Shown in pieces: positions 1-44,542 of a DNA stretch of 44,542 bases. The translations under genes were made by a program, and so were the position numbers. Numbering within the stretch: the stretch's first letter is position 1; each line of letters opens with the position of its first letter. This DNA comes from Clostridia bacterium (GTDB lineage: Bacteria; Bacillota; Clostridia; Oscillospirales; Acutalibacteraceae), in assembly GCA_017436285.1 (NCBI GenBank), contig JAFSDL010000061.1, forward strand, positions 1-44,542, in the 5' to 3' direction. The notes under the pieces are model-generated. The model made no database searches, was not told where the DNA came from, and worked only from the letters and a program-made list of their open reading frames with translations.

Positions 1-1706
1 AAGCATTGGAAACCCTTGAAATCTATGCGCCCATTGCTCACCGTTTAGGTATCAGAGCAATTAAAGAGGAGCTTGAGGATAAGGCTATCAGCTACCTTGA
101 CCCCATTGCATACAAGGAAATTGAGGATGCTCTCTCAAAGCAGGGCAAATCTCATAAGGAGTTCCTTGAAACCATAAAAAAACAAATTTCTGACAGAGTT
201 TGCGAGGTTGTGCCGGGGGCAAAGCTTGACGGCAGAATCAAAAGTGTTCACGGTATATACAGAAAAATGTATATGCAGAACAGAAACTTTGACGAAATTT
301 ATGATATATATGCAGTAAGAATTATTGTTGATAACACCATTCAGTGCTATGACTGCCTTGGTATAATTCACGATATGTTTACTCCCATTCCCGGCAGATT
401 CAAGGATTATATTTCCACACCTAAGCCCAATATGTATCAGTCTCTGCACACAACTGTTTTAGGTAAAGCGGGTATTCCCTTTGAGGTTCAGATAAGAACC
501 TGGGATATGCATCACACTGCAGAATTCGGTATTGCGGCTCATTGGAAATATAAATTAGGTCTTAACGGTACTCAACGCTTTGAAGAGCGTCTTGCCTGGA
601 TTCGTCAGCTTCTTGAAACTCAGAAGGAAGCCGATGACGTTAAGGATATTGTTACCACCATTAAAAGTGACCTTGTTCCCGAGGAGGTTTTTGTTTTCAC
701 TCCAAAGGGTGATGTTATAAATCTTCCTATGGGTGCAACCGTTATTGACTTTGCCTATGCAATTCACTCTGCAGTTGGTACTAAAATGGTTGGTGCAAAG
801 GTAGGGGGAAGAATTGTTCCTCTTGATTATAAGGTTCAGACAGGTGAAATTGTTGAGGTCCTAACATCCTCTCAGCAGGGCAAGGGTCCTTCAAGAGATT
901 GGCTCAATATTGTAAAAACAAGCTCAGCAAAAACAAAAATCCGCGCCTGGTTCAAAAAAGAGCGCAGAGAAGAAAATATTGTTGAGGGCAGAGCAGAGCT
1001 TGAAAGAGAAATCCGCAGAAACAAAATCCGCTTTACTGATGAAGAGTTTGAAGCACTTATAAAAACTCTTTCAGAGCGTCAGCATTGTGCAACAGTTGAT
1101 GATTTTTATGCGGCTTTAGGCTATGGCGGAATTCCGATATCAAGAGTAATTCCGTTTATAAGAGACGAATATCACCGCATTGTTACCTCTCGCCAGCCTG
1201 CGAAGATTAAGATTTCTGAAGATAATAAACCCACCAAGCATTCTGCCGGTGAGGGTGTAATTGTTGATGGTATTGATAATTGCCTTATTAAGCTTTCCCG
1301 TTGCTGTGCCCCCATTCCGGGTGATGAAATTATAGGCTTTATCACCCGTGGTCACGGTGTTTCAATTCATAAGCGTGATTGCACCAATGTGCCTGAGGAT
1401 ATTGTGAATTGCGAAGAGCCTAACAGATGGCTCAGTGCCCGTTGGCAAAGCGGAACAGAGGCTAAGGAATTCAAGGCAAGCCTTGCTATTGAATGTGAAT
1501 CCCGTGTGGCTATGATGGCGGATGTTGCAAATGTTCTTGCAGATATGCGGGTTATGATAAACGCTATCAATACAAGAGATACTAAAGACGGGAACGCCAT
1601 TATTTATATTACAATTACAGTAAAAAGCACAGATTTTCTTAATATTGTTATTTCAAAATTAAGGGGAATCAATGGTGTTGAAAATGTTACAAGGAGTAAA
1701 AGCTGA
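1..1706 (+). CDS. relA: RelA/SpoT-family (p)ppGpp synthetase/hydrolase, 5' end outside the window
   Basis: This is the stringent-response enzyme that makes, and in bifunctional forms also degrades, (p)ppGpp in the cytosol. The frame is open from base 3, so the start and nearly all of the N-terminal HD hydrolase domain lie upstream; only the final HD helix (EIYAPIAHRLG) is present. Then follow the synthetase domain with RFKD (about residue 131 of the fragment), a TGS domain (starting EEVFVFTPKGD, about 230), the conserved Cys/His region (CCAPIPGDE) and a C-terminal ACT domain. RFKD fits the RXKD motif of bifunctional Rel enzymes, as opposed to the EXDD of synthetase-only RelA. The stop overlaps the dtd start by one base (TGATG). 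The downstream order is the usual clostridial one. Confidence 0.96.
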   Translation, partial: ALETLEIYAPIAHRLGIRAIKEELEDKAISYLDPIAYKEIEDALSKQGKSHKEFLETIKKQISDRVCEVVPGAKLDGRIKSVHGIYRKMYMQNRNFDEIYDIYAVRIIVDNTIQCYDCLGIIHDMFTPIPGRFKDYISTPKPNMYQSLHTTVLGKAGIPFEVQIRTWDMHHTAEFGIAAHWKYKLGLNGTQRFEERLAWIRQLLETQKEADDVKDIVTTIKSDLVPEEVFVFTPKGDVINLPMGATVIDFAYAIHSAVGTKMVGAKVGGRIVPLDYKVQTGEIVEVLTSSQQGKGPSRDWLNIVKTSSAKTKIRAWFKKERREENIVEGRAELEREIRRNKIRFTDEEFEALIKTLSERQHCATVDDFYAALGYGGIPISRVIPFIRDEYHRIVTSRQPAKIKISEDNKPTKHSAGEGVIVDGIDNCLIKLSRCCAPIPGDEIIGFITRGHGVSIHKRDCTNVPEDIVNCEEPNRWLSARWQSGTEAKEFKASLAIECESRVAMMADVANVLADMRVMINAINTRDTKDGNAIIYITITVKSTDFLNIVISKLRGINGVENVTRSKS

Positions 1707-2164
1707 TGAGAGCTGTAATTCAAAGAGTTCTTGAAAGCTCAGTTTCTGTTGACGGTAATGTTGTCGGTCAGTCAGGTAAGGGTTATATGATTCTTTTAGG
1801 TGTTGTTAAGGGCGATACCAAAAAGAAAGCCGAGCTTCTTGCAAGAAAAACTGCATCATTGAGGGTTTTTGAGGATGAAAACGGAAAAATGAATAAATCC
1901 GTTCTTGATATAGACGGTGAAATTCTTGCTGTTTCTCAATTTACTCTTTGTGCAGACTGCAAAAAAGGTAACAGACCGTCCTTTACCGATAGCGAAGAGC
2001 CACAGAATGCAAACCGACTTTATGAGCTTTATTGTGATGAGCTTATAAAAAATGGTGTGAGAAAAGTTGAAAAAGGCATTTTTGCGGCAGATATGAAGGT
2101 TTCGCTTGTTAATGACGGACCTGTTACAATTTGCTTTGATACAGATATCTGGAGTGGAAAATAA
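1706..2164 (+). CDS. dtd: D-aminoacyl-tRNA deacylase
   Basis: DTD hydrolyses D-amino acids, and mischarged glycine, from tRNA in the cytosol. The 152 residues match the usual family length. The two active-site motifs are visible: SQFTL at residues 77-81 and NDGPVT, carrying the Gly-Pro motif, at 136-141. The N-terminus MRAVIQRV is typical. An AAGGAG ribosome site (1691-1696) sits ten bases before the ATG, inside the relA end, and the start overlaps the relA stop, so the two genes are probably translationally coupled. relA-dtd is a very common Firmicutes pair. Confidence 0.97.
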   Translation: MRAVIQRVLESSVSVDGNVVGQSGKGYMILLGVVKGDTKKKAELLARKTASLRVFEDENGKMNKSVLDIDGEILAVSQFTLCADCKKGNRPSFTDSEEPQNANRLYELYCDELIKNGVRKVEKGIFAADMKVSLVNDGPVTICFDTDIWSGK

Positions 2165-2793
2165 TGTTTCTTGAACGAGTGCTTGTCGGAAGGCTTGTAA
2201 CAAATTGTTATGTGATTTGCGATGAAAATACCGGAATCGGTGCAGTTATCGACCCCGGCGTGTTTGGTGCAGAGGTAAAAAATGCCATTGAGCGTTCAGG
2301 TATGAAGGAGCTTAAGTATATTCTTTGCACTCACGGGCATTTTGACCATATCTGCGGTGTTGCAAAATTAAAAAAAGCATACCCCGAAGCAAAGGTCTGC
2401 ATAGGCAAAGAGGATACCTCATATCTCACAGATGGCAGGCTTTCTATGGCAACTGTCTTTAAAATGGATTTTGAGCCCTGTGCTACTGATATTGAATTTT
2501 CTCACGATGATACATTTTCAATGGGCGATATAGATATCAGGGTGTTTTCTGCTCCCGGTCATACCCCCGGTGGAGTTTTATATATTCTTGAAAGTGAAAG
2601 AATTATTTTCACAGGTGACACATTATTCCGTGGTAGTATAGGTAACACAGGCTTTGAGGGCGGAAACCTTATGGAGCTGATAGGAACACTCAGAGAAATA
2701 AAACGATTTCCTGATGATTTTGTTATATATGCAGGTCACGGTGAAAGCTCAACAATAGGCTACGAAAAAAGAACAAATATTTATTTAAAATGA
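2164..2793 (+). CDS. Metallo-beta-lactamase-fold hydrolase (YcbL / glyoxalase II-like)
   Basis: This is a cytosolic binuclear metal hydrolase of the glyoxalase II-like branch. The metal-binding motifs are complete: THGHFDH at residues 56-62, PGHTPGG at 131-137, TGDTLF near 150-155 and AGHG near 190-193, with the usual C-terminal EKRTN. At 209 residues it is the short form without the extra helical substrate domain of true glyoxalase II, so the substrate is uncertain. The ATG overlaps the dtd stop by one base, and the gene ends four bases inside hemZ. MBL proteins in this slot between dtd and hemZ are common in Clostridia. Confidence 0.93.
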   Translation: MFLERVLVGRLVTNCYVICDENTGIGAVIDPGVFGAEVKNAIERSGMKELKYILCTHGHFDHICGVAKLKKAYPEAKVCIGKEDTSYLTDGRLSMATVFKMDFEPCATDIEFSHDDTFSMGDIDIRVFSAPGHTPGGVLYILESERIIFTGDTLFRGSIGNTGFEGGNLMELIGTLREIKRFPDDFVIYAGHGESSTIGYEKRTNIYLK

Positions 2794-4265
2794 ATTTATA
2801 CTATATTAATCACAATTTCAGATACGAAGCAGAAAAGCTTTTAAGATTATTTTTCCCTCTTGAAAAAATAGTTGAATATACAGAATTTAACGAAACAAAT
2901 GAGGATTACCTTTTAACCCGTATTGACGGTGAGGAAAGCCTCACTCTTACTGCAGGGCTTTCTCTTAACGGTGAAGCTAAGAGTAAGATTAAAGAAATAA
3001 AAAAATCAGAATGTGATGATTTAGAGCTTGAGCTTTTGCTTTTAGCATACGATTTGCTTTGTGAAATGTGTGGCTTTACACCAAAATGGGGCATACTCAC
3101 AGGTGTGAGACCATCAAAGCTTATTGTGAAGCGCCTTTCTCAATATGGGGAAGAAAATGCAAGAGATTGGTTTCTTAATACCTATAAGGTGTCACCCGAA
3201 AAAACCGAGCTTGCAATTAATGTTGCAAAAACCGAGCTTAAAATTATTGAAAGGGCAGGGGAGAAATCCTTCAGCTTGTATATCAGCATCCCTTTTTGCC
3301 CCACAAGGTGTAGCTATTGCTCCTTTGTTTCTCATTCAATTAATTCCGAAAAGGCTAAAAGCCTTGTTACCGATTATATTGAAAAGCTAATAGATGAATT
3401 AACCTTTACTGCTCAGATAGCAAAGGAAAACGGCTTGCGTCTTACAAGCGTTTATTGGGGTGGTGGCACGCCCACGACCCTTTCAGAAAATGAGTTGGAC
3501 AGAATTTTAACTCATATTGAAAGCACCTTTGATTTGTCTGAGTGCCTTGAATATACAGTTGAGGCAGGCAGACCCGATACAATAACAAAAGAAAAGTTAG
3601 ATACTCTCAAAAAGCATAATGTGGGCAGAATAAGTATAAATCCACAGACCTTTTCAGACAGTGTTTTAAATGCTATCGGAAGAAAGCACACAACCGCACA
3701 AACAGAAGAAAAATTCCTCCTTGCAAAAGAGGTAGGGTTTGATGTAATTAATATGGATTTGATTGCAGGGCTTCCCACAGATACGGTTGAAGACTTTAAA
3801 AACAGCGTGAACAGAGCGATTGATTTAGGTGCAGATAATATAACAGTCCATACCTTAGCATTGAAGCGCTCTTCAAGTATTGTAACGGAAAATGAAAGCG
3901 ATTCTGTTACCGACAGAGATATATGGGAAATGCTTGCTTATGCAGGAAAAGCCCTTACAGAAAATGGTTATCATCCGTATTATATGTACCGCCAGAGCAA
4001 GTCCTTGGGTAATCTTGAGAATGTAGGTTGGTGCAAAAAAGGCAAGGAATGCTTTTACAATGTTCTGATGATGGAGGAATATCAAAGTATTTTCTCTGTT
4101 GGTGCAGGTGCAGTAACAAAGCTTCGAAGTGAGGACGGAAGCATAATTGAAAGAATATTCAATTTTAAATACCCCTTTGAATACATATCGAGATTTGATG
4201 AAATAATAGATAAAAAGGAACGAATGAAGAGTTTTTATAGTGAGGAGTTAGAAGTGAGAAGTTAG
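2790..4265 (+). CDS. hemZ: HemZ-type radical SAM coproporphyrinogen dehydrogenase-like protein
   Basis: This belongs to the HemN/HemZ radical SAM family, which carries out oxygen-independent oxidative decarboxylation of coproporphyrinogen III or related reactions. The N-terminal 165 residues are the HemZ-specific extension. The [4Fe-4S]-binding CxxxCxxC motif is C170, C174, C177, and the SAM-contacting GGGTP lies at about 225-229. At 491 residues it has normal length. ATGA overlap couples it to the MBL gene. No other heme genes are in view, so the true substrate is open. The last codons (ending EELEVRS) lie inside an array of 7-bp repeats, so the native C-terminus was probably replaced by a repeat insertion. 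hisS-aspS, which often follow hemZ, are absent. Confidence 0.93.
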   Translation: MNLYYINHNFRYEAEKLLRLFFPLEKIVEYTEFNETNEDYLLTRIDGEESLTLTAGLSLNGEAKSKIKEIKKSECDDLELELLLLAYDLLCEMCGFTPKWGILTGVRPSKLIVKRLSQYGEENARDWFLNTYKVSPEKTELAINVAKTELKIIERAGEKSFSLYISIPFCPTRCSYCSFVSHSINSEKAKSLVTDYIEKLIDELTFTAQIAKENGLRLTSVYWGGGTPTTLSENELDRILTHIESTFDLSECLEYTVEAGRPDTITKEKLDTLKKHNVGRISINPQTFSDSVLNAIGRKHTTAQTEEKFLLAKEVGFDVINMDLIAGLPTDTVEDFKNSVNRAIDLGADNITVHTLALKRSSSIVTENESDSVTDRDIWEMLAYAGKALTENGYHPYYMYRQSKSLGNLENVGWCKKGKECFYNVLMMEEYQSIFSVGAGAVTKLRSEDGSIIERIFNFKYPFEYISRFDEIIDKKERMKSFYSEELEVRS

Positions 4266-4443
4266 GAGTGTCGGGACCTGCGGTCGGCAATAATAAAACT
4301 CTGACTGCGGTTCTATCTTTCTGAATTTTTCACTCTAAGAAAAAGTAAATTGTGTAGAAAAAGTATTAGCTATCGAAGCTTTTATAATTATTGGAAGCAA
4401 CGCTTCCCCAACACTCCTCACTCCTCATTCCTCACTCCTAACT
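4239..4443. repeat. Palindromic element with 7-bp (AGTNNNN) repeats at both ends, copy 1
   Basis: The left end carries head-to-tail heptamers AGTGAGG, AGTTAGA, AGTGAGA, AGTTAGG and then AGTGTCGGG (4239-4275). The right end, read on the minus strand from 4443, carries AGTTAGG, AGTGAGG, AATGAGG, AGTGAGG and then AGTGTTGGGG. The two arrays form inverted termini of a 205-bp element. Next to the right array is a small hairpin, GGAAGC-AAC-GCTTCC (4393-4407), which recurs with another loop in the copy at 42814. The left array overlaps the end of hemZ and supplies its stop codon. No reading frame of note lies inside. Confidence 0.75.
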
Positions 4444-4497
4444 ATTTAACGAATAACTAAAATGTTGGGAAATAATATATTAATAGGCGGTGAAATG

Positions 4498-5424
4498 ATG
4501 GCTAATGTAAATAATACCTTGGAATATATTGTTGAAAATGCAGTTAATCCCGAGGCTTTCGTTTCGGAATGTGAAAATAAATACAATAACAAAATATTGA
4601 AAATCGCAGAAGATATTGCAAAAAGTGAAAAAACAGAAATTGTTATGCTTGCAGGACCAAGCTCTTCGGGTAAAACCACCACCGCAAAAAAGCTTTGTCA
4701 GGCACTTGCGGCTTCAGGTGTGAAAAGCCACACTGTTTCACTTGATGATTTTTATCTTAACAACGAGGATTCGCCCCGTTTTCCTGACGGAACACCCGAT
4801 TATGAAACTGTTGAAGCATTAGATATACCATTATTTGAAAAAACAATGGCAACGCTGATTGAAACAGGCTTTGCCTTAATGCCTGAGTTCGATTTTTTGA
4901 CAGGCAAGCGCAAGGAAAAATATAATGAGCTTAAATTGGGTGAAAAGGATGTTATTATTGTTGAGGGGCTTCACGCTCTTAATCCTGCAATAACAGAGCA
5001 TCTTCCCAAGGAACGCCTTTTGAAAATATATATCAGCGTTTCTTCGAGAATATATGATAAAAAGAAAAACATTGTTCTTAATAAGAGAAATTTAAGATTC
5101 ATTCGCCGTATGGTGAGGGATTATAAATTTCGCGGTAATTCTGTTGAAGAAACCTTTAAAATGTGGATTACGGTCCGCTATGGCGAGGATGCGTATCTTT
5201 TCCCCTTTAAAGATAATGCAGATATAAAAATTAACACAATCCATCTTTATGAAACCTGCGTTTTAAAGGATTTGGCGGCAGATTTGCTTATGCAGGTAAA
5301 TAAAGAGTCGGAATTTTATAAGGAATCTCAGAGGCTTATCCGGTCCTTATATAAATTCCCGAAAATAGATTCATCTTTTGTCCCTGGGGATTCTCTTTTA
5401 AGAGAATTCATCGGAAAGGAGTAA
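4498..5424 (+). CDS. Uridine kinase-like P-loop nucleoside kinase
   Basis: This is a cytosolic P-loop kinase of the uridine kinase/phosphoribulokinase group, probably phosphorylating a nucleoside. Walker A GPSSSGKT is at residues 53-60; SLDDFY (81-86) and the following PDGTPDYE stretch are hallmarks of the group. With 308 residues it matches the kinase half of larger clostridial proteins that also carry an N-terminal TGS-like part; that part is missing. I chose ATG 4498 because AGGCGGTGA (4485-4493) gives seven bases of spacing; ATG 4495 and ATG 4462 are in frame but worse placed. It starts three bases after copy 1 of the repeat region's flank clears and is followed within 3 bp by the flippase gene. 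Confidence 0.85.
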   Translation: MANVNNTLEYIVENAVNPEAFVSECENKYNNKILKIAEDIAKSEKTEIVMLAGPSSSGKTTTAKKLCQALAASGVKSHTVSLDDFYLNNEDSPRFPDGTPDYETVEALDIPLFEKTMATLIETGFALMPEFDFLTGKRKEKYNELKLGEKDVIIVEGLHALNPAITEHLPKERLLKIYISVSSRIYDKKKNIVLNKRNLRFIRRMVRDYKFRGNSVEETFKMWITVRYGEDAYLFPFKDNADIKINTIHLYETCVLKDLAADLLMQVNKESEFYKESQRLIRSLYKFPKIDSSFVPGDSLLREFIGKE

Positions 5425-5427
5425 GAA

Positions 5428-7209
5428 ATGTCTGATAAAACAGTAAAAAAACAAAATGTTCTTAACGGAGCTATGGTGCTTGTAGTTGCAACTGCACTTG
5501 TTAAAATTATCGGTGCGGTTTATAAAATCCCCCTTACAAGCATAATCGGTTCTTTGGGCAGAGGCTATTTCGCTTCTGCATATAACATTTATACCCCTGT
5601 TTATGCAATTTCTATGGCGGGTCTTCCTGTTGCAGTTTCTGCAATAGTTTCTAAAAATGCCGCATTGGGAAAATATCGTGATGTTAAACAGGTTTTAAAG
5701 CTTACATTTCCTCTTTTCCTTGGCTTAGGTATTGTTGGTACAGGCGCACTTTTGCTTGCGGCAAGACCTTATGTTGATTCAGTAGGCTCACCCCTTGCTA
5801 TTTACAGCGTTTTTGCAATTGCACCTTCAATTCTTTTCTGCTGTATTATGAGTACATATCGTGGCTATTATGAGGGCTTGAGCAATATGTACCCCACGGC
5901 AATTTCTCAGGTTATCGAGTCCTTGGGTAAGCTTGTTTTCGGTCTTGTTTTTTCCTATGCAATGCTTGATTACGCTAATCAGCAGATTGCCCTTAACGGT
6001 TCTGTTTTGGGCTTTAAGGTCGAAACAGAGGCAGATGGCGCAATTGTTTATGCTCTTGCGGCGGCAGGTGCTATTTTAGGTGTTACTCTCGGTACTGTTT
6101 TCGGTGCTATATATACAATTTTGCGCCATAAAATAAGAAAAGACGGAATCGGCAAGGAGCAGCTTATAAACTCTCCTCTCGCATCACCCAAGAAAACCAC
6201 AATAAAAGAAATAATTGCTATTGCAGTTCCTACTGCGGCAAGCTCCTTGGTGCTCAATATCACAAACTTTATTGATACCTTTATGATTCAGAGCAGACTT
6301 GAAAGCGTTGTTGCCAATAACTATGATACAATTATGGGCATTTACGGTAACTCGGTAAATGCGGCAAATATTGCAAAAGAGAATATTCATACCTTCCTTT
6401 ACGGTGCTTATGATACCACTCTCGATTTCAGAAACCTTGTTCCAACGGTTATGATGACCCTGGGTGTCAGCGCAATTCCCATTATTTCGGCTGCGGTTGC
6501 CAAAAAGGATTTCAAAACAGTCAACGGAACTGTTAATACTGTTTTCAGAATAACAATGCTTATTGCTCTTCCTGCAGGTGCAGGCTTCTTTGCCCTTTCC
6601 GAGCCTATTATGAATCTGCTTTATAAGGGCACAGAAAATGAGGCGGGTATTGCAATTGCTGCTCCCGTTTTGGCTTTGTACGGTCTTATGATGGCGATTC
6701 TTACCTTGTCATCACCCCTTACAAACATTCTTCAGGCAATCGGCAGAGCAGATGTTCCTGCAAAGTCACTTGCTTTAGGCTGTGTTTTCAAAATCGGACT
6801 TAACTATATTCTTATCGGTATTCCCGAAATAAATGTTAAGGGTGCAGTTTTCGGAACAGCATTTTTCTATCTTCTCTGCATTTTCTATAACTATGCGGTG
6901 TTGAGAAAAGAAACAGGTGTAAGAATTGACATTAAAACAGTTTTAGTAAAACCGCTTATTGCGGCGGTGCTTTGCGGTGGTACGGCATACGGTTCTTATG
7001 CAGTTTTGTGCAATGTTCTCACCTTTGGTGATATGTCCTCAAGGCTCAATGGTCAGTCTCTTGCTTGCCTTGTTTCTATCGGTGTTGCGGTGCTCGTATA
7101 TGGAATTTGCGTGCTTTTAATGAAAACATTGGTAAAAGATGACATTTTAATGCTTCCAAAAGGGGAAAAATTGGCAAAAATACTTGAAAAATATAAGCTT
7201 ATCGGTTAA
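5428..7209 (+). CDS. Polysaccharide/lipid-linked sugar flippase of the SpoVB/YabM (MATE-like MOP) family
   Basis: This polytopic membrane protein of 593 residues belongs to the MOP superfamily, which includes MurJ, SpoVB and Wzx. It begins with the typical amphipathic lead and first membrane helix (GAMVLVVATALVKIIGAVYKI) and shows about 14 hydrophobic segments. Members flip lipid-linked precursors across the membrane for cell wall, cortex or capsule synthesis; which substrate applies here is not visible. It is about 70 residues longer than B. subtilis SpoVB/YabM. The flippase-mazG order equals yabM-yabN of Bacillus, so YabM is the closest positional counterpart. Spacing is 3 bp from the kinase gene and 17 bp to mazG. 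Confidence 0.88.
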   Translation: MSDKTVKKQNVLNGAMVLVVATALVKIIGAVYKIPLTSIIGSLGRGYFASAYNIYTPVYAISMAGLPVAVSAIVSKNAALGKYRDVKQVLKLTFPLFLGLGIVGTGALLLAARPYVDSVGSPLAIYSVFAIAPSILFCCIMSTYRGYYEGLSNMYPTAISQVIESLGKLVFGLVFSYAMLDYANQQIALNGSVLGFKVETEADGAIVYALAAAGAILGVTLGTVFGAIYTILRHKIRKDGIGKEQLINSPLASPKKTTIKEIIAIAVPTAASSLVLNITNFIDTFMIQSRLESVVANNYDTIMGIYGNSVNAANIAKENIHTFLYGAYDTTLDFRNLVPTVMMTLGVSAIPIISAAVAKKDFKTVNGTVNTVFRITMLIALPAGAGFFALSEPIMNLLYKGTENEAGIAIAAPVLALYGLMMAILTLSSPLTNILQAIGRADVPAKSLALGCVFKIGLNYILIGIPEINVKGAVFGTAFFYLLCIFYNYAVLRKETGVRIDIKTVLVKPLIAAVLCGGTAYGSYAVLCNVLTFGDMSSRLNGQSLACLVSIGVAVLVYGICVLLMKTLVKDDILMLPKGEKLAKILEKYKLIG

Positions 7210-7226
7210 AATAGAGGATGTAGATT

Positions 7227-8027
7227 ATGGCAGTTGATTTTAATTTTAAAGAAAAATATCATTTCAATGACTTGGTTGATATTGTGAGAATTCTTCGTGA
7301 ACCGGGCGGTTGTCCCTGGGATATGGAGCAGACTCATCAGTCAATAAGAGAAAATTTCCTTGAAGAGACCTATGAGGTTATTGAAGCCATTGATACAAAC
7401 AATAAAGAGCTTATGCAAGAAGAATTAGGCGATGTGCTTTTGCAGGTGCTTATGCATTCCGATATGGCTCGCACAGATGGTTGGTTTACTATTGACGATG
7501 TTGCCAACGATATCTGCCAGAAGCTTATTATTAGGCACCCTCACGTTTTCGGGGATATTTCCGTCAGTTCAACAGGCGAGGTTCTCAAAAATTGGGACGA
7601 TATTAAGCGCCAGACCAAAAAGCAGAAAAATCAAGGCGAGGCTATGGCGGCAATTCCTGCCACTTACCCGGCTCTTATGAAAGCCCAGAAGGTTCAGGAA
7701 AAAGCTAAAAAAGCAGGTTTTGATTGGCGTGATTCTCAAGGGGCTTTTGATAAAATTGCTGAAGAAAGCAAGGAGCTTCAGGAGGCTCTTGCAACAGGCG
7801 ATAAAAATAAAATTGAAGATGAATTGGGCGACCTTTTCTTCTCGGTTGTTAATACTGCCCGTTTCTGCGGTTGCGATGCAGAAACTGCTCTTGAAAAAGC
7901 AACTCAGAAATTTATGAAACGCTTTACTGTTACGGAAAAGCTGGCAAATAGTAAAGGTATTGATATGAAGGAAGCTTCTATAGAGGTTCTTGACGAGCTT
8001 TGGGATGAAGCAAAAAAACAAAATTAA
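7227..8027 (+). CDS. mazG: MazG-family nucleoside triphosphate pyrophosphohydrolase
   Basis: MazG cleaves (d)NTPs to NMP and PPi and is linked to nucleotide-pool cleaning and ppGpp control. The protein has two tandem MazG modules. The first shows EETYEVIEAID (about 46-56) with EELGDVL (65-71); the second shows EESKELQEAL with EDELGDLFF around 178-206. These are the acidic metal-binding helices. At 266 residues it is the stand-alone form; the tetrapyrrole-methylase domain fused to it in Bacillus YabN is absent. It lies between the YabM-like flippase and HU, a conserved Clostridia arrangement. Confidence 0.95.
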   Translation: MAVDFNFKEKYHFNDLVDIVRILREPGGCPWDMEQTHQSIRENFLEETYEVIEAIDTNNKELMQEELGDVLLQVLMHSDMARTDGWFTIDDVANDICQKLIIRHPHVFGDISVSSTGEVLKNWDDIKRQTKKQKNQGEAMAAIPATYPALMKAQKVQEKAKKAGFDWRDSQGAFDKIAEESKELQEALATGDKNKIEDELGDLFFSVVNTARFCGCDAETALEKATQKFMKRFTVTEKLANSKGIDMKEASIEVLDELWDEAKKQN

Positions 8028-8093
8028 TTTGTCCAAATTGAACCTGTAAAAAGGTTTGGAAATACAAAAAATTATTTTTTGGAGGATTTTAAA

Positions 8094-8363
8094 ATGAATA
8101 AGACAGATCTTATCAATGCAGTTGCAGCTGCAGGTTTCACAAAGAAGGATGCAGACAAAGCAGTAGCAGCAGTTTTCGGTGCAATCGAAGGCGCTCTTGC
8201 AAAGGGTGAAAAGGTTCAGCTTATCGGCTTCGGTACATTCGAAGTTCGTGAAAGAGCAGCTAAGGAAGGCCGTAACCCCAAAACAGGCGAAAAGATTGCT
8301 ATTGCAGCAGCTAAGGTTCCCGCTTTCAAGGCAGGCGCAGCTCTTAAAGACGCAGTTAAATAA
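8094..8363 (+). CDS. hup: HU-family histone-like DNA-binding protein
   Basis: A nucleoid protein of 89 residues that bends and compacts DNA as a dimer. The family pattern is complete: [11 protein letters not shown] at the N-terminus, the signature [18 protein letters not shown] around 46-63 and PAFKAG near the C-terminus. The ATG at 8094 is set by a perfect GGAGG (8081-8085); an upstream in-frame TTG at 8079 has no ribosome site. Codons are visibly more biased than in the neighbours, as expected for a highly expressed gene. A strong terminator follows at 8382. Confidence 0.97.
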
Positions 8364-8381
8364 TTTTATTTTGCACAGAAC

Positions 8382-8417
8382 ACTCCCGACCTTTGGTCGG
8401 GAGTTTGTCATTTTTTT
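8382..8417 (+). terminator. Rho-independent terminator after hup (first copy)
   Basis: A perfect 10-bp stem, ACTCCCGACC / GGTCGGGAGT, with a TTT loop (8382-8404), is followed by TTGTC and seven Ts. It lies 18 bases after the hup stop. Confidence 0.9.
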
Positions 8418-8494
8418 ACCCACTCGCAGTATCCTTATACAGCTTCGGGGTAAAGAAAATGGCATCTGTATCAAAATTATTATGGTTTGTGCAG

Positions 8495-8536
8495 AACACC
8501 CCCGACTTTCAGAAGTCGGGGGTGTTTATTTTTTAC
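8495..8536 (+). terminator. Second terminator-like hairpin downstream of hup
   Basis: A perfect 14-bp stem (8495-8508 with 8513-8526; core ACCCCCGACTT / AAGTCGGGGGT) with loop TCAG is followed by TATTTTTTA. No gene lies between it and the first terminator, so it is a backup or a duplicated unit. Confidence 0.8.
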
Positions 8537-8674
8537 CCGCTGGCAGTATCTTTTACTACTTCGGAAAATACATAAAGATATTTTTAAAGTATGTAATAAA
8601 CCATTTCTCGGATTTTGATTTTAGAGAGAATTTAATATAATAAAAAACCAAAATGAAAAAAATTGTTTTGGGGG

Positions 8675-8703
8675 TTGACTTTTTAAAATGAATGTTGTAT
8701 AAA
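8675..8703 (+). promoter_or_regulatory. Sigma-A promoter of the MmgE/PrpD operon
   Basis: TTGACT (8675-8680), 17-bp spacer, TATAAA (8698-8703). Transcription should begin near 8710, which rules out the in-frame ATG at 8692 as the start of the first gene. Confidence 0.85.
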
Positions 8704-8745
8704 TATTCCGTATTGGTAATAGGCGCTATTACTGATACGGAATAT
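8703..8745 (+). promoter_or_regulatory. 43-nt palindrome at the transcription start (operator or leader hairpin)
   Basis: ATATTCCGTAT (8703-8713) pairs with ATACGGAATAT (8735-8745), and GTAATAG (8716-8722) pairs with CTATTAC (8726-8732), around loop GCG. The two joining TG dinucleotides oppose each other and could form two G-U wobbles, giving a continuous 20-bp RNA stem. It overlaps the end of the -10 box and the start site, the classic place for a repressor operator. It ends nine bases before the GGAGGA ribosome site of the first gene. Confidence 0.75.
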
Positions 8746-8769
8746 CATGTTTATGGAGGAGCGGAGAAA

Positions 8770-10116
8770 TTGAACAAGACGGATTGTTTTTTAGAACGCA
8801 TAGAAGATTTTAAAAAGCAAGAAATTCCAACTGATGTATATCAACGGGCAAAATTAGCCCTGCTTGATTATATTGGTGTAACAATTGCGGGCTTAAAGGA
8901 ACAACAGTCAAAAATTGACTGCTTGATTGAAGCTTTCAGTGACGAAGGCGGGAAAATACGCCCTATTGGTTTGCAAAACACTATGAGTATAAATAATGCG
9001 GTGTTTTTAAACGGATTAAACGGACATGCTTTAGATTTCGATGATGGTACAAATGCCGGTATCATTCATTTAGGGTCTCCGATATTTTCTGTTTTGTTGC
9101 CTCTTGCACAGAAGTATCATTTTGATGGCGAAGCCTTGTTGCGCGCAGCAATATATGGTTATGAAACATCATTTACAATGGCAAGAACAATCCAGCCAAC
9201 GTTAAAAAAACATGGTTATCACGCAACAGCTACTTGCGGTCTTTTAGGTATTGCAGTTGCAGTTTCAGAGGCTCTTGAATATTCACCTGAAGAAAAAAGA
9301 GATGCTTTTTCCACCGCAGCAGTTTCTGCAACAGGAACTCTCAAGGTTTTGGAGGATGGCTCTCAGTTAAAACCATATAATGTGGGAAAAACCGCACTTT
9401 TAGGCTTAATTGCAACTCAGATGGCAAAAGCCGGATTTGATACTCCGGATGATGCATTATCGGGAACTGCGGGCTATTTATGCCAATTATACGGCACTGA
9501 TGAGGTTGAGTTTGTTTCACCTTTATTGGATGGCACTTATGCTATTGAAAAGGCTTACATAAAACCATATGCAGCCTGTCGTTACACTCATCCGTCTATC
9601 GATATTGCCAAGGATTTGCGAAAAGATAAGGTAATTGATGCATCAAAGATTGAATATGTGAAAATTAAAACATATTCCTTGGCGGTTAAAAAGCACGATC
9701 ATACAGAAATTAAAGGTTCCGCTTCTGCAAAAATGAGTATTCCATATAATTTTGCAGTTACATATGTTCTTGGTAAAACAGGTATGGAAGCGTTTACAGA
9801 GGAATCTTTAAACAATTCTCAGGTGCAGGCGTTGACAAAGAAGATTATTGTTGAAGAAGATTCAGAAATGACGGCGGCTTTCCCTGAAAAAACAATCGCA
9901 ACCGCAGAGATTGTATTAAAAGACGGTAGTGTATTGAGCGGAGAAAGCATTCTTCCTAAGGGCGAACCCGAGAATCCGCTTTCCTTGGAAGAGGTTATTG
10001 AAAAGTTTTCTGCATTAGCCTCTTATGGTGGAAAAACAGAAGAAGATATTTCTCAGATTGTTGATGCAGTTCTTAATGTTGAAGATAAATTGGATTTATT
10101 AAATAAAATAATATAA
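8770..10116 (+). CDS. MmgE/PrpD-family protein (first paralogue)
   Basis: The MmgE/PrpD superfamily includes 2-methylcitrate dehydratase, cis-aconitate decarboxylase and iminodisuccinate epimerase. The family core HALDFDDG (HxxDxDD type) and the C-terminal-domain motif YAACRYTHP are present. TTG 8770 is chosen as start: GGAGGA (8755-8760) precedes it, while the ATG at 8692 lies upstream of the expected transcription start. This gives 448 residues, a normal length. No methylcitrate synthase or lyase is nearby, so propionate use is not supported. The substrate is probably a small polycarboxylate brought in by the adjacent permease; that is inference. The second paralogue follows the transporter genes. 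Confidence 0.9.
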   Translation: MNKTDCFLERIEDFKKQEIPTDVYQRAKLALLDYIGVTIAGLKEQQSKIDCLIEAFSDEGGKIRPIGLQNTMSINNAVFLNGLNGHALDFDDGTNAGIIHLGSPIFSVLLPLAQKYHFDGEALLRAAIYGYETSFTMARTIQPTLKKHGYHATATCGLLGIAVAVSEALEYSPEEKRDAFSTAAVSATGTLKVLEDGSQLKPYNVGKTALLGLIATQMAKAGFDTPDDALSGTAGYLCQLYGTDEVEFVSPLLDGTYAIEKAYIKPYAACRYTHPSIDIAKDLRKDKVIDASKIEYVKIKTYSLAVKKHDHTEIKGSASAKMSIPYNFAVTYVLGKTGMEAFTEESLNNSQVQALTKKIIVEEDSEMTAAFPEKTIATAEIVLKDGSVLSGESILPKGEPENPLSLEEVIEKFSALASYGGKTEEDISQIVDAVLNVEDKLDLLNKII

Positions 10117-10131
10117 GAGAGGAAGTTAATT

Positions 10132-11490
10132 ATGCCTATTGAATTTTTATATTTAGGAATAATTCTTGTTGTGGCGGTTATAGGCTTCTCAGTGCTTAAA
10201 CGCCCCTTACACGAATGTATGCTTGCAGCATTTATCGTTTTACTCGTTGTAACAAATACATGGTCACAGCTTGGTCAATTTATTTTGGATGCTTTGGTAG
10301 AGCCGAGTATGTATGCCATAATAATGTTTATGATTTCAGCAGAACTGTTATCTAAAACATCTATTATTGATGACTGTATTGCTATTATTTTGTCTGTTTT
10401 CGGTCGCATTCCCGGCGGTGCAGGCTTTGTAGCAATTATCGGTAGTGCATATATGGGCTCTTTATCAGGCTCCGGTCCCGGTAATGTTGCAACTACAGGT
10501 GTTTTCACTATTCCTGCTATGAAAAAAGCGGGCTTTCCGCCCCATCTTGCGGCAAATGTTGAAGCACATGCAAGCTCGATGGGAAATATGATACCTCCTG
10601 CAGGTATGATTGCCGTTGCTTTTGCAACACTTGATAAATTATATCCCAACACTTACACAATTTCTCAGTATTGGATGATATTATGGGCTATAGCCATTTA
10701 TTTTATAATTCAAAGAATTGTAACATTGATGGTTATGTGTAAATTCTATAAAGTGAGACCTATGGAAAAAGCCGACATTCCCGGCTTGAGAAGCTCTTTG
10801 AAAAAAGGCTGGAGGGCAATATTCCTTCCGATTATAGTATTCGCTCCCTTCTTTGTTACAAACCAGTTCGGAGATTTCTTCTCAACACAGTTAGGTGAAG
10901 GCGCTTCTACTTTCTCGAACAGTATTTTAATATTCTTGCCTGCACTCATCGTAATTTGCAGTATTTTGCTTTCAGGAAAAAATGTTATTAAAGCTCGTTC
11001 TTTAAAAGCAATGACAAAGGATATTACTGTAAGTGTAAAAAAGGTTGTTCCTACCGCTTCTTTGGTTTTGTTTGCCTATTTTATCAGTAATTTGTTAGAA
11101 ACACTTAAAATTGAAAATGCCATCGGAGAATTTTTCACATCTCTTAATATGGGTCTCTTAGGTTTGGCATTACTTCTTCCTCTTTTTACTGCAATTCTGG
11201 GTATGTTCCTTCCAGGCTCAACACAGGTTAAAATTTTCGGCGGTATTATTATCACAATCTTAGCTGCAGCAGGATGTAATCCTTTGTTGGCTTGCGGTAT
11301 GCTTCCTTGTATCTGTGGTGCTATGCATGGTGTTACACCTCCCTACTGCGCTTGCGTATATATGGGTATGGGTATAGCAAAGGCTGAACTGGCTCCCACA
11401 CTTAAAAATAATATGATTTGGATAACTATACATTATTTATTATCAGTATTGTTCATTTTAGGTTTAATTCCTATGTTTGGTTTAGTATAA
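10132..11490 (+). CDS. TRAP-type large permease (DctM-like)
   Basis: This inner-membrane protein of 452 residues has about 12 hydrophobic segments. The stretch GSLSGSGPGNVATTG followed by FTIPAMKKAGF and later SSMGNMIPPAGM is the signature of TRAP large permeases, which import organic acids driven by a sodium gradient. A second half-repeat is seen near GMFLPGSTQVK and HGVTPPYCACVY. TRAP systems normally need a periplasmic or lipoprotein binding subunit (DctP or TAXI) and a four-helix DctQ subunit; neither is encoded here, only a tiny two-helix protein 16 bp downstream. GAGAGGAAG precedes the ATG. Confidence 0.83.
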   Translation: MPIEFLYLGIILVVAVIGFSVLKRPLHECMLAAFIVLLVVTNTWSQLGQFILDALVEPSMYAIIMFMISAELLSKTSIIDDCIAIILSVFGRIPGGAGFVAIIGSAYMGSLSGSGPGNVATTGVFTIPAMKKAGFPPHLAANVEAHASSMGNMIPPAGMIAVAFATLDKLYPNTYTISQYWMILWAIAIYFIIQRIVTLMVMCKFYKVRPMEKADIPGLRSSLKKGWRAIFLPIIVFAPFFVTNQFGDFFSTQLGEGASTFSNSILIFLPALIVICSILLSGKNVIKARSLKAMTKDITVSVKKVVPTASLVLFAYFISNLLETLKIENAIGEFFTSLNMGLLGLALLLPLFTAILGMFLPGSTQVKIFGGIIITILAAAGCNPLLACGMLPCICGAMHGVTPPYCACVYMGMGIAKAELAPTLKNNMIWITIHYLLSVLFILGLIPMFGLV

Positions 11491-11506
11491 GGAGGTTGTT
11501 AGAGTT

Positions 11507-11773
11507 ATGAAAAAATTTAATGATGTATTAGGTAAAATTTATGGTATTATGATGACAGCTTCCTTTTTTGGTGGAATCGTACCGTTAATTCCTTTTATAA
11601 TTGCATTGTTCGTTGGTGGCGATTTTGGTGAAACTGTATCCCTTTTCATTTATAACAAGTTTTATCCTTGGGTAATTGCTATTGGCTCTCTTGCAGTTTT
11701 GGTAGGTTTAGTGCATACTTATATAGGTGATTTCTTAGAAAAAAAAGCAAACAAGCAAAAAGAAATTAAGTAA
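11507..11773 (+). CDS. Small two-helix membrane protein of the permease operon
   Basis: I do not recognise a family. The 88-residue product has two hydrophobic segments, about residues 14-36 (starting MMTASFFGGIVP) and 51-70 (WVIAIGSLAVLVGL), and a basic C-terminal tail (KKANKQKEIK). AGGAGG lies 12 bases or so before the ATG. Its place directly behind the TRAP-type permease suggests an accessory subunit, perhaps a reduced replacement for the four-helix DctQ. That role is inference. Confidence 0.7.
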   Translation: MKKFNDVLGKIYGIMMTASFFGGIVPLIPFIIALFVGGDFGETVSLFIYNKFYPWVIAIGSLAVLVGLVHTYIGDFLEKKANKQKEIK

Positions 11774-11793
11774 GAATGACGAGAGGTATAAAA

Positions 11794-13149
11794 ATGCAGG
11801 ATATAACATCTAAGCTTAGTCGTTATGTGGCGGATTTAAAATATGAGCATTTGCCCGATTCGGTTATTGAGCAGACAAAATTGTTTATAGCTGATTATTA
11901 TGCCGCGTGCTTTGCAGGTTATCGTATAAACAAACCTTTAAATGATGTTATGCTTCCGCTTTTATTGGAAATGGGCGGAAAAAGTGAATCAACGGTGCTG
12001 TTTTCAAAAGAAAAGTTGCCTGCTGCCAACGCTGCATTTATGAATACTGTTTATGCACACGGTGCGGATATGGACGATGGCAACAGAAAATCCGCAGGTC
12101 ATATCGGAGCTCATGTAATGTCTGCAGTTTTTGCTTTGGCAGAGGTGCTGAATTCAACCTGGGGCGAGGTAATAACTGCAATAGTGGCAGGTTATGATGT
12201 TTTCAACCGTGTGGCAGGTGCCGCTCAGCCTGATTTGTATAACAAAGGCTTTCATTCAACAGGTGTGGGCGGAAGCTTAGCTTGTGCCGCAGCTTGCGCA
12301 AAACTTTTAAACCTTGACCACGAAGGTGTTTATAATGCAATATCTCTTAGCGCAATTCAATCAAGCGGATTAATTATTATTGATGAAAGTGGTCAATGCT
12401 GTAAGCCTATTAATCCTGCAAACGGTGCCCGAACAGGCTTGTTATCTGCTAAATTAGCACAGGCGGGTCTTGTAAGCTCAAGAAATCCCTTGGAAAGCAA
12501 AAAAGGCTGGTTCAATGCTTTCGGAAATGAAATAGATGAAGAAACCCTATTCGATGGCTTGGGTGAAACATTCACCATTTCCGAAAGCTACCTGAAGCTT
12601 TATCCTGCTTGCAGACATACTCATTGTTGTATAGATGGTGCATTGGAATTGCGTTCTCGTCTGTTAAAAGAGGGCGTAGAGTTATCTGATATTGAGAAGA
12701 TAACCATAACAATTTATCCCAGTGCAATTAAATCAGCAGGGAACATTCTTTATCCGAAAAATGCGGATGAGGCAAAGTTTTCCATACATTACGCGGTAGC
12801 AGTTGCATTAAGCAAAGGTGCTTTTGGATTGGAGGAGCTTGATGTGGCTTCCTGTCAGTCAGTAAATGAATTTGTTCCGAAAATTGAACTTGTACCTGAT
12901 GCGAGTTTTGAAAATCGTAAAGAGGGAATCAGAGGAGCTAAACTGCATATCGGAACTTCAAAAGGAGAGTTTGAAGAAACAGTCCTTATACCCAAGGGTG
13001 AGGCTAAAAAACCTCTTTTATGGGATGATATAGAAGTGAAATTGCGCCAATGTGTTGGTGATTTGTGTGATATCGATTTACAGAAAGCTGCAATTGATAC
13101 TCTTAAAAAAACAGAACCGCAAGCACAATTTTCAATGTTATTTAAATAA
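11794..13149 (+). CDS. MmgE/PrpD-family protein (second paralogue)
   Basis: This is a second superfamily member, clearly diverged from the first. It carries HGADMDDG (HxxDxDD type) and YPACRHTHCC, matching the two conserved blocks of its paralogue. The start at ATG 11794 is preferred over ATG 11776 because GAGAGGT (11781-11787) is seven bases upstream; this gives 451 residues. It shares one transcription unit with the permease and the first paralogue. Two diverged copies in one operon suggest either a hetero-oligomer or two successive steps on one imported substrate, for example epimerisation and dehydration. The sequence does not decide. Confidence 0.9.
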   Translation: MQDITSKLSRYVADLKYEHLPDSVIEQTKLFIADYYAACFAGYRINKPLNDVMLPLLLEMGGKSESTVLFSKEKLPAANAAFMNTVYAHGADMDDGNRKSAGHIGAHVMSAVFALAEVLNSTWGEVITAIVAGYDVFNRVAGAAQPDLYNKGFHSTGVGGSLACAAACAKLLNLDHEGVYNAISLSAIQSSGLIIIDESGQCCKPINPANGARTGLLSAKLAQAGLVSSRNPLESKKGWFNAFGNEIDEETLFDGLGETFTISESYLKLYPACRHTHCCIDGALELRSRLLKEGVELSDIEKITITIYPSAIKSAGNILYPKNADEAKFSIHYAVAVALSKGAFGLEELDVASCQSVNEFVPKIELVPDASFENRKEGIRGAKLHIGTSKGEFEETVLIPKGEAKKPLLWDDIEVKLRQCVGDLCDIDLQKAAIDTLKKTEPQAQFSMLFK

Positions 13150-13155
13150 ATAATA

Positions 13156-13193
13156 AAGAGAGGTAATACGGATTTTTCCGTGTTGCCTCTCTT
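13156..13193. terminator. Bidirectional terminator between convergent operons
   Basis: A 17-bp stem (13156-13172 with 13177-13193, including two G-U pairs) has a TTTT loop. It sits between the second MmgE/PrpD gene and the MATE gene. The flanks are AT-rich rather than pure T-runs on the plus side; the minus side reads TTTATTATTTATTT. Confidence 0.75.
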
Positions 13194-13197
13194 AATC

Positions 13198-14586
13198 TTA
13201 TTCTGAAACTATGTTATTTAACCAGACCTTCTTTTTAACAAGAATTATACCGATGATAACCTTTATTATGTCAATGCACTGAACAAAGGGGAAGGTATAC
13301 CAAATTGGCAGATGAAATACATAATAAAGAGAAAAAGCGATAGGCACGCTTACACACATTATAAACACGCTGTCCATAAGGAAGGTGATAAGTGTTTTAC
13401 CACCGCTCCTTATAGTGAAATATGTGGCGTTTGCAAAGGAATGAACAGGGATGAAAAGAGAGCATACTTTTATGAAATAACCTGCCAGTTCTTTGGTTTC
13501 TTCTGTTGTGTTATAAAGAAGCGGTATTTTATCGCCTATAAGGAATACAAATATACCGATAATTGCGCTTAAAAAGGCTGAGAAGGTAATCAGCTTTCTG
13601 TCTGTGTCAACTGCTTCCTTGAATTTATTTGCACCCAATTGCTTACCTACAATGATTCCTATACTGCTACCAAGAGAAATAAATGCAATGTTTGCAAGAT
13701 TCATAACAGTTGAGGAGATGCTGTAGCCTGCCACAACGGAAATACCATAAAGACTATACGCCATACTTAAAAGTGACATACCCAAAGACCAGAAAAACTC
13801 ATTGAATAATAAGGGCATACCTTTGAAGGTGATATCTTTAAATACCTTTTTAGGCATTGAAAAGCTTTTGAAAGCTCCTTTGAAATAGGTGAAGCGATGT
13901 TTGTTTTTAGCAACATAAAAAAGAATTATACCGCATTCAACATATCTTGATATAACTGTTGCGATAGCTGCACCAACAACACCTAAAGCAGGGAAGCCAA
14001 GTTTACCGAAAATGAGCACCCAGTTAAACGCACAGTTGGATACAACTGCAATAAAGCCTGCCACCATAGGTGCAACTGTTTCACCGGTTTCACGAAGTGT
14101 GCTTGAAAAAATCTGAGCAATACAAAATGGCAATAGCCCCCAGAGAATTACTTTAAGATAATCTTTAGCATAGCTTAATGTGAGAGGAATATCGTCTGAA
14201 CTATCGCTTTCATGTAAATACAAGCTTATCAGGTTGTCGTCAAACAATAAGAAAACACCTAAAGCAACCAGAAAAATTAAAACCGAAACAATCAGCTTAT
14301 ATCTCAGTGTATAGCGTATACCGTCATTATCGTTTTTGCCGTAAAATTGTGCGGTGAAAATACCTGCACCACTCAAAGCGCCGAAAACTGCAAGACCAAA
14401 AACAAAAATCAACTGATTGACAATGGAAACTCCCGACATCTGTTCGGTGCCGAGAGAACCAACCATCAAATTGTCAAGCATACTGACAAAGTTTGTTATG
14501 AAATTCTGAATCATAATAGGGACTGCAACAGTAAGGGTCATTTTATAAAATGCCTTGTCCCCGACGAATTTTTTTATAAAGCTCAT
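13198..14586 (-). CDS. MATE-family efflux transporter
   Basis: A 462-residue polytopic membrane protein with about 12 helices in two similar halves. The start MSFIKKFVGDKAFYKMTLTVAVPIMIQNF is typical of clostridial MATE proteins, as is the early MLDNLMVGSLG. Members expel drugs or organic cations by sodium or proton antiport. The ATG overlaps the end of the GH130 gene by four bases, so it is the last gene of the minus-strand operon. The substrate is unknown; a link to glycan use is possible but only by position. Confidence 0.93.
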   Translation of the reverse strand: MSFIKKFVGDKAFYKMTLTVAVPIMIQNFITNFVSMLDNLMVGSLGTEQMSGVSIVNQLIFVFGLAVFGALSGAGIFTAQFYGKNDNDGIRYTLRYKLIVSVLIFLVALGVFLLFDDNLISLYLHESDSSDDIPLTLSYAKDYLKVILWGLLPFCIAQIFSSTLRETGETVAPMVAGFIAVVSNCAFNWVLIFGKLGFPALGVVGAAIATVISRYVECGIILFYVAKNKHRFTYFKGAFKSFSMPKKVFKDITFKGMPLLFNEFFWSLGMSLLSMAYSLYGISVVAGYSISSTVMNLANIAFISLGSSIGIIVGKQLGANKFKEAVDTDRKLITFSAFLSAIIGIFVFLIGDKIPLLYNTTEETKELAGYFIKVCSLFIPVHSFANATYFTIRSGGKTLITFLMDSVFIMCVSVPIAFSLYYVFHLPIWYTFPFVQCIDIIKVIIGIILVKKKVWLNNIVSE

Positions 14587-15533
14587 TTAATTAAATCGTG
14601 TGCCTTGATGAATTTGATTGTTTCATCAACAGTAGTAAATGCAAGGCCAACAACTGTGTCTGCACCGCCATAATAAATGGCGATTTTACCTGTTTCGCTA
14701 TCTGCCAAAGCTGCGCAGGGGAATACAACATTAGGAACGTCACCAACGAACTCGTAGGTTTCACGGGGGGAAAGAAGGTAGCAATCTGCTCTGTGAAGCA
14801 CCTTCCAAGGCTCGTTGATATCTGTAATCATAGCACCCATACTGTAGGAGAAGCCGTTACAGCTTGTGATAACACCGTGATAGAAGCAAAGCCAACCCTC
14901 GTCTGTTTCAATAGGTGTGGGGCCTGCGCCAACCTTTGTCATTTCCCAGTTCTGTTCGGGTTTGATAACAAAGCGATGCTTTCCCCAATATGTAAGGTCG
15001 GGGCTGTGGCTTAAGAAAATATCACCATAAGGTGTGTGGCCCTTATCACAGGGACGGGTGAAAATCATATATTCGCCATTTACTTTTCTGGGGAAAAGCA
15101 CACCATTTCTTGAAACGGGAAGAACAGCATTTTCATATCTTTCCCAAGTTTCAAAATCTGTTGTTGCGGCAATGCCGATTGAAGTGCCTCTGTCTGTATG
15201 GCAAACCCAGGAAAGATAGTATTTACCGTCAATTTCGCAAAGACGGGGGTCATAACCACGGAAGATTTTTTCATCGTTAAGCTTCCAATGAATACCATCA
15301 TCACTGAAGCCTGTTACAAGATACTGCTCTCTTGTAATATCATCCATTCTGAAAACACCTGCAAAGCCGTTGCCGTAGGGAACAACTGCAGAGTTGAAAA
15401 TAGAATTTGCTTCTTTAACAAATGAACGGTCAATAATAGGGTTTTCTGTGTATCTCCAGACAGGCTCTGTGCAGTTTGCAGGCTTTTCCTGCCAGGGAAT
15501 GTTCTTTACTGTTGAGTTTAAAATTTTTGCCAT
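14583..15533 (-). CDS. GH130-family glycoside phosphorylase (beta-mannoside type)
   Basis: GH130 enzymes phosphorolyse beta-mannosides such as mannosyl-glucose or beta-1,4-manno-oligosaccharides to mannose 1-phosphate, in the cytosol. The 316 residues form the five-bladed propeller expected. Visible family blocks are GFSDDGIHW, YDPRLCEIDGKYYL (the Asp-Pro-Arg carrying the proposed catalytic Asp), VLFPRKVNGEYMIFTRP and KVGAGPTPIETDEGWL before YHG. No signal peptide is present. GAGGTAA sits upstream of the ATG. The subfamily, and so the exact disaccharide, is not fixed by eye. Confidence 0.9.
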   Translation of the reverse strand: MAKILNSTVKNIPWQEKPANCTEPVWRYTENPIIDRSFVKEANSIFNSAVVPYGNGFAGVFRMDDITREQYLVTGFSDDGIHWKLNDEKIFRGYDPRLCEIDGKYYLSWVCHTDRGTSIGIAATTDFETWERYENAVLPVSRNGVLFPRKVNGEYMIFTRPCDKGHTPYGDIFLSHSPDLTYWGKHRFVIKPEQNWEMTKVGAGPTPIETDEGWLCFYHGVITSCNGFSYSMGAMITDINEPWKVLHRADCYLLSPRETYEFVGDVPNVVFPCAALADSETGKIAIYYGGADTVVGLAFTTVDETIKFIKAHDLIK

Positions 15534-15542
15534 GATATTACC

Positions 15543-16757
15543 TCATCCGTCATAATAGTTTAATGTTTCTATAATAAGTCCGCCAATATCTGATATAGCT
15601 TTTTTGCTGACATTCTGCAATTTGTCGGAATTTGCGGAAATTGCTTTTGAAATATGTTTTTTTGATGTACCCAAAGAACAAGCGGGAAAATCATTTTTTG
15701 AAAATGGTGTATATGAGCTTGTTCCTAAAAGAGATGTTTCCTTATGAATTGTTATGTTAAGATTTTCTGCGGCTTCACCGATAACAGACGCCACCTCTGA
15801 GCTACCCTTTGTACCGCTTCCGTCCTTAAAGAAAACCGCAAGCTTTCTTGTTGTGGTTATTTCTTCAAGGGGAATAAATACAGTGGGAACATCGGTGAAA
15901 AGCCTTTTATGTTTTTTTGCAAAGTGATATGCACCTGCACGGGAAGAATATTCGCTACCAACTATAAGACAACAAATTTCGGTTTTTTCATATCTGAAGG
16001 AATTGTCGTGCAGCTGCTTCATAATACTTAAAAGTATAGAGGTGGGAATTATACTTGAGCTTATACCTGAAGCAACCTTACGGTTGTTAATAAGAAAAGC
16101 TGATAATATGTAAAAAGGAACAAAGCCGATACATACAACAGTCAAAAAGTAAAACAAGGGGGATTTTTCGGGAGCACCCGAGAAGAGAAATAAAAGACCG
16201 CTACAGAAAAGCACGGTGTTGCCGATTATGGCACACATACTAAGAATAAAAGGGGAGCGATTGCCGAAAAGATGTGCTCGCATACTCTGAGGAGCATCGG
16301 AACGGGCAACAAGAACAACTCTTCCCAGGGTTTCACCACGACTGTATCTTATCCCTAACAGATTTTTGCTGAGCTTGGTGGGCGTGATGAAATCTAATTT
16401 TTTACCGTCAAAAATGAATTTGTAGGAAAAAATACAGAAGATAATCAGGCTCATTAAAAGTGATAGGGATGCTGTAAATACAGAGCCTGAATTCACTGCG
16501 TCAGAAAAAAGAATTACACAAACAACTAAAAGTATGCACAAAACCTTTTCTGCTAATGTGCCTGCACCGGGATGGGTTCTGAATTGCTCCTGATGGGTTT
16601 CATCGCAGAATTTTTTCAACTCATTCATATAAATATGCTGAGCCTGCTCTTCTCCTGCAGAGCCTGCTCTGCACTCCCGTGAAGAAGTGAGCACAAGCTC
16701 TGCCGTATCGAGAACATATTCTATATTTTTCGTTTCTAAATTGGGTGTTGCAGTCAT
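15543..16757 (-). CDS. Membrane protein with a degenerate M28 peptidase fold
   Basis: The 404-residue product starts at ATG 16757, with GGGAG eight bases upstream; an in-frame TTG at 16772 is less likely. Residues 29-50 (CRAGSAGEEQAQHIYMNELKKF from just before 29) match the lead of M28 aminopeptidases. The metal-site blocks can be followed but their ligands are gone: the AHxD position reads ARSD (151-154), the Asp before SG reads VASG, the EE pair reads EY (269-270), and the SDH near the end reads SYT. Four membrane helices (about 70-86, 92-113, 167-193, 200-223) interrupt the fold. It is probably a non-catalytic relative. It lies between rhaB and GH130. Confidence 0.75.
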   Translation of the reverse strand: MTATPNLETKNIEYVLDTAELVLTSSRECRAGSAGEEQAQHIYMNELKKFCDETHQEQFRTHPGAGTLAEKVLCILLVVCVILFSDAVNSGSVFTASLSLLMSLIIFCIFSYKFIFDGKKLDFITPTKLSKNLLGIRYSRGETLGRVVLVARSDAPQSMRAHLFGNRSPFILSMCAIIGNTVLFCSGLLFLFSGAPEKSPLFYFLTVVCIGFVPFYILSAFLINNRKVASGISSSIIPTSILLSIMKQLHDNSFRYEKTEICCLIVGSEYSSRAGAYHFAKKHKRLFTDVPTVFIPLEEITTTRKLAVFFKDGSGTKGSSEVASVIGEAAENLNITIHKETSLLGTSSYTPFSKNDFPACSLGTSKKHISKAISANSDKLQNVSKKAISDIGGLIIETLNYYDG

Positions 16758-16773
16758 AAACAGGACTCCCAAA

Positions 16774-18240
16774 TTATTTATTTATAATATTTTTAAAATC
16801 TTCGTATGCTTTTTCCCAAGCCTCGTTGTCCTTAGGCTCGTAAAGCTTGAGGCTTTCGCCCTCTGCAATTATTTTTCTTGCTTCTTTAATATTTTTGATT
16901 GCACCTGTTGACATAAGCTGAATTGCAACATTACCTAAAGCAGTTGCTTCAATGGGACCACCATAAACATTTACATTACAGCTCTGTGCAGTCATCTGAA
17001 GAAGAAGCTTATCCTTTGTTCCGCCACCCATAACGTGAATTCTGTCATAATCCTTGCCGGTGCATTCCTTGATACCGTCAAAGGTGTAGCGATATTTAAG
17101 TGCGAGGCTTTCATAAATGCAACGGATGATTTCACCAACAGTCTGAGGAACATACTGTCCTGTTTTTTCGCAGTATTCCTTAACTCTTCTGGGAAGGTTG
17201 CCCATTGGTGCAAATTCGGGAGCATCAGGGTCAATAAAGCATTTGAAGGGCTCACATTCCAATGCAAGCTTTTCAAGCTCTGCATAAGAGTACTCCTTAC
17301 CTTCACGAATCCATTGACGGCGACTTTCCTGAATAAGCCAGAGACCGCAGATGTTTTTAAGGAATGCGGTGGTGTAATCATAGCCACCCTCATTTGTAAC
17401 GTTAAGCTTTTTAGAAGCCTCGTTTATAATCGGTTCTTTAACCTCTGTGCCGAATAATGACCAGGTTCCGCAGCTGATGAAAGCAAAATCATCATATTCG
17501 CAGGGCGTTGCAGTAATTGCACTCTGTGTATCGTGAGCCGCAACGCTTACGATATCTGCTTTAGGAACTCCAAGCTCTTCACAAATTTCATCGGAAAGCT
17601 GACCGATAACCGCACCTGTGGGTGCAATATCTGTAAGAAGATCTTTTTTTATGCCGAAGGTGTCAAGAATTTCATCCGACCAATTATTTGTTTTCAAATC
17701 AACCATCTGTGATGTGGTGGCAATTGAGAATTCTGTTGATTTAACACCTGAAAGCATATAGTTGAGAAGGTCGGGCATAAACAGAAGCTTATCCGCTTCC
17801 TCCAATATGTAGGGGCGGTTTTCTTTAAGAGAAAGAAGCTGGAAGATGGTATTGAAATCCATAAACTGAATTCCTGTAATATCATACATTCTTTCCTTTG
17901 ACATATACTCGGTTGCTTTTTCAACCATTCCGTCATTTCTTGCATCGCGGTAATGCACGGGGTTTTCAACTAATGTTCCATCCTTGCGAAGAAGACCGAA
18001 GTCAACGCCCCAGGTATCAATACCGATGGAGTCAAATCCGCCGGCTTCTTTGGCTTTAAGGATGCCCTGCTTGATTTCAAAGAAAAGTCTTTGAACATCC
18101 CAATAAACAGTACCATTGATTTTAACAGGGTCGTTAGAGAAACGATGAACCTCCTGAAGCTCAATTTTCTCTCCGTCAAATATACCAAGAATGGCTCTTC
18201 CGCTTGATGCGCCAAAATCAAATGCTAAAACTCTTTTCAT
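16774..18240 (-). CDS. rhaB: Rhamnulokinase (FGGY carbohydrate kinase)
   Basis: Rhamnulokinase phosphorylates L-rhamnulose to rhamnulose 1-phosphate. The FGGY fold is complete in 488 residues: phosphate loop DFGASSGRAILG at the start, GIDTWGVDFGLL near 75, SCGTWSLFGTE in the middle, and GGGTKDKLLLQMTAQ in the C-terminal lobe. The ATG at 18240 has AAGGTG six bases upstream; a GTG at 18249 would overlap that site. No rhaA (isomerase) or rhaD (aldolase) is in the window. Assignment to rhamnulose over other sugars rests on the GASSGR and TWGVDFG blocks typical of RhaB. Confidence 0.9.
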   Translation of the reverse strand: MKRVLAFDFGASSGRAILGIFDGEKIELQEVHRFSNDPVKINGTVYWDVQRLFFEIKQGILKAKEAGGFDSIGIDTWGVDFGLLRKDGTLVENPVHYRDARNDGMVEKATEYMSKERMYDITGIQFMDFNTIFQLLSLKENRPYILEEADKLLFMPDLLNYMLSGVKSTEFSIATTSQMVDLKTNNWSDEILDTFGIKKDLLTDIAPTGAVIGQLSDEICEELGVPKADIVSVAAHDTQSAITATPCEYDDFAFISCGTWSLFGTEVKEPIINEASKKLNVTNEGGYDYTTAFLKNICGLWLIQESRRQWIREGKEYSYAELEKLALECEPFKCFIDPDAPEFAPMGNLPRRVKEYCEKTGQYVPQTVGEIIRCIYESLALKYRYTFDGIKECTGKDYDRIHVMGGGTKDKLLLQMTAQSCNVNVYGGPIEATALGNVAIQLMSTGAIKNIKEARKIIAEGESLKLYEPKDNEAWEKAYEDFKNIINK

Positions 18241-18272
18241 AGTTATCACCTTATTTTAAAAATGATTCCAAA

Positions 18273-19190
18273 TCAGCTTAAGAAACAGTTGATGATAATT
18301 TCTTCTGCTTCTTCTTCGGTTTTGCCGAGGGTCTGAAGCTTTAAAAGCTGGTCATTATTTATTCTGCCGATAGCAGCTTCGTGAACAATATTTGCTTCGC
18401 AATGGTTTGCGGCAATTTCGGGAATTGAACGTATGTGAGCATTACCCATAATGATAGAATCACATTGAACATGGGCTTTACATTTTGCATTACCTACTGC
18501 ACGAGGGTAGAATACCTGCTCAGAATCATCCTTTGCAACGGAACGGGAAATGATTTGTGAAGATGCATCCTCACCATTAAGCTCAATAACCATATCTGAA
18601 TGGGCAATCTGGTTTCCGTGAGTCATAAGCTTTTCGAGAATTACAAGGCGGGCACCGGCTTCTAATTTCGCGAAGGTATCACGTTTTGTTGAGTCAACGC
18701 CTTTAATCTGAACGCTTTCCATTTCACAGAATGAGTTTTCAGCCATATAGATTTCGGTTGTGGGATTAAGTATTCTGTCTCCCTTACCATCACCTTCGCC
18801 ATAATGCTTTTCAACATATTTTATATGTGCATTTTTACCGATGTGGAAGCGGTGAATACCATCGTGCTCACTGCTTTGGTCGCCGGAATTATGAATTCCG
18901 CAGCCTGCAACAATGAGAACATCAGCATTCTCTTCAATGTAAAAATCATTATAAACAAGGTCGTTTACACCGGCTTCGGTAATAATAACAGGCATATGAA
19001 CACTTTCGTTTTTGGTTCCTGCCTTTACAGTGATATCAATACCGGGTTTGTCTTTTTTGGGCTCAATTATAATATTTGCACTTGAACGTCTTTCTGTGCT
19101 TTCGCCATTTTTTCTTAAACTGAAAGCACCTTGAGGAATTTCGTGTAAATCCGCAACAGCTTCAAGCATTCTCTTATCTATTTTATTCAT
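18273..19190 (-). CDS. SufB/SufD-family Fe-S assembly protein, short (minimal SUF) form
   Basis: This is a scaffold subunit that works with SufC in iron-sulfur cluster assembly. At 305 residues it is much shorter than SufB of the full SUF operon (about 470) and contains mainly the beta-helix core plus the C-terminal block: CDSIIMGNAHIRSIPEI, then ANIVHEAAIGRI and DQLLKLQTLGKTEEEA. The ATG at 19190 is 17 bp after the sufC stop; an in-frame TTG at 19223 would overlap sufC. With sufC as the only partner and no sufS, sufU or sufA near, it resembles the two-gene minimal SUF (SMS type) described in archaea and anaerobes. Confidence 0.88.
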   Translation of the reverse strand: MNKIDKRMLEAVADLHEIPQGAFSLRKNGESTERRSSANIIIEPKKDKPGIDITVKAGTKNESVHMPVIITEAGVNDLVYNDFYIEENADVLIVAGCGIHNSGDQSSEHDGIHRFHIGKNAHIKYVEKHYGEGDGKGDRILNPTTEIYMAENSFCEMESVQIKGVDSTKRDTFAKLEAGARLVILEKLMTHGNQIAHSDMVIELNGEDASSQIISRSVAKDDSEQVFYPRAVGNAKCKAHVQCDSIIMGNAHIRSIPEIAANHCEANIVHEAAIGRINNDQLLKLQTLGKTEEEAEEIIINCFLS

Positions 19191-19207
19191 ATTTTCTACT
19201 AATCCTT

Positions 19208-19924
19208 TTATCTGAATGTGCAAGTGTTGTCAAACTGTGACATAAGCTCAGGGAAGATTTCTTCTGCAGGACCTTTTTTGGAAACAACACCATTTGCAAT
19301 AACTGCAATTTCATCTGCTATTTTCATAATTCTTTCCTGATGGGAAATGATTATCATACTTTCCTTGCGGCTTTTTGAAATGCCCTTAAAGCTTTCAACA
19401 AGCATATTGAAGCTCCACAGGTCTATGCCTGCTTCCGGCTCATCATAAATTGCAAGCTTTAAATCTCTTGCCATAAGAGTTGCAATTTCAATTCTCTTTA
19501 TTTCACCGCCTGAAAGAGATGAATCAACCTCACGATTAAGATAATCCTTTGAGCAAAGGCCGACATTTGTAAGGTAAGCACAGCACTGATCCTCAGGCAA
19601 ATCTTCTCCGTGGGCAAGGCTTAAAAGGCCTCGGACTGAAAGCCCCTTGAAGCGAGGCGGATGCTGAAAAGCATAGCCGATTCCAAGCTTAGCTCTTTCG
19701 GTAATAGACATTTCGGTGATATCAATACCGTTCCACAGAATTTGACCGCCTGTTGGCTTCTGAATACCCATTATAATTTTTGCAAGGGTGGATTTACCAC
19801 CACCGTTGGGACCTGTTACCACAAGAAATTTTCCGTCCTCAAGAGTAAGGGAAACATCAGTAAGTATTTCTTTTTCTCCCAGCTCATCGGACACATTAAA
19901 AGAAATATTTTTTAATTCCAGCAT
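19208..19924 (-). CDS. sufC: SufC-type Fe-S assembly ATPase
   Basis: This ABC-type soluble ATPase drives the SUF scaffold. Walker A GPNGGGKST, signature LSGGEIKR and Walker B LAIYDEPEAGID are all present; EPEAGIDLWSF is a SufC hallmark distinguishing it from transport ATPases. The ATG at 19924 follows GGAG by six bases; an in-frame TTG at 19936 overlaps that site and is rejected. 238 residues. First gene of the six-gene minus-strand operon, behind a clear promoter. Confidence 0.95.
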   Translation of the reverse strand: MLELKNISFNVSDELGEKEILTDVSLTLEDGKFLVVTGPNGGGKSTLAKIIMGIQKPTGGQILWNGIDITEMSITERAKLGIGYAFQHPPRFKGLSVRGLLSLAHGEDLPEDQCCAYLTNVGLCSKDYLNREVDSSLSGGEIKRIEIATLMARDLKLAIYDEPEAGIDLWSFNMLVESFKGISKSRKESMIIISHQERIMKIADEIAVIANGVVSKKGPAEEIFPELMSQFDNTCTFR

Positions 19925-19979
19925 ATTGTTCTCCAAAAGATATTTTTAGTGTTTTATTTGCATATTATTTCAATTATGA

Positions 19980-20008
19980 ATTATATACAATTTGATGTGT
20001 TTATTCAA
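19980..20008 (-). promoter_or_regulatory. Promoter of the sufC operon
   Basis: On the minus strand TTGAAT (20008-20003), 17-bp spacer, TATAAT (19985-19980). It lies 56 bases before the sufC start. Confidence 0.8.
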
Positions 20009-20025
20009 GTGTTTTTCAAAAATCC

Positions 20026-20054
20026 TTGTTAAATATGAAGCTTTATGCTATATT
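20026..20054 (+). promoter_or_regulatory. Promoter of the diguanylate cyclase gene
   Basis: TTGTTA (20026-20031), 17-bp spacer, TATATT (20049-20054), with an extended -10 TGC just before it. It is divergent from, and 18 bp away from, the sufC promoter. Confidence 0.75.
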
Positions 20055-20087
20055 ATAATAAATATTATTTTTTAAAAGAGGGATAAT

Positions 20088-21404
20088 ATGAGAAGACTTG
20101 GTGGAGATTACGAAGCAAATTTATCAAGAGAAGAGCTTGAGACTATACTTCAGGAAATTGTTACGGGTATAGCAATTGTTTCTCCTCATCCGGACGGAGT
20201 CAGGCTTGATTATACCAACAATGGATTTTTTCAAATCTTCGGTTATACAAGAGAGGAATATGAAAGTCTGGGTGATGCAGTTCGTCTGAATCTTTTTCAT
20301 GAAAGAGATTTTATGAATATTGTTACAAAAATAAATACCGATTATGCTCCCGGTGAGGTTTTACAGTTTGAATGCCGAATCAATAAAAAAGGCGGAGAAC
20401 AAGCATGGGGGCTTATTTCTACTCGTAAGCCAAGTAATGCCGCCCAGGGTGAGCAGACATTTATTTGCAGCATTGTTGATATAACCGATTTGAAAAAAAT
20501 TCAGTTAAATCAGGAAAAAGAAAGAAAACGTTATGAAATCATAGAAGAGCTTTCGGATAATATTTTCTTTACATACGATGTTACAAATGATGTTTTTGAG
20601 GCGTCTGCTAAAATTCTTCGTTCTATCGGAACAAGAACAAGAATAGAAAATGCTATTGAAAGTATGACATACGGAGATATTATTGACCATAGGGATGTTC
20701 CTGCATTTATAGGTGCTTTAAGTAATGGTCTCTCGGGACAAAGAAAAAACACTTTTGATGCCCGAATTATTAATAATCGTGGTGATTCTGTGTGGCACAG
20801 AATTAAATTCTCAGTTGTTTTTGATGAAAATGATAATGCGGTTCAGTTTGTTGGTAATATGACTGACATAGATAAGGAGAAAAAAGAGAAGAACAGACTT
20901 ATTGCGCAGGCTGAAACAGACCAACTTACAGGCTTTCTTAATAAGCTTTCAACAATGCTTAAGGTGAATGAGCTTATAAAGGAAGAGGAAGAAGAGGGCG
21001 CATTATTTATATTTGATATTGATAATTTCAAAAAGCTTAATGATACTTATGGCCATCGTGTAGGAGATATTTTCCTGAAGGAATTTACAGGTAAGCTTTC
21101 TCTTTCCTTCCGTACATCTGATGTTTTGGGAAGAGTAGGCGGAGAAGAATTTGTTTTATATCTGAGTGGTGTTGGTGATAACAAGCATTACTTAGAGGAA
21201 AAAGCAGTGCAGATTCAAAGCATTTGCAACAGTATTCGTCTTGAGGTTGCCCCTGAAGAAGAGTTTTCCTGCAGTATTGGTATTTCCAGATTTCCTTCGG
21301 ACGGAAAAACATATACAGAGCTTTATGAAAAAGCTGACAAAGCTATGTACTATGTTAAAAATCACGGTAAAAAGAACTTTGCATTCATTGATGAAATTGG
21401 GTGA
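20088..21404 (+). CDS. PAS-PAS-GGDEF diguanylate cyclase
   Basis: This makes the second messenger cyclic di-GMP. The 438 residues contain two PAS sensor domains (about 20-140, with a PAC-like end at SIVDITDLKKIQ, and about 150-265, ending NMTDIDKEKKEK), then a GGDEF domain. The active site is GGEEF (351-355) and the inhibitory I-site RxxD (RTSD, 342-345) lies the canonical five residues upstream, so product feedback is expected. No membrane segment is seen; it should sense a cytosolic signal. GAGGG precedes the ATG. The murD-like gene follows after 12 bp. Confidence 0.95.
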   Translation: MRRLGGDYEANLSREELETILQEIVTGIAIVSPHPDGVRLDYTNNGFFQIFGYTREEYESLGDAVRLNLFHERDFMNIVTKINTDYAPGEVLQFECRINKKGGEQAWGLISTRKPSNAAQGEQTFICSIVDITDLKKIQLNQEKERKRYEIIEELSDNIFFTYDVTNDVFEASAKILRSIGTRTRIENAIESMTYGDIIDHRDVPAFIGALSNGLSGQRKNTFDARIINNRGDSVWHRIKFSVVFDENDNAVQFVGNMTDIDKEKKEKNRLIAQAETDQLTGFLNKLSTMLKVNELIKEEEEEGALFIFDIDNFKKLNDTYGHRVGDIFLKEFTGKLSLSFRTSDVLGRVGGEEFVLYLSGVGDNKHYLEEKAVQIQSICNSIRLEVAPEEEFSCSIGISRFPSDGKTYTELYEKADKAMYYVKNHGKKNFAFIDEIG

Positions 21405-21416
21405 TTAAAGAATACT

Positions 21417-22727
21417 ATGTCCCGAATAATTCAGTATATAGAAAACAAAAAAATTATTATTGTGGGTATGGGCAGAGAGGGTAAATCAACCCTTTCTTAT
21501 ATAAGAAAGCATTTACCTGAAAAGCATCTGACAATAGCAGATAAAAATGGCTTCGAAAGTGATGACAAAAATATTACTGTTATTTCAGGTGAGAATTATC
21601 TTGCTTCTCTCGGTGATTTTGATATTGTTTTCAAAAGCCCGGGTATTGCATTTTTAGATGATGTTGTTTACCCCGAAACAACCGAAATCACTTGTCAGAC
21701 AGATATGTTCCTGCGTTTTTGTAGCCCTGTTGTTGTAGGAATTACAGGCTCAAAGGGTAAAACCACCACATCCACACTTATTTATGAAATGCTTAAAGCA
21801 GGTGGACTTAACACTTGTCTTATAGGCAATATCGGTGTTCCTGTTTTTGAAAAAGCCGATGAGGATGAAAGCCTTGTGGCAGTTATTGAAATGTCCTCAC
21901 ATCAGCTTGAATTTACTAAAGCCTCTCCTCATGTGGCAGTGCTTGTCAATATTTATCAGGAGCATCTTGACCACTATAAAACAGGCTTTAAGGGTTATGT
22001 GGAGGCAAAGCTTAATATCGCAGTTCATCAGAAGGAAACAGATTATCTGGTTTACAATCCTGAACAAGACCTTGAGGGTGTTGTTGATTGGGAAAAGGTT
22101 CTTAAAAGCAACGGCAGACCCGTTACCTTTACAGATGCGAAAAACGATACCTTTGTTAATGAACTCTGGAATTCCACAGAGCATCTTAAGGGTGAGCATA
22201 ACAGACAGGATATTGCTTATGCCCTAGCGGTTGCAAGAATTTTCGGTGTCAGCGATGATGCAGTAAGAAATGCTATAAAATCCTTTGGTGGCATTGAACA
22301 CAGAATGGAGTTTGTTGGTGTTGTAAATGGCATCAATTGGTATAATGACAGTATTGCAACTATTCCCACTGCAGTTATGGGAGCTGTAAAGGCTCTCGGT
22401 AATGTTGATACATTGCTTTTCGGCGGACTTGACAGAGGTATTGATTATACCGACTTTATAGAGTTTTTGTCGGAGTGCAATATCTCTAATCTTGTGGGGC
22501 TACCCGAAACAGGACATAACATAATTAAAGCCCTTGAAGGAAAAAGGGTTAATAAAAATATGATTTGTGCTGAAAATATGGAAAACGCAGTTAAAATCTG
22601 TTCTGAAATAACCCAAAAGGGCAAAAGCTGTTTGTTCTCGCCTGCGGCGGCAAGCTATAATTATTATAAAAACTTTGAGGAAAAGGGCAGGCACTTCAAA
22701 TCTGAAATTAAAAAATTGACAAAATAA
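21417..22727 (+). CDS. murD: MurD-like UDP-N-acetylmuramoyl-L-alanine:D-glutamate ligase
   Basis: MurD adds D-Glu to the peptidoglycan precursor UDP-MurNAc-L-Ala in the cytosol. The ATP loop GITGSKGKTTTSTL (108-121), EMSSHQLE, the EHLDHY block and NDSIATIPTAV near 315-325 are intact in 436 residues. The N-terminal UDP-binding loop reads VGMGREGKSTLS where common MurD has G-GxSG, so this is a variant copy. It stands apart from any division and cell wall cluster and follows a c-di-GMP cyclase. The ribosome site is weak (AAAGAA). A second, canonical murD may exist elsewhere. Confidence 0.85.
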   Translation: MSRIIQYIENKKIIIVGMGREGKSTLSYIRKHLPEKHLTIADKNGFESDDKNITVISGENYLASLGDFDIVFKSPGIAFLDDVVYPETTEITCQTDMFLRFCSPVVVGITGSKGKTTTSTLIYEMLKAGGLNTCLIGNIGVPVFEKADEDESLVAVIEMSSHQLEFTKASPHVAVLVNIYQEHLDHYKTGFKGYVEAKLNIAVHQKETDYLVYNPEQDLEGVVDWEKVLKSNGRPVTFTDAKNDTFVNELWNSTEHLKGEHNRQDIAYALAVARIFGVSDDAVRNAIKSFGGIEHRMEFVGVVNGINWYNDSIATIPTAVMGAVKALGNVDTLLFGGLDRGIDYTDFIEFLSECNISNLVGLPETGHNIIKALEGKRVNKNMICAENMENAVKICSEITQKGKSCLFSPAAASYNYYKNFEEKGRHFKSEIKKLTK

Positions 22728-22744
22728 GGAAATAGGAATATACT
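22716..22744 (+). promoter_or_regulatory. Strong promoter of the secreted phosphoesterase gene
   Basis: TTGACA (22716-22721), 17-bp spacer, TATACT (22739-22744). The -35 box lies inside the last codons of the murD-like gene. Confidence 0.8.
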
Positions 22745-22782
22745 ATTAGGTACAATTCCAATAATAAAAGGAGAATAAGAAA

Positions 22783-23946
22783 ATGAAAAAGGTTATTTCT
22801 GTTGTTCTTGCAGTTTGTATGCTTTTCTCTCTTGCGACTATGAGCTTCGCAGGCTTAAAAGCAGATGCAAAGCTTCAGTTCAACTCAAACGGTAAATTTA
22901 AAATTCTTTGCCTTGCAGACGTTCAGGACTCATATCCTATGGAGCCTGCAGTAATCCAGTTTATCAAGGAAGCCCTTGATTTTGCTGCTCCAGACCTTGT
23001 TGTTTTTGTTGGCGACAATGTTGTTGGCGAGGATATCAGAGCTATTGATGAAATGATAGCACCCCTTGATGAAAGAGATATTCCCTTCACGTTCGTTTTC
23101 GGTAACCACGATGATGAGGGCGGTATGGTTAAGGAGGATCAGCTTGCAGCATATCAGAAATATGATGAATGTATGGCTTATGATGCAGACCCCTCACTCA
23201 GCGGTTGCGCAACACACAATCTTCCCATTCTTTCAAGTGATGGCAGTAAGGTTGCATTTAATGTTTGGTGCTTTGACAGTGGCGGAAGCATCCACGATGA
23301 AGATGGCGAATGGCTCGGCTATGACCACGTTCACGCAGACCAGATTGAATGGTATGAAGAAACCCGTGAGGCTTTAGCTGCAGAAAATGGTGGCGAGGTT
23401 GTTCCTTCACTTGCATTCCAGCACATTATTCCTCAGGAGCCTGTTGAAATGATTTTCTATGAGGGCGCAATTGCTCTCGGCGAAGCTACCATCAATTTCT
23501 CTGATGGTACTGTTTACACAGTAGTTCCCGATATTACTAAATATGATGGCTATATTTTTGAAAAGAGCTGTCCCAGCTATGGTAATGACGGTCAGTGGGA
23601 TGCAATGGTTGATGGCGGCGATGTTATCGGTCTTGTAGTAGGTCACGACCATGTGAACAACTTTGTTGCAGATTGTGGCGGTATCGACCTTATTCAGACT
23701 CCCGGTTGCACATATAACTCATATTATAACAATATGTTCCAGGGTGCGAGAGTTATCGAGCTTGATGAAAGCGACCTTACAACCTATGAAACATATAATC
23801 TCACATCAAACGAGCTTGCTCAGAGAGATGATTCTCAGTTAGGTGAAATGGGCGGAAGAAACAACTATGATTTCTTCTACACAGTTGAAAAAATCTTCAC
23901 AATGATTTATGACTTGTTTGTTGATTTCTTCAAGAGCTTTGCATAA
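22783..23946 (+). CDS. Secreted calcineurin-like metallophosphoesterase
   Basis: A signal peptide (MKKVISVV, then a hydrophobic run to ATMSFA, residues 1-23) leads to an exported binuclear metal phosphatase of 387 residues. Metal motifs: ADVQD (45-49, with Gln in place of the usual DxH His, as in the purple acid phosphatase-like Dcr2 group), GDN (77-79), GNHD (107-110), QHI and GHDHVN. The C-terminus ends in an amphipathic hydrophobic stretch (IYDLFVDFFKSFA) of unknown use. AAAGGAG lies nine bases before the ATG. It probably releases phosphate from extracellular esters; substrate unknown. Confidence 0.9.
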   Translation: MKKVISVVLAVCMLFSLATMSFAGLKADAKLQFNSNGKFKILCLADVQDSYPMEPAVIQFIKEALDFAAPDLVVFVGDNVVGEDIRAIDEMIAPLDERDIPFTFVFGNHDDEGGMVKEDQLAAYQKYDECMAYDADPSLSGCATHNLPILSSDGSKVAFNVWCFDSGGSIHDEDGEWLGYDHVHADQIEWYEETREALAAENGGEVVPSLAFQHIIPQEPVEMIFYEGAIALGEATINFSDGTVYTVVPDITKYDGYIFEKSCPSYGNDGQWDAMVDGGDVIGLVVGHDHVNNFVADCGGIDLIQTPGCTYNSYYNNMFQGARVIELDESDLTTYETYNLTSNELAQRDDSQLGEMGGRNNYDFFYTVEKIFTMIYDLFVDFFKSFA

Positions 23947-23959
23947 TTGAATAATAATG

Positions 23960-23992
23960 AAACGGTTCGAAAGCAATTCCGAACCGTTTTTT
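23960..23992. terminator. Terminator of the phosphoesterase gene
   Basis: Stem AAACGGTTCG / CGAACCGTTT (23960-23969 with 23980-23989) is followed by Ts. It abuts the stop codon of the convergent DUF4037 gene and can serve both strands. Confidence 0.88.
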
Positions 23993-24932
23993 ATATGCCT
24001 GAAAGTATATGAGAATTTCTTAAATCTCCGTTTTTTATAAAATCATTTACAGAATAAGCATGCTTTTCCAAATCGTTGCAGGTGGCTTTGGTGATTTCTT
24101 TTTCTTTTAAAATACTGATTATTTCTTCTGCAACAGAATTTATTATTTCATTTTTTATATTGGCATTTTCTGTGGAGTTATCCGTTGAAATAAGAAATTC
24201 GAGAGAATCTGCAAGGTATTCGCCCTTTGGCAAATCCATTAATGCTCTGAATTGCCATTTGTAATAGGGCATATATTTGCCGTTCAGGAGAAAATAAGCC
24301 TTCATAGCAGAATTTGAAAATTCAAAAAGCGAAAGCTGTGCAGATGCGGTTTCCCCACGCTTTAGAATACGAGGGTAATTATACTGACCGCTTTGCGCCA
24401 TTATCAGAAGATTTCCTGCAAGCTTCTTAAGAAAAATATCTTGTGGCATATTAATAAGTCTGTTGCGGATTTTTGTGAATTCCCCAAGCTTATCCTCAAA
24501 AACCTCACCATTTGTTGCTTCTGCAAGTGCATAATCGGGAAGAGAAAACCATTGTTCAACGGTCAGCTCGCCATTTGGTGAGCCGATTTTTTTATTATAA
24601 AAATCACTTGTTCTGAAAACACCATTTCTGCCTCCCCCAACAGGCTTTACAAGGCTTCTTTTGTAACCGTAAAATTCTTTTGGCAATTTACTGTATGCTC
24701 TTTCTAAATTGAAAAATGTCTTTTCATCAATAACACTTTCATCAGGAAGAAACAAGCAAAAGCCCGGTTCAAAATCGTGATCGTGAGAAATATCGTCATC
24801 ATACCCATAACAATCTGACCCGCTACCCACAAGACCAACTGCAACTAAATGCTCGATTTCGGGGAATTGCTCTTTAAGCATAGGCTTTCCGAATTCTTCA
24901 TAATATTTTCTTGAAAGCTCAAGTCCTTTCAT
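23991..24932 (-). CDS. DUF4037 protein with nucleotidyltransferase-like active site
   Basis: The 313-residue protein shows the polymerase-beta-type nucleotidyltransferase pattern: GSGSD at 36-40, acidic residues at DDD (45-47) and DHD at 51-53, matching the GSx(9-12)DxD scheme. The rest corresponds to DUF4037, a family of unknown function. The start overlaps the preceding TPR gene by 14 bp, so the two are tightly coupled. By analogy with other nucleotidyltransferases it could modify a small molecule, protein or RNA; nothing shows which. It is read convergently with the phosphoesterase gene. Confidence 0.85.
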   Translation of the reverse strand: MKGLELSRKYYEEFGKPMLKEQFPEIEHLVAVGLVGSGSDCYGYDDDISHDHDFEPGFCLFLPDESVIDEKTFFNLERAYSKLPKEFYGYKRSLVKPVGGGRNGVFRTSDFYNKKIGSPNGELTVEQWFSLPDYALAEATNGEVFEDKLGEFTKIRNRLINMPQDIFLKKLAGNLLIMAQSGQYNYPRILKRGETASAQLSLFEFSNSAMKAYFLLNGKYMPYYKWQFRALMDLPKGEYLADSLEFLISTDNSTENANIKNEIINSVAEEIISILKEKEITKATCNDLEKHAYSVNDFIKNGDLRNSHILSGI

Positions 24933-25683
24933 AAATAGCCCTCGCTCTTTCTTTTAATTCTTTTTCATATAAAAATCTACCGTAGTAACCAAAGGTTGAA
25001 GCGCATTTTTCGCAGACAAAGGCATAGTTACCATCGGTTTCAGAATATTTTTCATCAAGCACCCATTGGGCTTTGTCTAATAAAAAATCAATTTCTTCAC
25101 AGGCATCTTCAAGCCCCTTCTGAGCTTCAACAGCATTTGCCATATTAAGATAGCTTACCGCTTGCTCTAAATTGAATTGTGGGTTGCGGTCCAATACCCT
25201 TATTGCTTTTTCATATAATTCAAATGCCTTTTCAAAGTCCTTCAAATCAACAAGTGACAGGGCAAAGTTATTGTATAATCCTGCAAGCTTGGGGTCATTT
25301 TCGGGTAAAAGTGCTTCATATAAATAAACTGCTTTTTCAAAAAGGGGAATGCTTTTCTCTGCTTCGCCAAATGCTTTATAGGCTGTTGCACAATTTATAA
25401 ATCCAGTGGCACCCGTTACTGTGCTTTCCATATTTAAAGCACTTAATAAATTCAGAGCCTTTTGGCAATATTTGTAGCAATTTCCCTTATCACCGATTTT
25501 TCTGTATAGCCCGATACATTCGTTGCATAAAGAAAATAATGCTTTGTTATCGTTTCGATTTTTAGCAATTTTCACCCATTTTTCAAGGAAATCACGGGCA
25601 GAGCTATAATCATTTCTGCTGAGAATATTATCGAGCTCGGCAATGAGATTATTAATGTTAATATTATTTTCAAAATTATTCAT
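24919..25683 (-). CDS. Tetratricopeptide-repeat protein
   Basis: The 254-residue soluble protein is built of TPR helices (for example the repeats with AYKAFGEAEKSIPLFEKAV and FALSLVDLKDFEKAFELYEKA), which act as protein-binding scaffolds. A CEKCA motif near the C-terminus is a lone CxxC. GGAGAGG precedes the ATG. It overlaps the DUF4037 gene by 14 bp and is likely its partner or regulator; that is inferred from position only. Confidence 0.88.
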   Translation of the reverse strand: MNNFENNININNLIAELDNILSRNDYSSARDFLEKWVKIAKNRNDNKALFSLCNECIGLYRKIGDKGNCYKYCQKALNLLSALNMESTVTGATGFINCATAYKAFGEAEKSIPLFEKAVYLYEALLPENDPKLAGLYNNFALSLVDLKDFEKAFELYEKAIRVLDRNPQFNLEQAVSYLNMANAVEAQKGLEDACEEIDFLLDKAQWVLDEKYSETDGNYAFVCEKCASTFGYYGRFLYEKELKERARAIYERT

Positions 25684-25710
25684 ATAAAAACCTCTCCGAT
25701 TTATAAGAAT

Positions 25711-25739
25711 ATTTTAACATAAGAACGCAGGTTTTACAA
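25711..25739 (-). promoter_or_regulatory. Promoter of the TPR-DUF4037 operon
   Basis: On the minus strand TTGTAA (25739-25734), 17-bp spacer, TAAAAT (25716-25711), with a TGT extension before the -10. Confidence 0.72.
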
Positions 25740-25770
25740 TGAAAATATATGGGGGATTACATCGAATAAT

Positions 25771-25792
25771 CCACTTTAGCGCGTTAAAGTGG
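25771..25792. promoter_or_regulatory. Operator-like dyad 1 of the ABC transporter operon
   Basis: CCACTTTA-GCGCGT-TAAAGTGG: 8-bp arms around six bases, itself containing CGCG. Its inner part ACTTTA-N6-TAAAGT recurs 103 bp downstream between the promoter boxes. Confidence 0.75.
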
Positions 25793-25872
25793 TAAAGTTG
25801 CATAAAAGAAGGTAATATTGTGTATAGGTCTATGGCAAAACCTACAAAATAAAACAAATTTGCAAAAAAGTC

Positions 25873-25901
25873 TTTACTTTACTGTGCTAAAGTGCTAAAA
25901 T
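25873..25901 (+). promoter_or_regulatory. Promoter of the ABC transporter operon with dyad 2 in its spacer
   Basis: TTTACT (25873-25878), 17-bp spacer, TAAAAT (25896-25901) with a TGC extended -10. The dyad ACTTTA-CTGTGC-TAAAGT (25876-25893) fills the spacer, so a protein bound there would block RNA polymerase. Confidence 0.78.
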
Positions 25902-25942
25902 AACCCCACAATAAAAAAGTTGATTACTTGGAGGAAATTATT

Positions 25943-26737
25943 ATGAAAAAAGTATTAGCTATCGTAATGAGCCTTGTTCTCGTTGCCGGAATCGTTTGTG
26001 CATTCGCATCCTGCGGCGGCAGCAAGGAATCTATCGTTGTTGGTTACACAATTTATGAACCAATGAACTATCTTGATGAAAACAATGAGCTTGTTGGCTT
26101 CGATACAGAGCTTGCAAAAGCAGTTTTCGAGAACCTTGGTTATGAAGTTATCTTCACTGAAATTAATTGGGACAGTAAATATACAGACCTTGATTCAGGT
26201 ACAATCGACTGTGTATGGAACGGATTTACTGCTAACACTGCAGATGATGACGGTGTTCTTCGTTCAGAAAAGGTTGACTTTTCTTACAACTATATGGAAA
26301 ACCGTCAGGTAGTTGTTGTTGCTAAGGATTCAGGCATTGAAAATGCAAAGGACCTTAAGGGCAAAATGGGTATTGCTGAAAGCGGTTCTGCAGGCGAAGC
26401 TTATGCAAAAGACTTTGAAGGCGCAAAATACAAGGGCTTCACAAAGCAGACTGATTGTCTTCTTGAAATCGTAGCAGATACTGCAGATTTCGCAGTTGTT
26501 GACGCTCAGCTTGCAAAGAGCTATGTTGGTAACGGCGACTATGAGAACCTTATGATTGTTGAAGAGCTTTCAAGCGATGTTGAATACTATGCAATCGGCT
26601 TCAAAAAGGGTAGCGAGCTTACTGCAAAGGTTAACGAGCAGCTCGAGGCATTAGGTGCAGATGGCACAATCGCTGCACTTGCTGAAAAATATGGCGTTGC
26701 AACAACTGCAATCACAGATTTCGCAGACCAGAAATAA
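25943..26737 (+). CDS. Amino acid ABC transporter substrate-binding lipoprotein
   Basis: This is the extracellular solute-binding subunit of a polar amino acid uptake system. A lipoprotein signal ends in FASC with Cys24 as lipidation site. The mature part shows the family-3 binding-protein pattern: GYTIYEPMNYLDENNELVGFD (shown from the third beta strand) and FDTELAKAVFENLGYEV, ending near residue 264. GGAGG twelve bases upstream fixes ATG 25943; the in-frame TTG at 25928 lies within the ribosome site. The amino acid is not certain. The permease and ATPase follow at 24 and 3 bp. Confidence 0.93.
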   Translation: MKKVLAIVMSLVLVAGIVCAFASCGGSKESIVVGYTIYEPMNYLDENNELVGFDTELAKAVFENLGYEVIFTEINWDSKYTDLDSGTIDCVWNGFTANTADDDGVLRSEKVDFSYNYMENRQVVVVAKDSGIENAKDLKGKMGIAESGSAGEAYAKDFEGAKYKGFTKQTDCLLEIVADTADFAVVDAQLAKSYVGNGDYENLMIVEELSSDVEYYAIGFKKGSELTAKVNEQLEALGADGTIAALAEKYGVATTAITDFADQK

Positions 26738-26761
26738 AATTAATCCATTCGGAGTTAAAGT

Positions 26762-27457
26762 ATGTCTTTTTTAGAGGTTACATCTTTCTTACTTGACGGC
26801 TTTAAAATTTCATTATTAATCTTTGGGGTGACTCTATTATTAGGGGCACCCCTTGGGTTGCCTATAGCCTTTGGCTCTATGAGCAAGTTCAAGCCCGTCA
26901 AATATTTGTTTAAAGTTATTGTCTGGATAGTTCGAGGAATACCCTTGATGCTTCAAATATTCATAATCTATTATCTTCCCGGCTTGGTGTTTAATTTCCA
27001 GATTTTCGGTCAGGTTGACAGATTCTTCCTTATTGAATACGGAGTTATGGATGCAGGCAGAATTATGGCAGTTTTAATTGCATTCACAGTGAACTACGCT
27101 TGCTATTTCTCTGAAATTTACAGAGGTGGTATTGAAAGCATATCAAAGGGACAGTATGAAGCAGGTATTGTTCTCGGTATGACAAAATCACAGATTTTCA
27201 AAAAAATCATTCTCAAGCAGGTTGTTCAGAGAATTGTTCCCCCAATGTCCAATGAAATTATCACTCTTATTAAGGATACTGCGCTTGCAAACTGCATTAT
27301 GGTTTGCGAGGTTATCAAGCAGGCAAAGGAGCTTGCCGCAACAAAGGCGATGATCTGGCCCTTATTCTATACAGGTTTATTCTATTTGTTGTTTGTTGGA
27401 CTTCTTACCATTATTCTCGGTAAGGGCGAAAAGAAACTGAGTTATTTCAGGAGTTAA
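26762..27457 (+). CDS. Amino acid ABC transporter permease
   Basis: Inner-membrane permease of the HisM/GlnP type, 231 residues with about five helices. The EAA loop is visible: GQYEAGIVLGMTKSQIFKKI at about 136-155, the coupling site for the ATPase, followed by PPMSNEIITLIKDTALA, typical for polar amino acid permeases. There is only one permease gene, so it should work as a homodimer. The lead YIFRSG-type end STOP is followed three bases later by the ATPase start. Confidence 0.93.
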   Translation: MSFLEVTSFLLDGFKISLLIFGVTLLLGAPLGLPIAFGSMSKFKPVKYLFKVIVWIVRGIPLMLQIFIIYYLPGLVFNFQIFGQVDRFFLIEYGVMDAGRIMAVLIAFTVNYACYFSEIYRGGIESISKGQYEAGIVLGMTKSQIFKKIILKQVVQRIVPPMSNEIITLIKDTALANCIMVCEVIKQAKELAATKAMIWPLFYTGLFYLLFVGLLTIILGKGEKKLSYFRS

Positions 27458-27460
27458 GCT

Positions 27461-28240
27461 ATGGCAATTTTAGAGGTTAAAGATTTAAAAAAGAATTTCG
27501 GGAAAACTCAGGTTTTAAAGGGTGTCAGCTTTACGGTTGAAGAGGGCGAGGTTTTAAGCATTATCGGTTCATCCGGTAGCGGTAAAACAACCATTCTTCG
27601 TTGTGTTAATCAGCTCGAAACTCCTGATTCAGGCTACATATCAGTTGACGGACAGGTGTTTTTCAATGGTAAAGCAGAAAAGGAAAGTGACGAGGAACGC
27701 AGAAGACGTCAGCTTCTCGTTGGTCTTGTTTTCCAGGACTTCCACCTTTTTCCACAGTATAATGTTCTCAAAAATGTAACCCTCGCTCCCGAGCTTTTAG
27801 CAGAAGAGCGAGAGGATTACAAGCATAACAAAAAGCAGATTCACGAGGAAATTGAAGCAAAGGCAAAGGAAATTCTTGCTAAGGTTGGTCTTTCAGATAA
27901 ATTGGAAAACTACCCCTGCGAGCTTTCGGGCGGTCAGAAGCAACGAGTTTCAATTGCAAGAGCATTGATGCTTGAACCTAAGGTATTGTTCTTTGACGAG
28001 CCCACATCTGCCCTTGACCCTGAGCTTACAGGTGAAATTCTTAAGGTTATTAAGGGTCTTGCAGAGGATAAAACAACAATGGTAATTGTTACCCACGAAA
28101 TGTCATTTGCAAAGGCAGTTTCCACAAAGGTTATCTTTATGGATGACGGTGTTATTGCTGAGGCGGGTACACCTGAAGAGGTTTTTGATAACCCGAAATC
28201 AGAAAGAACAAGAGCGTTTATTTCCAAATTTGATGATTAA
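27461..28240 (+). CDS. Amino acid ABC transporter ATPase (GlnQ/HisP type)
   Basis: Energising subunit at the cytosolic membrane face. Walker [10 protein letters not shown] (36-44), Q-loop in [10 protein letters not shown], signature LSGGQKQR, Walker [13 protein letters not shown] and switch His in VTHEM are complete in 259 residues. Compared with typical GlnQ there are two extra charged stretches: after the second strand ([13 protein letters not shown]) and after the Q-loop ([19 protein letters not shown]). It is the last gene of the three-gene operon; a terminator follows at 28378. Confidence 0.95.
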
Positions 28241-28251
28241 ATATTATTAAC

Positions 28252-28365
28252 AAAAAACCACCGATGAGCATAGTATAAGGTAAACAAGCACTATGCCGTC
28301 AAGGGTGTTTTTTCAGGTGGCGACGGGAAAAGCTTTTGTCGTCCGAGAATTGCCTGAAAAATCTG
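28252..28365 (+). ncRNA. Structured non-coding segment downstream of the ABC operon (candidate RNA)
   Basis: I do not recognise a known RNA family. Stems seen: GCATAGT (28268-28274) with ACTATGC (28290-28296); TTTTTCAGG (28309-28317) with CCTGAAAAA (28353-28361); nested within, GGCGAC (28319-28324) with GTCGTC (28338-28343), followed by AAAAGCTTTT. There is no open frame. It may be a 3' UTR structure, a processed small RNA or a small palindromic repeat. Confidence 0.4.
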
Positions 28366-28377
28366 TGCAGAAAATAA

Positions 28378-28410
28378 CCGCCTGCAAAAATCGCAGGCGG
28401 TAAATTTTTT
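28378..28410 (+). terminator. Terminator of the ABC transporter operon
   Basis: Stem CCGCCTGC / GCAGGCGG (28378-28385 with 28393-28400), loop AAAAATC, then TAAATTTTTTA. Confidence 0.88.
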
Positions 28411-28414
28411 ATTC

Positions 28415-29092
28415 TTATAATTTTTCAAGAATTTTTAAAACAATATCAGAAAATGCAGTAACATCAGAAACAACTGAATTTGTGTATTCGTTTACGGAAA
28501 CATCGTCTGCGTTGTCAGAGATTTTTCTAATACTTACAAATGGTACATTCAGAAGGTAGCAGGCTGCACCCAATGCACCGCTTTCCATATCAAATGCGCT
28601 GATGTTGAAAATCTCTTTATATTTAAGTCCTAATTCTTTGTTGGTGAGGAAGAAATCGCCTGTGCCGAGATTGCCGTGCTTGAAGCCTTCAACTGAACAA
28701 GCCGCATTATAGAGAGCGTTATCACATTTATATATGTAATCCTCCTGACCGGGCTTCTGACCGGGGAGTCTGCCTATGGGAGTAAGGTCAAAATCACATT
28801 CAACACAGGAATCGGAAACTATTATATCACCTTTAAAAACTCCTGAAACCGCACCGCTCCAGCCTGTGTTGATAACACCATCAAATTCATCGTAGTTAAG
28901 AGCAAGAGCGGCACCCAATGCGGCGTTTACCTTGCCTATACCAAAGCAAACAGCTGTGCAATTATGGTTGTTATAAGTAAAATCAAATGCAGGCATATGC
29001 TTGATTTTATATTCCCTTTCAACAAGCTTGCCAAGACTTTTTTTGCAAGGGTTAAATTCATCAATATCAGCAATTAAAATAAGATATTTCAT
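28415..29092 (-). CDS. 5'-methylthioadenosine/S-adenosylhomocysteine nucleosidase-like protein
   Basis: Nucleoside phosphorylase-fold hydrolase, 225 residues, cytosolic. Family blocks: GIGKVNAALGAALAL near 50, a glycine-rich strand NTGWSGA where the usual enzyme has NTGSAG-like residues, the ribose-binding Glu in FDMESGALG, and the catalytic Asp in RKISDNADD. It would cleave adenine from MTA or SAH, byproducts of radical SAM and methyl transfer chemistry; the changed WSGA and an unusual first 25 residues leave room for another nucleoside substrate. It is the last gene of the mfd operon, directly abutting the TSCPD gene. Confidence 0.82.
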   Translation of the reverse strand: MKYLILIADIDEFNPCKKSLGKLVEREYKIKHMPAFDFTYNNHNCTAVCFGIGKVNAALGAALALNYDEFDGVINTGWSGAVSGVFKGDIIVSDSCVECDFDLTPIGRLPGQKPGQEDYIYKCDNALYNAACSVEGFKHGNLGTGDFFLTNKELGLKYKEIFNISAFDMESGALGAACYLLNVPFVSIRKISDNADDVSVNEYTNSVVSDVTAFSDIVLKILEKL

Positions 29093-29350
29093 TTAATTTT
29101 CCTCGCTTTCAAGTGCATTTTTGAGTGCTTTTGCAAGCTGGTCGGGGCAGGAGGTGGACTTGAAGCCACAACGAATACCCTGAACTGCATTGATTATTTC
29201 ATCAACGGGATTACCCTCGCAAAGTGCGGCAATACCCTGAAGATTACCGTGACAACCACCTTGAAATTTAACGTTTTTAACAATTCCGTTTTCAATATCA
29301 AAGGTAAGATTTCTTGAGCAAACGCCCTGTGGCTTATATTCAAATGTCAT
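29093..29350 (-). CDS. TSCPD-domain protein
   Basis: A small (85 residues) protein of the stand-alone TSCPD family, named after its C-terminal TSCPDQLAKAL motif. Cysteines at VCSRN, GGCHGN, ALCEGN, IRCGFK and TSCPD suggest metal or Fe-S binding; a related domain is found at the end of some ribonucleotide reductases. Function unknown. ATG 29350 is chosen with GAGG nine bases upstream; it overlaps the mfd end by 11 bp. An in-frame TTG at 29365 lacks a ribosome site. Confidence 0.9.
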   Translation of the reverse strand: MTFEYKPQGVCSRNLTFDIENGIVKNVKFQGGCHGNLQGIAALCEGNPVDEIINAVQGIRCGFKSTSCPDQLAKALKNALESEEN

Positions 29351-32300
29351 TTTTAACTTCCTCACTTTCGTTTTTTAACAAATTAAATGCTTCCTCTAAT
29401 GTATCAAGTGGCGATTGACCACTTGCTTTTTTTACTGTTATATAAGGCTTAGGACCTCTTGAAACAAGAATTCTGCCTCGCATACCCTTAACAAGAAGGG
29501 CAACCTTGCTCATATCAATTTCCTCAACATATAAAAGCAGACTGTTGTTATTCTGTCCGATTTCATAAATGCCCATTGATGCAGCAGTGTTTCTCAGAAG
29601 AGCAACCTTAACAAGCCCCTCAACACCCTGAGGTGGCTCACCGAAACGGTCAATAAGCTCGTCAATAACATCTGAGGCATCCTCATCGGTTTTAATATCT
29701 GCAATTCTCTTATAAATTGAAAGTCTTTGGGGTAAGCTTTCAATATATGTTTCGGGAATGTGAGCATCAATTCTGATGTCAATAAGGCATTCTTTTTGAT
29801 TTATCTTAATATCCTCGCCCTTTTCCTCAATAACCGCTTCGGAAAGGAGCTTCATATACATATCGTAGCCGACTGCCTCCATATGACCGTGCTGTTCTGA
29901 GCCTAAAAGGTTACCGGCACCTCGGATTTCAAGGTCACGCATAGCAATTTTAAAGCCTGAGCCGAATTCGGTATATTCACGGATTGCAGTAAGTCGCTTC
30001 TGAGCGATTTCCGTTAACTCTCTGTTACGGTTAAAGGTAAGATAAGCAAAGCCACGCCTTGCAGAACGACCGACTCTGCCTCTTATCTGATGAAGCTGAG
30101 CGAGTCCGAGATGGTCTGCGTTCTCAATTATCAAAGTGTTGGCATTGGGAACATCCACACCGGTTTCAATAATTGTGGTGCAGACTAATATATCAATCTC
30201 ACCCTCTAAAAGCTGACGCCATACCTCTGAAAGCTCATCCTCGCTCATTTTTCCGTGAGCGATTCCGATATTGGCATCGGGTAAAAATTCCCGTATTGTA
30301 GCGGCAGTTTTGTCAATGGTATTCACTTTATTATGAAGGTAATAAACCTGACCGCCTCGGCGGATTTCCTTTGCCATAGCTTCGGTTATAACCTCCCAAT
30401 CGTGCTCAAGAACATAGGTCTGAACAGGGAAGCGGTCCTGAGGTGCTTCTTCAATAACGGACATATCACGAATACCCGACATTGCCATATTCATTGTTCT
30501 CGGAATGGGTGTTGCAGAAAGGGTAAGGCAGTCAACATCAGGATACATTTCCTTGAGTCTCTCTTTCTGACCTACACCGAATCTTTGCTCCTCATCAACG
30601 ATTATAAGCCCCAAATCCTTGAAAACAATATCCTTGGAAATGAGCCTGTGAGTGCCGACAATAATATCAATTGAGCCTCGCTTAAGGGCTTTGATAATTC
30701 GGGTTTGCTCCTTTGGAGTTCTGAAACGGGAAAGCATCTGTGCTTCGATGGGGAAGCCTTCAAAGCGACGAAGAATGGTGTTGTAATGCTGAAGGGCAAG
30801 AATTGTTGTTGGAACAAGAATTGCACATTGCTTGCCGTCTGCAATACATTTGAATGCCGCCCTTAAGGCAACCTCGGTTTTGCCGAAGCCAACATCACCA
30901 CAAAGGAGTCTGTCCATCGGGTGAGGCTTTTCCATATCTTTTTTTATTTCGTTGATACTGCGAAGCTGGTCCTCGGTTTCATCATACTCAAAACGCCTTT
31001 CAAAGTCGTTTTGCATATCAATATCGGGTGAGAATGCAAAGCCCGCAGTTTTCATTCTTTTGGAATAAAGCTCAATAAGCTCCTTTGCCATATTCTTGGC
31101 AGAGGCCTTAACGCGAGCCTTCATTTTCTCCCAATCATTACCGCCTAAACGGGAAAGCTTAAGAGTTTTTGTATCGTCCTTTGGTCCGATATATTTTGAA
31201 ACAAGGTCAAGTTGAGTGACAGGGACATATAAGGCGTCACCCTTGGCATAGGTGATTTTAATGAAATCCTTTGTAAGACCCGATACCTCTAATTTTTGTA
31301 TTCCGTCAAAAATACCGATACCGTGAACGGAGTGAACAACATAATCGCCCCTTGAAAGCTCTTCAAGGCTTTGGATTGCATCGGCGGCCTTATAGTTTTT
31401 CTTGCGCTTCTGTGTGGATTTATGAACACCCTTGCCATAGGAAATGATGTTGAATTTTTCTGTTACATAACGGAAGCCACCCGATAAGCTACCCGATAAA
31501 ACGCTTACTGTGTTTTTGGGGAATTGAGCAGGGGGAACAGGGAAAAACATTGCTTTGATGTCTTCTGTTTCCAAGGCTTCCACAAGAGCATTTGCGCTTT
31601 TCTCAGTACCTGCAAGAATAATGCAGGTCTCTTTTTTTGCAAGTGATGGCTTCAAATCATCAAAAAGCACCTCTAATGAGCCGTTCCAGAGGGGATTTTG
31701 CTGAACATTAAAGGTAGTCAGACTTTTTACGGGGGTATCAAAGCTACCACGTGCAAAGTTATCTATATAAATTGCTTTTTTGTTTTCGTAAATTAAAAGT
31801 AATTCGGGGAAGGTTAAGGAGAAACGGTCAAGCCCCTTGGTTAAAACTCCATTTTCGAATTGCGCCTTGATTTCCTGCAAAAGAAGCTTTGAAGAGCCTT
31901 GAACCTTATCTTTAACTGATGCACTTTCGCAAACAAAAAGGAAGGCATCATTCATATAATCGAAAATTGAGGCAGGATTTTCATAGGCAAGGGAAAGATA
32001 TTTATCAACGGATTGAAGCTTAACGCCTGACTCCAGCATTTCAATATCTTTATTCAGTTGCTCTTTTGCTTTTTTAGAGCCTTTACCTGAAACTGTGGAA
32101 ATAAATGCTTCAATTTTGCTTTTTAAAGCCTCTTCGCTATCAAAAACAATTTCAGTTGATGGAGTGATTTCGCAAAAATCAAGATTTTCGGTTCTCCTCT
32201 GGGTTGATGCATCAAAAAGTGAAATTGTGTCAACCTCATCGCCCCAAAGCTCAATACGAACAGGCTGAGGGGAATCGGGTGGGAAAAAGTCAATAATACC

Positions 32301-32837
32301 GCCTCTGACCGCAAACTGACCTGCACCCTCAACGCTTTCTGCCCTTTTAAAGCCTGCAGAAATGAGAATTTCTGTAACCCTTTCGGTTGAAATTTCGGTA
32401 TTAAAATCTATTTTGAATGTACGCTTTTTAAGCTCTTCTGGCGGAATTGTTAATTGGAGTGCAGATTCGGCAGAGCAAACAACAATTTTACATTCATTCT
32501 TTAAAATTGAGCACAAGGTTTTAATTCTTAACTGCTCATATTCTCTTGATTGCCCCTGTGAAGAATTAAAAGAAAAATCTCTTGCAGGGTAGAAGCCGGC
32601 AATTTCTTTATTACCGCTTAATTCGTTAATATCTGCGGTGAATTTCCTTGCAAGGCTTTCATCAGGCAAAACAACAATGGCTCTGCGGGAAAATTCCTCG
32701 CAAAGCGAAAAAACAAGATGTGCTTTAGGTGCAGGGGGTAAGCCCACAATTCCCGAGGGGCACAAATCTGCACCAATGTATCTTACAACATCTCTGTATT
32801 GAGTTGAATTCTGAAGAAGTTGTTTGTAGCCTGACAT
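29340..32837 (-). CDS. mfd: Transcription-repair coupling factor
   Basis: Mfd removes RNA polymerase stalled at DNA lesions and recruits UvrA. The 1165-residue protein has the UvrB-like N-terminal region, the RNA polymerase-interacting CarD-like domain (SRGDYVVHSVHGIGIFDGIQ as its lead), the SF2 translocase with Walker A GDVGFGKTE, DEEQRFGV and SATPIPRT, the second RecA lobe with QIRGRVGRS, and the C-terminal TRCF domain. ATG 32837 follows GAGG; an in-frame start at 32876 would overlap pth. pth-mfd order is conserved across Firmicutes. Confidence 0.97.
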   Translation of the reverse strand: MSGYKQLLQNSTQYRDVVRYIGADLCPSGIVGLPPAPKAHLVFSLCEEFSRRAIVVLPDESLARKFTADINELSGNKEIAGFYPARDFSFNSSQGQSREYEQLRIKTLCSILKNECKIVVCSAESALQLTIPPEELKKRTFKIDFNTEISTERVTEILISAGFKRAESVEGAGQFAVRGGIIDFFPPDSPQPVRIELWGDEVDTISLFDASTQRRTENLDFCEITPSTEIVFDSEEALKSKIEAFISTVSGKGSKKAKEQLNKDIEMLESGVKLQSVDKYLSLAYENPASIFDYMNDAFLFVCESASVKDKVQGSSKLLLQEIKAQFENGVLTKGLDRFSLTFPELLLIYENKKAIYIDNFARGSFDTPVKSLTTFNVQQNPLWNGSLEVLFDDLKPSLAKKETCIILAGTEKSANALVEALETEDIKAMFFPVPPAQFPKNTVSVLSGSLSGGFRYVTEKFNIISYGKGVHKSTQKRKKNYKAADAIQSLEELSRGDYVVHSVHGIGIFDGIQKLEVSGLTKDFIKITYAKGDALYVPVTQLDLVSKYIGPKDDTKTLKLSRLGGNDWEKMKARVKASAKNMAKELIELYSKRMKTAGFAFSPDIDMQNDFERRFEYDETEDQLRSINEIKKDMEKPHPMDRLLCGDVGFGKTEVALRAAFKCIADGKQCAILVPTTILALQHYNTILRRFEGFPIEAQMLSRFRTPKEQTRIIKALKRGSIDIIVGTHRLISKDIVFKDLGLIIVDEEQRFGVGQKERLKEMYPDVDCLTLSATPIPRTMNMAMSGIRDMSVIEEAPQDRFPVQTYVLEHDWEVITEAMAKEIRRGGQVYYLHNKVNTIDKTAATIREFLPDANIGIAHGKMSEDELSEVWRQLLEGEIDILVCTTIIETGVDVPNANTLIIENADHLGLAQLHQIRGRVGRSARRGFAYLTFNRNRELTEIAQKRLTAIREYTEFGSGFKIAMRDLEIRGAGNLLGSEQHGHMEAVGYDMYMKLLSEAVIEEKGEDIKINQKECLIDIRIDAHIPETYIESLPQRLSIYKRIADIKTDEDASDVIDELIDRFGEPPQGVEGLVKVALLRNTAASMGIYEIGQNNNSLLLYVEEIDMSKVALLVKGMRGRILVSRGPKPYITVKKASGQSPLDTLEEAFNLLKNESEEVKNDI

Positions 32838-32844
32838 AAGGACC

Positions 32845-33450
32845 TCAACCGTTATATTTTGACATTGCGCCCTCAAAATCGCCTTTTACAAGCATTCCGA
32901 GAGCATCTGCACCGTATTCAATAGCATTTCTTACAGCAGGAATATCTTTTTTGGGGAAATTGGAAAGAACCCAATCGGCTAAATCATAATCGGGGTGAGG
33001 CTTTGCACCAACACCGATTTTGATTCTCGGGAAATTTTCTGAGCCTAAATGGGCAATAATGCTTTTAATTCCGTTGTGACCGCCTGCACTGCCTTTTCTT
33101 CTTATGCGAAGCTTACCGGGCTCCAATGAAATATCATCAAAAACGACGATGATTTTTTCCACAGGGATTTTATAGAATTTTGCACATTCTGCCACTGCAG
33201 TACCGCTGTTATTCATCATTGTCTGAGGCTTCATAAAAAGCACCTTGTAATTGCCGATTTTTGCATCACCTATAAGAGCGTGGAATTTCAATTTTTTAGC
33301 CTTGAAATTCAATTTGTCTTCAAGATAAGTGATGAAAAGAAAGCCTGCATTGTGGCGGGTGGTTTCATATTTTGCACCCGGGTTACCCAAGCCTACAACT
33401 AAAAAATCATAGGTTGAGCTTCCACCGTCTTTTTTAAATTTATTGAACAT
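32845..33450 (-). CDS. pth: Peptidyl-tRNA hydrolase
   Basis: Pth recycles tRNA from prematurely released peptidyl-tRNA. In 201 residues the active-site residues are seen: Asn in GLGNPGAKYE, His in TRHNAGF, the MKPQTMMNNSG block with its Asn, the Asp in VFDDISLEPG and the GSAGGHNGIKSI loop. An extra 13-residue N-terminal lead (MFNKFKKDGGSST) precedes the usual start. It lies between the GlmU-like gene and mfd, eight bases upstream of the latter. Confidence 0.96.
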   Translation of the reverse strand: MFNKFKKDGGSSTYDFLVVGLGNPGAKYETTRHNAGFLFITYLEDKLNFKAKKLKFHALIGDAKIGNYKVLFMKPQTMMNNSGTAVAECAKFYKIPVEKIIVVFDDISLEPGKLRIRRKGSAGGHNGIKSIIAHLGSENFPRIKIGVGAKPHPDYDLADWVLSNFPKKDIPAVRNAIEYGADALGMLVKGDFEGAMSKYNG

Positions 33451-33466
33451 TTTTTTGTTTCTCCGT

Positions 33467-34153
33467 TTATTTCTGGTGCTGTCTTTTGTATGGCTTTTTA
33501 ATATTAACCCAATCTTTTTTTACTGTCTGTCTGTTTCTTGCAACTGCGAGAGCATTATCAGGAACATCCTCGGTTATTGTTGAGCCTGCGGCAGTAAAAG
33601 CATTTTCGCCAACTGTAACGGGTGCTACAAGATTAGTGTTGCATCCGATAAATGCACCGTCCTTGACTGTTGTTCGGGATTTGTTTTTTCCGTCATAGTT
33701 TACTGTTACGCAACCGCAACCGAAGTTAACATCCTTACCCACATCGGAATCGCCAACATAAAGAAGATGGGGGAGCTTACTGCCCTCATCAACAGTTGAG
33801 TTTTTAACCTCAACAAAATTGCCGATGTGCACCTTATCTGCAATTTTGCAGTTGGGTCTTATATGAACAAAGGGGCCTGCAGTAACGCCTGAGCCGATTT
33901 GGGCTTCAAAGCTCTGGGTGTTGTTAAGCTTTGTATTGTCACCTACAATTGTATCACAAATATATGAGTTGGGACCGATTGTGCAGTTTTCACCAATCTG
34001 AGTTTTACCCATAATAATTGTGTTCGGTAAAATAAGAGTGCCTTTACCGATTTTGACGCCTTCTTCAATAATAACTCCATCGAAGCAGGGGATTTCTACA
34101 CCGCTTGAAATAAGCCTTTCAATAATTGTTATTCTTTGGGTGTTATTAATCAT
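33467..34153 (-). CDS. GlmU-like left-handed beta-helix acetyltransferase without the uridylyltransferase domain
   Basis: The 228-residue protein corresponds to the C-terminal half of GlmU, which acetylates glucosamine 1-phosphate. It starts with INNTQR, the point where the helix linker of full GlmU (VNNR) begins, and continues with hexapeptide repeats, HIRPNCKI, GNFVEVKNS, the catalytic His region LPHLLYVGDSDVG and NFGCGCVTVNYDGKNKSRT. The N-terminal pyrophosphorylase domain is absent and no partner is in the window. Order before pth-mfd is that of glmU in other Firmicutes, so this is a domain-truncated glmU. AAGGAGA precedes the ATG. Confidence 0.88.
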   Translation of the reverse strand: MINNTQRITIIERLISSGVEIPCFDGVIIEEGVKIGKGTLILPNTIIMGKTQIGENCTIGPNSYICDTIVGDNTKLNNTQSFEAQIGSGVTAGPFVHIRPNCKIADKVHIGNFVEVKNSTVDEGSKLPHLLYVGDSDVGKDVNFGCGCVTVNYDGKNKSRTTVKDGAFIGCNTNLVAPVTVGENAFTAAGSTITEDVPDNALAVARNRQTVKKDWVNIKKPYKRQHQK

Positions 34154-34192
34154 AGAACATTCTCCTTAAAGAACATAATAATCTAATTTTAT

Positions 34193-34221
34193 ATTTTATC
34201 ATATATTATGCTATTTTTCAA
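34193..34221 (-). promoter_or_regulatory. Promoter of the glmU-like/pth/mfd operon
   Basis: On the minus strand TTGAAA (34221-34216), 17-bp spacer, TAAAAT (34198-34193) with TGA extension before it. Confidence 0.78.
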
Positions 34222-34300
34222 GAATATAAAACACACTGTCGGATTGGCGGGATTTTTATATCAATTCTCGCAATATGCTCGTTTCAATCCCAAAAAAATG

Positions 34301-34329
34301 TTGATTTGTTCACCTTTCTGATGTATAAT
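34301..34329 (+). promoter_or_regulatory. Promoter of the two-component operon
   Basis: TTGATT (34301-34306), 17-bp spacer, TATAAT (34324-34329). The start point should fall near 34336, leaving a leader of about 30 bases. Confidence 0.78.
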
Positions 34330-34352
34330 TATCACATATTACGGAGGGAAGA

Positions 34353-34376
34353 GTGGTGAAGGCGCTTGACAGATAA
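34353..34376 (+). CDS. Seven-codon upstream frame overlapping the kinase start
   Basis: The best ribosome site, GGAGGG (34343-34348), points at GTG 34353 or 34356. That frame reads seven codons (VVKALDR) and stops at TAA 34374-34376, after passing the kinase TTG at 34366 in another frame. It is either a leader frame that couples translation to the kinase, or the true kinase start with a one-base indel in the assembly. Confidence 0.35.
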   Translation: MVKALDR

Positions 34377-36258
34377 ATTCAAACGAAACCTGATAGTCTT
34401 TGTTTCTGTGCTTCTCACAGTGCTTGCAGGCATATCTCTTCCTTTCTTATCAAGCCTTTTACCTGATGTAATAAATAAGGTTAAGCTGACATCGGCAATA
34501 GCAGATGTGGGTAAATACGATTTAGATAATGGCGACTCTGCCTATTTATCTGGTGAATGGGAGTTCTTTTGGGATAAACACATTGTTTCCGAAAATATAA
34601 ATAACCCTCAACCCGATGCTTATATTCAGGTGCCGTCCTCATGGACAACTTATGAAATAAATGGGAAAAACCTTTCCAATGGTGGCATAGCAAGCTATCG
34701 TGCATATTTGAATAATGTAAGTGTAACACAGCCCTTTGTGATTAGTGTTCCCAATCTGTCGGGTAAGTGTGAGGTTTTTATTAACGGAGAGTGTGTTTTT
34801 TCAAATCGAAGCATACCGGGAAGCACTCATTCGGCAGTGGTTGAGTCTTATGCTATTCCTTATAGCTTCCCGGATGGTGCAGAAAGAAATTGCGAGGTTG
34901 TAATTGAAGTGACCTGCAATTTTTCAAGTGGCTTAACCACTGTTCCCACTCTTTCAACTTATGAGCAATTTCACTCAAGTGAAATTGGGATGTTAGCTCA
35001 GAGGTATTTCTACATAGGTATTGTAATCTTTATTGCCATAGCTGTGCTTATGTTAGGTGTATTAAACAAGGATGTGGGCGATCAGTTCTGGTTGTTTGTT
35101 TTGTGCTTTGCATTTGCGTTCAGAATGCTTATAACTAACGAGGGCTATATGGTGTCTCATAGTCTTTTCGGTGATTTGGATTATGAGATAATGACCTCCT
35201 TAGTATATGTTTCAACATATATAATAAAGCTATCAATGCTTATGCATCTGGTGAATGTTTTAGGTATAAAAATCAAGCAGGGAAGCCTTGTTTTTATATC
35301 AGGACTATTTCTCATATGTGCCTTTGTGCCATATATTCTATATGATTATATATACATTGCAACATCATATATGTGGCTTCAGTCGGTTACATATCTGCTG
35401 GATGTAGTTCTCATATATAAAATTTCCGAGAAAATTGTGGCTCACAAAAAATTTGCAAGGCTGTATCTTTTTGTTTACTGTGTAACATCCGCAGGCATTG
35501 TAATTGATAATTTCTACATAAACGGTTATATTTCTCAGAATGTAACTTATATTATGCCAATGGCATGTATGATATTCATATCAAGCGTTGTTCTTGTTCA
35601 TTTTGGCGATACGGTTGAAGCCTTCATACAAGCGCGAAAAGCGGCAGAGCTTCAAAAGGAATTGGGCGATATGAATATGACCTTAATGCTTAGTCAGATT
35701 CAACCTCATTTTATGTATAATGCCCTCAACACTATAAAATATCTTACCAAAAAGGACCCTAAGGCTGCAGAGCACGCCATTGTTCGCTTTTCCAACTATT
35801 TAAGGGCAAATATGGATTCACTTACACAAAAAGAGCCTATTCCCTTTAAGAAGGAAATGGAGCACGTTGAAAATTATATTTCCATTGAACGCCTGCGCTT
35901 TGGCGACAGATTAAATGTAGAATACGATATTGATTATGACGATTTCAAGATTCCGCCCCTGACAATTCAACCCATTGCAGAAAATGCTATAAAGCACGGA
36001 ATAAATCAAAGGGTTGACGGTGGCACCTTGAAAATATCTTCTTATGAAGAAAATGATAATATTCTTGTCGTTATTGAAGATAATGGTGTGGGCTTTGATA
36101 TTAATGAAACCAAAAATGACGGTCGCTCACATATCGGAATGAGCAATATAAAAAGCAGACTTAAGGAAATGCTGGGTGCTCAGGTTATGGTTGAAAGTGT
36201 AATTAATTCAGGCACAACAGTTACAATAAAAATACCCAAGGAGGAAAAAACAGAATGA
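34366..36258 (+). CDS. Membrane sensor histidine kinase (7TM-DISM receptor, LytS-type kinase core)
   Basis: The 630-residue receptor kinase has one N-terminal helix (8-30), an extracellular beta-rich domain (about 40-205, with LSGEWEFFWDKH and VPSSWT typical of the DISM/galactose-binding type), seven membrane helices (about 213-412), a short coiled coil and a kinase core. The phospho-accepting His is H448 in QIQPHFMYN; ATP-binding blocks are QPIAENAIKHG, DNGVGFD and GMSNIKSRL. The start is TTG 34366, not well served by a ribosome site. ATGA overlap with the response regulator gene marks an operon pair. The ligand is unknown; sugars or cell wall fragments are possible. Confidence 0.9.
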   Translation: MTDKFKRNLIVFVSVLLTVLAGISLPFLSSLLPDVINKVKLTSAIADVGKYDLDNGDSAYLSGEWEFFWDKHIVSENINNPQPDAYIQVPSSWTTYEINGKNLSNGGIASYRAYLNNVSVTQPFVISVPNLSGKCEVFINGECVFSNRSIPGSTHSAVVESYAIPYSFPDGAERNCEVVIEVTCNFSSGLTTVPTLSTYEQFHSSEIGMLAQRYFYIGIVIFIAIAVLMLGVLNKDVGDQFWLFVLCFAFAFRMLITNEGYMVSHSLFGDLDYEIMTSLVYVSTYIIKLSMLMHLVNVLGIKIKQGSLVFISGLFLICAFVPYILYDYIYIATSYMWLQSVTYLLDVVLIYKISEKIVAHKKFARLYLFVYCVTSAGIVIDNFYINGYISQNVTYIMPMACMIFISSVVLVHFGDTVEAFIQARKAAELQKELGDMNMTLMLSQIQPHFMYNALNTIKYLTKKDPKAAEHAIVRFSNYLRANMDSLTQKEPIPFKKEMEHVENYISIERLRFGDRLNVEYDIDYDDFKIPPLTIQPIAENAIKHGINQRVDGGTLKISSYEENDNILVVIEDNGVGFDINETKNDGRSHIGMSNIKSRLKEMLGAQVMVESVINSGTTVTIKIPKEEKTE

Positions 36259-37046
36259 GAATAATGGCAGTGGATGATGAAATTCTTGCTCTTGAGGATT
36301 TTGAGGATACCTGCAGAGATTTGGGAATTTCTGATGAAATAGTTAAATTTAATAACCCCCTTGATGCTCTCAGCTTTGTTGCAACAAATAAGGTTGATAT
36401 TGCATTTCTCGATATAGAAATGCCTGTTATAAAGGGTATTGAGCTTGCAAAGAGAATTAAGGCAATAAACCCTAATGTCCGTGTGATTTTTGCAACAAGC
36501 TACGGCAATTATGCTCTTGAGGCATTCGGTGTTGATGCAGTTGACTATGTTATGAAGCCCTATGAGCCCGAGGATATAAAAAGAGCTTATGAAAAAGCTC
36601 TTCTTGTTAAAGATGCTATAACAGAAAATCGTATATTTATAAAAACCTTTGGTTATTTTGATGTTTTTGTTGACGGAAAATCTGTTTCCTTCCCAAGTGC
36701 AAAAAGCAAGGAGCTTCTTGCTCTTCTTGTGGACAGAAACGGTGGTGTTGTTAATACCGAGCAGGCTATTTCGGTTCTCTGGGAGGGCAGGAAATATGAT
36801 GAAACTGTGCAGTCCCTTTTCAGAAAGGTTCTTAAATCCTTGAGGATTTCTCTTGAGGAAGCAGGCATTTCTGATATTCTTGTTGATAACAGAAACCAAA
36901 GAAGCATTGATAAAAGCAAATTCGCCTGCGATTACTACGATTTCCTTGAAAACGGAAAGAATGAAAATACAAAGTTTTTTGGTAAATATATGGAGCAATA
37001 TGACTGGGCTAAGGAAACCGAAAAGCAGATTAATGAGATGAAGTAA
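36255..37046 (+). CDS. Response regulator, receiver plus SARP-type winged-helix domain
   Basis: The 263-residue regulator is the partner of the upstream kinase. Receiver domain 1-118: acidic pair D7-D8, phospho-accepting D53 in FLDIEMP, switch T81 and K101 in MKPYEP. The output domain from about 125 reads FGYFDVFVDGKSV, then KSKELLALLVDRNGGVV and ISVLWEG, the pattern of OmpR/SARP-type winged helices, followed by a short helical tail smaller than a full BTAD. LytS-type kinases more often pair with LytTR output domains, so this combination is less common. Targets are unknown. A terminator follows. Confidence 0.9.
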   Translation: MRIMAVDDEILALEDFEDTCRDLGISDEIVKFNNPLDALSFVATNKVDIAFLDIEMPVIKGIELAKRIKAINPNVRVIFATSYGNYALEAFGVDAVDYVMKPYEPEDIKRAYEKALLVKDAITENRIFIKTFGYFDVFVDGKSVSFPSAKSKELLALLVDRNGGVVNTEQAISVLWEGRKYDETVQSLFRKVLKSLRISLEEAGISDILVDNRNQRSIDKSKFACDYYDFLENGKNENTKFFGKYMEQYDWAKETEKQINEMK

Positions 37047-37055
37047 TACAAAAGG

Positions 37056-37084
37056 AGAGGCTATGCTGTGAAAGCCTCTATTTT
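37056..37084 (+). terminator. Terminator after the response regulator
   Basis: Stem AGAGGCT / AGCCTCT (37056-37062 with 37073-37079), ten-base loop, then ATTTT. Confidence 0.65.
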
Positions 37085-37141
37085 GACCAATTAGGGGAAG
37101 TTTTTGTTCTGAAAATCGTCAATCACAGAATCGACCCCTGA
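37085..37141. repeat. REP-like sequence at the left edge of the polymerase remnant
   Basis: TCAATCACAGAATCGACCCC (37119-37138) is an inverted, near-identical copy of 39179-39198 (20 of 23 bases over 37119-37141). A direct relative, GACCAATTAGGGGAAG, stands at 37085. The GGGGACGGTTCTGTGATT-type sequence resembles REP elements mobilised by RAYT transposases in Firmicutes; no transposase is present. Confidence 0.6.
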
Positions 37142-37488
37142 TTTTAACTCGCATAATTGTTGATGCAATGCTTGGTCTCTTTGACCGTATTGTAGATAAG
37201 AATCTTTTGGTACGCAGAGTAAATATTTCTGCAAAACATGTTGTTAGCGAAAGCTTGGTGGATAATTTTCCACAAGCAGAGCAGTTGGATTTATTTACCG
37301 ATTACAGGGAGCTTGAACGTAAGGAAAAAGCCGAACAGGCTCTCTTGGAAAAGGAGAAGAAAGCACAGAAAGCTATTATTGAGCTCCGTAAGAAATATGG
37401 AAAGAACGCTGTTCTGAAAGGTATGAATCTACAAGAAGGTGCGACAACCAAAGACCGCAACGAACAGGTTGGCGGTCATAAGGCGTAA
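37141..37488 (+). pseudogene. 3' remnant of a Y-family DNA polymerase gene
   Basis: Only the last 115 or so codons remain. The product (from about ILTRIIVDAMLGLFDRIVDKNLL, read in pieces) matches the C-terminal end of UmuC/DinB-like polymerases carried by Clostridia, with LVRRVNIS, QLDLFTDY and the diagnostic ending KGMNLQEGATTKDRNEQVGGHKA (residues before the stop). Catalytic palm and fingers are missing. The frame opens right where a REP-like repeat ends at 37141, so a deletion or insertion removed the 5' part. Its usual partner, a YolD-like gene, follows but after two unrelated genes. Confidence 0.82.
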
Positions 37489-37550
37489 AAAAAGAATTTG
37501 GGAAAGTTGCAATTCAATAAAGTAGTTGTGTTTGTGAGGAGCATTATATT

Positions 37551-37985
37551 GTGGAAGAAAAAGTAAATATGCTTGAGTTTTGGGAAGAACAAATAAAAAA
37601 ATGTGAAATTGCTTTAGAAAAAACCGAGGATGAATCTAAAAGAAAAGATATCGAACAGTTGCTTGTTGATTACAAAGAAAAGTTTGAAAAGCAAAAGGTT
37701 TATGAAAAGATAAGATTAGAGAAGGAGCAGGTTATTGGTTCTGCTATTCGCAAATATGAGCAAGAGGCAAGAGCGAGAGGGGAAATAACCAATACATTTA
37801 TAAAACAACATTTAGAAGCCAAGATTAAAGCAGCAAGATGGGCTTTAGCATTAGCAATGGCAATGACACTACTTTTTAAAGGTTTTTGGGCCTTATGGAT
37901 TGTATTTATCCTTTTATATAATTGGGAAGTTAAACGGTTCAAAAAAGAAGCTTTAGAAGCAGATTTGAAAAGAGGAAAAAAATAA
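37551..37985 (+). CDS. Coiled-coil membrane protein, unknown function
   Basis: I do not recognise a family. The 144-residue product has a highly charged coiled coil (about 1-95, rich in E and K), then a hydrophobic hairpin (about 96-124, ALALAMAMTLL to WIVFILLYNW) and a basic tail (KRFKKEALEADLKRGKK). GAGGAG (37536-37541) is nine bases before GTG 37551. It lies between the polymerase remnant and yolD with another orphan gene. Both cytosolic ends and a membrane hairpin fit a small membrane-anchored adaptor; that is only a guess. Confidence 0.7.
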   Translation: MEEKVNMLEFWEEQIKKCEIALEKTEDESKRKDIEQLLVDYKEKFEKQKVYEKIRLEKEQVIGSAIRKYEQEARARGEITNTFIKQHLEAKIKAARWALALAMAMTLLFKGFWALWIVFILLYNWEVKRFKKEALEADLKRGKK

Positions 37986-38037
37986 GATATATTGTTAATT
38001 TTCTATAAATAGAATTTGTGTGAGTAAGAGGTCTAAT

Positions 38038-38748
38038 ATGAAATATAGGATTATAACAACGAAAACACTATATGGCGAGATTATAGTAACTGCTAAGGAT
38101 AAGGATAATGCTTTAATAAAGGCAAGGGATGTTGCACAATACGATAACTATAATTGGGTTAGTGAACAAAAGATAGATTTGCATGAAATTCATGAAATGC
38201 CAGTGTTATGCAAAAAATGTAATGCCAAATTGTCACCAGACAGTTTTTTCTGCAATAAATGTGGCGCTAAAGTAGATGAAGAAATAGATTTGGGAAGAGT
38301 TTATACAGTGTGTTTTGATAAACAATCGCAAACAACAATATTGCTTTATAAATTATTTGATGGGTTTGATACAATTTTATTAAAAAATGTGTTCAGTATA
38401 TGTAAATATAAAACGGAAGATAAAAATCCTTTCGTGAGTGTATCAATATATATTAAAAATAATCCTATAGATTCTAGTGCTGAAGTTATCGAAAGCCACA
38501 TGACTATGAGTGATATAAAAAATATATATTGCGGTAAACTATTAACAACGGCTATAGATAAAGATGATTATGAATATTCTATATTGTATTCAGAGATAGC
38601 TAATTTATTTGAATGCAATAAATATGATGTTAACGGTGATTGCTTTTTTGATAAGCCTATACGATTTTGGGCAAAGGCTAATTGGTTTGGTGAAAAAGGT
38701 GGACGGGCGTCTAGCTTTTATGTTGTGGGTGTGAATTTTAAAATTTAA
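38038..38748 (+). CDS. Zinc-ribbon protein, unknown function
   Basis: The 236-residue product has an N-terminal beta-rich stretch (MKYRIITTKTLYGEIIVTA), a zinc ribbon (CKKC, 11 residues, CNKC at about 61-79) and a C-terminal region of alternating strands that I cannot assign. There is no signal peptide or membrane helix. AAGAGG precedes ATG 38038; GTG 38020 is in frame but overlaps the ribosome site. The DNA is more AT-rich and the codons less typical than in the flanking operons, which fits recent acquisition. Confidence 0.7.
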   Translation: MKYRIITTKTLYGEIIVTAKDKDNALIKARDVAQYDNYNWVSEQKIDLHEIHEMPVLCKKCNAKLSPDSFFCNKCGAKVDEEIDLGRVYTVCFDKQSQTTILLYKLFDGFDTILLKNVFSICKYKTEDKNPFVSVSIYIKNNPIDSSAEVIESHMTMSDIKNIYCGKLLTTAIDKDDYEYSILYSEIANLFECNKYDVNGDCFFDKPIRFWAKANWFGEKGGRASSFYVVGVNFKI

Positions 38749-38775
38749 TTTTTTCAACTTTTTGGGGAGGAGCAC

Positions 38776-39198
38776 ATGGAAAAATATAAAGATATAATCA
38801 ATCTTCCTCATAAGCAATCAGTCAAGAGACCTCGTATGTCTTTGCTTGACCGTGCTGCTCAGTTTGCTCCTTTTGCAGCTCTCACAGGCTATGACGATGC
38901 TATTAAGGAAACCGGTAGATTGACCGGCGAGAAGATAGAATTGAGCGAAGAAGATTTGAATCTGCTTAATATGAAATATCAGCTTCTTGTTGACCGACTC
39001 TATGAGGAACACGAGGTTGAGTTTACTTATTTTGTTCCTGATGTAGCCAAAAATGGTGGCACTTATGTCACGAAGCAAGGCATTGTGAAAAAGGTGGACG
39101 ATTTTGAAAGAATGATTACCCTATATGACGGGACTAAGATTCTGATGGATGAGGACCAATCGGGGGAAGGACCAATCGGGGGACGGTTCTGTGATTGA
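38776..39198 (+). CDS. YolD-like family protein
   Basis: YolD-like proteins are encoded next to Y-family polymerases in Firmicutes and their mobile elements and are thought to be SOS-related partners. The 140 residues include DIINLPHKQS, RPRMSLLDRAAQFAPFAALTGYDDAI and KKVDDFERMITLYDGTKI, all family hallmarks. GGAGG precedes the ATG. The last 14 residues (QSGEGPIGGRFCD end) are encoded by a REP-like repeat with a 15-bp direct duplication, so the native C-terminus has been replaced. Its polymerase gene is only a remnant. Confidence 0.88.
   Translation: MEKYKDIINLPHKQSVKRPRMSLLDRAAQFAPFAALTGYDDAIKETGRLTGEKIELSEEDLNLLNMKYQLLVDRLYEEHEVEFTYFVPDVAKNGGTYVTKQGIVKKVDDFERMITLYDGTKILMDEDQSGEGPIGGRFCD
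39153..39198. repeat. REP-like sequence at the right edge, with 16-bp period duplication
   Basis: GGACCAATCGGGGGA occurs at 39153-39167 and again at 39169-39183. The second runs into CGGTTCTGTGATTGA, the inverted partner of 37119-37141. It encodes the YolD tail. Confidence 0.7.
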
Positions 39199-39244
39199 AT
39201 CTTAATCCATTGCATATCAAGGCTGTTCGAATTTTAAAAAGTAA

Positions 39245-39283
39245 AAAAATCGGGAAAAGATTTGCTATCTTTCCCCGATTTTT
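39245..39283. terminator. Bidirectional terminator between yolD and GH3
   Basis: 17-base arms (39245-39261 and 39267-39283, one mismatch, core ATCGGGAAAAGAT / ATCTTTCCCCGAT), loop TTGCT, with A-run and T-run serving both strands. Confidence 0.88.
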
Positions 39284-39286
39284 CTA

Positions 39287-41683
39287 TTATTTAATTTTCA
39301 TAACAACCGTAAGAACGTGCTTTGCAGTTTCCTGCATTTCACCAAGTGTAATACCATCCTTTTTACCATAGGTTTTAAGGAGGGTGCCGTCAGGCTTTTT
39401 CTTGCCTGTTCTTTTGCCACCGGGCATAAGTACGTCAACACCTGCTCTTACTCGGTAAGCGTTATCCTTCATTTCGGGGAACTCGGGACTGTTTGAGGAT
39501 TGCATCCACCAATCTGTCATAACAAGACCACCGAAGCCCCATTCATTTCTCAATATTCTTGTGCAAAGGTCGTAGTGGTAGTGCCCCCACACACCATTGA
39601 TTTTGTTATAGGAGGTCATTAATGAAAGGGGATTAGCCTCTTTAACACAAATTTCAAAGCCCTTAAGATAGATTTCTCTCAATGCTCTTTCGGAAAGCCT
39701 TGAATCTGTGCGTGTTCTGTTGGTTTCCTGAGAGTTGCAAGCAAAGTGCTTAGGGCAAGCAGAAACACCCTCACTCTGCACACCCTTAACAATTGCAGCG
39801 GCAGTTTTGCCTGTTACAAAGGGGTCTTCTGAGAAATATTCAAAGTTTCTTCCGCAAAGTGGGCTTCTGTGAATATTCATACCCGGGGCAAGAAGAATAT
39901 CAGAGCCCTTGGCTTTCATTTCGCCACCGACTTTTTTATACATTTCATAAGCCAAATCAGGATTCCACATTGCAGAAACTGAAGCACCGATGGGAAGAAG
40001 AGAGCAACAAGCCTTTATGCGAATACCTGAGGGTCCGTCTGTGGTGGTGAGGGGAGCAACGCCCTTATCACGCAAGGACTGAGTAACACCACCCAATGCA
40101 CCTGCATTGCCCTCGTTACCGAGAGGACTGTTCATTGTGTAGTCACCTCGGGAAATGGCTTCAAGCTCATCCAATGAAAGTTGAGCAACAAATTCATCAA
40201 GAGTGCATTTGCCCTCTTTAACATCCTGAAGCTTCAAGCCCTTGTCACCTGTCTGACCGCAATCAGCAGGAAGGTTTTTAAGAATTATTTCTTTTAAATT
40301 ATCGGTTGAAGCGGAAACATTTTTGTCCCTTCCAACCAGCTTTTTAAAGGCTTCTTTAGGTGCGCAAGCCTCTTTTAATTCTTCTAAAACAATAGTTTCA
40401 GGCAATTCAAACGAGAAAACCTTTTCTGCAGAGCGGACATCTGAGCCAAGATAGAAATTATATGTGCCTTTTTCAAGAATGTAGCAGGATTTGTGACCGC
40501 TTTTGCCACTGTCGTCATAAGAAGCAAAGGTATAGAAAGGAATGTTAAATTCAAGCTCTTCCTTTTCGCCCTTTGCAAGTGCCTTTGATTTTTTGAAATC
40601 ACAAAGAACTCTTGCGGATTTTTCAAGTGTGCCCTGTGGTGCTTCAACATAAACCTGCAAAACATCCTTGCCACAGTAATCGCCGATATTTTCTGTTATT
40701 GCTTTGAGAATTACGGTGTTGTTTTCAGCTTTACCACTTACAAATTCTCTCTTATATTCTGAATAGCCAAGACCAAAGCCGAAGGGGTAAAGAACTCTGT
40801 CCTTTGCAAAGGTTTCAAAATATCTGTAGCCAACAAAAATATCTTCTGTATAGTTGTTGAATTCTTTTTCACCAAAGCTGTTTGCAGACGGGTAATCAAA
40901 ATAATCCTTTGCAATTGTGTCGGTTAATTTACCTGATGGCTCTTGCTTACCAAGAAGCACATCTGCAAGGGCGTTACCGCTTTCCATACCGCCCTGCCAG
41001 GGAATGATAATTGCACTGTTGTTTTTGAGCAAATCCTTTTCCCAGCTCATATCAATAATGCTACCGATGTTGAGAACAACAACAGTCTTTTTGAAGGCAG
41101 AGCTTACTCTCTTGATAAGGGATTTTTCATCCTCTGTAAGATAATAGCTTCCCTCTTCAAGCTTGTTTTCTCTGTCCTCGCCTGCAGAGCGACCAATTAC
41201 AATTACCGCGCAATCACTTTTCTTAGAGGCATTTTCAATAACGCTTGCTTCAATGGGCATTTCTTCATAATAAAGAGGCCAATGTCCCCAGAAGCCGTGG
41301 TCGGGAGGATTTTTTCTGCACCACTCTGCATAAATATCTGCAAGCTCGGTGTTGATTTTAGCACCTGCGTTTTTAAGTCCTTCCATTAAATTTACGGTGT
41401 AGGGCTTAATAACATCGCCACCTGAACCGTAGCCAACAAACATATAGTCGTTTTGCACTCTGCCGAAAACGGAAATTGTTTCATTTTCGGCAAAGGGGAG
41501 AACATTATCATTTCTCAAAAGAACAGTACCCTCTGCGGCAGCAGACCGTAAAAGCTCGGGTATACCCTCGGTAACAGTTTTGTCAAGATTTTCATTGTTC
41601 TGTGCTTCGTTCTGACCAACCTTGTTTACTACAAGACCGATAAGGTTAAAGGCTTTTCTTTTGATTTTTTCTGAAAATTTCAT
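39287..41683 (-). CDS. GH3 beta-glucosidase-like enzyme with permuted domain order
   Basis: Glycoside hydrolase family 3, 798 residues, no signal peptide, so cytosolic. The order is permuted: the alpha/beta C-terminal domain comes first (GTVLLRNDNVLPF near 52, acid/base region GEDRENKLEEGSYYL near 170), then a fibronectin III-like domain (about 300-410), then the TIM-barrel N-terminal domain (about 500-798) with GPSGIR, KHFACN and the nucleophile Asp about residue 724 in VMTDWW. This order is known from Ruminococcus albus and Butyrivibrio beta-glucosidases. GGAGG precedes the ATG. Exact substrate not resolved. Confidence 0.93.
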   Translation of the reverse strand: MKFSEKIKRKAFNLIGLVVNKVGQNEAQNNENLDKTVTEGIPELLRSAAAEGTVLLRNDNVLPFAENETISVFGRVQNDYMFVGYGSGGDVIKPYTVNLMEGLKNAGAKINTELADIYAEWCRKNPPDHGFWGHWPLYYEEMPIEASVIENASKKSDCAVIVIGRSAGEDRENKLEEGSYYLTEDEKSLIKRVSSAFKKTVVVLNIGSIIDMSWEKDLLKNNSAIIIPWQGGMESGNALADVLLGKQEPSGKLTDTIAKDYFDYPSANSFGEKEFNNYTEDIFVGYRYFETFAKDRVLYPFGFGLGYSEYKREFVSGKAENNTVILKAITENIGDYCGKDVLQVYVEAPQGTLEKSARVLCDFKKSKALAKGEKEELEFNIPFYTFASYDDSGKSGHKSCYILEKGTYNFYLGSDVRSAEKVFSFELPETIVLEELKEACAPKEAFKKLVGRDKNVSASTDNLKEIILKNLPADCGQTGDKGLKLQDVKEGKCTLDEFVAQLSLDELEAISRGDYTMNSPLGNEGNAGALGGVTQSLRDKGVAPLTTTDGPSGIRIKACCSLLPIGASVSAMWNPDLAYEMYKKVGGEMKAKGSDILLAPGMNIHRSPLCGRNFEYFSEDPFVTGKTAAAIVKGVQSEGVSACPKHFACNSQETNRTRTDSRLSERALREIYLKGFEICVKEANPLSLMTSYNKINGVWGHYHYDLCTRILRNEWGFGGLVMTDWWMQSSNSPEFPEMKDNAYRVRAGVDVLMPGGKRTGKKKPDGTLLKTYGKKDGITLGEMQETAKHVLTVVMKIK

Positions 41684-41715
41684 AAGTAATCCTCCTATGA
41701 AAAAGATATGTTAAA

Positions 41716-41744
41716 ATTATACATTTTTTTCGTTCTTCGGTCAA
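41716..41744 (-). promoter_or_regulatory. Promoter of the GH3 gene
   Basis: On the minus strand TTGACC (41744-41739), 17-bp spacer, TATAAT (41721-41716). Confidence 0.82.
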
Positions 41745-41754
41745 TAGTATTCAA

Positions 41755-41783
41755 TTGACAAAGCTTATGCTAAATGTTATATT
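41755..41783 (+). promoter_or_regulatory. Promoter of the E2-domain gene
   Basis: TTGACA (41755-41760), 17-bp spacer, TATATT (41778-41783) with a TGT extension. It is divergent from the GH3 promoter with the -35 boxes ten bases apart. Confidence 0.85.
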
Positions 41784-41831
41784 AAAATACAGAAAATGAA
41801 AGGAATGCACAAAATAATTGTGTAAGAGAAA

Positions 41832-42773
41832 ATGAGTTTTAAGGAATTTTTAAAAGCCACATTAAATAAACCTCTTCCTGAGGATGAGGTAAAATATTTT
41901 GGGCTCAGAAGCAGAATTTCGGGTTATATTCTTACAAAGGCACAACAGAATTCCCCAACCTGCGGTTATAACTATGAAGCAGATATAACAAAATTGTGGG
42001 AAGCTTTTAATGAATTAAAGGATAATTGCGGTTACGAGCTCTCCTTCAATACTCTTATGATGAAAATTTTATCAGAGGGGCTTAAGGCCGCACCAAAATT
42101 GAATTCACATATCAACTTCAACACAACCAATTCCTGCGGTACTCTCATAATGAAAAAGCATATTGATATTGCTATGCCTGTGCTTCTTGATAATGGTGAG
42201 ACCTTTCCTATAAAGGTAAGAGAAACAGAAAATAAAACCTTGAAAGAGCTTTCCGAACAAATTGCCGAGCTTTTCCAAAGGCTCAAAACAACAGATTTAG
42301 ACAAGGTTATGTTTGATGTGGTTACACAAAGAACAATAGGTCTTCTTTTAAAGGGTGATATCAAGGCAACAATTGCCCAGACCTTTACAGGCTATGTGGG
42401 TAAGCACAAGGTTGCAAAGCTTGACGGAAGATTAAAGCCTGCTCCCCGTGATGGCTCAATGCTCTATATTGAAGAGCTTAATGAAGGCTCTGTTTGTATG
42501 ACAAACTGGGGTGTTCTTTATGATGGCTTAAGCGGTAATGTTACATATACACCTCTTCTTTACCCTCAGGTTTTCCTTTTTGCTATGGGGGTTGTTAAGG
42601 ATACCGATTACGCATTCAGAAATGAAAAGGGCGAGGTTGATATTGCAACTAAAAAGACATTACCTATCACGTTAATGTTCGACCACAGAATAGGCGCATT
42701 CAATGATGTTATGCCTTTCATCAAAAAGCTTGATGAGATATTCCAGAATCCTGAAATAATTAAAGAATGGTAA
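41832..42773 (+). CDS. Orphan 2-oxoacid dehydrogenase E2-type acyltransferase domain
   Basis: The 313-residue product corresponds to the catalytic domain of E2 acyltransferases, related to chloramphenicol acetyltransferase. It lacks lipoyl and E1/E3-binding domains and has no E1 or E3 gene nearby. The active-site block reads FDHRIGAFND where E2 enzymes have FDHRVIDGAD: the His is kept, the Asp of HxxxDG is not, though an Asp lies three residues later. SIPI-like block near KHIDIAMPVLLDNGE fits. It may acylate a CoA-dependent substrate in its own right or be non-catalytic. The promoter is strong and the terminator perfect: a single-gene unit. Confidence 0.85.
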   Translation: MSFKEFLKATLNKPLPEDEVKYFGLRSRISGYILTKAQQNSPTCGYNYEADITKLWEAFNELKDNCGYELSFNTLMMKILSEGLKAAPKLNSHINFNTTNSCGTLIMKKHIDIAMPVLLDNGETFPIKVRETENKTLKELSEQIAELFQRLKTTDLDKVMFDVVTQRTIGLLLKGDIKATIAQTFTGYVGKHKVAKLDGRLKPAPRDGSMLYIEELNEGSVCMTNWGVLYDGLSGNVTYTPLLYPQVFLFAMGVVKDTDYAFRNEKGEVDIATKKTLPITLMFDHRIGAFNDVMPFIKKLDEIFQNPEIIKEW

Positions 42774-42813
42774 AAAACCTTTGGCTCATTTTCTTTTGAG
42801 CCAAAGGTTTTTT
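42772..42813 (+). terminator. Terminator of the E2-domain gene
   Basis: Perfect 17-bp arms (42772-42788 with 42797-42813; core CCTTTGGCTCA / TGAGCCAAAGG) ending in six Ts. The stem starts within the stop codon, and the repeat element begins at the very next base. Confidence 0.93.
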
Positions 42814-43074
42814 AGTTGAAAGTTGAAAATGGCAAGTGGCAAGTTTCGGGGAAGCTTCGCTTCCAAACATTATATACGCTTCGCAAAACGCAACAAACCG
42901 TAAGGTACAGGCTTGCCTGTACCACATAATATGTATAAGTCACCGGAATGTAGGGAACGGTCTTGAGTTCTGCAGTAGTGGGAAGTTGAAGGTGGCAAGT
43001 TAAGGGGCAAAGCCGATTATAATAGCCGTGCGCAGCACCCGAAACTTTCCAATTTCCACTTTCAATTTGCCACT
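42814..43074. repeat. Palindromic element with AGTNNNN heptamer arrays, copy 2
   Basis: Left array AGTTGAA, AGTTGAA, AATGGCA, AGTGGCA, AGTTTCG then GGG (42814-42851). Right array on the minus strand from 43074: AGTGGCA, AATTGAA, AGTGGAA, ATTGGAA, AGTTTCG then GGTG. A third array in direct orientation lies at 42977-43003 (AGTGGGA, AGTTGAA, GGTGGCA, AGTTAAG). Hairpins between: GGAAGC-TTC-GCTTCC (42850-42864) and a 20-base CTTG-loop hairpin (42904-42923). The 305 bases between the E2 gene and the VanZ-like gene are filled by the terminator and this element. Confidence 0.75.
42878..42926. repeat. 49-bp core shared with 44345-44393
   Basis: It matches 44345-44393 at 48 of 49 bases and includes the hairpin GGTACAGG-CTTG-CCTGTACC. 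A further shared block, AATGTAGGGAACGGTCTTG, lies at 42947-42965 and 44412-44430. Confidence 0.9.
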
Positions 43075-43078
43075 ATAT

Positions 43079-43534
43079 TTAAACTTCTTTGTTTTTGTTT
43101 GTGTGTTTCTGAATTATACCAAAGAGAATATAAAATACTGCCACACCCAAAACAGCTCCACAGGTGTCAACAAGCCAATCGGTAAGCTGACAGGCTCGTC
43201 CGGGAACGAAATACTGATGTATTTCATCGGTTAAAGCGTATAACGAGGATAACGAAAAGGAAAGTATTGGTTTTGGCTTGTTTTTTAAAGAAAATATAAA
43301 ATTAGCGAATAAAAAGCCTAAGCCTGCAAACTCACAGAAATGTGCTAAGATGCGTATAGTATTTTCTTCGGGTATGGTGCCGAAAACGGCAGTCATAAGT
43401 TCAACCACCCAACCGCTTGTGGAAGAGGAGTCTTGTCCGTTCTGGGCAGATAAAACGAAGATTATTGTTAAAACTGCTAACAAAATAACGGCAGATAAAG
43501 CTATATAAATTTTTCTTCTTTTGGAAAATTTCAT
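43079..43534 (-). CDS. VanZ-like family membrane protein
   Basis: The 151-residue product has four hydrophobic helices: about 9-28 (IYIALSAVILLAVLTIIFVL), around 60-80, around 85-100 and around 120-140. The pattern LSAQNGQDSS after helix 1, HFCEFAGLGFL in helix 2, DEIHQYFVPGRACQLTDWLVDTCGAVLG later is typical of VanZ-like proteins; the original VanZ gives low-level teicoplanin resistance, but most homologues have no known function. ATG 43534 is set by GAGG five bases upstream and eight bases after the nth stop. It is the second gene of the nth operon. Confidence 0.9.
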   Translation of the reverse strand: MKFSKRRKIYIALSAVILLAVLTIIFVLSAQNGQDSSSTSGWVVELMTAVFGTIPEENTIRILAHFCEFAGLGFLFANFIFSLKNKPKPILSFSLSSLYALTDEIHQYFVPGRACQLTDWLVDTCGAVLGVAVFYILFGIIQKHTNKNKEV

Positions 43535-43541
43535 TTTAACC

Positions 43542-44180
43542 TCATTTGCTTTTTGAAAAATAATGCTTGCAAGCTTCCTTAAGGCAGCATTGTTCACATT
43601 TAGGTCTTCTCGCTATGCATACAGCTCGTCCGTGAAGAACAATTCTGTGACAGAAATCGTTACTTTCTTCGGGTGGCAGAAGCTTTTTTAACTGCATTTC
43701 AACATTTTTGGGGTCCTTGGAATCGGTAAGCCCTAAAAGATTGGTGATTCTTATAACGTGAGTGTCTGCAACCACTGCAGGCTTTTTATAAACATCACCT
43801 ACAATAAGGTTTGCGGTTTTTCTGCCAACACCCGGTAGCTTTGTCAGCTCCTCAATAGTGTCGGGCAGAACACCCTTATAAATATCTCTTACATCCCTTG
43901 CCATACCCACCAAATCCTTTGCCTTGGCTCTGTAAAATCCGCAGGAGTGAATAAGGCCTTCAACATCTTCAATTTCCGCTTCTGCAAGCTCATTTTCAGA
44001 TGGGTATTTTTTGAATAAATCAGGAGTAATAAGGTTAACTCTTGCATCGGTGCATTGTGCGGAAAGGCGGGTTGCAACAAGAAGCTGAAAGGGTGTGTCT
44101 GCATTTAATTGACAAATTGCCTCGGGGTAATCGGTTTTTAACAAATCACAGATTTTTTTTGCCCGTTCTTTTTTAGTCAT
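43542..44180 (-). CDS. nth: Endonuclease III
   Basis: DNA glycosylase/AP lyase that removes oxidised pyrimidines in base excision repair. In 212 residues the helix-hairpin-helix LPGVGRKTAN carries the catalytic Lys, VADTHV the catalytic Asp, and the C-terminal Fe-S loop is C-x6-C-x2-C-x5-C (CIARRPKCEQCCLKEAC). ATG 44180 has AAGAGG eight bases upstream; GTG 44189 overlaps that site. It heads an operon with the VanZ-like gene. Confidence 0.96.
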   Translation of the reverse strand: MTKKERAKKICDLLKTDYPEAICQLNADTPFQLLVATRLSAQCTDARVNLITPDLFKKYPSENELAEAEIEDVEGLIHSCGFYRAKAKDLVGMARDVRDIYKGVLPDTIEELTKLPGVGRKTANLIVGDVYKKPAVVADTHVIRITNLLGLTDSKDPKNVEMQLKKLLPPEESNDFCHRIVLHGRAVCIARRPKCEQCCLKEACKHYFSKSK

Positions 44181-44212
44181 AGCATACACCTCTTCAGAAA
44201 TGGAATACGTTC

Positions 44213-44241
44213 ATTTTATCATCTTTTTCAGGGGTTTGCAA
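44213..44241 (-). promoter_or_regulatory. Promoter of the nth operon
   Basis: On the minus strand TTGCAA (44241-44236), 17-bp spacer, TAAAAT (44218-44213) with a TGA extension before the -10. Confidence 0.78.
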
Positions 44242-44271
44242 TATAGAGTGTAAAATTACAAATCAGCTACC

Positions 44272-44542
44272 GGTCACCAGTCACCAGTCGCCAGTTGCCA
44301 GTCACCAGTCACCAGTCGCCAGTCGCCAGTCGCCAGTCGCCAGAGCTTCGCAAAACTCAACAAACCGTAAGGTACAGGCTTGCCTGTACCACAGAACAAT
44401 CTAACCAAGAACAATGTAGGGAACGGTCTTGTCGTTCCGTTGTAGTGGAAAGTTGAAAATGTCAAGTGGAAAGTTTCGGGGCGCAAAAATGCGCCGTCGA
44501 AGAACGTACGGGAGGGTCTTGACCCTCCCGTTGTTGTTTCCT
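44272..44542. repeat. Heptamer-array element, copy 3, running off the window
   Basis: Ten units of 7 bp (44272-44341): one GGTCACC, then AGTCACC, AGTCGCC or AGTTGCC. Then the 49-bp core (44345-44393), the GTAGGGAACGG block, a second array AGTGGAA, AGTTGAA, AATGTCA, AGTGGAA, AGTTTCG (44444-44478), hairpin GGCGCA-AAAA-TGCGCC (44480-44495), and a 10-bp stem with CTTG loop (44508-44531). No gene is visible in these 271 bases; open frames across the array are a by-product of the 7-bp period. Confidence 0.78.
44345..44393. repeat. 49-bp core shared with 42878-42926
   Basis: Second copy of the core, one mismatch, including the CTTG-loop hairpin. Confidence 0.9.

Follow-up and report, generated by a model that had tools for sequence, protein, structure and literature searches.

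The window analysed here, 44,542 nucleotides long, is the entire contig C59 of a Clostridia bacterium genome that comprises 2.05 Mb in 63 contigs and is 83.7% complete. Three loci within it carry tandem arrays of 7-bp units; the positions given in the original prediction were borne out when the sequence was re-read, with the addition of an inner partial array within element 2 that is possibly a second, nested left end (Table 1). Elements 1 and 2 are bounded, as predicted, by terminal arrays in inverted orientation, and the left array of element 2 is immediately preceded by the T-run of a terminator-like hairpin. The predicted likeness of units within a locus holds for three unit classes, AGTKRGG, AGTKGMA, and AGTYRCC, but the third locus is composite, consisting of an AGTYRCC array and GTAA/GTAG-tagged palindromes followed by the left end of an AGTKGMA element (element 4), which is truncated by the contig end so that any right end would fall outside.

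Table 1. Positions of heptamer arrays, hairpins, and associated palindromes in the window
Feature	Position	Strand	Description
Element 1, left terminal array	4239..4273	+	Five units: AGTGAGG AGTTAGA AGTGAGA AGTTAGG AGTGTCG
Element 1, left subterminal hairpin	4274..4289	+	GACC/GGTC stem, TGC loop
Element 1, core	4290..4392	.	No visible gene
Element 1, right subterminal hairpin	4393..4407	-	GGAAGC/GCTTCC stem
Element 1, right terminal array	4409..4443	-	Inverted; same unit class as left array
Element 2, left terminal array	42814..42848	+	AGTTGAA AGTTGAA AATGGCA AGTGGCA AGTTTCG
Element 2, left subterminal hairpin	42850..42864	+	GGAAGC-TTC-GCTTCC
Element 2, inner partial array	42977..43004	+	Followed by short hairpin GGGGC-AAA-GCC
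Element 2, right terminal array	43040..43074	-	Inverted
Element 3, array	44279..44341	+	Nine AGTYRCC units in tandem; one side only seen
Element 4, left terminal array	44444..44478	+	AGTGGAA AGTTGAA AATGTCA AGTGGAA AGTTTCG
Element 4, subterminal hairpin	44479..44496	+	GGCGCA-AAAA-TGCGCC
GTAA/GTAG/GTAC-tagged palindromes	42900-42923, 42950-42970, 44367-44390, 44416-44439, 44506-44529		

The predicted array ending, AGT(T/G)T(C/T)GGGG, was found in the K classes but not in AGTYRCC. In the K classes, an end typically runs through four free units and a fifth of the type AGTKTCG to two or three G, followed by a short hairpin and then ATTATAA; no match was obtained with a pattern that placed GGGG behind five free units. 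The suggestion that the hairpin stem is conserved while its loop changes requires amendment: pairing is kept while the stem sequence itself varies. Of the 31 distinct tails in the genome, 22 can pair perfectly over at least 4 bp, and five stem sequences are represented among them. The hairpin at 4393 is part of a right end, and the two ends of element 1 have different stems. Shuffled tails gave 1.5 such stems (maximum 5) and re-dealt 3′ parts gave 6.1 (maximum 12), versus the 22 observed. This tail-stem test, like the IVP tree, rRNA scan, Mantel, core-count, RVT_1, and 8-mer tests described below, was written post hoc and is exploratory.

REP-like palindromes tagged with GTAA, GTAG, or GTAC (GGTACAGGC-TT-GCCTGTACC, GGAACGGTCTTGTCGTTCC) are interspersed among the heptamer elements of the window, and similar ones occur at other loci of the same genome.

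Copies in the genome and empty sites in relatives

The original prediction, a family of small elements with heptamer arrays at their ends, called for further copies elsewhere in the genome, and these are present. Four AGT cores at period 7 gave 76 matches, partly overlapping, in the 2.05-Mb genome versus 5 for the reversed pattern, and five cores gave 31 versus 1, so that the arrays are far above chance. Under a strict pattern, 25 of 57 arrays in the genome are paired with an inverted array no more than 330 bp away, delimiting elements of 112-263 bp, and a same-orientation array follows within the same distance in five cases.

Sites that lack an element in relatives of the same genus were found as well, rather than occupation at identical places throughout. 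In G007, G009, G006, G008, and G018, five relatives, the gap that corresponds to element 1 is short, at about 10-45 bp, and the closest relative, G003, has a different insert there. After the gene preceding element 2, a stretch of 150-230 bp without such an array is present in G017, G008, G006, and G009, other heptamers in G007, and unrelated sequence in G003; these are not strict empty sites because the following gene is kept there only in G003. Three further sites (A, B, and C), all on contig C47, were compared. At site C, an element is present in the window's genome and G003, and the site is empty in G009, G007, G017, and G008 (two filled, four empty). Site A is empty in G017 and G007, holds a shorter element in G003, and has an IVP element nearby in G008. 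At site B, the two ends of the element in the window's genome differ in class; G003 has an identical left end and a different right end, G009 has a complete AGTKGMA element, G008 and G017 are empty, and G007 is ambiguous. The nearest relative often holds an element of another class in the identical gap (L072, sites A and B; window positions 4239-4443 and 44228-44542), a pattern not accounted for by simple insertion. Different classes in one gap would reflect either a preference for the target or an exchange of ends in place.

A separate observation concerns site A in G009 (L261, G009:C4:62000-63200), where just two to three heptamers (AGTGGCAAGTTGGAAGTT) are present, as though an element had left a remnant.

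IVP genes between heptamer arrays

Two elements in sister species have ends of the window type and contain an open reading frame between their paired arrays (L041, 554 bp; L060, 609 bp), and both proteins match PF05635 (23S_rRNA_IVP), the IVP/S23 family of 23S rRNA intervening sequences. Six IVP proteins compared with Pfam (L041, L060, L123, L366, L370, and L361) matched PF05635 only, apart from weaker matches to bAvd in three, and none of the six has a recognised catalytic domain. Wherever flanks were read, the gene between arrays is an IVP gene.

Within the genus, matches to PF05635 number 111 and come from 20 of the 22 genomes. For closer analysis, 107 stretches covering 110 of these were taken, one weak match in G011 being left out, and a custom profile applied to them delimited 111 non-identical IVP stretches, including fragments and extra tandem copies, the equality with 111 being coincidental. 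With 250-bp flanks (106 of 111 loci kept), period 7 was the best period upstream at 50 loci and downstream at 49; with 350-bp flanks (111 loci), it was best at 54 and 52. Common inverted 8-mers were present in 71 of 106 flank pairs and direct ones in 39 of 106. The number of IVP genes correlates with the number of AGT-array matches across the 22 genomes (rho 0.57, p 0.006).

The association extends well beyond the genus. One genome per species was scanned for 84,980 species with nine IVP query proteins, yielding at least 587 relatives, the best 80 of which were analysed; since these were found with heptamer-type queries, they are uninformative on IVPs overall. The best 80 loci span about 16 phylum-level groups, with the CPR candidate phyla counted as one, including Clostridia, Bacteroidota, Treponema, Chloroflexi, SAR324, Nitrospirae, Kiritimatiellae, Planctomycetes, and Thiohalocapsa, among others; three of the 80 appear identical to genus loci. 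When periods of 4-13 were compared in the best 80 of the at least 587, period 7 ranked first in 59 of 80 flanks upstream and 59 of 80 downstream, and period 8 in 12 and 8. With flanks shorter than 250 bp dropped, which kept 77 upstream and 76 downstream, period 7 led in 56 of each, versus 19/226 and 30/216 (49/442 together) in control windows 650-1400 bp away from the same loci. At least four inverted 8-mers were common to both flanks in 56 of 73 pairs from the best 80 loci, versus a mean of 7.0 and a maximum of 15 pairs when flank partners were swapped. The arrays are direct rather than inverted at some loci (13 of 73 pairs, and the plasmid locus L363).

A further 22 loci came from eight genomes, in which 30 of 63 matches gave loci and 8 of these 30 were omitted as already among the best 80. 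Period 7 was best in 15 upstream and 16 downstream flanks and period 8 in 5 and 5; the score reached at least 9 on both sides in 10, and inverted 8-mers were common to both flanks in 17 and direct ones in 7. Among plasmids, 29 records had an IVP match and 13 loci were tested, 12 of them cyanobacterial. Period 7 ranked first in both flanks of all 13, with a score of at least 9 on both sides in 12, and inverted 8-mers were shared in 12 of 13; sharing was more direct than inverted at L363, and L364 had little of either.

Two side observations concern placement. The genome of Aequorivita echinoideorum (G041, L337) has 21 IVP matches in 2.9 Mb, and six of these fall in a stretch of about 14 kb on contig C20. 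IVP elements lie between cas6 and cas4 in plasmids of Anabaena and Pseudanabaena (L361 and L363), a placement that may explain the IVP genes observed in cas loci (PMC3936711).

Comparison of Nostoc plasmids provided sites with gene-bearing, gene-less, and empty versions. A junction between two genes lying three bases apart (XY) is empty in five plasmids and holds an IVP element in three, including L378 with its shortened annotated IVP gene. One gene further on, the YZ junction holds a different IVP element in one plasmid, with an empty gap in seven. The site after the TraM gene has an IVP element in two plasmids, a gene-less version in one, two empty versions, and one ambiguous version; the gene-less version has a left junction identical to that of the gene-bearing one, and its left array is degenerate. 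No heptamers are present at the five empty XY sites, and the idea that IVP genes had entered heptamers already in place was rejected at XY and YZ, where empty versions are heptamer-free. A 3-bp duplication (CTA, ATG) may be present at each of two Nostoc sites, but no rule of target duplication can be drawn because target sequence is replaced at the third.

Unit sequence and unit number

In a tree of 93 of the 111 genus IVPs, clades have a common unit, such as AxTKGMA, AxTKAGG, AGTCGCC, AATGCGT, AATGCTG, or AATGCAR, and the three unit classes of the window's genome therefore correspond to three IVP clades of sister species. Across 34 genus elements, the Mantel rank correlation between protein and unit distance is 0.63 (0/2000 permutations); it is 0.43 within the 30-70% range (0/2000) and 0.60 in a partial test given the similarity of the spacer between array and gene (0/1000). 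In the wide set, the correlation is weak (0.144, 12/1000; middle range 0.113, 34/1000). The genus and wide comparisons drew on the 80 of 184 elements with arrays on both sides and excluded L280-L282 as taken to duplicate genus loci. This covariation may be the trace of a specific recogniser, with shared descent perhaps contributing in part.

The number of cores per array peaks at five, as seen in 48 of 77 genus, 37 of 86 wide-set, and 9 of 25 plasmid arrays (94 of 188 in total), under a rule that tolerates one missed unit and with 25 of 213 arrays omitted as having neither an AG nor an AAT core. In the window's genome, five cores are present in 39 of 57 arrays. Three pure units would already clear the score limit, which therefore does not account for the peak. 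A profile search retrieved two solved relatives, 2gsc (XCC0516) and 2rld, both of which contain five chains, and the title of the 2gsc paper, as cited in a reference list, refers to five four-helix bundles. The five-core peak and the five-chain structures together led to the proposal of a ring in which each subunit takes one heptamer, and a crystal with five chains is not proof of a functional pentamer.

The genome of the window has many arrays yet only two IVP matches (L138 and L208), neither flanked by heptamers. Both belong to a second IVP clade without heptamers, examined at 43 genus loci, and were rejected as direct parents of the window elements on account of this different clade. A heptamer-type IVP is absent from the assembled part of the genome and may lie in the missing 16% or have been lost. 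Loci of the second clade (L138, L208, and other genus loci) adjoin arrays of constant 8-mers (AATATCAC, GTGAAATA, ATGAAATC, AATGAAGT, ATATCGCA, and others) spaced by variable palindromes. At 37 of the 43 loci, a 450-bp flank contains four or more copies of an 8-mer, compared with 0 of 121 control windows, and the 8-mer seems to follow the protein clade.

Interpretation, alternatives, and known systems

Because the same ends surround IVP genes elsewhere, and IVP loci are conversely flanked by period-7 arrays, the window elements are read as gene-less IVP elements. On the sequence evidence, they are probably gene-less copies of very small mobile elements whose full-length kin encode an IVP/S23 protein that would bind the arrays as a ring. 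A full-length copy, of which the 554- and 609-bp elements are the best examples, carries a single gene for a four-helix-bundle protein of PF05635, and copies of both types share inverted terminal arrays of typically five 7-bp repeats, with a hairpin just inside in the AGTK classes. A pentameric IVP ring would bind each array with one heptamer per subunit and bring both ends of the element together, and this bridging would let host machinery move or keep the element along with gene-less copies of like unit. The family may in this way move by means of its own IVP protein. The original prediction of a small-element family thus stands, with inverted ends and empty sites in relatives, but the trans-acting partner is likely not a known transposase, as had been suggested, and is more plausibly the IVP/S23 protein encoded within full-length copies.

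A wider proposal is more tentative, being held with somewhat less than even confidence. It envisages a transposase-free class across bacteria in which an IVP pentamer would read exactly five heptamers per end through a coevolving unit code, the second clade would use 8-mers likewise, and the heptamers of cyanobacteria, Beggiatoaceae, and Xanthomonas, together with rRNA intervening sequences, would be traces of such elements.

Among the alternatives, ordinary MITEs deserve the most attention: a conventional transposase would act on the heptamer ends, with the IVP as a passenger or regulator. The gene-less copies do resemble MITEs in having the ends of gene-bearing ones, and the IVP proteins compared with Pfam offer no catalytic domain of their own. 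This reading is nevertheless unlikely, given that in the flanks read the gene found between the ends is an IVP gene and not a transposase gene, that unit sequence tracks IVP phylogeny, and that the Nostoc sites have no constant target duplication.

The arrays could instead be operators or leader sites through which IVP regulates itself or its neighbours, the whole unit being immobile. At some loci the upstream array does end just before the IVP start codon (a few bases before it in L370), and translational regulation was proposed for TAACTGA repeats by MacGregor in 2015 (PMC4679880). The inverted array downstream, the gene-less copies, and the heptamer-free empty sites make a purely regulatory role very improbable.

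REP/RAYT (TnpA-REP) systems combine many small intergenic hairpin copies with a protein partner, and mobilisation of the present elements by a Y1 HUH transposase of this or the IS200 type might be suspected from the GTAG/GTAA-tagged palindromes of the window, from the one Y1 gene in its genome, and from three in the array-rich G007. The likeness lies in the many small hairpin copies and the protein; here, however, the protein is of another family, the ends are tandem heptamers, and Y1 does not track the arrays, being matched in only 9 of the 22 genomes of the genus and in neither of the array-rich G009 and G003. The candidate was rejected on this distribution in the window's genome and the 22 genus genomes, and little credence can be given to it. 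The sole Y1 gene of the window's genome (L062:1941-2459, on G000:C21) encodes a protein of 172 amino acids with an IS200-like look and lies about 1.1 kb from a heptamer array, to which it is apparently unrelated.

Equally remote is a retroelement resembling diversity-generating retroelements (DGRs), with the IVP as Avd and a reverse transcriptase in trans. Avd is a remote relative of IVP, to judge from the bAvd matches and from PMC10053308, and the array-richest genome, G002, has one RVT_1 match. Such matches are confined, though, to 4 of the 22 genus genomes in which the present family was compared, leaving 18 without reverse transcriptase, and none occurs in the array-rich G000, G009, G007, and G018; a reverse transcriptase partner was rejected because its distribution does not follow the arrays.

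Independent microsatellites arising by polymerase slippage at each place, a process that the original prediction offered for within-array homogeneity and that has been conjectured in print to underlie an excess of heptamers (PMC4692102), would fit some long arrays (at least 12 cores in 8 of 188) but can be virtually dismissed in view of the same-unit inverted partner across the gene, the five-unit peak, the common hairpins, and the empty sites. For that homogeneity itself, the Mantel and five-core data suggest that a unit-specific recogniser fits better than slippage alone.

The closest known system is that of rRNA intervening sequences, which the IVP elements resemble in small size, in terminal inverted repeats forming a long stem, and in a single IVP/S23 open reading frame. 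That gene is present in the six elements whose proteins were compared with Pfam, the window copies being gene-less, and a long terminal stem is present in the RNA fold of 4233-4449 (element 1, the one element folded; -71.6 kcal/mol, z -6.7). The present elements differ in that they were not found in rRNA, that heptamer arrays are usual at both ends with a unit that varies by element, and that gene-less copies are plentiful in the window's genome. No rRNA passed the Rfam gathering threshold around 20 heptamer-poor loci scanned among the best 80 of at least 587; plasmid IVP elements sit between annotated protein genes, and the window elements adjoin open reading frames as read. The Coxiella intervening sequence is described as having GACAGAT heptamers and a 28-bp terminal stem cleaved by RNase III (PMC4990558). 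A 2024 paper on rRNA insertions terms IVP functionally uncharacterized (PMC11270868).

The window elements also recall repeats known in their own right. Tandem heptamers of cyanobacteria are named STRR, and tandem intergenic heptamers are found both in the window's genome and at cyanobacterial plasmid IVP loci. The likeness noted in the original prediction is real but is not a mere parallel, as period-7 arrays flank the IVP gene on either side at all 12 of the cyanobacterial plasmid loci tested. Published units include GGGGACT in Nostoc and GGGNATC in Xanthomonas, the latter mostly in four units with some inverted pairs, and that source describes heptamers as generally without a link to mobile elements (PMC4692102); TAACTGA repeats are described in Beggiatoaceae (PMC4679880). 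All are alike in being tandem and intergenic, and on the other strand GGGGACT reads AGTCCCC and TAACTGA reads AGTTATC. Whereas the published heptamers are regarded as of unexplained origin or as possible regulatory sites, the arrays here are tied to the ends of IVP elements. No paper tying IVP genes in general to heptamer arrays was found in the literature covered, which excluded bioRxiv preprints and most subscription papers.

If this interpretation is true, heptamers known from separate reports on cyanobacteria, Beggiatoaceae, Xanthomonas, and Coxiella would have a common origin, and the widespread IVP family would have a job. It would also offer a hint at the source of rRNA intervening sequences, and would represent movement of DNA without a recognised transposase.
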